Part shown: piece by piece, positions 1-64,000 of the stretch
How the letters are laid out: the number at the start of each line of letters is the position of its first letter
How positions within the stretch are numbered: the first letter of the stretch is position 1
From: Ianthella basta
Lineage: Eukaryota > Porifera > Demospongiae > Verongiida > Ianthellidae
Assembly (NCBI GenBank): GCA_964019415.1
Contig: OZ025875.1
Location: forward strand, 4,587,411 to 4,651,410
Reading direction: 5' to 3'
Length of the DNA stretch: 64,000 nt
Program-made: the position numbers and the translations under genes
Notes under the pieces: generated by a model
The model's input: only the letters and a program-made list of their open reading frames with translations
Told to the model about the DNA's origin: nothing
The model's database searches: none

Positions 1-1648
1 AATATATGGTAGTGTTACAGGGTCAAGTCTTCCTTTGTCCACTGGTACAACCGCTGTCTCTAGACAAACAAGGAAAGGAAAGTAACGGCAAATTCACAAT
101 CAGGCAGGAACACACTGCCTGACAATGGGCTCTTTATACGCACGGTGGCATGCATGTTGTGAGCAATCTTTAGAGCAAATTCAAAGGAGTGAAGTGACAA
201 ATGTTCATTAGGTAACAAGGTGTATATGGTGATCATATTGTCGTTAGCCCAAAGCTACAGTGGTTTGAGTGGGTCTATAGTGAGCAACCCTTCTTGGCAG
301 ATGTGACTCCACTGTTGCAGCATGGCCTCCCCATGCACACACTGCCTTCACTCTCCTAGTGTGCTCGATTGGTATAGCACATCTTCACTGCTGTACAGCT
401 ACTACAGTATAGCCACTGATCAACTCATCCATGTACTGGAATGGATTCGTTTTCCCACTGCTATGTGGGGTACATGCTAAGTACAAGTAATGTGAACCAA
501 CTCCATGGGAAATATTCCTGTAATGCAAGTATCCTGCAACTTGACCCCGTGTGTTACAGATTTCCATTGTGCCCTGAATACCCCGTTACAGGTGCACTGT
601 GTATCACTTGTACTGGTGTGGTAGGTCAGTAGCTGTAGTGCATGCCATAGTATTCATGAACATGTCTGTATAGTATGTTGTGATAGAGAATAGAGATTCA
701 TTACCACATCCAGGAATTGGTTGGGGAAGATTCTCGAGTGTTGCTCACAATGTAGATTTTTCAAAGGGCAAAGTGTTTTGGCCCCAAAAGGGCCTTCTTT
801 GTTGCAAAGGGGGTACAAAGAACAGATTGAGCAAGATAAGTCTTTGTCTCTTTTCTTTCTGTACTGGGCACCTTAGTAGTAGCCCCTGGGCTAGTGGTTG
901 CCCAGTCTAAATGAGAATTCAATTTCAAATTCAAATTCACAAAAGTAACACAGCAGAAAAAATGGAGGGGGGGGGGCAAGTGCACAATTGAGGACATGAT
1001 GAGGCTGTTGATTGTACGCCTCTTTACAACTGATGAAGCTCTTTTGAGACCAAAATGCTTTGCTCATTGAAAAACATACCACTTGATTAATACACAAGAA
1101 TCTTCTCCAACCAATAGTGTATTGTGTATGTTAGTGGCACAAGTTTACACATGACATGAGAAAGGTGACTCATTGTAGAGCTGGCATTCACAGGACCAGA
1201 GATGTGATGGAATTCTGGGGCCAAACGTCATACCTGGCATCATATCAATTTGTGCTGTCTCGTAATACAGGGCCTACTGTGGCTTTGTCATACTCCCAGC
1301 AATGACTGCCACCTACAGGCACAGTTTGCTGGTCACATTCGCAGAGTACTTTAAAAGTATATCTACTAAATCAAAGAGCTAGGCAGAAAGAAACATTATC
1401 TGTTCACAGAGGGAATGAGTTCAATATACCTTCATAGCTAATTCACTGCATGTTCTCTGTGATTGGCAGGACTGCTGGGTCGGGTAAATGGCTGCTGGTT
1501 AGTTCCATACTGTGGTGTTCATGTGATGTGCACTTGGTGTTATTCACAGAAACTCAGTGCTGTTGCCAACAACGACAGATGTCTGTGCAGATAATACTCT
1601 TGTTGCTGTATTGTCGTTGCCCATGTTGCCATTGTGTTTCTTCAACAG
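1..1648. other. Left flank with no recognised exon
   Basis: Apart from the inverted pair at 757-1078, I see no coding exon or named repeat here. The N-terminal exon of the NXT gene was looked for and not recognised, so it probably lies left of the window. Short open frames in this stretch have no family resemblance and no splice-site pairing. Confidence 0.5.
757..1078. repeat. Inverted pair of hammerhead-like motifs
   Basis: Two arms of about 55 bases (757-812 and 1021-1075) are inverted relative to each other, about 200 bases apart. Read outward, each has the order CAAC, (TGATGAAG or AAAGAAGG), a short self-complementary stem, CCAAAA, CTTTG and TTGAAAAA. The right arm keeps CTGATGA followed by an AGCTC/GAGA-type stem and then CAAAA. 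This is the same core seen at 9.65, 27.1, 44.8, 50.0 and 58.57 kb. Confidence 0.5.
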
Positions 1649-2602
1649 CACCTAATAGGGTTTTATACAGATGCCTCAACTTTGGTCTGGAATGGCAATG
1701 TCCATAAAGGTACAAGGGCTATTGCAGGCTTCTATTCTGCTCTGCCCAACTCCAACCACTCACTCCTATCAGTTGACTGTCAACCCTTGAAAGGTATGTC
1801 TGTTCATTTACACCTACAGTGGAACCTGTCTAAGGTGGTCACTGTGTTAGGCAGCTACCTCTCTAAAACGGCCAGCCTCCCTGGCCCCAAATAGCACTAA
1901 AGCATTGTAATCTACCTCTGTAGAGCAGCCACCTCTGTATAAAGGTCAGTTAGAACTGGCCCACAGGTGGCTGTCTTAGACAAGTTCCTCTGTACCACAT
2001 ACATACCAGCAGTGTGTGTAGACGGTGCACTTGGTTTAATCATAGTACAGTACAAGCCCAATTGTGACCGACTGTGCAGTATTTAGGTGCATGCATGTGG
2101 CTAATTCAGTCTAAACACTGAGTTATACGTTATAGTACAATTTGCAATATCCATTTCCAAACATTGAAGCAGAAGCTCCAGCTTTGGAAATAGTATGCTT
2201 GTTCCAGCCCCCTCCATGCTTTCGTTATTGTGTACTTAACCAATTGTATCATGATGACAAAATGGAAAGGAGTAAGTGCATGTTCTGGACTATGGACTGG
2301 AGTGTGCCTGGAAGCGCAGTGCAATGGCTGGTGAATAGGCACTGTAGCTATGCATGCTAGTGTTCTATTCCATGTGAGCACAGTTTATCACCCATTACCA
2401 TAATCACAGGACATCATGAATCTTTGTTTATGCAGTGGATATACCTGGTGAACCAAGACTTGTGGTGTCATGCGCTGGCCAGGTGACATTTGGGGCACAA
2501 ACTGATTCCTCAGCATTTGCCCACACATTCATATTACAGCGAGAAGGAGAGATATGGAAGATTGCAAGCGAAACATTCAGGTGCAATGTGGAACACACTT
2601 GA
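1649..2602 (+). CDS. NTF2-related export protein (NXT1/NXT2, p15), C-terminal two exons
   Basis: NXT/p15 is the small NTF2-fold partner of the NXF1 (TAP) mRNA export receptor at the nuclear pore. Exon 1649-1793 follows a TTCAACAG acceptor and ends at a GTATGT donor; it contains STLVWNGN and SLLSVDCQPL, matching the NXT core. Exon 2436-2602 follows TTTATGCAG and encodes VTFGAQTDS, FILQREG and the typical ending WKIASETFR before a TGA at 2600-2602. The split codon (1+2 bases) joins in frame, giving 103 residues; family members are about 140, so roughly 35 N-terminal residues are missing, probably on an exon left of the window. It is convergent with SUGT1. Family assignment is strong; whether it is the NXT1 or NXT2 orthologue cannot be told. 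Confidence 0.85.
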
Positions 2603-4113
2603 CAGTGTGAGCTCATGCGTGGATGATGAGACCATGCACCAGTGGGTGTCACCATATACTGTATTTGTAATTGTACAATACTTTGTATGGATTGCATCAT
2701 AAGTGTAAGCAAGTTAGTCAGCTAGGTCCCTGGTGTATCCCTCTGCCTCTCAATGGTAACTAAGGCTGACTACAAGCATGTAAGAGCAGTGGTGGCTTGT
2801 AAAATGCAACCAATTAATTGCAAGCAGCATATGCATGCATCTAGAACTGAGCATGACATCACTTCTGGTTCAGAAACTAAAGCTATGTATTACAGTATAA
2901 TAATGCATATAAATCAGGATATGTAACAAGCAACAGAAGAGGTGGGGGAGCTCCCACACACAATTATGTGCTACGTTACTGCACTGTATATATTGATGCT
3001 GCAATTTATTTGTACGTATTCACAGCAGTACCCCTTCTGTTTTTTTACTCATTATGTGCTCCTGACAGCACTAAATTTTACATCTTGCATTCTCTGCAAA
3101 CTTGCATATTATTTGATATTGGTGGAACAAGTTGATACAATCATACCTCTCAGAAATGTACATCTGTGTACATCTGCAAAAGGGCAAAATTATGATACAT
3201 CTGTAGCAATCTGATAATCTGATATACCTACACCTTCACTACACATTGCCGCAACCACAGAGGGTGGCAGCCAAGCAGAGTGATTGTCTGTCCAACTTCC
3301 CAATGTACACGCAACACATGCTTTCTTGAAGGGGCATCTGGCAATACCAATTGCCAAAATAAGGTTGTAGGTAGGCGGTAGTACGTACAGTAGGTATTAG
3401 TTATATGTACCACACTCAAGTGTGCAACGCAAACAGACCCCTTTTGAGTCATGCACTTGTCCATACCAGTACTGGTATCCGGGAAGAGCTTGCATGATTA
3501 TAATACAGATTAATGTGCACACTTACAGTATAATTACAAATCTAGCGCCAACATAGACCTTGAGCCAGAGATTTTATATAGAAATACTATTTGTGTTTAT
3601 GTATAACAATGTGATTTCCACTCTGGTGCCCGGTGTGGACCGACCCCAATTAAAACGTCTGTAAGTGAAATCTACCTGTGACATCACTTAGCATCATATT
3701 AGAGTACTGTATGGTACAAATAATAATATTACATCATGTCAAGGGTGTGATATGACATTAGCGTTTCACACTCCAGACAACACCCAGCTGCCATGGTAAC
3801 ATGATATATAGACCCAAAATTGGCTAATACTGATTGCCAATCTAATTATCAGTGCAACATTCCAGTAGACTACACAGTACAGCTTTGTATGTGGAGATAT
3901 CCAGCAAATCAACTTATGCTGTCCGTTCTGACAGACCTAGCTCTTTGTACAGCCCACCTCACAAGCAGAACAGTGTGTACACATACCTTATCATGTTTGA
4001 TGCATACAGTGTCATGGTTGCAACAATACAGCTAATTGGGCATGTAGTAGCACTCACATTTACAACAAACAGAACAAGTACAGGAGGAGCAGTGAAGACA
4101 TGATTAAAGAAGT
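2603..4113. other. Intergenic space between two gene 3' ends
   Basis: This tail-to-tail gap between NXT and SUGT1 carries no supported exon. A sequence matching the loose RFX X-box consensus (GCTGCCATGGTAAC) is at 3787-3800, but no gene start is nearby, so I give it little weight. Confidence 0.5.
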
Positions 4114-10242
<6,129 letters not shown>

Positions 10243-11120
10243 ACCGAGTTGCACAACAATTGAACTTAATTAATATGGCAAGGACCGTGTGATATTGCTA
10301 CACAATTATTATTATGTGTAATATTAATATACCCTGTCACGGACAACATGAAATCCCTCCTCCCCCGGAGTGGGGTTCTGGGGATATGTCAATCTGTGAC
10401 AAATTGATGCAAGTCACCAACAAATTAAAGTCCTTCAGTGCAGATCAAGCCTTTCATTAAAGGGTCTATATAGTCATGCGGCAGCATAGCTAGCTAGCTA
10501 TATGGCTATCACAGTAATAGATCTGATCTGACATTGAAGTTAAAAGTAGTCTCCATCCTTCCTTCATCATAATATATTCACACATAATATAATCACAGTA
10601 TATATTATATACTACCCAAGGTCTAGGACCATGGCTGTCAGATTTCATGTGCATGGTCAGGTTAGCTAGGTGCATTGGGCCTGGTGTTAAGAAGTGTATC
10701 TATAGCTAGCTACTAGATATAGGTGCACTTCTAGGAGTAGGACTGTGGGCATATAGTGAATGCAGTCACAAGGCCATGCAAAGCTGATTCACAGTTTGGC
10801 AACCAGGATAATTGAAAAGAGCATGAGGCTAGATGTTATTTTTCATTGCAAAAATCTAGCTTTATTGCATAAACACATAGCAATTGGAGTTTGCAAACAC
10901 CAAAACCAAGCTAAATATGGGAGTGCTCTCATTAGGAGCTATTTGTACAGTATGGCTACATTGGGAAAGGCCACAAAATATTGCAAATGGTGCTATTTTG
11001 GGCTCCATGTGGTAAAACTTGCATGCAAGAGGGTACACAACCAGTGGCCAGTGCAATAAAACAACGTTTAAACAATAATACTGATATAAACTGTAGAGTT
11101 GGCACTGTGAGAGGCAGATC
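10243..11120. other. Region upstream of the SUGT1 ATG
   Basis: The SUGT1 promoter should lie here. No clear TATA or CpG-rich block stands out; AT-rich sequence with GCTAGCTA words dominates. No coding exon is seen. Confidence 0.4.
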
Positions 11121-11730
11121 TTAAAAAGTATGGGACTGTCTTTCAATAACAAACTTTTCAATGCCGTCACAGATGCAGTGTAAGGCTTCTAAAAATTCAC
11201 TATCCATACTGTGTCCACGGCCCACTGCCTTCAAAGCTGCTTGCTGAGTGGAGTGGTCTGTGCACTGTAAGGAGACACATGAGGAGTTATGACACACTTG
11301 CCCACCAACATTAAGTAGTTTGGAGGTTAATAGCGCTACCTACTTCACTGCATATGCATATGTGGTCATATCTAACTGGTACGCATGCCGATATAGTATT
11401 AAACTAGCTAGAACATGTACTAATGATCTAGCTTGTGTGTACTCATGTGTGCGCAAGGGCTGGGCTGCACGCGAAAGACCGCAGTGCTGTCAAATGTAGC
11501 GTGAACCTCACCTTTTCGTGGACGTCTGAGTTCTTCTTGCCATCCGCCGCCTTACTAACCCCTCTCGCCTTCCTGGAGAGGCTGATGGCGTTCGTCAATT
11601 CCTGCGACAAGGCAACCATGTAGCATCCCTTTTCTCGAGGTGTCAAGATACTTAGATCATCTACTCTCTCACGCTCTTCTAGGGACGCTAGGGAGTGCGG
11701 ACGACCACTGTCAGTGGATGTAGACGACAT
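11121..11730 (-). CDS. Small two-exon gene, 120 residues, function unknown
   Basis: Exon 11730-11512 opens with ATG in good context (AAAGAATGTC) and starts MSSTSTDSGRPHSLASL; it ends GAAAAG before a GTGAGG donor. Exon 11264-11121 follows a CCTTACAG acceptor in the same phase, contains QQAALKAVGRG and DSEFLEALHCICDGIEKF, and ends at TAA. The 120-residue product is hydrophilic, with serine-rich and charged N-terminal half and a helical C-terminal half; no signal peptide or membrane span is visible. I do not recognise the family. Phase agreement, splice sites and the in-frame stop favour a real gene. It lies upstream of SUGT1 on the same strand. Confidence 0.6.
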
Positions 11731-12279
11731 TCTTTTCCCACTTTCTTCAAAACTCGTTATATCAATGGCCCTATTGCTGGAATGGAGGAAAACATCTCAG
11801 TGTTTAGGCGTCCGCTTCGTTGCGCTGCGCACCATAAGTCTACAGTGAACTCACGAGAATAAAGAGCAGTGACTCCGTTTACACGCGTTGTGGCTGCTAT
11901 CCTCGCTGTCAAGCATATCGCGACACCAGTTGGGCAGGACGGTGACGGGTTTAGTGGACATACCAGCTCGTGCTCACTGCTATATACCACCTGGCAAGTA
12001 ACACCTGGGCTGGACGGACAACGTTGCGTAATGAAATTAGTCAATTAATCCATGCGTCACGCGCGCATGCGGCCGTTCTCGCACTGACCATATATGGATA
12101 TGGGGGCACATGGGAAGAAACCAATTAATTTTTCATGGTCACACATGTGCAATCCACAATCAATCAATCAAACAAACAGAAAATCAGTGCATTATAGTAA
12201 GATGAAAGAAGCTTAAGTAATTGAGTATGCATGTGCACTGTTTGTTTGAATGATTAAAGTAGGTATTATAAATAGTTAT
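11731..12279. other. 5' flank of the 120-residue gene
   Basis: A GC-richer, CpG-containing stretch (about 11750-12080) fits a promoter region for the minus-strand gene. No exon or repeat is recognised beyond it. Confidence 0.35.
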
Positions 12280-13250
12280 TTAGTGGGAAATCTTTTCCAT
12301 ACTGGTGGCCAGCTCAATTTCAGAACTGGCTGGTCTGCTGTGAAATGGCACGGCCCCCAGAGACATATGACTGCCGATCTCACCAAGCTGAAGCCAAGCA
12401 CACATCGCATCCATCCGATGACTTTGGCTATAGGGTTGATCCCTCTTCGTTGCAATCAATCCTGCTATCTGCCCATAGGTGACTTTGGCTGCCTTCCCCA
12501 TTCCTCCCATTGTGGTGAACACCAAAGGCATGAAAGACTCGTGTTTCACCTCCCTTACTCACTGATCGTAAGCCCTTCTCTTCTCTTTTACATGACTGCA
12601 AAAGCACTGAGGTAGGGAGAGGTGGCGATTACAGGGCACTAGGGGATTAAAACCCTGTACATTGGAAAATGCGCATTGACGCTGGTCTCCCCAAAAGCCT
12701 TGAGCTCATGTCCAGACGAGCCCTATCTTTGGTGTTGGCTGTTCTGTGAGTGATCACTTCACTTCAACAGAGTGCAAGTAGGAGTTTGTGGCGAGTGGCT
12801 GTCACCACAGGGTCTAACAAGTCTCCTATGTCCAGAATGGTGCATGCCACATAGTTCCCTCTTGCAGCAAGTCCATGTGTGAGGGCAGCATAGGCATCAT
12901 GTGGCTGGCTACTGGCTATGGAAGCCAGTCTCTCAATCTCCGTGACCCACTTCTCTACTTGTAATCCTACGTATGCCTCGGCGAAGGAGCCAGTGCCCAG
13001 GGCTGCTACACCCAAATACCTTTTGCCCTGGGAGGTAACCTGCACCCCTGTGTTGTGGAATGCTTCAGAGGCTGTGGGCAAATGTTCTTCCTTCACAACC
13101 AGCCAGGTTTTTGTGGGGTTGGCGAAGTCTGTATTTGGGACCAATCTTGAGAACATTGTCTCACCAGCTCCAAAGGTGCTCCATTCAGCCTCCAGCAGTT
13201 GTGTCATCTGCATACCAGGCCTGTTTCACTTCGAAGCTTAGCCATTGGAT
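12280..13250 (-). mobile_element. Reverse transcriptase relic, C-terminal part
   Basis: On the minus strand the sequence enters with a YADD-type catalytic box (AWYADDTTAGG) at about 13240-13210, then KTWLVVKEEHL, YLGVAALGTGS, VEKWVTEIERLA and HAAYAAL-like segments. A second frame at 12549-12280 carries PLVFTTMGGMG and IATKRDQPYSQ. Frames shift repeatedly, so it is dead. The pattern (RT palm followed by a long C-terminal domain with a final LCIRG-like segment) matches a retroelement group I know from sponges and cnidarians but cannot name safely (LINE-like or DIRS-like). A related tail is at 20.1-20.5 kb. Confidence 0.6.
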
Positions 13251-13679
13251 TAATGGTAGAATGGCGACAGCATACATAGCCATGGTAAAACCAATTACAA
13301 TAGACACACATACTCACTGCCTGTTACATATAATTATATAAAGTAATAATTGCAACATGTTTGTCCAGAATCCAATGTTGGTATTGCATAATTTTATAAG
13401 GTTCCGTCTGTAACCAGTGTGCAAAGCTGCTGTGGTAGGCTCTTAATAATAATTACAATAATAACAATAATAAAAGGCACTTTGCTGCAAACAAAGAAGA
13501 AAATCAACAATCATATTGACAAACCCCAAGCAGGGGCTAAGTACTTTGGTAGTCCACCTTGCCCTTGGAAGATTACTATTCAAAGTAATATTATATACTT
13601 ACCAGTCCAGTCATGGCATACATGTGGTATGCTCTTCCGAATGATACCACATCCTTGCACATACCAAAGATTCTGATGT
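13251..13679. other. No feature recognised
   Basis: AT-rich sequence including an AATAAT run near 13445-13475. No exon or repeat family was recognised. Confidence 0.4.
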
Positions 13680-14136
13680 GGTTGTGTGTAGTCTAGCCGC
13701 TAGCCCCTACTTTGTCATCACGCATGGGGGCAGAAGAAAGTAGGGTCTAACAGAATGTGTAAATTCCACATCTCGCGCTGACCAATGAGATCGCTGCTGC
13801 CTCAGATCACAGCAGCAATTATGGAGACACCGGGGCTTATTGTACCAAAGTAGAGACAGGGCGACAGTTGTATCTGAGACAATAATACGTTTGCTACAGG
13901 CTGTGGAGCCTGCTATCTTCGAGGAAAGCCTATGTGACAACGTTTTCCACCCTCTGGTCGTTGTTTTCTCTTGTTAATGAGTATCATTCGTCGACATTGT
14001 TCGTAATCAACGTTCTTGATAAACGCCCGGTAGCACGTTGATTGGTGTGGAATCTACACATTCTGCTAGACCCTACTTTTTTCCGCCCCCACGCGCTTTG
14101 ACAAAGTAGGGGCTAGTGGCTAGACTAGATTGTGTG
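13680..14136. mobile_element. MITE with about 80-bp terminal inverted repeats (Mutator-like?)
   Basis: Long TIRs at 13689-13770 and 14046-14127 share TAGTCTAGCC, CTAGCCCCTACTTTGTCA, AAGTAGGGTCTA and AGAATGTGTA. The flanks read GGTTGTGTG (13680-13688) and GATTGTGTG (14128-14136), a 9-bp direct repeat with one mismatch. Long TIRs plus a 9-bp duplication fit Mutator-like elements; an 8-bp hAT-type reading is also possible. The roughly 275-base interior has no coding capacity. A minimal copy is at 38963-39009. Confidence 0.7.
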
Positions 14137-14806
14137 ACACACAATGCTTCATCACAACACAATATATACGAAGGGTTATTGCACGTGCAAGTATAATAAA
14201 ATTATAGTTATAATGATTGGATCAGAAGGAATCCAAGACCTTCACAAGAGAGTACATCACACTCAATCAGTGTTGTGGCAATAATCCTAGAATTTTAAAC
14301 TTTCCTAAAGATTTAAGAGGATTTAGGAATGGCCACCAGAAATAGGAACAAGAAGTAACTCAAATCTTTGACACACGTCAACTCTGTGTAGTCCACATAT
14401 ATACTCTGCTTTCCTAAGTCCTCATACCTTGACACGAATTTATGATTACAACTAATCCTGTATGAACTCTTGAACAGCATACACATAACATATTGCGCTA
14501 TATGCAATATTACACATTGCAGTGATACTGTATCACTTGTTTTATAATACACCAATTGTGAGGAATGCAGAGTGAACTTCACAGAGTTGAGGGTGACCAT
14601 TTTTACTCGGGCTCCATGGCTGATAATACACATGCATCAGAGTATGATCAATGCGGCTCCCTCATATAATATATACACAGGATACAGATAAGGACAGTAT
14701 GTAAATGTACACACTTGTCAGTCATTAACTTAAGAAGATATGAGGATGACTTGCATTCTGCAAGATGCTCCACACTATACATAATTCTATCCCTACAGTT
14801 AATTAC
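14137..14806. other. Intronic sequence, one doubtful exon
   Basis: A minus-strand stretch near 14615-14545 after an ATCAG acceptor-like site could continue the predicted gene in phase, but has no good donor. A decayed repeat of about 50 bases (about 14305-14356) reappears at 15290-15345. Nothing else is supported. Confidence 0.3.
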
Positions 14807-17800
14807 CCATGATGTATTGGCACAAGCCTCATTCAAGCAAATTGCGATCTGTTTTGTCTCCAGCTTCAAAGTCTTCTCTAACTCCACCTTGTGCTTGCAG
14901 AACAGATGTAGCCAGTCGAGAAGGGGCTTGCACAGCTTTGATACCAAATCGATCTGTAGTAATCAGAAGGATTATGTAATAGTCAAATGCTGACCAAGAG
15001 GTGTCTGTGAGATTTAGATCACGAGGCATGAGCACCCGAGTGCCGAGTGACTAATCTTCAGAGACACTGATTGGTCAGCATTTAAGCAATATAGATCCTT
15101 AATGAGTGGGCATGGAGCCACAGTTGAGGTTGATGCTGCTGCACTGTAATGAGTCACAATATACATTAACATAATAGGCACTTACACTGTGATAACAACA
15201 GAACTTGCATGGAGTTGGGTTTAAAAGATGTAGTGAGTAATAAGCCATGCAATAACACTGACAATAAGTAAACTAGTGTATAATAATCCCTGTAGAATTT
15301 AAAAGAATTTTAGGAATGGCCAGCAGAAAAAGCATAGAAACAAGCAACAGTACCTCAGCACCATGCTAAACCACATTTCCATGAAGTTCACTTCGCATTA
15401 CTAATTTCCTTGTGGATGCATGGACCCAAATGTCTAGCTAGCTAGTCCCATGTCGCGAAGGAGAAGTTACTGAAGAGAATGGCACCACTAGGTTTTGCAT
15501 CACTTCAAGACTTCCATTCACAGAAGCTGCACCCAGGGGAGGCATTGCCAGCCTTCCTGCATGAATAAAAGAGTCTTTGGAGCAAGCAATGCCAGACCTT
15601 GGTGCACAGACGTGTGATCAGCTTCTACTCCACCAGTTCCTCACAGGATTGCCTGCAGCTGTCAGTGGTCAACTCAGGGCCACTGGCGAGGCCCACGAGA
15701 TGGATAAGGTGCTGGAGAGGGCCAAACTGCTGTAGGCAATCCAGAACAAGGAGCAGGCAGCGGCGGTGAAACAGGAAGATAGTCCTTTGAATTGAAGGAG
15801 CTGAGGCAGCAGGTATCCAGCCTCACTGAACAGGTGGCTGCCTTGACGGTACAGAGTTCCAGAGTCAAAGGACAATTTCAACCTGTGTGCAACAGCCGGC
15901 ACCAGCCAGGTAATGTCCAGCGAAATTGTCCTAGCCTGCGATGTGCACCCACATGCTACACATGCAGTAGGAAGAGGCACGTAGCTAGGAACTGCCCTCA
16001 GAGAAACATCAGTGGGGTACTCATGATGAGCCGCGGGCATCCCCAGAGGCAGTAGGCCCAACAACCACAACAGATGTATATGTCGCCACCATCAGATCCA
16101 GTGCAGCAGTCATGCAAGGTGAGCTGGGTCAAGTAGCAGTAAAAATGATGTTAGACTCAGGGTCATCAGTGTCTTTGGTATGAAGGAATGTTGTTGAAAG
16201 GTCACAAGGGGTTAGGCAGATCATGCCAGGAGAACTTCAGCTGGTGTCAGCAGCAGGAGAAAAGATACTTGTTGTTGGCCATGTATCTGCCCCAGTGCAG
16301 GTGTGTGCACTCAAGCTTCATGGCTCTCCATATGGTCATCCCAGATTTGGAGAACAACAAGCATGCTTCAAAAGTTATCATTCTACAGAAGGCCTCTGAT
16401 CTTGTGCGGCACCTCGCTGTTGAGCATCCCTTCATAGTCAGGTTAGATTTGGCTCTGTGTGGATTACCGTGCATTGAATAAGAAAACAGTGAAAGATGCC
16501 AACCCACTGCTGAGGCCAGATGAAGTGCAGGAGTGTCTGGCTGGCTCATCCATCTTCTCCGCACTCGACCTTCACAGTGGGTATTGGCAAGTACCTGTCC
16601 ATCCAGAGAATTGACACCCAAGACCGCCTTCTCTCCTGGTCCTGGTATGGGCCTTTAACAGTTCAACTGTATGCCAATTGGTCTCTTGGGGGCACCCAGT
16701 TCCTTTCAGCAGCTCATGGACACAGCATTGAGAGGAATACTCTTTGTGACCACATACTTGGATGATGTGTTGGCCCACTCTGCCACTGCACAGGGGCACA
16801 GACAGCACCTCACAGAAGTGTTCAGACAACTGCGAGAAGCTGGGCTGATACTCAGGGGAAGGAAGTGTCAACTGGGTAGTCAAAGGTGGCGTACTTGGGT
16901 CATGTGTTTTCACAGACAGGCATGGCTTCAGATGACCAGAAGGTGTCTGCATGTGTTGACTGACCAGCCCCAACCAGACTAAGTGAATTATAAAGCTTTC
17001 TCAGATTATCTTCTTACTATCATTGCTACGTTCATCAATTTGCCGAAGTAGCTGCCCCACTCCGCCACTTGACACAGAAGAATGTGCCCTTCAAATGGGA
17101 TGGTAGCTGTCATTCTTCCCTACCTGCAATTTGGCCCTTCTGCAGCACCCTTCTACCTACACACGGATGCTAGCGCCACAGGAGTTGGGGCTGTACTTGA
17201 ATAGGAAGGGCATGTCATTACCTATGCCAGTCGTTCCCTCACCCCAGCTGAAAGAAACTATAGTGCGATTCAGTGAGAGTGCTTGGCTGTAATCTACAAT
17301 ACAAAGCAATTCTGTCACTACTTGTTAGGATGGCCATTCACACTTCTTACGAACCATGCTCCCCTGCAGTGGCTTTCTGCCCAGAAAATGGATCAATGTG
17401 TATCCTTCTGGCCCGATGGATTCTAGCCCTCCAAGAATATAATTTCACCATCACTTACCGCAAAGGTACCCAGAATGGGAACAGCGATGCATTGTTGTGG
17501 AGATCCTTCCCTCCTGACAGTGCCACTGCTACCACCATTTCAGTTCCGCCTTTCCGGTATGATGTTCAACATCAGGAGAAGGATCCTATAATTGAACAGA
17601 TTCATACAGCCCACTTGCCTGTGCATCAAACGCCACATGGTTCCAAATGATTCCATCCACCGCTAAAGCGCTACTGTCAGTTGTGGCCTCAGCTATCATT
17701 AATTGATGACATGGTTTGCCATAGTTATGCCCCAAGCCCAACTAATGATCAGATCACTACAATCATTCCTGCATTGCTTCACAAAGCAGTCCTCAATCAG

Positions 17801-19113
17801 TGTCATGATTCCCCTTCTGCAGGTCATCTTGGTGCAGACAAGACACTTGATCAGTTTCGTCAACTTGGATACTGGGTCAACATGATTACAGATGTGGAGA
17901 CATACTGTCGTAAGTGTTCGGCCTGTCAAGCCACCAAGCCACCACCCCCTCAGAGAGTTCCGCTGACCAGTGTTCCAATCGGAAAACCATGGCAGATGGT
18001 AGCAGTTGATGTACTGGAAGTACCACGATCGCCCAAGAACAACCGCTATCTGCTTGTAGCGCAAGACTACTTTACTAAGTAGGTCGAGGTTGTTCCCTTA
18101 CCAGATCAAACTGCTGTATGGATTACCCAGGAATTTACCAAGATCTTCGCCACTCTTGGGTTCCCAGAGATTGTTCATTCAGACCAAGGCCAAAATTGTG
18201 AAAGTACCATCCTTAAACAGACAATGGAAGTCTTTGGTGTTCAAAAGTCTCACACCATGCCATATCACCCTCAAGGTGATGGATTAGTTGAGCATTTCAA
18301 TAGGCCTGTCTGGCCAAGACGTTATGTATTTCAGAACAGGAAAATGCCACCAGCAGTTCTCATAGAGTATGCAGCAAGAAGGCCCTCAACTGCCTTAAGG
18401 CAAAGGCCATTCATTCAATGTGGATAAAATACTATCCCCTAGAAAGACTGGAAATGAAAGTTGTTGCAGGAAAGAAGAGCAATGCCACGGGCAAAGTTCA
18501 CAGAAAGACCAAGATTGCTCCTGGAACTGAAAACTGTTCCATATTTCTTGATTGTACTATCTACTGCTGTGAAGTGCACATGTGAAGTTGCAGTGATGGT
18601 ATGAATTTTGCAAGTATTGCAATAGTAAAATTCCTGGGTCTGTCATGATACTGTGCACTGGAAGTGTTGGAGATAACAAGATCATCAAAATTGTAAATCT
18701 ACTGCCATATGAATCCTGCAAACACTTCCTGGCACATTCAACCCAAGAAGATGCAGAAGAAGGCCATCCCAAGCTAATCTTAAGGATTGGCTACATGACA
18801 GTAAGCAGTTCTGCTGTTTCTGCTTTCAATGACATCACAATAAATATGCAATCTGGGCATCCACCTAAGATAGTTGCTATTATCCTCTGTTAACGGTAGA
18901 ACTTTTAACTTACACATCCCAGTAGTTAGATTGCCTGATGCTTAACACCACAACATCGCTACATCTTGTTCCTTCACTCAGACAAGGATATACCTCAGTT
19001 TTGTTCAAGCAAGCTGACCTTACAGTATCTTCATAGGATGACAAGTGTTCAGTACTTCTACTAGTAAGTGCCTTGGGCAAGGCAGGGTGATTAACCAATG
19101 CAATGGTGTTCAT
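14807..19113 (-). CDS. Predicted gene with X-box promoter, partial, function unknown
   Basis: Candidate first exon 19113-19024 (30 codons, MNTIALVNHPALPKALTSRS onward) ends at a GTAAGG donor. Exon 14953-14807 (49 codons) follows CTACAG and ends TGG before GTAATT; it reads IDLVSKLCKPLLDWLHLF then KVELEKTLKLETKQIAICL, an amphipathic helix-rich stretch. Both are phase 0, so they can be joined, though other exons may intervene. The ATG lies 15 bases from a perfect RFX X-box at 19128-19141, hinting at a ciliary gene. A Ty3/gypsy relic fills much of the intron. I do not recognise the family; the linkage of the two exons is inference. Confidence 0.4.
14987..15081. mobile_element. Small MITE, copy 1
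   Basis: A 95-base fold-back: ATGCTGACCAAGAGGTGTCT at the left and an inverted partner ending GGTCAGCAT at the right. It lies 34 bases upstream of the 14807-14953 exon's acceptor. A second copy is at 19749-19854. Confidence 0.7.
15082..15469. other. No feature recognised
   Basis: Between the small MITE and the gypsy relic only the decayed repeat at about 15290-15345 (shared with 14305-14356) is visible. Confidence 0.35.
15470..18430 (+). mobile_element. Ty3/gypsy retrotransposon polyprotein relic
   Basis: Decayed gag-pol in the expected order. A CCHC knuckle (CYTCSRKRHVARNC) is at about 15954-15996; a protease motif LDSGSS at about 16147-16173; the RT box YLDDVL at about 16753-16770, followed by EVFRQLREAGL and AYLGHVFSQTGM; RNase H TDASATGVGAVL at about 17161; YRKGTQNGNSDAL near 17457; the integrase zinc finger HLGADKTLDQF and CRKCSACQA at 17826-17930; and the integrase core (VAVDVLEVP, YHPQGDGLVEHFNR) to about 18310. 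Stops and frameshifts break it throughout. I could not find flanking LTRs, so it is truncated or its LTRs are too decayed. It sits on + inside a minus-strand predicted intron. Confidence 0.9.
18431..19023. other. No supported feature
   Basis: An 82-residue + frame near 18645-18893 has no family resemblance and only a possible donor (GTAAGC near 18800). I see no reason to call it a gene. Confidence 0.35.
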
Positions 19114-19127
19114 TCATTATAGATCCC

Positions 19128-19141
19128 GTTGCCATGGTAAC
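19128..19141. promoter_or_regulatory. RFX X-box (GTTGCCATGGTAAC)
   Basis: Perfect match to the palindromic X-box bound by RFX factors, which drive ciliary genes in animals. It lies 15 bases upstream of the minus-strand ATG at 19113. The surrounding 19.1-19.6 kb is richer in CpG than its neighbours, as expected of a promoter. Confidence 0.55.
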
Positions 19142-20129
19142 GTGCATCTACACACTGAAATTAAATCACATAGACGCACAGCAAGCATTCCGCGGACAAA
19201 CATATAGCCAAAAGGATGAGCGCTTGCATCTCGCCAGACCGACGCCAGTGCGTCTAAATCCCGGAGATGCACTGTGCGCAGTGCAACTAAATGCCAAACA
19301 CGCACTGTTCAGGCAATCTGCGGGACAGCTATAAACATCGCAGTAGCTAACGCCACAACATACGATGCACAGGTCGCCCGGCTCACTTGCTTCGTCAAGA
19401 AACAGGGAAAAGCCACAACCTGGCTATGAACCAGAGCCGAGAAAGGAACTGGTTAGCTACGAGCTGGGAACAGGCTTTGGTCAAAGACACCGCTCCAGGA
19501 AACGCTGTGGCTGACATGACTGACAGTGACTCACGCTTAGCTGACGCGCCACATCCACTGCCAACCAGTAGGAAGCGTCTGCTGTGAGATGAACAACCCA
19601 ACTTGAGACCATAATCACACTGCATTTTCTCTGCTATTGTCAGGAGTAGCTAACTACTTCCGGAAGACGCGTGATGACACAGGGACAAGTAGATAAACTG
19701 ATTCGCTGCCAGCTCCTCACCCAATCATTTGGGATCTATAACACTTGAATGCTGACCAAGAGGTGTCTCTGAGATTTAGAGCATGAGGCACGAGGGCGCA
19801 AAGCACCTGAGTGCTGAGTGGTCTAAATCTTCAGAGACATCTCTTGGGCAGCATTTAACTATTACATAAATCACTGGATAATTATGCATTGCCCATAGCA
19901 ACGGTTGCTAAAATATACTACTTACAAAATGAACTATCGTGACACTATCAAATAGTGCAATATATGGACTGTACACATATAATGTATACAGTATCAGACG
20001 AAAAAGAACAAGTTAGTACACACATAATCATGCTGGGATACCAATCTGATAAATGCCAAATTGAATAAAAGATTTGTTAGTATATTGCCTGATGATGGCC
20101 AATCCAGCACCATCATCAAGTCTAAGCCC
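19142..20129. other. CpG-richer promoter-like region and gap
   Basis: About 19180-19600 is relatively CpG-rich. A + strand frame with ATG at 19429 encodes 53 residues (MNQSRERNWLATSWEQ onward) with no known family; it could be an alternative divergent transcript. The small MITE copy is listed separately. The rest shows nothing. Confidence 0.3.
19749..19854. mobile_element. Small MITE, copy 2
   Basis: Same family as 14987-15081: it opens ATGCTGACCAAGAGGTGTCT and closes with the inverted partner (AGAGACATCTCTTGGGCAGCAT). About 106 bases, a few more in the loop than copy 1. Confidence 0.7.
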
Positions 20130-20490
20130 ACTTCTCCATTTCATTCTTAATCCTTAGATACATCAATTTGTGGCTCTGAGGATGGTGAAGGACATCCAGG
20201 CCTGCACCCATCCCATCACCTCACTGTAGGAGTTTTGCCATTTTGTTGTCAGCCTCTCAGCCACCTGCTTCATGAACATTCTTGCCTCTCATCCCATTTG
20301 CCCATCGACTGACAGCACAAAGGGGAAAAAAGATGCAGGTTATGCCATTGCTGCTTCACTGTATTTTCTCTTCTCTCTTTCAGCTGATGATAGTACAGCA
20401 TCCACTGAGCGTCAGACATGGGACTGGGCGTCAGTGTCAATGACATGTATATCAAACAACACCTCAGTTCAGGGGATGCCATGCTCCTCT
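20130..20490 (-). mobile_element. Second tail of the 12.3-kb retroelement family
   Basis: The minus strand reads a C-terminal segment of the same type: VAERLTTKWQNSYSEVMGW followed by an alpha-helical SFTILRATN-like end, with stops between pieces. Assignment rests on resemblance to the LCIRG-type C-termini of the 12.3-13.2 kb family. Confidence 0.4.
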
Positions 20491-20502
20491 CACTCCCAGG
20501 TC

Positions 20503-21151
20503 AGCCACTAACAGCCCATTTACACTAGTGAAACGGTTCCATAACCGGTTACAAGAAACGTTCTATGGATTGGTTCTCATCAGTTCAGCCCCTGTTTACA
20601 CTAGTTGCAGTGAAACTGGCTTGAGTAGTGCTAAATGAAGTGCGCAAGCTTGCCATGTATAACAAAAATGGCGTCACTTGGCCATCTTTTGAGCTTTTTA
20701 GCACTGTCAAGCCATCGCATCAGCTTGAATCCTTTGGAAATGAACACAGTAGTCTCGGACAGACGACTTCCATTGCGTACTGTAGGTGCCGAATTTCTAA
20801 ACAAAAAGCACAGTTATTGCTAATAGTCCCCTAAGTGGCCTTCTCCCCATATGCATTGCCATAGAAAGAAGCACCTCTGCATCACTCCAGACACCAGCCA
20901 TTGCTTTTACCTGCTGACAGCACGATACAGGTTGCCACTGAAAAACTACAGGCTTTTCTGTGCTCTCCAACTACCCGATTTTGCATGAGACACATGGAGA
21001 GAACAGCCATTTACCAGCGGTACTGTTTTCACTAGCAAACGGGACAGTTCTGGACTGGTTCGGACAACCTACCCCATGTGTTACCATTCCATTTGGAATG
21101 GTACGCTTTAGAATCGTTCACAGCATAGTGTAAATGGGCTGTAAGCCACTA
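20503..21151. mobile_element. Non-autonomous hAT-type element (633 bp)
   Basis: Terminal repeats start ACAGCCCATTTACACTA (17 bases identical at both ends; 20511 inward and 21143 inward). The flanks carry the identical 8-mer AGCCACTA at 20503-20510 and 21144-21151, as hAT integration makes. An internal partial copy of the terminal repeat is near 20592. No transposase remains. Confidence 0.75.
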
Positions 21152-22359
21152 TCGAATGTCATGACTATTGCGTCAGCAATTTGCGATAGTGAAAATAGCA
21201 CTATCGCTCAACACCGTAGTGAGAGACATGGACTCCCATTTACATACATAAAAGCTAAGATGCAATAACAGCATACATGTTGCATGTTGTCACTGCATCC
21301 TACTCGAACTTGCACTAATGCTGGCCCTTGGCCATCCGACCATGAGAGATGTAAAAATAGTGCAGTATATCCAAAAATGCATGCATCCTATATATTGGCA
21401 GGAAACAGTAAAAACAAGGAGGATGAAGTAGTCAGCATCACTCAGCATTAAATGGAAATGACAGCAGTAGCTTGCAATTTGAAAGAAATCCCTAACACAT
21501 TTTCAACAATCCTAATACCTTTTCACCAGTCTGTACTTCTGGCAACATCTCAATGTGTTGAATTTACAAACATCATCCACAGATGTCACCAGATGTAGGG
21601 ATCATTGAAAATGTGTCAGGAAACAATTTCAAGCACAAAACTTGCACAATTGTTTCTATGTAACGCTGAGTAACACTGAGTCACAGACAGCTCCATCCAC
21701 CCTGTTTCTGAACCTTTTCTGCCAGTATACAGGAAGGGTGCATTTTAGAGACACTACACAATTCCAATAAGTTGCTTGCTGTCTGGAGAACCTAGTACTG
21801 TTATATCCCTTGTACAACATAGGGTGTCTGGGCAAATAAAGTACCTGGATTAGTTTGTTTATCTTCCTTGCGATGCTGGGAGTGGTGGTATATAATAGCC
21901 TGAGCCTGTAATAAAGAACAGAGTAGCTTTTGTTAACACAGTTGCACATAGTGTAGACCATAGAACAGACCTTAAGTATGTATATCCATTAAATATTCTA
22001 CTTACATGTCTTTCTAAAACTACACTGCATTCACACTTCTTCGTAAATGGCAAGCAATAATGAAGGTAGAGTTGCCTGCTAAATTGCAGGGATCCATAAT
22101 GTCTCTTACATACACACAACTTTCACAGAACTGTACATCAACTAAATTTTGTTATATCGACAAAGTGTGCTGTTTTCTTCTAATTTCCTGACAAAATTGG
22201 ACGTCTTCTACCATAAATATTCTAAAAAATCAAAAATCTAAAGTTCACAAACTTCCAGCAATCTTGCCTCGACCTGCTCTAAAACTTTGATTTATAATCT
22301 CAGGCCCCAGCAGTAGGCACGCAGTATCCAGTGTCAGCACAGTGCTGTGAACACACATA
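21152..22359. other. Gap with dispersed repeat
   Basis: The block 21345-21640 is a decayed copy of the repeat at about 4900-5140. I see no exon; AT-rich elsewhere. Confidence 0.4.
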
Positions 22360-23510
22360 CGTACATGCTAGCCCAGAAGCTCAAGGCTTTGCAATTCCTC
22401 ACACAACCATCTGGGGATGGAAAGGCTTTGACAGGCAGCCCATCGATAGGAAAAAGAGCCATTGGAGAAAGGAGAAGAACAAGGCTAGAGCTGGCCACCC
22501 TCTGTCTACTGTGAAGACTGGGACGATGAACTATTGCAATGGATCCTAGAAATGCAGGAAATGAAGCATGTGCAAAGGAAAACAAAGGCTCTAATCCAGA
22601 CACACCCACCAAATTTCAAAGCTTCCGCTGGGTGGTTGGACAAGTTCCTTAGATGACATTCCCTTCTTTACGTCGATAAACACCAATCCAGCAGAAATTG
22701 CCAGCCCTACTGAAAGAAAAGATATCCTTTATTGCAGACATCAAAGCACGAGTTCACAAATGACTTGATCATCAACATGGATGAGACTCCAGCTTGCTTT
22801 GCTATGGCATCAAATCCAACCATTTGAACCGGGAAAGAATCAAAGAAAATCATTATTCGCAGCACTGGGGCACACAAATGACGTTTTATGGTGACCTTGA
22901 CTTGCACAGCTTCAGGCAAGATGTTACAGCTATTTGTGACCTTCAAGGTGAAAACACAGCATATCTCGATGAAGATTAAGATGAGAGAATGAGATGTCAT
23001 CATGACAACACAGCCCAAAGGATTGATGGACCACAATCTTATGCTGACATGAATCAGAAAGGTTCTGGTGAAGTACACTATAGGATGGCATGTTTTACTG
23101 GTATTCCTGTTCGACAATTTCAAGGGCCACCTCAAATATGACATCTCTGCCTGAATAAGTCTTCAAAGCATACATCCGTGGAGCATAGGAAGAGTACATG
23201 GTGGATCAAGCATGCACCTACACAGCCTCCCAGATAACGGCAGTGAGGACTAACATACTCGACTGGATTGTAGCTGCAAACAGATTCCTCAGCTCCCAGA
23301 TGTACATGGCAAAAGTCCTTTTTGGTTTATGGGATTTCCAACAGTTTGGATGGGAGCAAGAACAAACGTGTTCGAGTTGCTACAGAATTGCTAAGTTTTA
23401 CAATCCCCTACAGTAAAGAGGCAGATGAGTCAGAGTCAGATTTGTTTTCAAGTTCAGAAGACACAGAAGACACTGAAGAAGAGAGTGATGGACTAGAGGC
23501 TTCTGAATAG
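22360..23510 (+). mobile_element. Pogo/Tigger-type (DDE_1) transposase relic
   Basis: Pieces in three frames follow the order of a CENPB-like transposase: RARAGHPLSTVKTG and LLQWILEMQE (HTH region), FKASAGWLDKF, then IINMDETPACFAMASNPTI with the first catalytic Asp near 22777, LTCTASGKMLQLFVTFK, LFDNFKGHLKYDI (second Asp near 23115), and GISNSLDGSKN followed by an acidic serine-rich tail (DESESDLFSSSEDTEDTEEE) to a TAG at 23508-23510. Frameshifts and stops make it inactive. Terminal repeats were not identified. Confidence 0.8.
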
Positions 23511-23579
23511 CCTTGTACAGACGTATGCATACTCACACTAAGAGTGACAGTTAATGTGTACAAACATGCTGAACTATAG

Positions 23580-24171
23580 TATATGTGAGGATCGCGAGTA
23601 GAAATCGCAGGTTAGCACACATTCTGCAAATAAGAGATTCTCCCAGATTTAGATAGCCACAAGTTGTCTATACTCTGCCAGCAGGTTTGAAGTGCATCCG
23701 AGCTTTCTTCGCTTAGTAATCATCAGTTAAATGAACCATCCTCACCATCTTATTTGTATACAAAGTATACAATAAAAATGGCGGCGCACTCTGTTCCACT
23801 AGATTTTGACCCCACGTTTACCACAGTTTTGCTGATTATCAGTAGTATAGCAGCCATCCTTGGGTACTACAGTTGCAATCAACTAGTCAGCAGATTGAAG
23901 ACAATGTTTTAGAGCAAGAACACTTCAGTCAGAGAAATGCGAGTAGACTTCAAAAATACCAAACAAAAAGTGCAATATGACATTGAAAGGTGAAGTTATT
24001 GTTTCAAATAATGTAAAGGCATTATATATCGTAGCGCATGTGTTTAAATAGTTTTACAGAATTGTTCAGTGCCACTTCTCACTCCTCCAATGTTGCTGAT
24101 TTTTGGCCACCATTTTCCAAAAATTACATTTCACGCTAACCTTCAATTTCTACTCGCAACTCTCACATATA
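23580..24171. mobile_element. TIR element (about 590 bp)
   Basis: Left end TATATGTGAG...GCGAGTAGAAAT...GGTTAGC (23580-23617) and an inverted right end (24135-24171) match over about 37 bases with a few differences. It holds no transposase but encloses the short membrane-peptide ORF 23778-23912. Confidence 0.6.
23778..23912 (+). CDS. Short ORF, 44-residue membrane peptide
   Basis: ATG in strong context (AAAAATGGCG) opens a 44-codon frame ending TAG at 23910-23912. Residues 16-31 (TVLLIISSIAAILGYY) form a single hydrophobic span, preceded by an acidic segment (PLDFDP) and followed by a basic tail (QLVSRLK), the layout of a small single-pass membrane protein. It lies inside the TIR element 23580-24171, so it is either a captured or hosted micro-gene or a chance frame. 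No family is recognised. Confidence 0.35.
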   Translation: MAAHSVPLDFDPTFTTVLLIISSIAAILGYYSCNQLVSRLKTMF

Positions 24172-24236
24172 ATATCTTTATTTAATTAGCAGATATGTAT
24201 TAATGAGCTGTTTAAACCATCAATAAGTGTCATTAC

Positions 24237-24441
24237 CTTTCCTAGTAAGGCTAATTTGCAGGGGATCTCCATCCCCCTAGCCACTGTGCTGTGCCTTCTG
24301 GCACCTGTCTTTCTGCTTCGAATTGATCCACTGTGATCCAAATGAAAAGTGTTCCAATGAGATATTGCTCTTGGAAAGTGACCTACCACTCTATCGTCTC
24401 CTACTTGGTAAGCAGCAACTGCGTGTCTATAGTGAGGGTGC
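24237..24441 (-). CDS. HIRAN-like exon, probably transposon-associated
   Basis: An open minus-strand segment between a TTTTGTTAG acceptor and a GTAATG donor. It reads HPHYRHAVAAYQVGDDRVVG, HFPRAISHWNTF, then GARRHSTVARGMEIPCKLAL. This VGH.PR..S... pattern followed by EIPCKL matches a small HIRAN-like domain common in sponge and cnidarian genomes, often beside transposases. An upstream coding-like minus frame near 24735-24630 (LPKLEDNEQEYDVALHNRV) may belong to it. No start or stop is placed. Confidence 0.45.
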
Positions 24442-25099
24442 CTAACAAAAAGACGAAATATGCTAAACAAGCGGAATACGTATAATTTCTAATACAGGCA
24501 CCGCCCCAATTGAAGTTCCTCCTAGAGCATACCTCATTTTTCCTGTTCCAAATTAATTTTAAGTGCCCTTAGGAATAGGAATTAATTTAGGTGGCGCCTA
24601 AATTATTGGAGTGGCCTGCTGCGGTGTAAGTCACTACCAGTCTAGCATCTTCTTGCACTCGATTGTGAAGGGCAACGTCGTATTCCTGCTCGTTGTCTTC
24701 TAGCTTTGGCAAGTAATTGGTCAATATGTGACTTCTGTCACCGCTATCTTACTATTTCTACCGTTTTTACCAAATTACCCTATGCCAAAGGCGCTGAAGG
24801 TATCGTAATAATGGTACAATATCTACGGTATCCACGGGATACTGTAACGTTATTACGTTATGCTAAAGCTCTCTATTATGGACTGTCTCAGCAGATCCAT
24901 GGTGTTGGTGGTTAGCAAAGTGTCTGGAGAGAAACTCACACACAATGGGGTCATGTGATTGTGACATGACAGCAGGTTTAGTTGCTTGCAGAGACGTGCA
25001 TGGCAGAGATGGAAGGCAGTGCTAGGTCACCAGAAGAGTGATACAGATACAGAGAGCTGGGATTGGCACAATGAGGCATTCTGAGCCATTTCTTGAGGA

Positions 25100-25690
25100 A
25101 CCTAGTACAGCAGTCCTCCAGGATTCAGGATACGAATGATGGTGGCACGTGGGTAATCTTCAAGATCTAACCAATCTTGGCCGGAAGAGCCCGTCAATAA
25201 ATTAAAAGCTTGTAGGGGGGCACAGCCAATATTCTGAAGTATCCCTTGTACCTTGACAGAAATGATCTCCCAGCAATGATCATTATTCAGTGTTGGGGAC
25301 AGTGGCATACCAAGGAAGGTGGTTGTGGTGTTGTATGACAGAGAACCTAACCCAAGTTGAGTGTTGTACACCGTTCTCAGCATTGGTGCGGCTCCTGAGC
25401 GCAACAGCCTGGCATTTGGACGCCTTGGCTCTCATTCCCGACCAGGTCAGCCACACCTTCATGACATTGAGCATCTTCTGGCAGCTGATAGGCTCATGAG
25501 CCAGCAGCAGGTGTCATCGGCGTACTGCAGGAGGTTAAGACACATGTTAGAGAAGAAGAAACGGTAACCATGGAGGAGGCAATGCTGCACTAAGGGATCA
25601 ACAAGAGTGTTGATGGCCATGTTGAAAATACTCACAGACAGTGGGTCTCCCTGAAACACACCAATCTCCATGCCAAAAGAGGTAGTGGAT
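25100..25690 (-). mobile_element. Non-LTR retrotransposon RT relic
   Basis: Minus-strand frames carry GVFQGDPLSVSIFN (RT motif before the palm) and LLQYADDT (catalytic YADD) at about 25660-25530, then MRAKASKCQAVALRS and TTTTFLGMPLS (thumb-type FLG motif), with frame changes. About 200 residues of the RT palm and thumb survive; endonuclease and tail are not seen. Confidence 0.8.
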
Positions 25691-26377
25691 CATGAGGGTT
25701 TGTGAGTGAGGACAGATACTTATGAGGTTGGTGCACAGATTACAAACCAACTCAACAGGGTAAGGGTTAACCCTTTATGTCTGACAGACCGTTTTAATGG
25801 TCATGTTGTGCAATGCAATTACACTACAAATAACGTTTTTACCAGTCATGGCAGATAGGGTTCGTTTCGCGAGCTTTACTGCAGACTTGAAGGCAAGCGC
25901 TGTTCTATTATCGCCTGCATGTACTTACCAAGGGTTTATTTCCAATGTACGAGCAGACCTGAAGGCTAAGTCGACTTTTCAGTTGCCAAATCACGCTACT
26001 TGCCCGCACTGTGAACGCACACAATATCTCAAGTTTATCATGGCATGGAAGGGTGGTATCCATGCTCATGGCCATTGAACAATGAAATACAGCAGAACTG
26101 CTTCAAGTGAGCTATAAGTAGCGCCAAGTAACTCGGAAATATGCTCTATTTTGGCTATTGCACATGTGCACCCGTGAAAGTAGCTTAGCAGCAGCAGGAA
26201 AGACTCGAATTCGTCTTCAACTTGCAGCTACTGTAGTTATAATATAAACGCAAGTACAGTTAAACTACCACAGCTTCTCATATTATAAAAACATACATAC
26301 ATATACCTTTATACCAATGGAAGCATAACACGCAGTCATACAACAAAATCATAAAACAAAAGTAATATAGGGGCTAC
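25691..26377. other. 3' flank of the SPATA4-type gene model
   Basis: A 93-residue + frame at 25797-26078 (with CPHCERTQY) has no known family. Missing C-terminal exons of the SPATA4-type gene should lie at or below here but were not recognised. Confidence 0.35.
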
Positions 26378-29300
26378 CTGTGGCAGTCCCTAAAAATAGA
26401 AGATTTACAGTACCCACAGCCTACAAGTATACACCATGAATAGATGACTCACTTTCTGCATGCAGAGAATTCGGTCAGGCTCTACAACCAACTCAGACAT
26501 GGCCAAGTTTGTTTTGATTGACTGCAAAGTAATTGTAGGGAGCAAGCAAATTAGGACAGAGTGAGGTACAGAGTAAAGATCAACTTAGAAACACAGAAGA
26601 GAAGTAGAAGAGAAGCTGTTAAGTATTATGTAGGTAGGTAGGTAGTCTTGCATCCAGCCAACTTTCTTGCACTTCGATGATAATCACCATCTTAAAATCA
26701 GGAGAATATCCTTTGCATCTGTAAAATGTGTACACATATGAAAAGTGGGCTGGATGTGAGAGTAGGTAGCTGAACTGCGTGGGAGGGAGGTGGAGTCACG
26801 TGACTCACCCACTTCATTAAATACAATCTAAAAACTCACTACAATCCCTTCCATGCAAATCAATCATAGAACATAAATGTGATAGTTGTAGAACGACCTA
26901 CATGTTATGCAAGATATAATGGAAAGGAACACAGCATTTACATATTTGTTACACATTTGAAGAGGGGATTTAAAAACAAATGTTAGTTAAAGTGCCATTG
27001 ATTCAGAAGTGCATTTTAATGCACACTGAAGTGGTATGAACCTTCCTTACTCTACAGCCAATCCTTTTCAAGCTGGAAGAATTGCTAAGCAACTTCACGT
27101 AGCATAGAAGACAATTAAGACAGAATGTTTTGGCCACAGAGGCCTTCTTCAGCTGTTAACAGCTGAACAGTTTAAGAAGGCCTTCAACAGCTGAAGAAGA
27201 CCTCCATGGCCAAAACATTCTGTTTTATTGACTTCTATGGTACATGAAATTGCTCATCTGTTCCACTCACTTGAAATTCTACAACGTGGCAATAAGCCTC
27301 TGCAATATTATTAGCCTATCCTTTAACTGGGCCTAATAATGATTGTGAATACTGTTTTGCTGATCTTCACCTGGTACCCACAACCAAACATCAGTCCACA
27401 CCCTCATGACATCATAGGGATTAGAAACTCCACATTGTGTACTATGGCAACATAATGTCATAGAGTGACGCGATGGTTAACCCAAGAATGAGTCTCTAGA
27501 CTAGTTTGAATGCTTGTTAAGGGCTGCCATCTCAGTTTGCCTATCTCACACTCCAACATCAGGTGACTTTGATCTAGAAGGCTACAGCTGTAGCCAAAGT
27601 TTGAATCTAGCTATGTAGTAGCACAACCAGCATTTGGTCAGCAATGAGAGGACACACATTTTGCATTGTCATGAGCATATGAAAGCTATGTGTGAGGTCC
27701 TGGGTTGTAGCTCCTTCTTGTCACCTACAGAAGTTGTGCTTACACATAATTTATGATGACATAATTGCACAATTGCTGTCATGTGTACATATGTGGCAAG
27801 AACTTGTACAAAGCTTGTCAACAGTGAATACAGACAATGACTAGTGCAATTAAAGTGTGTACTTATTGCACACCACTGCACATACCTGAGCTGCAGTGGA
27901 CCTTGCATATAGTGGCAGCTGAGACTGGTAGGCACTGTCACTGAAATCATTGGGTGCATTCTCAGGTGGGACTGCACTGATCCTGTCAACAGAATAGTAG
28001 TACCCCACAAAGTTAGTCGCTAGCACAAAGGAAGGTATACTACAGTTAGTTACTACTGAGAAACCAATTAGTATTGAGTGTGACGTCTATTTAGGAAATT
28101 TAGGAATGAAAACCGGCTTCTAAACGTTGAGTAGGGGCGGCAGCCCCACAGGTTTTTTAACTCAAAATACTTGTTTACATAAGCAGGAAAGCCCGCCTTC
28201 AGCAGGCTTTCCTACTATGGCACACCAATGAAGGCTACCCGGTGCCAGCATGTTGATGCCAGCACATCAACAATAGCTATTCAGGGTCCCACACATAAAT
28301 GAAAGCTGTGTGAGACCCAGTACGTCATCTATGGCCTATCTGACATCGCGTGCATGCCAAAAGCCAGCAAGTTGTATGTCAGTGCATCATACAGATTAAT
28401 GATTGGAGTATTTGAACATTATATTTTCATAATATAGTGCAAGTCAAGAAAAGGAGAAACAGATAGACTGCAAATGTCGTCATAAAATTACAAGATAATT
28501 ATATACAACATTGTCAGTGATAAAGTGTCATGGTCATTAGTTTGTTGCTTTCAATTTTAAGATGTTGTAGTGCACCTATGCAACTGAGTGCAATACCCAG
28601 TCGGCCACGATAAAACAGAGGCCTGTATAAGTAAATACTAATGGTGTGGAAAGTTGGCTTTAGCTACACGATGAGCAAGCACATAAAGTTGTGGAGGAAG
28701 GGCAAAAAAATGCCAAGGAGCTAACTGCAAGCAGTCTTGATTCTGTTGCAATTGCTGCTGAAAGCAGTCTAGAGAATCCTCTGTAAGGACAGGCTCATCC
28801 ACTATAGTCACACCTGGAGACCACTCATATCAGTAGAACGCAAAGTCATCTGGAAGTACAGGCACTTCACGAAATATGCCCGTGGACAGCGCGGTCCCTG
28901 TCTTTTGGGCTTGGTGGCCTTCTATGCACCGTTTGCTGCCTGGCGTTCATGCACTGAGCTTCTCCTAGACCATTGCGCACTGTTACATTGCCACCTCACG
29001 CTCCTTGGCAATCTTTGACAAAGATGGAATCGTTATCCGGAAAACATGGCCGCTGCAATGGCTATTTCTTGATTTTCTCCAGACCGGCGCCGAGCTTGGC
29101 TGTTTTCGCATTACGGCTGAGTCGAATGGAGGTAGGCCTAAGTGCTGTATAAGGAAGCTCTTCTTTTTCGGCACAAAATGCTAAACGCTTCTAAGAATAC
29201 GGAACGCCTCAAGAATACGGTAAAATACGGCTAATCCTTAGTTCCATTATAATATAGGATAGATATACACCTCACAGTATATTCTCATTATACTATATGC

Positions 29301-32300
29301 ACACAAATATACATACAGCAGGATAGTAGCTTAATTCATGAGCCTGCATACATGCAGTAACTTTGCTGCATTCTAGTTTTGCATTCTAGTGCTAGTTCTT
29401 CTACTCATTGTGTAGCATGCAGAAGTCAGCAATGTACATGATTTGTGTATGCATGCACACACAGAAACACACATGTTCACTTTCCTGAAGTCTATACATG
29501 TATGCATGGTGTGCATACAGGCAGCTGAATGTCTACTGTTTGATTGATGCCTGGGAGCATGTGCAAAGTGAAGTGTTCATTCATGTTGCAGCATGCAAGC
29601 CAAGACAGGAGCAATGGGCAGTCCTTCATCTTGCTCCAGGGTGAAATGATTTCCAAAACATTTCATTCCTAGCTTCATTATGTACTAGAAAGCCTACAGA
29701 ACATTTGTACAGTTTGTATATGGCCCCATGAATATCAATAGTGATTATTATGAATATGATTACAGTGCAAGTTGCAATGCACACAGGCACTATATGCGCC
29801 AGTGCCACTAGGAGAAGAAACAGCGTATTATGTCTAGCTTGCACCTGTTACAAATCTCCGATGCATAACTAGCTATAGAGAAATTATGGCTCTGATATAT
29901 ATACTGTACATACCAAGGTAGGTTCTGTTTCAGAAAGCTGCCAAAAGCACAGGGCATTCTCAGCTTCTCCTAAAGTCTTTCACAAGTGCTCTAGGTGTGG
30001 TTTATGCCTGGTGACACCAACTGAAGAATTACAATGGGCATTGTGCATTGTCCCTTCAAGGTGTTGATTACATCAGATTTGATAAATGTGCATGCTGTAT
30101 ATAGCAGGACCTAGTTGCAAAGCAGATGGCAATTTGCAACAGCATCTACTGTATGTATGCATAACATGAAACCTATGATGGAAGGTCCATGCATCCATTG
30201 TGGCACTACTGTGTTTGGATGACTGATCACATAGTGCTTTGCAACTGGGGTAAGGAAGCGCACAACTAGTGGGTGCTCATATGTGTTTGTGCTTGATTAT
30301 GCCAGAGAGTGGAGTGCCATTGAGCACGATATCTTCACCATGACAGTATACCAATGTGTGTGCAATGCTTGTGAATACTGCAGTGTTGTGCAGTGGTCAA
30401 AGCCCATTGTATTGAGAAAAGAGTTGAACACTTACATACGTGTGAAAAGCATTTCATGCTAAATACATCTACATCAAACAATTTTATCCCATTTTTCCTT
30501 GATGCATCTAGCCAGCATGCACAAGCAAGTAATGTGTAATCATGGGATGCCATGAGCATATGCTGCCATGACATCGTACATCCACAAATGACACATGAAC
30601 GTGCTGCGAGAAAGAGTCACATGCTATGTGAACAGCAGCTGCATGGCAAGAAGTGTGTGAAAATGAGCAACAACTTTAGAACAAAATATACATTCTACAT
30701 GAAGCTGATTGGCTAACAATAAGAGCCCTGTGCTCCTGGGGAAGTCAAAGTATAGCAAAACTGGTGGTTATACAATATGTACCACAGTTTTCTCCTTTGA
30801 TGTATGGCTTCATCAAACAACAACTGTTTCTTTAACTCTTTACCGTCGAATGACACATTTACAGCACTCCAATCCTAAAGGTTCCATTTTTGTTTTTGAG
30901 GAAAAAGAGGTAATGTGCCTCTGTGATGAATAGTAACAATTTGTGATACACATTTCTGGATCAATTTTGACCAAATGTTTCATGTGTGGGCAGGAGGACA
31001 GGTCACTTGACACATGCAATGAATAAATTATATCTAATTGAAATTATGTTTTTAGATAATATTTCTGGGAGTTATAGTTAAGACCCAAAACCTTCAAGGA
31101 AACATCTTTGGTACATCTTCTAGAATTTAACAATCATTCATCTAGTTACAAACTTTAGAAGCAAAATTATTTGCTAAAAAGTGTTTTTTCAGCGCTTACA
31201 GTGTTTAGATAGAATCTTAGCAGTGAATATGAGTTAAGCTCCCGTAGTCTCCTAACAGATGCCTGGATAGTTGCACAATAACATGCCATATGTACCTCAG
31301 GTCTCTACTGTATAGTTTGCCCAATGCACCAATGATCATGCAATTGACATTAGAAATTTCACGAAATTTAAGACTGACATTCTTAAGCATGTTTTTTTTC
31401 TGGAAATGCTCATTCACAAGCTATTTTGGGTTTCAGTTGCACAGTAAAGAAAGATTCTTTCATTAGGTAGGTTGTTTGTGTACGAATTTTGAAATTTTCA
31501 TTGCACAGTAATAGCTGTGCGATCTCATTGTGGAACCTTTAGGATTGGAGCACTGTATGTGACATAAAACGCAATGTCGTTAACGCTGAACAACACATTT
31601 AGGTGTCATAACCGAAGAGGCCTGAAAACTATTGCATTTTCACTGGCCACAAGTCTAGGATGCAGACAACTGTTTTGCAAGACGTGTACCTATAATGGAG
31701 CTCAGCAAGCCTACTTTGTCTCCTGGTTGCACAAGCTGCGTGCAAGTAGCTGCTTTAGTTCGAGCGGAATTACACCATATCTTTCTCATCTGTAGTTGAA
31801 GACCAAGAAGACGCGCTGCGTAATAAATTGGTGAGTGACAGACACATCTTCCTGTGGTACTGCGGCAGCAGTTCATCTACATCATCACATTTCAGGGCCA
31901 AAAACAGGCTTGGAGAGTGGCAATGTGCGATGTCTTGCCAAGCGGCACAACGCATTCACGGGAAGAGTCCAGGCTGGGTCCAAATAGGCTGTTGAACATA
32001 ATGGAGCACATCGCACTACACTACCTACTTCTTATATTGTCATCCGGGTGAAGTAAGGGCCAGAAAGGGCAAAACATAGTGCGCAACATTTTTCATATGT
32101 GTAGCCATTTTTAACTTGGGCATTGTGGGGTATGGCGAGAATTATAAACTTTGACGCTATAAGGGTTAATTGACTACGGCCATACCCATAAATATGTACC
32201 CCTTACCTAACAACATGTCCACTTGAACCCATACTTGAACTACACCCAAAGAACACTAATTTTTTCTTGCTATGTACAGTATGCAGTGTACACAACGATG

Positions 32301-35300
32301 ACTCAACTTCGGGGACAAATGAACTGAGACAGAATAGTGACAACACTCTCACTCACATACATGACGTACATTCTGTGTGTTAGCTGAGTATACAGCCGAG
32401 TGACGAGTGATGTGGCAGCACCTGGCTTGCAGTGTACTGTGCCTTCAATCTCCTCCTGTGGAAAGCATAAGCCATGCTTAAAGAATATTCTCTCCAGCTG
32501 TTGCCAATTTCCCAACTTTGTGCTTATGGAGGTGCCATTGGTGTATGAATGCATCTGAATGTCTTGAGGATGGTACCACGACATAATTTCTGCTACTAGG
32601 TAACCATTGCTAAAATCTCTGCAGAAAGCAAACCACACAGACAGAAACAGTATACGCAAATCAACGCAATGATACTGTAATCAAGCAAATAAGTTGAAAT
32701 AAACACAACCCTGTCACAAAATGCACACACTGTAAACCTAGTTATTGGCATTGGCATTGGAGTCCAACAACAGCACATGCATTTTGACAGCACTGTTACA
32801 CACATATCCTAAGTTAACAGTACAGAACATACAGTATGTACAATAATCAAGTCATAATGGAAGTGACGGCTCAAAAGATAGGCAAGGAAGGAAAACTTGG
32901 CACCAGCTGGAATTGAACCCAGGACAATTTATGCTCTATTGCAGAGTTTTAGTCACCCAAGCCAACCTACCCAACCAGGGGGTTACAGTAGTCATCTGTA
33001 TTTGTCCGTCTCACCTTATTCTCGCCCTACAGCCTGCGAGGCAGCTTCAGAGTGCCACTAACAGCTTCAATGCAACAATCTTCCGCTAAAACAGCTGCAT
33101 TCGCGAGCTAGTAACTGGCTGTGTTTGGTCACCATTCAACAGTGCCAAATGGAGTAGAACTATATTGTGCAATGTACTTGACGCACCATGACGCAAGAAA
33201 AAACACCATGCAGCAATTACCACCTTGTTAGATTTGGTTGCGACAGATGCTACTTTTGTTCGTTAAATGCAATAGCCTGGATAGACCTACCACTGTGAAG
33301 CTATCGTTCTATGACGACGGTGCAATGTTCACCGAGCGACTTAAAAAAGACTAGCCAGCGAACATATTAGTTATACCGCAGTGCTTTAATGTATATGGAT
33401 TATATATGCATTCACCCTTGGGCCTCGCACGATATAATCTATGTACATCTCAACGCCGTGGTATAACTTATACATGTGTTATAATTATAGTACACTAAGC
33501 TGGCCTATATGCTTTTCATTTTGAGGCACAAGGGCACGAAGAACGCAGTTGATTCGCTGAACCCTGGAATGTTTGTTGCCAAGCACGTAGCAAATAAGAA
33601 GGAATGTGCAAGAACTCAGATGGATTCTTTGGTAGAAGGGCTCGCTGCTCTTATTCTCGCCACGGCCCGAGGAACATAATAACTATGCAGCTACTTCGAC
33701 TGCAATGAGATTCCTATGCGAAGGACATTTCATCATAGCAACCGTCATTCCAACATCTTGGGTCTCCGAAGACATTCAACAACAGGATGCAGGTTGGCAG
33801 TAAGTAGTCATGTACGCCAGATTTTAGTTTACCAAGTTTGGATTACTTGCAGAAAACATTATCTGAATTCACTGTAGCTACAAAATGGAGATGAAGCAGC
33901 CACAGTGTTGTCAAGAATGCCCCGCTTGCACGGAAATGCTTTAGCTTGTTGTAGTACTGTGCAGCAACAGAAACATGTTGTCTTCAGTAGAGAAATGGTC
34001 ACTTCCTGGCATTTCTTGCTTAATGATTTCACATCCACCATTCCTTTCTTGCATGAACATAGCATACACACAAGCAAGTCGTGCTCAATCATGGGATGTC
34101 ATGAGCATACACATGACATGGTGACACATGCACATTCTGCGAGAAAGTGATGCATGCAATGTGGACAGCAGCTGCTCAACACAAAGTTGTGAAAAATGAA
34201 CAACAATTTCAAAATAGAGTAAACTTTGGACATGAGGCAGATTGGTTGAAAATAAGAGCCCAGAGCTCCTGGAAAACATATAACCCGGCTAGTTGGGGTA
34301 TATACAATATATAACCCAGTCAAAATTTTTCTACTAAAATATTAAGGATATAGGGATGGCATAAACAGGAAAAACTGTTACACAATGGAGCATTAACCAT
34401 GGGCGCACAGTATAGTCTTACACCCTTGAATGTAGGGACCATGGTTCTTCGATAATGGCTGCGCCCGAATCGGAGGACTTCACTCTGCTGCCTAGAATAC
34501 ATGACACAGGAGTAACGTAGAAACTGGTGAGCGTTATGATATGTGCACGCTGGCAATTTTTAACTGTCTGTAGCGTTGAAAAGCTTAGTGCACATAGTTG
34601 CCCTTCTAAATGCTCTTCAGAACCTCGCTCATGCGTACTGAGCTGTAGCAAACTATGTACGTAGCTTTTGCCACCACAGAAGACTAGCTACTACGAGACT
34701 ATCACCAGCAGTGGATTGTAACACTACTTTAGGTGGACGAGGAAGCAAGTACTTGGAAGTTCTGTGTAGTGTCCATGCAGACAAATGGCTGCAACCTCTT
34801 TGGGTTGCCAAACGTGGACCTGAATGGGCCAGTTCAGGCTGATAAAAATTGCCACCAGAATACGTTTGGTTGCCAAATTGGTCCAGGGGACTGGTTCTGG
34901 TCAGGAACAGTTTTCCCATGACAAGACCACTCCTGATTCCTGGTGACATCTCTTATGCTGTACATGACTGACTAACCGGATCATTTAGTGTTACTACAGT
35001 CCTTCTCATAATTTCATGTTTGAATTAAAGTAAGCTGGGGTAATTTAGTCACGATCTTGACTCTTCTTCATTCACAATGGACGTTTAGCACAACAAAATA
35101 CCACCAGTATACAGCCTTTTTAGTGCACTCTCTAACACCATTCAGGAGTGAGTGTGCTCCTCAATACGTAGTTGTAGACTCACCTGACTGAATTACCTCG
35201 GTTTGAAATAGTGACAAAATTACCCTGGTTACTCCTGAACAGAAGTAAGAGCCAGCGAAAGAACCGTTTATGAAGAAGGAGGCTTTCAGAGCTAACCTTA

Positions 35301-38300
35301 CTTCCAAGTGCAAGCACGCTGTCGGATAGAAAGCATCGACGTCATTTTCCGTGTTTCGCCGTCTGTTTCTTCTTCTTCTCCATCAGCTGTAGCTCATGAA
35401 TGACAAGGAGTAAGATAACAATTCATCACAATTCTTCTGACCCCCTTCCTGGATAGTGCCTTTTGTAGGTTATGGAATGCTGCAGGGCAGTCTGACATGT
35501 GGCGATTCTCCAGTCTACAATGTCCATAGCCACGGGGACAACCACCATTTTTACATGACATAATTGACAACTGGTTGCAACCGGCCTGCATTGTTTGTTT
35601 CTCTGGTCACCTAATCCTTTCAGTTGCGTTTCAATCATTAGTTCCACAACACAGTCAGATGTTCCAGGGTGCGTGCCATTCGGCAGCCATTTTCACTTAC
35701 TGCGTGGTTGCATTTGGCCGCCATTTCTGCATTCATTTGACAGTGCAGAGCTAGCTGTCATTTCCGGTTCCACTCCACAGTCACCTTGCATTCAAGGGTG
35801 TAGGTATAGTGCAGCTCTTTTGTATGCATGCAGGGCCCGCCTGTGGTGTCGGTATGTATATATAGCTATAGCCAATCCCCCGAGACAGTGAGTCAGAGTG
35901 GCAGCAAAGTATGATTGGATTGTGGGAGTAACTCCGTGACGAAGCCAGTCTTGCCTACTGCCACGATTTCATGACTAAAGTTCTTTTTTTGGGGGGGGGG
36001 GGGCTACAGCCCCCTAGCCATCTGTTCTGCTGTCCTAGTCTTATCACAGCTAAGTCTGCAACATGATAGCCTATCCAAACAGAAGTAATACTTCTTGCAA
36101 CCACCCACCACAGCCTACCCTAGGTTGCCCACCCAGCCACATCCCGCAATGTGCTACACACCCTACCATGCATTCGGGGCACTTTCCTTTGTTGTCACTG
36201 TTGTTTGTAAGCCTTTCAAGTAGATTAGCTGTTGCCCATGTGCAATTTGCCTTCCATAAAAAGTCAGGAAAGAAGGGTGTGTAAAAATGTTTTCTCCAAA
36301 AACAAGGGCAGATGTAGGATGGTGCAGTGTGTCTCTGGAGTGCCTGACAAACCACCTGGCGGAAAAACTGTAGGAACAAGGAGGAGGGTCGGTCCATGCA
36401 AAGAGCGGGGCCAGCCCTGTCCACGCAAAACCCGGGTCATTAACATTCGTTGATTTTGAACACATTTGCACCATCCCTACATGTGGCAACATATTTCTGC
36501 GGTCTTGCTGCCATCCCCTATTTCTCTGCCTGCATGTTGCTATGCAATTGTGAGTGTGCAATAACAAGCTAAAGGGCTGCTACGCACGACTAAAATTACA
36601 TGCCTATTCCAGCTATACATCTTCCCATGTACACAAACTGCATGCATATATACACCCATGCACATGACTAAAGCGCTGATTAGGAAAGGCTATACAGCTA
36701 TATAGCAATTGCAGAATTGCTACACCGTGGCGTGGCATGTTCTGATATACTGTAAGACACTAGCTACCTGGATATACGTAAGATTGAACTACACAAATGT
36801 TGGCAGTGAAGTGTACAATGTTCGTGTTGGCCTAGAGCTAAACAGTGTGGGCACAAAAGTAGGTGTGGTGGTCTGCAGGCAGCAATGTAGTGAACAGCTA
36901 TGGTAGGCATTGACACTGCAGTTGAGCTTAGTGGTTTGCCGGGGTCTCATGGCAGAGCGAGATCGCTACATAAGAGACGAACCCAAAGAATATGACACCT
37001 GTAACTCATTCTTACATAGAAACATATAATGAATTGGAAGAGTAGGAGGCCCTAGAGCATTCTAGTATGGTCATGGCATCCTGGTATCCTCTAGAGCACA
37101 GCATAGTAGATTGAATAGCAAGCAATTTGCAGGGATTCATCTGGTGGAAATGAAGATAGAGCACAGCAAAGCAGAGAGATGGGCAACTTGTAAGACTGCA
37201 TGTACCTGTTGGTGTAAAGGGGAAGCTGAATAGCCAGAATGGTTATGCAGTAGTAGGAGGCGTGGCAAAATGTTGCCAGATGTAGGGATAGTGCAAATGT
37301 AATCCAAATCAGTGAATGTTAATGACCTGAGTTTTGCGTGGACAGGCTGCCCCCCCCCCCCTTTTGCATGGACTGGCCCTCCTCCTTGTTCCTACGTTTT
37401 TTCCACCAGGTGATTTGTCATGCGCTCCAGAGACACACTGCACCATCCCTACATCTGCCCTTGCTTTTGGAGGAAACATTTTTACACACCCTTATCCTGT
37501 ACGTGTTCATCATAGATATTGTGTAGAATATCTATGGTGTTCATTAACTTAAGGTCACGTGGGGTAACTTCGCGAATGGGGCAACTTCGTAAACTTTGAA
37601 TTCCAATGGCTGTAACTTAGCGATTGTACCGGCGATCTAGTTGTACTCTGGCACACAGCATGCTGACTTTATAGTGAATCATCCACCAGGGCTCTGAGCC
37701 GCTGCGATTCTTTCTTGCTGCGACAGGAGAACAACTTGCGTTCCGGGTACGGCAAATTCAGGGAAAAACTTTAGTTTTAGCTCTATCTCACTCAGCACAT
37801 GCAAAACTGCAACAAAACGTACTTCATCAGTTACATATAACCTGTGTGTAGACTGCATTACCACTAGTAAGCCAGGTACGCACCAAAACGAGCAGTCTCA
37901 GGCTCGATCTTTCAAATAGATGGTACCGCATCGGGTATGCTGTCGAATGACGGCGTTATTAACCGTGTACAAGCTGATTTTGTATTGAATCCACAAGAAT
38001 GATAGGCCACAGGCTCAGTTTCATTGTCTAGTCCCATCTCCTCTGGAATGAAGCCAATTCCTTCACCGTTCCTTATATATTGTGTATAGCCGCCATTTTC
38101 ACGAAGTTACCCCACCTACTATTTTACGATCGTTGTCACATTTCTGCTGATATCTTGGGAAATATTAGCTCAATTTACTTCAGTTTTGGTGTACGCCTTG
38201 GCACTAGATGCCAGTAGCTGGAAAATAAGTCGGGCATTCGCCGCTTTTCAAATGTTGGAATTACGCAGCTATAAATAAAGTTTTCACGGAGTTACCCCAT

Positions 38301-38449
38301 TTTACCTTACTGCAAAAGTACAATTGCGAGCACAAACACCCTTATCCTTTTATCATAGTTGGTAAAGCAAACCTTTTAACATTCTTCAGTGGATGTGTCA
38401 AATCCAAGCTCTGGATCCATTTAATAACCTCTCGTGGTAAACCACTCAT
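26378..38449 (-). CDS. SPATA4-type calponin-homology (CH_2) gene, N-terminal exons
   Basis: Members of this CH-like family are sperm and cilium/microtubule associated. Exons in transcript order: 38449-38373, 32618-32370, 27982-27886, 26521-26453 (492 bases, 164 codons, all phases agree); a 12-base microexon at 26389-26378 with proper AG/GT sites is possible. The start reads [19 protein letters not shown]; the second exon has [35 protein letters not shown] and [10 protein letters not shown]; the third [19 protein letters not shown]; the fourth [18 protein letters not shown]. These follow the order of vertebrate SPATA4 as I know it. Family members are about 300 residues, so the C-terminal part is missing or was not found. 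An X-box lies 20 bases upstream of the ATG. Confidence 0.75.
26793..26806. promoter_or_regulatory. 14-bp palindrome with E-box core
   Basis: GAGTCACGTGACTC is a perfect palindrome centred on CACGTG, the site of bHLH-zip factors. It is intronic in the SPATA4-type gene; function unknown. Confidence 0.3.
27100..27243. repeat. Fold-back of two hammerhead-like motifs
   Basis: Arms 27100-27159 and 27186-27243 are inverted with about 85% match. Each arm read outward gives CTGAAGA, a GGCCTC/TGTGGCC-type hairpin (degenerate in the right arm), AAAAC, ATTCTG, so the CUGANGA...(G/A)AAAC core occurs twice, head to head. Confidence 0.65.
28646..28928 (-). pseudogene. Decayed coding sequence, family unknown
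   Basis: One minus-strand frame reads [32 protein letters not shown], a TGA, then [19 protein letters not shown] and [18 protein letters not shown] to a TAG, about 90 codons broken by a single stop. Amino-acid texture is protein-like on both sides of the stop, suggesting a dead gene or transposon piece. An upstream 63-codon frame (29174-28983, [14 protein letters not shown] onward) may be related. I do not recognise it. Confidence 0.35.
30340..30770. repeat. Dispersed repeat, copy A
   Basis: Closely resembles 33900-34310 over about 400 bases: shared words include AATCATGGGATG, CATGAGCATA, GCGAGAAAG, ACAGCAGCTG and AATAAGAGCCC. Both copies lie in introns of the SPATA4-type gene in the same orientation. 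No coding content is assigned. Confidence 0.7.
30832..31583. mobile_element. TTAA-flanked TIR element (piggyBac-like MITE?)
   Basis: Outer ends read TTAACTCTTTACCGTC (30832) and, inverted, TTAACGACATTGCG (31583). Inner parts of both arms share GACACAT and then GCTCCAATCCTAAAGGTTCCA-type sequence in inverted order (to about 30888 and from about 31531). TTAA at both borders is the target duplication of piggyBac elements. The interior, about 640 bases, has no recognisable transposase. Confidence 0.55.
32899..32972 (-). repeat. tRNA-like sequence (SINE head or tRNA relic)
   Basis: On the minus strand: TGGCTTGGGTGAC (A-box-like), a CTCT/AGAG anticodon-arm-like hairpin, then GGGTTCAATTCC (B-box-like) and a CTGGTGCC end followed by AAGTTTTCC. 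The last 30 bases resemble the tRNA-like core at 5753-5813 (TCCTGGGTT...CAGC.GGTGCCA). The acceptor stem is poor, so it is not a functional tRNA. Confidence 0.5.
33509..33679 (+). CDS. Short ORF, 56 residues, unknown
   Basis: ATG at 33509 opens a 56-codon frame ending TAA at 33677-33679. It reads [20 protein letters not shown], then [17 protein letters not shown] and a hydrophobic, alanine-rich end ([13 protein letters not shown]). There are no splice partners and no family match. It lies inside a minus-strand intron; it may be chance or part of an unrecognised repeat. Confidence 0.25.
   Translation: MLFILRHKGTKNAVDSLNPGMFVAKHVANKKECARTQMDSLVEGLAALILATARGT
33900..34310. repeat. Dispersed repeat, copy B
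   Basis: Partner of 30340-30770 in direct orientation. It continues at its right end into a block at about 34320-34440 that itself resembles the small TIR element at 43506-43675, so several repeats are nested here. Confidence 0.65.
36273..37493. repeat. Long inverted repeat, arms about 220 bp
   Basis: Arms 36273-36495 and 37265-37493 are inverted copies, very roughly 85-90% alike by eye, separated by about 770 bases. Both begin AAGGGTGTGTAAAAATGTTT at the outer end and share GGGCAGATGTAGG, GTGTCTCTGGAG and CATTAACATTC. The right arm has a C10 run where the left has a mixed stretch. This is either a long-TIR transposon or two repeats inserted in opposite directions; no target duplication is evident. 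Confidence 0.75.
37550..38309. mobile_element. TIR element (760 bp) with GGGGTAACT ends
   Basis: The left end reads TAAGGTCACGTGGGGTAACT and the right end is its inverted relative (AGTTACCCCATTTTACCTTA), about 28 bases with a few differences. A third, internal copy of the end (AAGTTACCCCAC) is near 38105. No transposase. It ends about 60 bases from the first exon of the SPATA4-type gene. Confidence 0.6.
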
Positions 38450-38469
38450 CCTCTCGCTGGTACCTTTCC

Positions 38470-38483
38470 GTTGCTGTAGCAAC
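38470..38483. promoter_or_regulatory. RFX X-box upstream of the SPATA4-type gene
   Basis: GTTGCTGTAGCAAC is a perfect palindromic X-box (RYYNYY, two bases, RRNRAC). It ends 20 bases upstream of the minus-strand ATG at 38449. RFX factors drive ciliary and sperm-tail genes through such sites placed close to the start, matching the family of this gene. Confidence 0.65.
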
Positions 38484-38530
38484 ACACCCTGTGTTAATTG
38501 CGCAATCTCAAAATGGTGTCAGCCACTGCC

Positions 38531-38618
38531 CCCGAAGTAGCCTCGCGTAGCCAGTCCCTATTTCATCTCCCCCGAGGAAAATGAAATAGGGACTGGCTAC
38601 GCGAGGCTATGCCCGAAG
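38531..38618. mobile_element. Miniature hairpin element with 29-bp perfect arms
   Basis: Arms 38538-38566 and 38581-38609 are perfectly inverted (starting TAGCCTCGCGTAGCCAG) around a 14-base loop. The 7-mer CCCGAAG flanks it at 38531-38537 and 38612-38618, a probable target duplication. It sits some 90 bases upstream of the SPATA4-type ATG, next to the X-box. Confidence 0.75.
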
Positions 38619-38962
38619 CCTATAAGCCAGAGAACTGACAAAAGGGTGATGGTAAAACCGAGAGGAGAGACGGCCGCTTTTCAAATTGAGACAGGATGAT
38701 GGCGTGGAGTGGCCAGAGAAGACAGAATATGCAGAGTGTGGAAAGACGAGGTAGAGGATGTGAGCATTGGCTGCTGAGGTGTGAAACATGGAAGACCCAC
38801 AGAGAGCCATTAATAGCAATGGTGCAAGAACACTATGAAAGTTGACCAGAACAACTTGGCTGCCGTCATATTATCTCTTGCATGCTACATTGGGCTAACC
38901 TGGTTCTAGTGCCTTCGGACATGGTGCATCTTAATCATTGAATTGAATTGAATTGAATATTA

Positions 38963-39009
38963 TAGCTGCTAGCCCCACTTTGTCATGACAAAGTAGGGGC
39001 TAGCGGCTA
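38963..39009. mobile_element. Minimal palindromic copy of the 13.7-kb MITE
   Basis: TAGCTGCTAGCCCCACTTTG, a short centre and then the inverted partner CAAAGTAGGGGCTAGCGGCTA: the terminal repeats of the 13680-14136 element joined directly with the interior gone. Confidence 0.7.
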
Positions 39010-39563
39010 CACTACATTGCCCGGCGTCACGTCTTCACTGCATCTTCCAATGTCTCCCCCAGCTATTAATTTCCCTGTGTTTCTTAACTCGCCTTGGTGT
39101 ATGTATGCTACCCCTAGCATAGTCTCGTTTCTAGAGTCGCCTCCGCCATTCAGCCAAAATGGAAGAATGGCGGAGGTGGGTCTGGGAACAAGGATACCCC
39201 TAGTGGGCTACTGTGACATCCATCGACCCTGCTGTAACAAGCATTCCGAGTCACTACATGATGATAGTCATTTCAGACCATTTCTCCTCAAAGTTGACTG
39301 TGAACTGTGACCTATGTATAAGAACTTAGTAACTATATGTATGTCCTGCATGACGATATAGCTAGTAGTATTAGTAGCATAGTTAATAGTATGGTAGTAT
39401 TCATACTATCTATAGGATGCAGGGTTGACACAAAAAGAACAGTTATGGCATGTGAAGGCTTTAACACAGGAGAGCATTAACCATGGTCTAATGGTCATGG
39501 TCATACATGGCCCCTACATGCAAGAATGTTGTACTGTACATACATATATATATATGTATATAG

Positions 39564-39760
39564 ACCACCAGTACAAGTTACAGTAGCCACCACCACATGT
39601 GCCATTAGAGTAACTGTGCCAGTTGGTCATAGATGACCACCAGCGCAAGTTACAGTGGGCCCAGGGCAGCACACGCACCATTCACACCACCACATGTGCC
39701 AGAAAGTAAATTCGCTCAATGGCTGAAGAAAAAGGCCACCAGCGCAAGTTACAACTGGTC
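39564..39760. repeat. Degenerate tandem repeat, unit about 90-100 bp
   Basis: The unit begins GACCACCAG(C/T)(G/A)CAAGTTACA and occurs at about 39564, 39636 and 39733; the segment CACCACATGTGCCA(T/G) also recurs. Roughly two and a half diverged units. Confidence 0.55.
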
Positions 39761-40898
39761 AGAACCTACACTGCCACCACTGAAGTGCATGCTGCAGCAA
39801 GCAAATGTAAGGTATCAAGCAATCTGTCGCGCCCTAGCTATATTAACATTGACCCCAGTTTTTTCTTTACATGGCACTCATCTGTATCTCTGCATTTTCC
39901 ATGGTGCATGATGTGTGCAGTGCCACATTGGGCCATGATGTGTCCTAGTGCCTATTGGCATGGTGCACTCTAATAATGAATTAATCAATTGATTGATTGA
40001 TATTGTCCTACATCCATAGCTGCAATCATGATCAGATGGCATCTTGGCAGCTGTAGCTATAGCAGAGCATACTCTGGCTATTGGAAATCCTGTGAGCCTG
40101 TCACAGCCAAAGGTTATATATTGTGAGCCAACTTCTTGTCACTGCATGCTGCTCTTTGGAGAGCTGGCACATCCAGTATTACCCAGAAACCCTCAACAGA
40201 GGGAAGGGACCCATCCCGAGGTGTACACAGCTCTTCTAGCTAGATTACTAATGGACATGTAGTTAGCTACTGTACAGCCTACTGCTTCATTTTATCAAAC
40301 TGGTTATTTCAATGATATTCATACATCGCATCATCCCCACATCATATTTAATATGCCTTAGCTAGTTATTTTTCTAACCCTTTAAAATGAGTGTTTTCCT
40401 CAGTTTTGCCATTATTCACTGATTAAGGCAGTTGAAGAGCTGTTAAAGTGTTTGAATTACAGTAATCTTTTGGCTAGTGTGAACCTATCTTTATCATGGA
40501 TTACCACCAGCTGCAGCCAATGCTACAAGTTCTAGCTAGCTCAGGCTTGCATAGTTATATAGAGTAGGAATTTCACCATGCAGGTTGCAGGACTTGTGCG
40601 ATGTTCTAGATTTTCTAGCAGACATTCACAGCAGTGCAGGCTTATATAATAATTGAGAAACAAACACACACAATAACGTACAAACACAGAATGACAGCTA
40701 AAGGAAGTAAAATATGCAATCACTGGCTAATGTTGATGACATCACACCCAAATGCAGCAACTGACAGCAGTAAACATAGGAAATGGCAACCACTTAGAAG
40801 TTGGTACTCCACTCAGACATATATTGTTTGTTCTAATTTTGAGAAGAGTGCCATACTAAAACACACCCAAGGAAGTGTGAAGCTGTTAGATCAGGTAC

Positions 40899-41052
40899 TT
40901 TCCATTTTTGCATCTGTATCCATCAGCCTTCCAACCATTGGTGCATCTGTGCAGGAAGGAAGAGCAAAGCGAATAGCTGTAGCAGCAGTGAGTGAAAACG
41001 CTCCTTCGCTGCCGAGAAGACTCTCAATGAGCCTCAGTAGAACAGGTCTGAG
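40899..41052 (-). CDS. Single predicted exon of an unknown minus-strand gene
   Basis: Between an ATGCACAG acceptor and a GTACCT donor, 51 codons plus one base stay open: LRPVLLRLIESLLGSEGAF, SLTAATAIRFALPSCTDAP, MVGRLMDTDAKME. The leucine-rich amphipathic pattern is typical of helical repeat proteins. No neighbouring exon could be joined. An overlapping 169-codon + frame (40634-41143) looks like its shadow. Confidence 0.4.
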
Positions 41053-41724
41053 CTGTGCATTGTTGTTTTTATCATTGCAGAAGAAAACAAGAACTTTTGA
41101 AATTCACGATCTCAGTAAACCACAGAGGACAGGATACCTTTAAAAGCGTAAATTAATAAAGGAGCTTGAGTGATTGTGTTTCTTGCTAGCATACTTTATG
41201 GTGCACAAGGGTTCTTTAACTTCCATAAAGAATGGCCAAAAAGCACACTGCAGGATTACACAATATATAGTACTCAAAATCCCTTTGATCCGCCCATGCA
41301 AATCACAATGAATATAATTAATACAATGCAAGTAAGTGAAGTAACAATAGAATGCAGTGACCTAGCTATGGTATATGAAGGCTAATCTGTGTAGCTAGCT
41401 ATAGCTATAGCTTTTCTACTATAGTGTGAGTGGTGTATTTCTATTTTGTATGTTGGGCCAAACAGTTGACGACCATACAATGTGGAACAGTGCCAAGAAC
41501 TAGTATAGCTGCCTGCGAAGTATCCATTGTGCATAGGTATATAGCTATGTACTATCTGGGCTCCGCCATTTTATATTCCTGGCAAAAAATAGCGGTCCAC
41601 AGAAAGCATCACGTAGTTGGCAAATGCTGCGAACACCAGCTGACTTGAATTGATTTGAAGGGGCTGGAGCCAGTTTTCTGAGATTGTCAGCCCCTTCATG
41701 GAGTTTGACAGAAAGGAGCCCATT
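41053..41724. other. No supported feature
   Basis: A small hairpin (GAAGGGGCTG...CAGCCCCTTC) is at about 41657-41697. Nothing else is recognised. Confidence 0.35.
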
Positions 41725-42590
41725 GGTACATCACAGCCACACTGGCAGTCTTAGACACCAGGTGCTTTGAAGAGGTTAATAAGAAGAGCCTTCCAGTTAG
41801 GTATTACAGTCAAAGCAAGGCATGGATGACAGCAGATATTTCCAATGATATTATAGGAGCATGGAACAAGAAGTTGTAAGCCCAAGGTCATTTGATTCTA
41901 CATCTGATTCTACATCTTGGCTGCCACCCAAGAGATTCTCAAAGTAGATTTAGCAACAACAAAGTAGTTTACCTTCCACTGAACACCATGTCCAAAGTCT
42001 AGCCACTTGATTTAGGCATCATCCGGAACACAAGGGTACATTACCACAAGTACTTTCTCAGATATGTGTTGTCAAAAGTTGAAGAATGCACTAGTGCAGC
42101 TGCAGTAATGAACTCAGTGGATGCGCTATCAGTTATACGATGAATAAGTAAAGCTTGGAATGAAGTGAAGTAGGAGACAATTCAGAAATGTTTCAGAAAA
42201 GCTGGAATTCTCGATGAAGACCACAATCCATTGTCCTATGTTGATGACGTTGATCCATTTGCAGAAACTGATGCCCTATTGCAGGGTCTAATCACTCTGT
42301 CCATTCCCATAAGCGAATCTTGTGCTTTTTGAGGTGTACATTGATGGGAAGCAGCCTTTCAGCATGCCAAGAATTTGATAGTGAAACAAGGGACACTGAT
42401 TTTCTGGATTCTACATGGGAATGGCGATGATGAGGGTGAAGACAATGCTGATGAAGTTGCACTACAACCTCCACCGAAATTGAAAAATGTTTGTGAAGCT
42501 AGCTGTTGTTTCACTTGAAGATGTGAAGTCATTCCTCAAGTACCATGGCTTCCTAGACAAGCAAAGTACATTCCTGCATTGACAGTCTTG
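41725..42590 (+). mobile_element. Second Tigger/jerky-type transposase relic
   Basis: Plus-strand pieces: KAWMTADISNDIIGAWNKKL (about 41815-41878), LDLGIIRNTRVHYHKYFLRY near 42008-42066, ISKAWNEVK then ETIQKCFRKAGILDED near 42144-42225, and a C-terminal VKSFLKYHGFLDKQ-like tail. This is the second half of a DDE_1 transposase, broken by many stops; the N-terminal half is absent or unrecognised. Confidence 0.75.
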
Positions 42591-43197
42591 CATTAGTAGT
42601 AGCTATTACCCAGAAAGCAGAGTGACATTCGATCACATTTTAGGCCTAGCTATGAAGCTAGCTAGCATGAAAAGAAAAAAGTAGTACATTACTAAGCTAT
42701 ATTACTCATTGTAGATTGTTATTTTTATGATTGTAGCATTCCATCATAATAGTGTTTTGTGTTGCATGCTAAAAGTAATGCTTGTATTGTTTTCTAATAG
42801 CTAGTTAGCTGATACTCTCCTAGTTGAGGACACTTTCATACAAAGGACAAATGTTCTTGTCCCAAGCCGTCCTTTGGATGGAGAGTTCACTGCAGTGCAT
42901 TATATTGCTACTTGCACTGCTTATATAGCCAGCTTAGCTAAGCTACCTAGCTACTGAGGCTTGTTCCGAAGAATAATATAGTTCTAGCTAGTTTCTGTAC
43001 ATTTTGTGGTGTGCAAGCTGCATCGTGTTAAGTGGCAACTATAGGACATCTATGCATGTATTGAACCTTTGATTACGAACAATCAATTGCACCAAGCACG
43101 GTTCTCCAGAAACTGTGGAGGAACGCTACTCCTTAATACATTATACACGGCCAGCATTGCGAAATGACGCCAAAACACCCGTGCGCGTGAGCTGAAA
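42591..43197. other. Gap before the long + gene
   Basis: AT-rich, with GCTAGCTA words and no exon or named repeat. Confidence 0.4.
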
Positions 43198-43206
43198 TCA
43201 CGTGAC
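43198..43206. promoter_or_regulatory. E-box TCACGTGAC next to a predicted start codon
   Basis: A palindromic CACGTG E-box with symmetric flanks lies 5 bases upstream of the ATG at 43212, inside a locally CpG-containing stretch (about 43150-43215). This fits a bHLH-zip (USF/MITF/TFE type) promoter site; inference only. Confidence 0.35.
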
Positions 43207-43211
43207 GGAAA

Positions 43212-46200
43212 ATGGACGGTCTGTGGCACCAATACAAGGCAAACCCGTTTCATCTCATTGCTAGGCATGGCTCAAAGGCCAACATTCTCCAGGAAATCCT
43301 GAAGGTGAGCTAACCGAATGTAGTAAAATCGTGGCTGTACCAAACTCATTGTGCATAAGGTGGGTGCAAAGGTGGGGGGACATGCGTGTGCCCTCTACCA
43401 ACACCAATCAATGCAGTGGAGTATGTTGGCAATGACAGTAAGAACATGCCCATGGATATTTACATGTATGATGTTTAGCCATGACAGGACTATTATTACA
43501 TAAAAAGAATGAACATTTTCTACAAAAAATACGAAAGATGTAGGGCTGGCATAAAAAGTACAAAAACAAGGAAAGACTACTACACAGTGGAGCGTTCACC
43601 ATTGTCCCTACATTGAAGGGTGTTGCACCATATAGTACTACACTCTACTAGTTTTTTGTAGAAAAGTTTTATTCTTTCTAGTTTCTCCACTTTTTATGGA
43701 GTGTAAGCTCTGATATGATACATTGCCACAACTGCAGGACAGTTTTTATTCTGGAGCAGAACCGAAGTGGCAGCTAGAACTTAGATTCTGCGCAAACTCA
43801 GAAAGTCCACTGGAAGCCGGGGGGGGGGGGGGGGGGGGGGAGGGGGTTGGGCAAGGTCCTAGGACTGTCTTAAGACTGTCTTAGGGGTGACCTCCAGAAA
43901 CTGGAGATATGTATCCTTGATTGATTGATTGACTGATTGATTGATTATTATTAAGCCACATGCCCACAGGCACTAGGGCCAAACTGCCCTGTCAGGTGAA
44001 AAAGGAACAGCAAACATTATATATACACATTGTCAGTACTGTCAATTATTCGGTTTAGCAACAATCAGTCCGGCCAGGTACTTGGGAGGGGACATTTGCT
44101 GCTAGAATTGAGCAGTCCACATCTTCATGATGGCTTTCAATACTGACGCATGCTGGCATCCCTGGTCCAATATGCAGATCAGCTTGTCATCCTCTCCGAC
44201 ACTATCAAAATCATTGATTATTTGCCTCATGCACTGCAGGAGAGGTTGGCGTTCTGTGTCTCATGCATCACACTCCAACAACCAATGGGGCACATCCTCA
44301 GTCTTCCCTGATTGACACTCCTGACACCTTCTCTCCTCCCTCGGCAGCCTTTGCCATTGTCCACTCTCAATCATAAAGGGGGCTGTCCCACCTCTCATCA
44401 TCATCATCCGTCTCAGAGTCTTACTAGCTACATCCAAGCATCATGCTTCACTAACCTTTCTTTTAGCATGCGCAATGTTGCCAACTTAGGTTTGGTGCTA
44501 AGGTCACATGTCCATTCATCCTCAATCAACCTCTTTGCACCAGTCTCTAACATAACTTTGATTTCTACACTGGATAGGCCCCCGTACCTCCTCAGCTCCA
44601 ATATTCCCCCACTCAAATGACTTAAGACACTCCTGCAGCTTCATGGCCCTCCACACTCCATAGCTTCCACTGCAGCTACTCCTGCCCTCTTACAAGGGGT
44701 TAGACAGTATTCTAAATCAAAATAAAGTACATCTGACCCTTCAGAAAGGGTTGGTTCTCCAATACCAGCTTCACAACAGGGTTGAAAACCTTGCCGATGT
44801 TTTGACCAGATGCTCTGGTCTTCTTCAGGGCGACATCTACACATCTTCGTCCTGAAGAAGACCAGAGCATCTGGTCGAAACGTTGGCAAGGTTTTCAACC
44901 CTGTTGTGAAGCTGGCATTGGAGAACCAACCCTTTCTGATGCCTGAGCCAGCTGAGAAGCCCTCACTTCATCTGACCCTTGCTAACCAAGCAACTGGCAC
45001 AGCATCTGCTTCCATCAGCGATGATGCCTTAAGGTGACGTAGTCCCACACCAAAAACATGTGCAAAGCCCGTAGCTGGATCTGGCTCAATCCCTCTGACT
45101 TGTGGTGGCAGCCCCAAACCTCAACTTCATACTTTAACACAGATTCCACCAAGGACTGCAACAATTGTAGAAAGGATCTGCCATTCATTCCTCCAACTGA
45201 CTCGCAGCACCTCAATCCGTAACCATGCGCCCAAAGCCTGTGAACCTAGCTTCATCCTATGCTCTACCATCCCAGAACAGTCTAGGAACTCATCTATCAC
45301 ACATTTAAATACTCATGAGAGGAAACCCAAGCGATTTCATCCATACCAATCTTGAAGGTAGCTCCTCATCTGTCCACTCGAGCAGCTAAAGATCTGGAGG
45401 TTGCTGGTGCTGGTCCGGATCACTGCCATTTACCCCTTCCCCCCTTCATTCCTTACCACGTGTAGTTCCAAACGCTGTCTTTCAATAGAGAAGAGAGAGC
45501 TTGGTCCTTGCAACCTCTGCCCCTACAAAAGCCACCTTGCTCATCAGCCAATAGCTCTTTAGCTTTTAAAAGTCAGCCAGCTGGTTGTTCAAGACCATAC
45601 ACATGATCTTTCCAACTAAGGATGTCATGGAGATACCTCTGAAGTTGCTGGTGTCACAGGCTCCCTTCACCCTCCCCTTAGGAATTGGCACAGTGATAGA
45701 ACGTTTCCAGAAGGAGGGGACAACTCCAAACTTCCAGCAAGCATTAGACAAATGCACCCACACATCCCTTAAAGGGCCACTGACATGTTTGCATGATTTT
45801 GTAGAGAACCACTGGAAACTACGCAAAATCGCATTGAAAGTTATCTGCGTGCCTTCGTTTGGCAGAAAATTGCTCGCTTCCAGTAAATTCATCTCTGAAT
45901 TCCGCCACTTTGGGCTGTGATGTCACAGTAGTCACATAATCTTGATTCAGGACAAACCCGCAGAACCTTTCTGTAACTGTTCTTCTGTTTCGTCTGAAGG
46001 GGGGGGAAGGGGGGGTAGGGTTAGGGTTCGTACTACAGAAAAGGTCCTTCTGTCTTCTACCGTTTTTTTAATAGACAGAGCAGTAATATTGTATGTGCCC
46101 ATGTCATACTATGCGCACAGATTGGTGGGGTCATTGCCTTCTTCTAGGGGCTCACAACATCCACCCTCATGATGCTGTGTACAAACAACACAGAGTATAT

Positions 46201-49200
46201 ACTGTATGTAATTTCTGAGAATTTTCATGTGGCAAGATTTTTATGTTCTTTTTCATATGACGTGTTTGTGCCAGGGCCACCCACAAAATTTAAACCCCTT
46301 GAAAATTTTTATGGTAGAATGCAGTTTTAGAGTAGGGCATGTGGTCATGGCTGTCTTGTCACAATGCTTGTGACAGGGAAGCAGCTGTAGGGAGATACTT
46401 GTCTGGTAGTGAGAGCCACAAAATACTATGGAGAGGCTTGTTGTTGTTACGACCATGATCCTCCATTGATCTATATCAAGGAGGCTAGTGCTGGTATCTC
46501 CCATGATTCTGCTTTGCACTGTGTGCAGCCTGGACCTACTTGTTCGTTTCTGCAATGGCATGCAAAAGTATTGCAGAGGCCCATTTTCCCGCTGTAGGTA
46601 CCTCAGATGAGTCATCTCTCACTGTTCCCACCAACACAGCTTATTGCCGAGCAGCAAGTGTTAGCAAGCAAAGCGAGGCCGATGATCATGGTCTATTTGA
46701 GATGTCACTATATTTCTACTGTACATATGTCTGTCTGTCTGCACTCTGCGGACAAATGAGTATGCTCGCTCAGGCTAGCCCCAATTAGATTTAAGTTACA
46801 TTTGTTGCTATTATATTCTTGTACATAAATATCTGTGTGTATAATTAGTTGCTGCACTACAAATGTCATCACCAATATTATGTGTGCAGAGAATTCAGAA
46901 AGAAGATGTACCAGAGGTGCAGAAAATCAGCATTTTGTGTCTTTTACAGGAGCAAGTGAGTGTCTTTATGCATGCAATTTGCACACTACTCTAGTATGCC
47001 TGAAATTGCTTACTATCTTCCATTTCATTGAATACCATAATGGAACTACACAGGGTAGTTATAACAGGAAACCAGTTTTGTCTTTAACACTGTTGTACAT
47101 GTTTCAAGATAGAGACAATAAATTCAGTAATTTTATTGTCTCTGGAGCTCAAGTAACAATATGTTCTTTCCCTTTATTGATCACTAGTAGTATAGCCTGG
47201 TTTTAGTGGGCTTCCCTGCTCTGGCGCCCCTATGACAGATAGTCCATGGTAGCCTGGCATCGCCAGTGTGGTTTAATCCAGTGCATGCCAGTTGCTAGGA
47301 CACAGCCATCTTAGCTGCAGGTGATGCCAGCCTATTAATGCCAGAGTGTATAACTGATATATGATGTGTGTGTCATGAAGTGGACAGATAGCTAGAATCG
47401 GCACACAATGCACTGACAATGCAAAATAATGTATTTACCGTAAATGGCATGCAAACAGCTGCATAATGGTAGAGTAGAAGCAGAGAGGAGTCTATGTAAA
47501 GGTGGAAAGCTTAAGACAAAGGTGATGCATAATCTCCTTTCTCTCTCTGTACTGTCGTAGCTGCAGCTTGCACACTCCTAGCCAAGGTATGCACTACACA
47601 ATCCAGTGCAATTACGGTGTCTTTTGGCAGCTGTAGCAGATGTCCTGTTGCACGCCAGTGAATGTGAGCGGCTTCTCTTGGTGTCATATGGTTCAGACCT
47701 GCCAAGACACACGCATTAGGCTTGTGTCACACGCATTTCTACTACTCCTCCATCTCACACGCACAGCAAACTCAATCTCCAGCCTAGCTAGCTGAATAGC
47801 AACTAAGGAGTTCAAAAGTATTAAAAATTTGTACTGGAGGATGAAATAGTGCTGATACTGGCTTTTTCCTCTGCCGATTCACTACTGAAGACAGTCACCT
47901 TTTACTTTCACATCGTTTCCCATGACTTCAGCTTCTAAAATGTATACCTAGAGTTAGGCAGCCATTTTGATGATGTAAAATGACGTCATTACACATCAGT
48001 TGCAAACATAAAACTGAAAGCCCCCCAAACTAAAATTCCAGACTATGCCTGAGGTACTTGATTAGCAATGTACATATCAACTGAATGAAGCTAGTTCCAC
48101 CATGTAGACTTGGTCAGAGTTGGACTTAGAGGTTAGCTATGTATTTGTATTTCAAATTTTCCTTGTGGGGGGGGGATATGCCCAGATGGCCTACAATGGA
48201 CGGTTGCTTTATCAAGTTGACCCCCTTTGGGAAAATAATCCTTGACCTTTCCCTGCGTAGTAATGTAGCATTGTTGGGTCCATCCTCCAGCATTCTCATT
48301 AATGCTACTTGGTAGCTCTGTATGGTTGCTGATTTACAACAATGTGGTGCCATAGATATTGTTAGCTGTAGCTCTGTTGCAAGGCAGAGCATGAGCGCTC
48401 TCCCTTCAATGCCCTTTTATTAACAGTGAAACCCTCATCTCAAAATATTGAGTACCCGCTGTACACTTCGAATTTGTTGCTCGGTCTAGCTGTTGCCGTA
48501 GCCTATCTAATTCCATGCACGCTAGCTTGCCCAGTGAATCCTCCATTTTGCTGACATCACTGCTACCATGTGGCCAGGACCCCTGACTTTGCAATTGCAA
48601 AAAATACAAATTAACCTGACGTAATAACACGTTTTGGATACCGTTGTCTGTCTAATACTCTTTCAGTTGTGATTCAATACTTCCACAACGCGGTCAGATG
48701 ACTGTTCTAAGGTGCATACAGGATATCCTTTGACTGACATTCGCCCGTGCACCGTTTCAGAGGTTATCCGCAGTCGTGCCATTTGGCAGCCATTTCCAAT
48801 TACTGCACGGTTGCTTCCGCCCGTCATCTCTGTGATTGTTTGGATCTTTATCTATGCTCATATATTATCTTCATAGCCATATACATTGCTGTACTTTTTC
48901 TTCATACTTGATACTTTTGCTGTAACATCATATTGACTTCCAGCGCTACAGTATCATTACATGGATAAAGCATGTTATATCTAACACAACAAGTAATGCA
49001 TGATATCTGCAAGGCATGTCTTATGCGCTTTGCATATACCTATGCCATACTACAATGTGGCCGATTGATTGATTCATTAATTGGCATACATACATGTGTA
49101 TGCAAGATAGAAATATATGCTGTATCACTGTCCTATCCAACCTCTCCAACAGAGTTCTCTGCTACTAGAAGATGCAACCCTGTAAGTTTATGCGAAGTCT

Positions 49201-52200
49201 TGTTTCATTTGCATAGGTAGTTTATTAGTCAGTTTATTTTATAATTTCTTCACCAGTATGCTGCATGACTTTGATTTCATTGTGTCAGTAAAGACTAATA
49301 GTGCATTTTCTGAGTCTATTGCATAATGTACCTTGAAATCCATGCTGAGCTCAGAGATTTACAGCTGACACTGACATTACCATTTATGTAGCTTTGCATT
49401 GAACACAGTGTGTCACGGTATGTGGTTTGGTAGTATAATATGTTGCTCTTTTTGGCAGGGTAACAGATGCTGTGACAGCATTGATTCAAGCTTTACAACA
49501 GCAAATGGAAAGTCCCTTTCTTAGCCACGTCTTTGCACAACAGGTATGCCTATGCTACTGTTCTTGTATGTAAGTGGACTTCAATAAAGGCAGCTTTCTT
49601 TGTAATATCTTGTTCCTTTAGTTGGCTGTGACGCTCACCACAGTTACTGTGGAACAAGGCCATGACTTGGTATGTTCATGTAGTAGTTGCATATGTGTGT
49701 TACTATTGTATTATGCATACGTAGTTATTCTGCAGTGTCTTAATGTGACATAACAGAGACTGCTATGTGGGTAATTATTGTACAAATTGGTTCAGTGCCT
49801 GTATGCTATACACTACATCCTTGTGCAGTAATTAAATCTAAAAGTGGCTATGCTACAGCAGAAATGAAGAAAGTAACTCAGTCAGTTATGATTACAGGAT
49901 AGTGTCATACTTATTATCATATTGATTGTGGCTGTAATTGTATTCCTTGCATTCGACATGAAGTTTCAATGTTCTTCCTTACACTGATATGAAATTCTTG
50001 AGCAAGGCACAACTGTTAATGATCAATCAAAAGCAGAACGTTTCGACCTGAAGATCTTTGTCAACTGCATACAGGATCCTGTTCACAGTTGACCTGAGTT
50101 TATAAGGCTTGATGGGACCGTTTAACCATTAAGGATTCAATAATAATTGCCAAGCCGAAAGGCGAGGCAAGTAATCATGATGCGTAGTCATCCCCCGTTT
50201 GTATGTACTAGCAGAGAAGGGCGCCTTTGGTGCCCTCCTCTGCTCTGGCGCCCAACGCAGGTACTTCCGATGTCAGTGCTTCTGATGCAAAGCACTTCCA
50301 AACCTGGCTACTGAGTGATAGCTATAGACGCTGCAGTTGCAGTTAGCTATAGAGTTGCACGCAGCTGACTCCTCGTCCACCATGAATCACCTTCTGCAAG
50401 GTCAAGCATCTTGTATTGCCCACCAAATTAAACAGAACTGACTCATGATGGCCCTTTGAGCTGATTCTTGGTTGTTCTCTTGAGTTGACTCCTGGTTGGT
50501 CCTTTGAGCTGACTCCCCTCGAGCTGGCTCCTGCTTTTCCCCTGGTGCTGACTCCTGTGAGTGAAGGTTGAGTGATGGTCTTGGAGTTCTGACAGTTGTC
50601 GTCGGTTGCTAAGAGCTCTCATCATCCCTGAATGTCTTGACTTCTTGGTTAGTAGTGTTGCCACGATATAGGAAAATATGTATCACGATTATTGTAGGTT
50701 TGTATCACGATATATTGTGTATCACGATATATTAATGAACAATTGGCACAGTGCTCAGATATAAGCCAAACACATAGAGTAATGCAGCGAGCGTTAAAGC
50801 AAACAGGTGAGGTACATGCATGCATGGTTTTCCAGCTGTTACTCTGGATTTTCAAAAAGAAAGATCAGTTGGTCAGCATGCTCAGAAGTGAGCCGATTAC
50901 GCTTGTCAGTGATGACATTCACTGTCGTGCTGAATAGGCGCTCTGATGGAACACTGGTAGCCACGAATGAAAACATTCTTTGCACAAGCTTGCTCATTAA
51001 AGGATAGAGTTCCTTACGGCTGCTCCACCATGCAAGAGGATCTGAGTCTAGATCAGGTGGTGATTCAGCTTTGTACATGTCTAGCTCTTTCTGCACCTTG
51101 TCTGAATGTAATGGCAAATGTTGCTGAGTGTGTGACTCAAACAACTCTCCGATGATCTTTTCCACTGGACCTTTCTTCTTCTTCGATGGTGGTTCTCCTT
51201 CTATCACTTCCTCGACTTCTGGTGGGTCTTCCTTCTCTGTCTCTTCCATGACTAGAAGCTCATCCTGCACTTCATCAATGATTCTTCTTCGGGTAAGCTG
51301 ATCAAGAAAGGGGAGTTCCTTGTATCTAGGATCCAGGAATGTGGTAATATTAAGGATCCTTGCCACAGATGGGGTGCTGTAGCGTTCCTGCAAATCCCTC
51401 TTGATGTTTAGCTTCACCTCCTTCGCAACCACCGTGTCGTTCTCTTTGACTTCGAGCGTCCTGTTGACCAGCTTATACAAAAGTGGCTTGACTGTGCTCA
51501 GTGTTGGGTAACTTACTGCACCCATTGCTTCTGTAGCTTGCTGGAATGGCTTCAGGATGTCGACCAGCACCTCAATTACTGACCACTCCTCTCCTTCTGG
51601 CATCAAGTGCCTTACTTTCCCATCCATTAGCACAGCAGCAATGGGTGCCTGCTGCTCCATCAGCCTCTCTAGCATGGCCAGTGTGCTTCCCCAACGTGTC
51701 ACACAGTCTTGGATGAGCATGTGTTGGGGTAGCTGGAGCATTTCCTGCTTTTCTCGTAGCTTGTACGTTTCCTTGGTGGACTTCTTAAAATGAGTAACCA
51801 GTTTCTTGCAGCGACCAAGAACTCGCTGAACTCTTGTCACACCAAGGCCTCTACCAATAGAGAGCTGCAGCGTGTGAGCCACACATGGAAAGTGCTCGAT
51901 TCCCATCAGTCGAAAGGCATTGACCATATTGCTAGCATTGTCCGTAACGCCTCCACACACCTTTCCTGCAATTTTCCAATCCTCAAACATGGAAGAAAGG
52001 ACATCCTTTAGTGAGCTAGCATCGTGATCTTGCGGAATTTCAAGTGTCTGTAGACACTTGCTGTGATGCTTGAAATCACTGTCGACAAAGTGTGCAGTTA
52101 GTGATATGTAGGCACGCTGCTGGTGCAGTGAGGTCCACAGATCAGTTGTAACAGCACAGGTCTCGACTGCTGCTAGCTGCTTTTCAATGGCAGCTCTAGT

Positions 52201-55200
52201 TAAGCGATACTTAGCTGGTATCACTGTGTTAGTGAAGTACGTGCGGTGTGGCAAGTTAAATCTAGGCTCAGCTAACTGCAACAAGCGCCTGAATGCTGGT
52301 TCATCAACCACACTCAAAGGCTGCAAGCCTTGGCAAATGAAATCGGCTGTGGCATCGACCAGCTGCTTGTGCTTCGCACTTTTGTTCGAAAACGGAGTGG
52401 ATTTCGCGAGCGTTCCACTGATAGTAAGCTGTGTCAACGTTGTCTTCACCGCGGAGGCTCTGCTTGGTCCAGGTTGATCGCCGCTGTCCTGTTGCTGGAG
52501 CGCGAGGTACTCCTGTGCGTGGCACCGCTGAAGATGGAACTTCAGGTTGGTGGTGTTGCCTGAGTAAGCGACAACAGCCTGACATAGTCGGCAAATGGTC
52601 TTCTTCTTGTCTGTAATCCTGCCTTTATCATCAGCGGGAAAACCGAAGTGCTTCCAGATAGCGCTCTTAGTCTAGAAGTTGGGTTTCACGATGAGGTCAA
52701 ATTCGCTCGCAGTCGACATCTCTCTACACTGACAGAAGGTAAGCTAACACTGGCCTGCAATAGAGTATCTACTACCGTTTTAGATAGTCTATAGTGTTAG
52801 GTGTTAGCTTCCCTACTGCACTAGTCAGCAGAGATTAGCCCTTCTGCACCAGTCAGCAGAGATTAGGCCAATATCACGACAGGAAGAACACTGCTTTTGT
52901 ATCGCGATATTGTGTATATATCGCGATATATTGTGTATCGCGATTATCGTGGCAACACTATTGGTTAGTCCGGTGCTGCCCTTAATGTTCGGCATATGCG
53001 CACTGCAACGGTTGCAAATTGCTTTGTTTGGAAGAAACATATTACGATGACGTCATGAGATTATTGCGCAAGCCTAAAACCCGCATAACCTGTGCCCATC
53101 CTTTCGCCATCGAGCCGCTTTCACTCGCGTAAGACGGAGCTATTCGCTATATAGCTTATGTCACTCACAGCCTTCTACATTGTGCTAAGACGACAGCAAA
53201 GAAGCCGTCACACCATCTCCCCAGGAGGAGTTTTGTAACAAAGGAATTAGCTGCGAATTCCGCAATCTACTTCGCTTTCCTCTGTAAAACAAAAACGGCG
53301 TCCTATAGTAACGTATGGTGAGTTGGCGCAAAACCTTCATTTCGCACGTTTTCGCAGGAAAACCCAGCCGAAGACACCCTCCGGATAGCGCTTTCACATT
53401 AGGACCGCGTTTTCTACGAACCCTCCGCACGGTTCCGGAGATTAGTGTGCACAAAAAATCGGCCTAGCTCCATTATAATAAGATGTATATATGTATATCC
53501 GTCCCAGTCAACCTGAGACACATAGATTGCACAATAGCCTGGTGTTCTCAGCAGGAGCTCACAACAACAAAAGCTCTACTCGGCCACCATTGGCCACAAA
53601 ACTGCTCAACACTCCACTTCATTGCTGCACGCTGGGTTCAGATTGTTGCTAACGTCGCCCATTGCTCCAGCGAGGGCTACACGCCTGTTGGTGATTCGGC
53701 CCTGTTGGCAGACATCATTTGCCTTGCATGGCTCGGAACACATCCACTGTTCCCTTGGGTGAAGCGCAAATGCGCACTGTATTAGCTAAGCAGGGACGGG
53801 CTTCCCTGTGCAGCTCCAAATATATGTAGGTGCCAATTGCACAGCATGCACACTCTAGCTAAAAGAGTACTGTGCAACACTGTAGGGTGAAGGAGTCCAA
53901 CCAAATGAACACTGAAATGCAAGTGGAGAAGAGGAACAAGTAGAGGGGAATAGACACGAGAGGATAAGTATGGAAGAAGTGTGCTCAAGCATCTGGAGAC
54001 TGAAGAATGGGAAAGCGCCCTGAGTATGTGGGGTCACTGGAGAAATGCTTAAGGCAGGTGGAGAGGTAGTGGTAGAGTGGCTGCACAAGATCATAGACCT
54101 GACATGGAGGAGTGGGAGTGTTCCAGTGGACTGGCAGGGCACTGATTGTCCCAATCCGTAAGAAAGGAAGCAGAACCCAATGCAAGAATTGCTGTGGTAT
54201 CAGCTTGCTGAGCATACCTGGCAAGGTGTATGCCAGTGTGTTGGAGACGAGAATGAGACAATCACTGAAGGAAAAGTGCTGGAAGAGCAGGGGGCTTTCT
54301 GGAGGGGAAGGAGCTGTGTAGACTAGTTGTTTACTGCCAGGCAGTAAGGAGAGAAGATCATTGAAAAGAACAAGTAAATGCTGATGGTTTGCGTGGACTT
54401 AGAAAAAGCATATGACAGGGTAGACAAGGAACTACTGTGGAGAGTGCTGAGGGCACATGGAGTGAATGGTGAACTGATAAGAGCAGTGAGGTCACTATAC
54501 GATGATGGTAAGGCGAGTGTCAGGGTTTGAGGTGAGAAATCAGACTGGCTTGGAGTAGGGCAAGGAGTGAGACAGGGATGCACTATGCCACCATGGCTAT
54601 TAACATCTTTTTAGACAACATTGTGAGAGAGGCGAAGTAGAAGTTTGAAGGAAGGGTTAAGATTGAAACAGGCAAGATACAACTTCTTTCATTTGCTGAT
54701 GACCTAATGTTAATGACAGAAAGAGATGAGGATGCAGAAAGAAATGTGAAGGTGCTTAATGAAGTGATGATGAAATGGAGAATGACAATCAATTGGGGAA
54801 AGACAAAGGTAATGGTGGTGAAGAGAGGAGGAGGCACAAGCAGCTTTACAGTGAATGGGGTGGAGAAAATGTGAAGACAATGAAGTACCTGGGAGCCATG
54901 TTGGATGAGGGATCATGTGAAGCAGAGGTAGACCACAGAATAGGTGCAGCATCCAAAGTGATTGGAGCCACGAGAAAAGAGGTAATTGATCAAAGAGAAC
55001 TGAGCAAGTCATCAAAACTTAGAGTGATCAGTGTCTGTGTGAACTACATGGTATCAATGTTGCTAGAAAGTTTCAGAAGTCTAACTTAAAGGATGATTGA
55101 AAAAGAAGTAATAAAATTCTGTTAAGTGGCAATCATGACCTAGAGTTATTGTGCAAGCACAAAAATGCTCATGAAAGGTTGCCCTGGGTCCTTCTCACTT

Positions 55201-58200
55201 CTTTGCCAATTGTGTGCACTTTGCAGAAGAATTGTTTTTATACTCTGTTGGAACGGTGTGCTCTCGGCATTGGCAGGAACAACAAATTCTAGGCTGCCTA
55301 CGTTGATAACATTGTCAGCGACCATGCTTCCTATTGCGTTGTGAATAAAATTATGCTGTCATAAAATAAAATGTGTATATTTTATGATCAGAATCTTTGC
55401 GGGGCTGAGTCCACACCATGGTAGAGGGGTTGCTCGGTAGCTCAAGAGAGCCATGTAGGGGTCGGCAGACTTCTCCAAAAGGCTCTGGCTGATTTGACTG
55501 CTCTCTCAGCCATGTCGTTGCTTTGAGGGTAGTGAGGGCTGCTTGTGATATGCTGGAAGTTGTAGAGTTCCGCAAACTCCTGCATCTCCTTGGAGCTGTA
55601 CTGTGACCGATTGTCACTGACTAGGACTGATGGAATGCCATGTCTTGCAAAAATGGCCTTCAGTGCACGGATGATGCTTGCAGAAGTGGTGGTGGTAAGT
55701 GTCTGAACTTCCATGTACTGAGAGAAGTAATCAACTACCAGCAGGTAGGTTACACCATTGAGCTGAAAAGGTCAGAGGCAACCTTCTCCCATGGTGTTGA
55801 GAGATGCCAGGCCACCAGACAAATGTGGATACACAAAGGCGACACCGCTGGATCCCTTGGTGTCCACTACGGACCTTGTTGAGTGTTTCCTTCTGCAGAT
55901 TCCACAGTACCACAATGCACTGACCTCTGAGGAGTAGGTCATCATAGAGGGAAAGTTCTCCTCTCACAAGTCAGTACTGTGAAAGATCTCCTTTGATCTG
56001 GCTCCTGTTTGGCCATCCCTGTTTGCAGAATGTGATGAGCTGAGAGCAGATGTCATCCTGCTGTTGTGCTGCTTGAAACACGTTGAGGCAGATAGGCTGC
56101 AGACGGACGCTAGCCATCTCACTTCTGACACCATGTACGATATGTCTTCGATCGGTTCACTTTCACTGACAGCGCAACAAGACTGATATCATTATTAGCA
56201 ACACGTGCATAAGACAGTTGCAAGACAAAGTCCATTGTTACAGGAATAGTAACTACATAAAGAATAGATAGCATTCAACACAACCATAATAGTAAAGCAC
56301 TCTATCTAGTAACAATCAGTAGTTGACAGTGTCTAGGTGTTAATGACTACCAGTATGCCACAAAGAAGGACAGAAAAGGCGCCATTGACATGCATAGACA
56401 CCTACGTGACGTTCTGTCTTGCGAAAAGCCATGCACCGCACCGAGAAGACCTTACTCAAAAGTGACGGTAAAGATCGCATAAAACAGTGCTCAGAATACC
56501 TTATGAGTGAGACAAGCATATTTGAAAGGAGTGAAGCTAGCCAAAAGAAGATTCCAAGCTCAGAAACATAGCCAGTTAGAATCCAATCTGGGATGCCCCA
56601 AGACATTCTGGCAGTGTGTCAAATGTATTAAGGTCCGTCAAACAAAGAAGAAAGGTAATCTGTTGGAGGTCTTGGATGATGATGGAAATGTGAGGACAAG
56701 CGAAGAAGCTGTTAGTGTTTGGCGTCACTTGGGAGTCACTTGAGGATAATCTCAATGACAGCTGCTGTGCTGAGAAGGATCCAATGACAGACTTTAGCAA
56801 TCACCTGTGTGCTCCCATTACACACGAGGAGGTACTATGGGCCCTGACAAAGGTAAAGAAAGATGCTGCTCCTGGACCGGATGGTGTAGAGGTGCAAATG
56901 ATGCTAGCTGAACCCTTGTTCAAGATATGGTTGTCTCTTTTTGAGGTATGTTGGGAATATGGGATGGTCTCTTCAATGTGGAATGAGAGTTTGGTGGTAC
57001 CAGTTCTGAAGAATTAGGTTAGGGGTGTATGTAGACAAACAACTTTCATATTTCATTGACCTCTAAAGCGAGCAAGGTGCTTTGTCCAGTGTTAAACAAC
57101 CACTTTACCTCTAAGCAGAGGAAGAAGGCATAATTGCCGATGAACAGGCAGGTTTTCGAAAACGCATGCAGCTAACTTGTGAGCATAGCAATATGACACT
57201 ATGGACTCCAATACCATCCACTTTTAAAATGCTATAGACTCCAATACCATCCACTTTCAAAATATTCTACATATGTTGCTAGCTCGCTATATAGCTACTA
57301 TACACACAATAGAGCAGTGACTCACTCAGAAACACAGTTGCATTTTGCTGTACAGATGTCTCCATTGTCTCCATTCATGGCACGAAGACTATTAGTGGTT
57401 CATTGCAAGTGAGGCTGTGGTGCACATATGCCCAAAAATAGATGATCTGTGGCTGTTAGGGCAATTCTCCAGGGACTGGTTCGTGAACCCACACATTCTT
57501 CACAAATCCATCATAGAATTACTTATAAGCTTTAGGGACTTGAAAGCTTTCAGAGATTGCATATCAAGCGACTTAACCCTACTATAAACGAGGTACACCA
57601 GTAGATTCATGAAATGAAATTCTTTCCATACCCCTTTAGGTCTTTCTTCCAATCCGTTACACTTTCGAAAGTTGGCAAGATTTTAACACAGCTGTAACCT
57701 CGTCTGTGATATAGTTAGTCCCCGTGCTGTAGCCGTCTTCGTACAGCACCCATCTTCCCCATGACGATTAGATGGTCCGTGATGTCGGCCTTGCAGGAAA
57801 AGCCCGTAAGTTTCACAGAGAGGCTCTTCACTAACAAACGAAGGTCGTTCTCTGTCTTCCCTTCCAAGCTGTCTCAAAGAGCGGCATTTCGCCATGAGAT
57901 AGCTCCTCTGCTTGCAACAACAAATCCTTCAAAGATGTTGTGCCTACCATGGCCATTGCACATGTGTTCACAATGCCTATCAAGATGGTGCATGCTGTTG
58001 TCACCGTGGCAACTATTATTTATGGAAATGGTCTATAGGATCCATTGTGGGTCTTGTACAAAGTTGTACATTGTTGAACGGGTGCACCCTGGAGCACCAT
58101 CTGAAGGAACAAAGGAGAGCACTTTCATCAGGGGAGGTCAGCCTGTCTGCAGTGGCTCAATGTGCAGTGGACGAGCAGCATGACATAGACTGGGAGGGAG

Positions 58201-61200
58201 CCATGCTGGTAGATGGTTATCCCCAATTTTGCCAGAGATGCAACCTGGAAGCTTGACACATCTATTCCAGTGCCAGCACGATGAACAGAGATGCATGCCC
58301 CCTGCCCTCGGTGTACAATCCCTAATTCATCGTCCCAACCCAGAAAACTGACTCATTATCTATGACATGTTACCCTCCCTATCCCCTCCCTCACTTACTC
58401 TCCCGTCCCACAGGCTTTTGTTTATTTTAATATTATTTTATGCATCACGCAAATGTTATTGTCTGACCAACCACGCATCTCATTTCCTGCCCCCACCTGT
58501 TTATCCTACCCCTGCCTCTTTGCCCAGTTACATTTAAGCTGCCTTGCCTGTTTGTGTATCATTATCACTGATGAAGACCCCTGGATTGGGATCAAAACAT
58601 TTGATTTTGACTCAGACACCTGTCCCCCTCACCTTCATGGTTGGCTAGAGTTGTAACCTGAAATCAGTTTTGTGTTTTCTTGCTGTGTCAGTGAATTAGT
58701 TAGGCCATTCCATGTCTTTGATGTTTTGATGTTGTGTTTCTACATGCAGTATGATGGCAAGAATGAGATCATTGCAGACATTGTAGTTGTTCTGACTAAG
58801 CTTCTTGGGAAGGTAAGCACCCGCAGAAATATAAGAAATGATCCTCTGTTGAACACCTCACAAGTGTGTTTATGTGAAAGCACTCCTTTATCACAAAGAA
58901 ATCGGAATTTATTAACGTATCCATATCCTATAAGGTGGCTGGGTCACTTTCCATTTTTCTGGCTGCCTATGGCAGCCTTATATTATTTCATATAGTAATT
59001 TTCTCGTATGGCTTCATGTTACACTGGTGTACATGTACATATGTATATTTATGTAGTCCGCTGAATACAAGTTATTGTTGACGAACAACCAATGAGCAAT
59101 GGTCAAACAACTCAATGACAACACTGCAAAGTCAATCTATACAGACTGCCCAACAATATACAAAATGGCTCAACTCTACTCTGAAAAGCAGTACACGTGA
59201 TAACTCAAGATAACCCTATTAAAACAGCAAACGTCACAGTAGCCATAACAACACCATGCTAACCATGCAATCAAACAGTATCTCTATACCAAGCATACAA
59301 TAAAGCACAAAATACATACAAGGTATGTAAACCCCCTCCTCCATAACAAAGTAGGGAGATAGTCAAACCCAGGTCTCAAGTCAGCAACGATGTCTGTCAA
59401 GGGGTACCCATGAGCATGAAGGGTACCTACTGCAGGGATGCCAACGTAGGCAATGAGGTGGAATGGTCACTTAGCATGGTTGTCACTGAGGTGGGCTCTG
59501 TGTGCAAAGAACTACTGTGCTGATTAAAATTACTTTACCATGTTGAACAGGTTCAGCTCACGTGAAGTCGAGGGTGCCACGAGCCCTCGTATAAATTAGG
59601 ATAGATTAACATCACAATGATATAATATTGCTGTATATGCAGTGAATCCTCGTTAATCCGCCACCGCTTTATGCGCCAAACCCGTTAATCCACTGACATT
59701 TGTGTGCATGAATTAATTTGTATGGCTTTACTATTGATATAATCCGCCAATCGGTTAATTTGCCTCCGCCACACGTTTCTGATGTCACTTCCTCTAATTA
59801 TACGTGCTACCTAACACTTTATCTGCCAATTGCGAAGATAGCTACTGCAAGGAAGAGAGCGCGATGCGATATGACAGTTTTACAGAAGGAGGAGATGTGT
59901 GATTTCAAAGCCAAGCATGCTAAATCAATGCAGGAGCAGATTGCTGAGCATATTTCTAGCAAATGGAGCTTCATATCGCGCGAAGAACAGTGTTAGATGT
60001 TTTAAAGTAGTCCAGTGCTTCTTTTATTGACCTTGTGTTTTCTTTGTATGGTTGATCCTTTGCAGTGATATCTGTTTCCATTTACTGCATGTATTTGATA
60101 GTTATTTACAGCAATGGTACATTGTTTCAGCCAAACTCATTAATCCGCCAAACTCGTTAATCCGCCAAAAAATGCCAAAACGAATTGTGGCGGATTAACA
60201 AGAGTACACTGTATACACAACTTCGAGGCATAAAATGGCAGCTATGCGGTCGACGTAAACTGCCGTAACGAAGTGTAAAATTGTCAGTTGTATCAAACCA
60301 AAGTTACTGCAAACTTGCTCTAGTCATGACAAGTCATCTTTCTAGCTATCAGAAGGAACATTTCGTATCTTTATCAGGGAAAGAATATCTCGCAAATTGT
60401 GATGACTTTGTAGTCTGAAGGAAGAAGAACTTTGCGCACCACAGTCAGAAAGTGGATGAATCGGTGGAAAACCAATCGTGGACTGCAGCATTGACCTCGC
60501 TCTGGATGACGGAATAAGATTACACCCAAAATGGCTGCTTTTATGGAAATAAAGAGGGAAGAAAATGATGAAATAACATCAGCAGAGTTGCACAGGCTGA
60601 TATCAAGGAATTACGCCACTGACATTACTCCACCCACCATAAGAAGATACATTCGGAAGAAGCTCGAGTGGGTAGCTGTATGGACTAGGTTTGGCCCAGG
60701 AAAAGGGAAACAGGCAGCTGTATCTCATTGAGATAGCAGTTGCCTGAGACTCTATCCTGGCAGAGAGAAGAGCTGAGAAGCTGTCCAAGTATGATGCTCT
60801 GCGTGCCGACCTGAGGAGACAGTACCCTGGTTATCGACTGGACACAGTGCCAGAGGTAATTGGGGGACTGGGTACGGTTGCACACCAATTGGTGAGCGAC
60901 TTAGGCTGCCTCCACACCGCGGAGAAGACTGAGTCACAGATCGAAGTGATGCAACACTGTGTGCTGTGCTGTGTTCTGCTGTGCTGATCCTGAAAGGTCA
61001 CCTTTCAGTGTCTGAGCTGATGGCCTGAGCCCATTCAGGATCTGTCGTCAGTCAATGACCTGCGAGAACCGCTTCCCCCCTGAACTGAGGTGACGAGGGC
61101 TTAACCCCTAACTTACCTATTATGTAGGGCTTGAAAGACAGTCCCGATGAGGGGATGGGGGGTTGATGGAATTCCAGGAAAAAGCCTGAGTCTATCAAAT

Positions 61201-63275
61201 CCCAGGTCAATGGACCTAAAGATGTTGACGCTGGAATGAAAAGAACCTAAAAATTATTATATTTACCCCCTCTATTTTGTTCAAAGAATTCTGGCATTCA
61301 TGTCATTCATCCTGGGTCGAAGAAAGGAAGTTATGTAACTCTTCTGCCTACAGCTATAGCTAGGTGTCTTGCAGGGTATGTTTATGCTGGCTAGCTACCT
61401 ACTAACCGTAGCTGGAACTGCTTGACAGCTTAGGGGAGTTAACCTTGGTCACCTCAGATGACTTGCCTTTCTGCTTTCGGCGTGTCAGTCTCTTCTTCCT
61501 GCCCATGTTACTCCAAAGGGGTCTACAGCAATAAGGCAAGCAAGGCCAAGTAATATGATGGTTGCGTGCACCGCAGTCCGGAATTATACTCCACAACAAT
61601 CGAAAAAATTGCAGCAAACTGCTATAAGAGGGGCACAGTAGGCACAAAACTTGACCACTGCAAAAGGTTTTGTGCTTTTGTACCATTTGCGCTGCAAACA
61701 AAGGAGAAAGTTAGCGCAAACGGTGTCTATTGCATAGCATATGAATACTTGCAGTGCTTCAAGGGCAAATTCCCCTGTACACGGCTCCAGATGTGCGCTG
61801 ACAGCCTGAAGACTACCAATGTGGGTGGCTCTATCCAGAGCTTCCTTTGAAACTCCCACTCCAGGCACTGACTAATGAGTGACTTTATCAGAAATGCTAA
61901 TTCAGATGGTCTATGTACCATGGTGACACGAATGAAAGACATCGTTTGGAACTACTCGTGGTAAGGAAATAGCTGATCCTGGCCGGTCTGGTTCACTGCC
62001 ATTTTCCCCTTCCCCCCTATTTCCTTACCATGTGTAGTTCCAAACGTTGTCTTTCATTCGTGTCACCATGGTACATAGACCATCTGAATTAGCACTCCTT
62101 GACAACAGTTTCCTGGCAATCATCTGGATCAGAAGCTCCAACACGGAAGTAGTGACGTCAATGTATTGCGAAGTATGCGATGATGCACTGTAACGTGATC
62201 GCGTTTCCATTTCGTTTTCTCCTTGATCTTTGGTTCTCTGAAGTGTGCTAACGTTACCACAGTAATGTCTGACAATCCATTTATATCAGGCACATTCTTA
62301 AATATATTGTGATGGCTATCTACACGAGCATTTTCTATATGGGTCAGTGACATTTAACTAAGAAACTGCAGACTGCTCTGTTTGAAATGTGACTGCTCAG
62401 CTCAGTACAAGATCATCCCTGGTGGTATTTGGTTTGTATATGCTTAGGTCCTGAAAGATAGTACGAGGGGATCCATGGATATGCCAGTTTTGGCATGCTT
62501 TGATGAGCTGGAGTGTGCTTTTCCTGTGAGCTAGTGCATACATTTATGTTCAGATTGGTACAAACTAGTTTTCACAACTGCACTATTTTTGTAGTATTGT
62601 TCCATATTGACAGGGTCTACTGCAAGAGTGCACCTCTATGTTCAGTAGTTGGTTGACGGCAGAACGAAGTGCCCTATTTCAGGGTTACCTAATGCTCTGC
62701 ACAGCTTGCCTGCAGAAACTACCAGAAGATGCAATCTGTCATCCTATGAGTGCTGGGTCCATCAGTCGATTGCTAGTAAGCTTTTCTGTAAAGGTGAACT
62801 GATGCATTAAGTATAGTGATTGTTGTTTGCTGAAAATGATAAAACCTTTTAAGTTGGGTAGATGCGTATGAAGTGGACCAGGTTAACATAGGGCTATAAC
62901 ATTAAACATTTGTCAGTTGCAGAGTGTCTAGGCAATATCATCATGATTGCCCTCATGACTATCTGTGTCACGTCAGTAGGAAACGTTTAATGTAGTAAGT
63001 GAGATACTGTAATGTAATGCAGTAGATCTTTTTGTATTCAAAGCTCAGTTTCTTTCCTTGTAGGTACTGTATCATTGTTCACTATTTCTGTGATTGTGGG
63101 CAGTGATTGCATTGCACGCTGTGTATTTTTGCAATTTATTTTATCTCAGCCACAGGAGTGCTTGTCTGGTCCACAGCTGGTATCCATTGATCAAGACTTA
63201 ATGAAGTTATTGTCTTCTCTGTTGGACTATCTACCCCTTGCCACAACAAGTTGCAGAAGCCACTGCGCAGAAAGG
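43212..63275 (+). CDS. Large multi-exon gene, helical HEAT-like protein, runs off the right edge
   Basis: Exons: 43212-43304, 46890-46955, 49153-49181, 49459-49543, 49622-49669, 58750-58812, 62614-62775, 63150-63275. They total 672 bases, 224 codons, with every phase agreeing. The start reads MDGLWHQYKANPFHLIARHG; later exons give VPEVQKISILCLLQEQ, VTDAVTALIQALQQQMES, LAVTLTTVTVEQGHDL, EIIADIVVVLTKLLGK, GLLQECTSMFSSWLTAERSA and LVSIDQDLMKLLSSLLDYL. Paired leucine-rich amphipathic helices suggest a HEAT/ARM-type solenoid; I cannot name the gene. All splice sites are AG/GT, and donors such as GTATGC, GTAAGC and GTACGT are used. The last donor (63276) shows that the gene continues. The 9-kb intron 49670-58749 is packed with transposons. 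Confidence 0.7.
43506..43675. mobile_element. Small TIR element (170 bp)
   Basis: The ends read AGAATGAACATTTTCTACAAAAAA and inverted AGAATAAAACTTTTCTACAAAAAA-type sequence (shown in part). The interior (GGAGCGTTCACCATTGTCCC) is shared with about 34320-34440 and, in part, 39465-39540, so it is a family with at least three members here. Confidence 0.55.
43819..43840. repeat. Homopolymer G tract (22 bases)
   Basis: An uninterrupted run of 22 G, then AGGGGG. Such tracts form G-quadruplexes and vary in length between sequencing reads. Confidence 0.9.
44730..44980. mobile_element. Fold-back element of two hammerhead-like motifs with 12-bp target duplication
   Basis: Arms about 44742-44829 and 44850-44938 are almost perfectly inverted. 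Each arm read outward has CTGAAGA, an AGACCAGA-GCA-TCTGGTC stem-loop, (G/A)AAAC, then GTTGGCAAGG and on to AACCAACCCTTTCTG. The right copy (44852-44881) has the intact order CTGAAGA, stem, GAAAC. The direct repeat CATCTGACCCTT flanks the element at 44730-44741 and 44969-44980, inside LINE sequence that continues on both sides, so it inserted into the LINE. Confidence 0.75.
45400..45480. repeat. Half copy of the 62-kb fold-back arm
   Basis: GGATCACTGCCATTTACCCC through TTCCTTACCACGTGTAGTTC and CAAACGCTGTCTTTCA matches the centre and right arm of the fold-back at 61896-62093. Confidence 0.55.
45896..46889. other. Intron, no supported feature
   Basis: A 120-codon minus frame (46615-46253) has protein-like stretches but no family or splice support. 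The G-rich tract is listed separately. Confidence 0.35.
45998..46028 (+). repeat. G-quadruplex-like tract with short telomere-like end
   Basis: G8, AA, G7, TAGGGTTAGGGTT: four G runs suitable for a quadruplex, ending in two TAGGGT units. Too short to be an internal telomere array. Confidence 0.6.
47511..48546 (-). CDS. Possible two-exon 92-residue gene nested in an intron
   Basis: Exon 48546-48456 starts MEDSLGKLACMELDRLRQQL (a coiled-coil-like helix) and ends GCGG before a GTACTC donor. Exon 47698-47511 follows TTGGCAG, joins in phase (1+2), reads NHMTPREAAHIHWRATGHL, PKDTVIALDCVVHTLARSV and ends DYASPLS with a stop. The donor is not ideal, so the joining is tentative, but both pieces look coding. 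It lies opposite in strand inside the 46955-49153 intron of the long + gene. Family unknown. Confidence 0.4.
47699..48455. other. Intron between the two small-gene exons
   Basis: An 88-codon minus frame at 48392-48126 (with MLEDGPNNATLLRRERSRI) is protein-like but unassigned. A G8 run is near 48167. Confidence 0.3.
50031..50094 (-). repeat. Hammerhead-like motif beside a palindrome
   Basis: The minus strand reads TGACAAAGATCTTCAGGTCGAAACGTTC, here described in parts: a TGACAA in place of CTGATGA, an AGATCTTCAGGTC segment, then an intact GAAACGTT. It abuts a palindrome GTCAACTG...CAGGATCCTG...CAGTTGAC (about 50060-50094). Confidence 0.4.
50450..50560. repeat. Degenerate minisatellite, unit about 20-25 bp
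   Basis: Four to five diverged units on the pattern TTTGAGCTGACTCCTGGTTG between 50450 and 50560. Confidence 0.6.
50653..52960 (-). mobile_element. Nearly intact hAT (ZBED-type) DNA transposon, 2308 bp
   Basis: Ends TAGTGTTGCCACGAT and ATCGTGGCAACACTA form a perfect 15-bp TIR. The 8-bp repeat TTGGTTAG flanks it at 50645-50652 and 52961-52968, the hAT-type target duplication. Subterminal blocks of TATC(A/G)CGATAT repeats occur at both ends (50690-50735 and 52895-52945), plus a direct repeat (AGTCAGCAGAGATTA) at about 52823 and 52852. Perfect ends and duplication indicate a young insertion. It lies in an intron of the long + gene, opposite strand. Confidence 0.95.
50839..52719 (-). CDS. hAT transposase with BED zinc finger, one premature stop
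   Basis: The transposase should cut and paste the 50653-52960 element. ATG at 52719 starts MSTASEFDLIVKPNF, then a TAG at 52674-52672; the frame is otherwise open for 610 codons to the stop at 50839. After the stop come a BED finger (SAIWKHFGFPADD, ICRLCQAVV, then NLKFHLQRCH: Cys-Cys-His pattern), KYRLTRAAIEKQL, CGGVTDNASNM (catalytic Asp), FPCVAHTLQLSIGRG, VTRWGSTLAMLERL, and the C-terminal hAT dimerisation segment (SVPSERLFSTTVNVITDKRN, RLTSEHADQLIFL). Apart from the stop, no frameshift is seen. GTG or readthrough starts would skip the BED finger. It resembles ZBED1/ZBED4-type genes but is clearly the transposon's own. Confidence 0.9.
52969..53869. other. Intron, CpG-richer stretch
   Basis: About 53040-53450 is relatively CpG-rich with TGACGTCA (53046-53053, a CRE palindrome), promoter-like in texture, but no first exon could be supported on either strand. 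Confidence 0.35.
53870..55100 (+). mobile_element. LINE relic with RT core
   Basis: Plus-strand frames in order: WRLKNGKAP, AGGEVVVEWLHKIIDLTWRS, VCVDLEKAYDRVDKELLWRV (RT motif with catalytic-domain DLEKAYD), RSLYDDGKASVRV, GVRQGCTM, NIFLDNIVREA, IQLLSFADDLMLMTERD (catalytic FADD box near 54690), INWGKTKVMVVKRGG and YLGAMLDEGSCEAEVDHRIG. The palm is almost complete but stops and small indels are frequent. Endonuclease and tail are missing. Confidence 0.85.
55101..55379. other. No feature recognised
   Basis: Between two retroelement relics; no coding or repeat signal beyond AT-rich sequence. Confidence 0.35.
55380..56140 (-). mobile_element. Ty3/gypsy integrase relic
   Basis: Minus strand: ICLNVFQAAQQQDDICSQL, RGELSLYDDLLLRGQCIVV, LQKETLNKVRSGHQGIQRC (zinc-binding H-H), WWPGISQHHG, then the core ALKAIFARHGIPSVLVSDN, YNFQHITSSPHYPQSNDMAE and a PYMALLSYRATPLPW-type C-terminal part, ending near 55380. 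The Asp in VSDN and the Glu in MAERAVK are retained but stops and frameshifts intervene. LTRs are not seen. Confidence 0.85.
56141..56499. other. No feature recognised
   Basis: No exon or repeat is supported between the gypsy and LINE relics. Confidence 0.35.
56500..57180 (+). mobile_element. LINE relic, N-terminal half of RT
   Basis: Plus frames: CPKTFWQCVKCIKVRQTKKK, LEVLDDDGNVRTSEEAVSV, ITHEEVLWALTKVKKDAAPG then PDGVEVQMMLAEPLF, CWEYGMVSSMWNESLVVPVL, and at the end ADEQAGFRKRMQLT-like sequence (57135-57180), where the element is cut off before the palm. This is the same order as the 45.9-kb LINE and may be a related family. Confidence 0.8.
57181..57714. other. Gap with a short tandem duplication
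   Basis: At 57200-57263 a 31-33-bp unit (containing GACTCCAATACCATCCACTTT) is present twice in tandem with small differences. Otherwise nothing is recognised. Confidence 0.5.
57715..57873 (-). pseudogene. Coding fragment, probably transposon-derived
   Basis: A 52-codon minus frame, without Met at its start, reads DSLEGKTENDLRLLVKSLSV, KLTGFSCKADITDHLIVMGK, MGAVRRRLQHGD then TAA. The texture is strongly coding, but I cannot assign it; it abuts the Penelope-like relic on the opposite strand. Confidence 0.3.
57905..58640 (+). mobile_element. Penelope-like element 3' part (GIY-YIG) with downstream hammerhead-like motif
   Basis: From 58031 two overlapping frames give VYRIHCGSCTKLYI, then TLEHHLKEQRRALSSGEVSL, SAVAQCAVDEQHDIDWEGAM and CQRCNLEA followed by a YSSASTMNRDACPLPSVYN end. 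This is the GIY-YIG endonuclease of Penelope-like retroelements (the G.T./GR..EHR part is frame-shifted). About 240 bases further, at 58568, CTGATGA is followed by a GACCCC-TGGATT-GGGATC stem and AAAAC, a hammerhead-like core; such ribozymes are known from the terminal repeats of this class. The RT domain is absent. Confidence 0.7.
58813..59637. other. Intron, no feature recognised
   Basis: Between the 58750-58812 exon and a Tigger element I see only AT-rich sequence; a run of short frames has no family. Confidence 0.4.
59638..60213 (+). mobile_element. Tigger (pogo) deletion derivative
   Basis: Ends TGCAGTGAATCCTCGTTAAT and the inverted partner ATTAACAAGAGTACACTGTA match over about 27 bases (CAGTG....C..GTTAATCCGCCAC), the Tigger terminal signature, with TA at each side (59636-59637, 60214-60215). 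Inside, a plus frame near 59836-59996 (TARKRARCDMTVLQKEEMCD, AEHISSKWSFISREEQ) is the N-terminal HTH of a pogo transposase; the catalytic part is gone. Two internal copies of GTTAATCCGCCA lie near 60130-60172. Confidence 0.8.
60320..60730 (+). mobile_element. Tc1/mariner-type transposase fragment
   Basis: Plus frames: SSYQKEHFV, GKNISQIVMTL, RRTLRTTVRKWMNRWKTNRG (HTH), RSGWRNKITPKMAAFMEIK, NDEITSAELHRLISRNYATD, TPPTIRRYIRKKLEWV then WTRFGPGKGK. This is the paired-type DNA-binding N-terminal half of a Tc1-like transposase; the DDE domain is missing. Confidence 0.7.
60731..61130 (+). mobile_element. LINE C-terminal relic
   Basis: Plus frames AEKLSKYDALRADLRRQYPG then TVPEVIGGLGTVAHQLVSDL resemble the segment after RT in several LINEs (YPG..V..VP.VIG.LG). 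It directly follows the Tc1-like piece. Confidence 0.5.
61131..61507. other. No feature recognised
   Basis: A 34-codon minus frame ending at 61402 (MGRKKRLTRRKQKGKSSEV onward) is basic and could be the 3' part of the doubtful gene at 61508-62210. Otherwise empty. Confidence 0.3.
61508..62210 (-). CDS. Doubtful minus-strand gene pieces around a fold-back
   Basis: ATG at 62210 in good context starts METRSRYSASSHTSQYIDV and TTSVLELLIQMIARKLLSRS, then runs into the fold-back 61896-62093 and stops. Beyond it an exon-like frame (about 61885-61749, VSKEALDRATHIGSLQAVSA and PCTGEFALEALQ, GTATTC donor) could continue, with a terminal ACCCCTTTGGAGTAA at 61522-61508. One reading is a small gene split by the fold-back insertion. 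An opposing + frame overlaps the exon-like part, so the strand is not certain. Confidence 0.25.
61896..62093. mobile_element. Fold-back element, arms about 76 bp
   Basis: Arms 61896-61971 and 62018-62093 are inverted with few mismatches (GCTAATTCAGATGGTCTATG at the outer end, TGGTAAGGAAATAG at the inner end), around a 46-base pyrimidine-rich centre (CCATTTTCCCCTTCCCCCC). A half copy is at 45400-45480. Confidence 0.75.
62094..62613. other. Intron of the long + gene
   Basis: Apart from the minus-strand ORF start noted above, no feature is recognised. Confidence 0.4.
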
Positions 63276-64000
63276 GTACGTATGACATTTGATTTTGTGC
63301 AACAGTACTGTGGTATTGATGAGAAGATAAAGTTAAGAGTCTTATCTGTATGCATTATATGAAGCATAGAATCATAATTGCCCATGGGGGCAATTGCAAA
63401 GATGCTGGAAAGTGCTGTGAAGTTTTATTATCTCTTGCCCTTTGGAATGAGCAACAATTAGCGGCAATAACATCTTTCCTCTGAAAGGCCCTGCATAGTC
63501 TATGTGAATGCATTGCCAGCATTGATCTGGCGATAATCAGGGATGCAAGGGAGTGGCACTGGGTGCTCTTTTCATAGATTTGCAAGCTGCACTAGACTTG
63601 GCCAGTCTCTCCATGCCTGACCAACACATGTAGCCTCAGCCACAGCTTTCATATGAACTACCCCACTATGATCACAGTGAAGATCTGTGAGGATCTAATT
63701 CTGCAGCTTCTCTAGAACAACGCCTCTGGCTCCTCATAGTAATCAGCTTTCCTCGACATTTAGCTCATTGTGCCTGACTGCATATAGCTTTAAGTCCAGA
63801 GGAACTACAATTGCACCCCTGTCACATGAACAGCATTACCTTGCTCTATTGCTGATCCCGGCACAAACAGCGACTATATCTTCCAGCCAATCAATCAGCT
63901 CTACCAATTAGCATCCTTAATGGTAAATAGTACGGAACAAGCATGCATGAACTTCAGCTGACTTTGTTCCTTCACTGTCAGGCTGTGGTATCTTTGCTAC
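63276..64000 (-). mobile_element. Ty3/gypsy relic at the right edge (connection and integrase)
   Basis: Minus strand: RGAIVVPLDLKLYAVRHNEL, VVLEKLQN and ILTDLHCDHSGVVHMKAVAE (integrase zinc-finger HH), a CWSGMERLAKSSAACKSMKR-like CC part, AGPFRGKMLLPLIVAHSKGQ and EIIKLHSTFQHL. The coding remains reach from about 64000 down to 63360, with stops and frame changes, and continue past the window. Confidence 0.65.

What the first reader, a model, noticed from the sequence alone, without database searches (positions are those of the whole stretch)
44730..44980. Fold-back built from two hammerhead-like cores, inserted in a LINE with a 12-bp duplication
The two arms each carry CTGAAGA, a 7-bp stem-loop and GAAAC or AAAAC, the order of the hammerhead core CUGANGA - stem II - GAAA. 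The pair is head to head, bounded by CATCTGACCCTT on both sides, and LINE sequence continues beyond. This looks like a mobile unit in its own right, with a potential ribozyme at each end; such an arrangement is known loosely from Penelope-like terminal repeats and retrozymes, but an inverted, palindromic form is unusual.
Basis: partly seen in the sequence, partly recalled or inferred. Interest (0 to 1): 0.8.

Follow-up and report, generated by a model that had tools for sequence, protein, structure and literature searches.

The report
Two-sided footprint of Penelope retroelement insertion
The mirror-image repeat is best read as a short insertion left by a Penelope-type retroelement that primed DNA copying from both cut target strands, and some sister copies seem to record where the element's own hammerhead ribozyme cuts its RNA.

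Summary
The fold-back is real: 93-nt arms, 95% complementary, between copies of CATCTGACCCTT. It is not an independent mobile unit. It is a short insertion of a Penelope-like element (PLE); a long copy carries RT and, read by eye, a GIY-YIG segment. The PLE's end "tail" motif occurs 1306 times in this 209-Mb genome. In a one-contig sample, 56 of at most 77 insertions are fold-backs.

I read the arms as two antisense cDNAs joined head to head. Outer ends sit at two sites about 31 nt apart, matching in layout the two RT start sites of the anole PLE. Of 39 fetched fold-backs selected without the tail, 39 have exactly one tailed arm. Inner ends peak at +1/+2, 30 nt downstream of a TATA box. A minority peak at +43, the base after the predicted hammerhead cut: 20 of 39 doubly truncated palindromes.

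This fits two-strand target-primed reverse transcription of sense RNA, usually uncut, sometimes ribozyme-cut. Four PLE families share the core, with stem I changes that keep pairing. Inverted pseudo-LTRs and the tail are known in PLEs; I found no report of the ribozyme footprint or the near-strict one-tail rule in eight library searches.

The parts
44730..44741 (.). left target-site duplication CATCTGACCCTT (its last T may belong to the element, whose copies start TCAGAAAGGG)
44742..44833 (-). left arm: antisense copy of PLE RNA from about +96 (inferred RT start site 1, no tail) to about +5
   Evidence: coordinates relative to the reference
44799..44828 (-). hammerhead-like core of the left arm: CTGAAGA, extra A, stem II, AAAAC (GAAAC in most copies)
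   Evidence: read
44834..44842 (.). joint of the two arms: 9 nt of filler (CATCTACAC); the joint differs between most copies
44843..44939 (+). right arm: sense-orientation copy of PLE RNA from +1 (inferred RNA 5' end; TATAAATA begins at -30 in long copies) to about +97
44852..44884 (+). minimal type I hammerhead core: CTGAAGA 44852-44858, extra A 44859, stem II 44860-44876, GAAA 44877-44880, CGTT 44881-44884; predicted cut between 44884 and 44885 (+42/+43)
44940..44968 (+). tail: sequence between the two inferred RT start sites, on one arm only
44969..44980 (.). right target-site duplication CATCTGACCCTT

Best explanation
The 227-bp insert is a two-sided target-primed reverse transcription product of a GIY-YIG Penelope-like retroelement. 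The endonuclease cuts both strands about 12 nt apart, leaving two 3' overhangs. Each 3' end primes an antisense cDNA on sense PLE RNA. One starts at site 1 (about +97), the other at site 2 (about +128, giving the tail). Both run towards the RNA's 5' end and are joined head to head by microhomology or a short filler; gap repair makes the duplication. The RNA 5' end is normally the TATA-driven start (+1); in a minority it is the hammerhead cut (+43). Shown: the structure, its ends, the duplications, the one-tail pattern, the two inner-end peaks, shared variants between arms, stem pairing across families. Inferred: order of steps, enzyme identity, RNA 5' ends, ribozyme cleavage.
For: Own duplications: 37 of 40 copies (39 loci plus window; L044/L045 share one, L020 lies in a local tandem repeat) have repeats of at least 8 nt; 47 of 58 fold-back rows (56 insertions) have 10-15 nt. 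Exactly one tail in 39 of 39 fetched fold-backs chosen without the tail. Inner ends peak at +1/+2: 23 of 79 plus-arm and 24 of 58 minus-arm rows; further-reaching arm within 3 bases of +1 in 50 of 50 listed of 90; TATAAATA at -30. The +43 peak: further arm there in 20 of 39, nominal p about 1e-18; both arms exactly there in 9 of 14 in an overlapping search (my reading); one family-3 palindrome whose further arm ends at that family's own predicted cut. Arms share source variants: 22 of 23 at +78 against 24% in shuffles, 9 of 60 rare ones against 0.7%. Head-to-head order in 13 of 15 adjacent GIY-YIG pairs. In vitro the anole PLE cuts and extends both strands and starts internally at two sites that define the tail (PMC11167929).
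Against: No transcript or biochemical data for this species; the start at +1 rests on a TATA box. The in vitro paper saw no difference in RT start between strands, no need for ribozyme activity, and no reads ending at the ribozyme site. At least two of 56 insertions have two tails. Joints of one arm at +1 with a truncated arm have few ends near +43: four at +42 to +44 of 31 by my reading. Family 2 gave no small palindromes. The core is not more conserved than its neighbours among copies. The tail-selected sample covers one contig, and 60 of its 90 stretches hold only about 450 bases upstream.
Confidence: 0.84

Rival explanations
1. Self-priming: one cDNA, or an antisense RNA as proposed for Adineta vaga, folds back and is copied into the second arm.
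For: Palindromic joints and shared variants between arms. Proposed for PLEs in PMC3846280 (passages), which left a sense template open.
Against: A copied arm should copy the tail too, yet 39 of 39 have one tail. Many joints have no loop, e.g. GAAGATCTTC. The +43 stop lies at a cut that only sense RNA could make.
Confidence: 0.08
2. The +43 stop is RT pausing or a sequence preference of end joining, not ribozyme cleavage.
For: No cleavage assay; microhomology shapes many joints; joints of a +1 arm with a truncated arm show no clear +43 peak; the flat null used is crude.
Against: Pausing would be expected just 3' of stem I or stem II (about +50 or +35), not at the cut (inference). Fillers of 1-28 nt at exact +43/+43 joints need no microhomology. 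An independent family stops at its own predicted cut (n=1).
Confidence: 0.15
3. A self-propagating fold-back DNA transposon or MITE unrelated to PLE.
For: Long inverted repeats, high copy number, target duplication.
Against: Duplication length varies, 10-15 nt in 47 of 58 rows; most joints differ between copies; the same ends occur on a long copy with RT and a GIY-YIG-like segment; arms are unequal by a tail.
Confidence: 0.01
4. A non-autonomous retrozyme or SINE-like unit that moves as a fold-back.
For: Hammerhead core in a short, highly repeated unit; some joints recur at different places.
Against: Most joints differ, so the centre is remade; the TATA box lies upstream of the centre and is absent from short fold-backs; one core per arm, inverted, not in tandem.
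Confidence: 0.03

Closest known systems
Penelope elements with inverted pseudo-LTRs in the rotifer Adineta vaga, said to be typical also of flies and fish (PMC3846280, passages)
   Same: RT plus endonuclease ORF, head-to-head inverted pLTR, 31-bp tail on one inverted pLTR, duplications of 8-10 bp in the passages seen, palindromes and microhomology at joints, TATA box in the pLTR
   Different: Here short fold-backs make up 56 of at most 77 sampled insertions, tails follow a near-strict one-arm pattern, and joints peak at two discrete positions read as RNA 5' ends
PAc, the Poseidon PLE of Anolis carolinensis (PMC11167929, parts 1-2 of 4 read)
   Same: Internal RT start at two adjacent sites defining the tail; cutting and extension of both strands; hammerhead with stems I and II at the ORF start, cut 26 bp after the start codon at stem II (here 25-26 nt from the same point)
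   Different: In vitro no difference in RT start between strands and no cellular reads at the ribozyme site; here start sites differ between the two arms and a +43 footprint is seen
Minimal type I hammerheads of PLEs and Terminons (reviews PMC7761336, and PMC6155905, passages)
   Same: Core lacking helix III; here the self-complementary ACGU could pair between two copies
   Different: Extra A after CUGANGA; a genomic footprint of cutting, where PMC7761336 calls in vivo activity and role still a mystery
LINE-1 twin priming (recalled, no paper read)
   Same: Both target strands prime cDNA
   Different: As recalled, twin-primed L1 segments do not copy the same RNA region; here both arms do

Membership tests
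Penelope-like element (GIY-YIG type) | RT domain | tested here: met
   RVT_1 E 9e-7, 29.2 bits, just under the 29.6 cut-off, on the ORF upstream of the arm in L054
Penelope-like element (GIY-YIG type) | GIY-YIG endonuclease | tested here: inconclusive
   GEIYIGETLRRLETRMKEH and a PLE-like C-terminus read by eye in L054 (recognition recalled); the Pfam scan did not report PF01541 for it. Other loci of this genome pass the cut-off
Penelope-like element (GIY-YIG type) | pseudo-LTR, tail, inverted arrangement, target duplication | tested here: met
PLE minimal type I hammerhead ribozyme | CUGANGA and GAAA core with stem I and stem II pairing | tested here: met
   core in 18 of 30 GIY-YIG loci (22 of 26 hits; the other 4 are a different repeat in L098), 0 in shuffles; in four families stem I 3-5 pairs, stem II 4-7 pairs; family 1 pairs with no other family's strand, families 2-4 partly cross-pair; one extra A before stem II
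PLE minimal type I hammerhead ribozyme | Rfam hammerhead covariance match | tested here: not met
   that Rfam models expect helix III is recalled
PLE minimal type I hammerhead ribozyme | self-cleavage | not testable with these tools
   indirect footprint only
Retrozyme | tandem hammerheads in direct orientation bounding a circRNA unit | tested here: not met
   one core per arm, inverted order
MITE or fold-back DNA transposon | fixed duplication length and matching inverted termini | tested here: not met
   10-15 nt in 47 of 58 rows, arms unequal by the tail

The most novel reading that the evidence does not exclude
Two-strand, two-site priming is the normal first step of this PLE, not an accident: RT start site 1 is assigned to one target strand and site 2 to the other, on one RNA or on two RNAs held together. 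When the RNA is ribozyme-cut, both templates are cut together, as expected of a dimeric hammerhead or a single shared RNA, so that the ribozyme sets cDNA length.
Probability: 0.45. Interest if true: 0.86.

Novelty: new variant of a known kind. Interest (0 to 1): 0.74.

Why it matters
How PLEs insert, why they carry inverted pseudo-LTRs and a tail, and whether their tiny hammerheads cut in living cells are open questions (passages of PMC7761336 and PMC3846280; PMC11167929). A genome with about 1300 tails holds hundreds of recorded end points. If right, the palindromes are fossils of both-strand priming, and the +43 peak is in vivo evidence that the ribozyme cuts template RNA. Both claims can be tested with a PLE that already works in vitro.

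Tried and rejected
Rfam scans gave no hammerhead. Conservation of core against other positions among copies gave no signal and is a poor test for dead insertions. GIY-YIG hits were first taken as this element's autonomous copies, but of 30 loci only L104 holds a piece of its end region; a long copy with RT was found upstream of the tail in L054. The host repeat could not be named. One search is the reverse complement and adds nothing. The family-2 footprint search was empty.

Sampling and dropped rows. Of 100 tail places listed on contig C1, 90 were taken into the sample; three more (10844968, 13422951, 14643781) were held and not added, one (5368751) is the other end of L114, six were never fetched. 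Sixty of the 90 stretches hold only about 450 bases upstream, so long fold-backs may be missed. Dropped: L165-L167 (73% identical to the reference) before the 87; 8 duplicate rows. L065/L066 and L072/L073 are two ends of single insertions, so 79 rows are at most 77 insertions. In one search, L165-L167, L147 and L021 were left out and segmental duplicates were not removed; 94 of 125 copies had both arms usable. The tail-blind set is 39 of the 47 distinct palindromes found (6 occur in both); three others on C1 were already held (L064, L123, L145), five were not fetched. Papers PMC5785218 and PMC4209133 are not held.

Full report
What is there. The window holds a 227-bp insert (44742-44968) between copies of CATCTGACCCTT. 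Its two arms, 93 nt and 95% complementary by the repeat finder, meet at a short joint, and the strand folds far better than shuffles (z -22). The right arm reads CTGAAGA, an extra A, GACCAGA-GCA-TCTGGTC, GAAAC; the left arm carries the same with AAAAC. Rfam has no hammerhead match.

A large family. A search with the window sequence scored 40 places of 1261 candidates: the window itself and 39 others at 89-95% identity; each matches on both strands. The 18-nt tail motif, one mismatch allowed, occurs 1306 times, with 0 for the reversed control. Of 40 aligned copies (39 fetched plus the window), 37 have a flanking repeat of at least 8 nt (L044/L045 share one, and L020's lies in a local tandem repeat). 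The outer ends are nearly constant (0-5 nt lost on the tailless side), while most joints at the centre differ. The palindrome is therefore mostly made anew at each insertion.

Source element. In the long copy L054 the sequence upstream of the arm is the 3' end of an ORF with reverse transcriptase (RVT_1, E 9e-7, just under the Pfam cut-off). It ends in a GIY-YIG-like segment and a C-terminus that I recognise from PLEs (by eye, recalled; Pfam did not report GIY-YIG for it). Other loci of the genome match the GIY-YIG profile, 55 hits of 150 scored; of 15 neighbouring pairs within 5 kb, 13 are head to head, 0 tail to tail, 2 in the same direction.

Outer ends. Of 90 tail places sampled of 100 listed on contig C1, 3 diverged and 8 duplicate rows were dropped, leaving 79 rows, at most 77 insertions; 58 rows, 56 insertions, are fold-backs. 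The minus arm's outer end lies at +92 to +105 in 49 of 58 rows, at +127 (a second tail) in 4 rows or two insertions, and further in in 5. A second set was chosen by patterns inside the arms, blind to the tail: 39 of 39 fetched rows (38 insertions, L191 and L192 being one) have exactly one tail, and 37 of 39 a duplication of at least 8 nt. These 39 are part of 47 distinct palindromes found. In the anole PLE, reverse transcription starts at two internal sites, the tail is the sequence between them, and both target strands are cut and extended (PMC11167929, parts 1-2 of 4 read). The layout agrees closely; the distance from stem II to the ribozyme cut is also 25-26 nt.

Inner ends at +1. In one search, 23 of 79 plus arms and 24 of 58 minus arms stop at +1 or +2. 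Among the 50 listed of 90 palindromes with long arms, the further-reaching arm stops within 3 bases of +1 in 50. Among 35 palindromes probing +1 to +27 it stops at +1 to +5 in 28 and at +8 to +14 in 7. TATAAATA begins at -30, so +1 is read as the transcription start.

The +43 peak. A pattern for palindromes with both arms cut back returned 39 places. The further arm stops at exactly +43 in 20, at +44 in 5, at +45 to +51 in 12, and beyond +43 in 2. Against a flat spread over 27 positions the nominal p is about 1e-18; with 19 of 36, after removing one shared insertion and two further rows with an identical joint that I assumed to be duplicates, about 3e-18. A flat spread is a crude null, and the pattern sees symmetric joints only down to about +39. 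A second pattern, sharing 6 of its 14 palindromes with the first, shows both arms at exactly +43 in 9, one arm 1-2 bases further in 2, and clearly further in 3; fillers at the exact ones are 1 to 28 nt (my reading). The base +43 is the first after the predicted hammerhead cut. In PLE family 3 the only palindrome found by the matching search has its further arm ending exactly at that family's own predicted cut, with a 12-nt duplication and one tail (read by eye; n=1). Family 2 had none.

Ribozyme. In 30 GIY-YIG loci, 18 hold CTGANGA, an extra A, a paired stem II and GAAACGTC (22 of 26 hits; 4 further hits are another repeat in L098; 0 in five sets of shuffles). With the window's family this makes four families by my grouping. 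Stem I pairs within each (3, 4, 5 and 4 pairs). Family 1 pairs with no other family's partner strand, while families 2 to 4, which resemble each other, cross-pair in four of six combinations with G-T allowed. ACGU is self-complementary, so a dimer could supply helix III. Reviews describe PLE hammerheads as minimal, lacking helix III, perhaps dimeric, with in vivo activity and role a mystery (PMC7761336; PMC6155905; passages). Among copies of family 1 the core is not more conserved than other positions.

Mechanism. The duplications imply 3' overhangs on both sides, that is, two primers. Each extends an antisense cDNA on sense RNA, and the two cDNAs join head to head. A copied or self-primed second arm should carry the first arm's tail and need a loop; neither is seen. 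An antisense template, suggested for the rotifer (PMC3846280, passages), does not explain an end at a cut that only sense RNA can make. The two arms of an insertion share source variants: 22 of 23 at +78 and 9 of 60 rare ones, against 24% and 0.7% in shuffles; 94 of 125 copies used, segmental duplicates not removed. They also tend to share 5'-end state: of 31 joints of one +1 arm with a truncated arm, four end at +42 to +44 by my reading, whereas 20 of 39 doubly truncated ones have the further arm at +43. This points to one RNA, or two RNAs from one source processed together; successive master copies could also explain the shared +78 base.

What is known and what is not. Inverted pseudo-LTRs, the tail, target duplications and microhomology joints are in print. 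I found no report of a ribozyme-cut footprint in PLE insertions, nor of the one-tail rule, in eight searches of the held open library. Subscription papers are mostly missing, including two cited papers on PLE hammerheads.

Noticed in passing
window 50839-52449 (-): 536-aa open frame with a hAT dimerisation domain (PF05699, E 5.1e-19): a hAT-type transposase or a domesticated relative.
   Followed up: partly
window 7883-8485 (+): long GTGTGT-type repeat giving a Cys/Val-rich frame that looks spurious.
   Followed up: no
L087/L088 and L106: Other PLE families form long head-to-head inverted copies; at C18:4962903/4965297 and in L106 (C1) one end is tailed and the other tailless, as read by eye.
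   Followed up: partly
L072/L114, L074/L115/L117, L075/L116/L118: The same insertions recur at about 4.39-4.42, 5.37-5.40 and 5.46-5.47 Mb of contig C1, which suggests segmental duplications.
   Followed up: no
window flanks 44640-44741 and 44981-45060: The host sequence is a dispersed repeat with at least 40 empty-site copies at 83-89% identity; LINE identity unproven.
   Followed up: partly
L165-L167: Tail motif on a diverged relative (73% identity) in three near-identical places: perhaps an older PLE subfamily sharing the tail.
   Followed up: no
L098: A tandem-like repeat with CTGATGAGGAGTGGGATTCTCCGAAAA occurs four times about 430-460 bp apart; matches the hammerhead word search but looks unrelated.
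   Followed up: no
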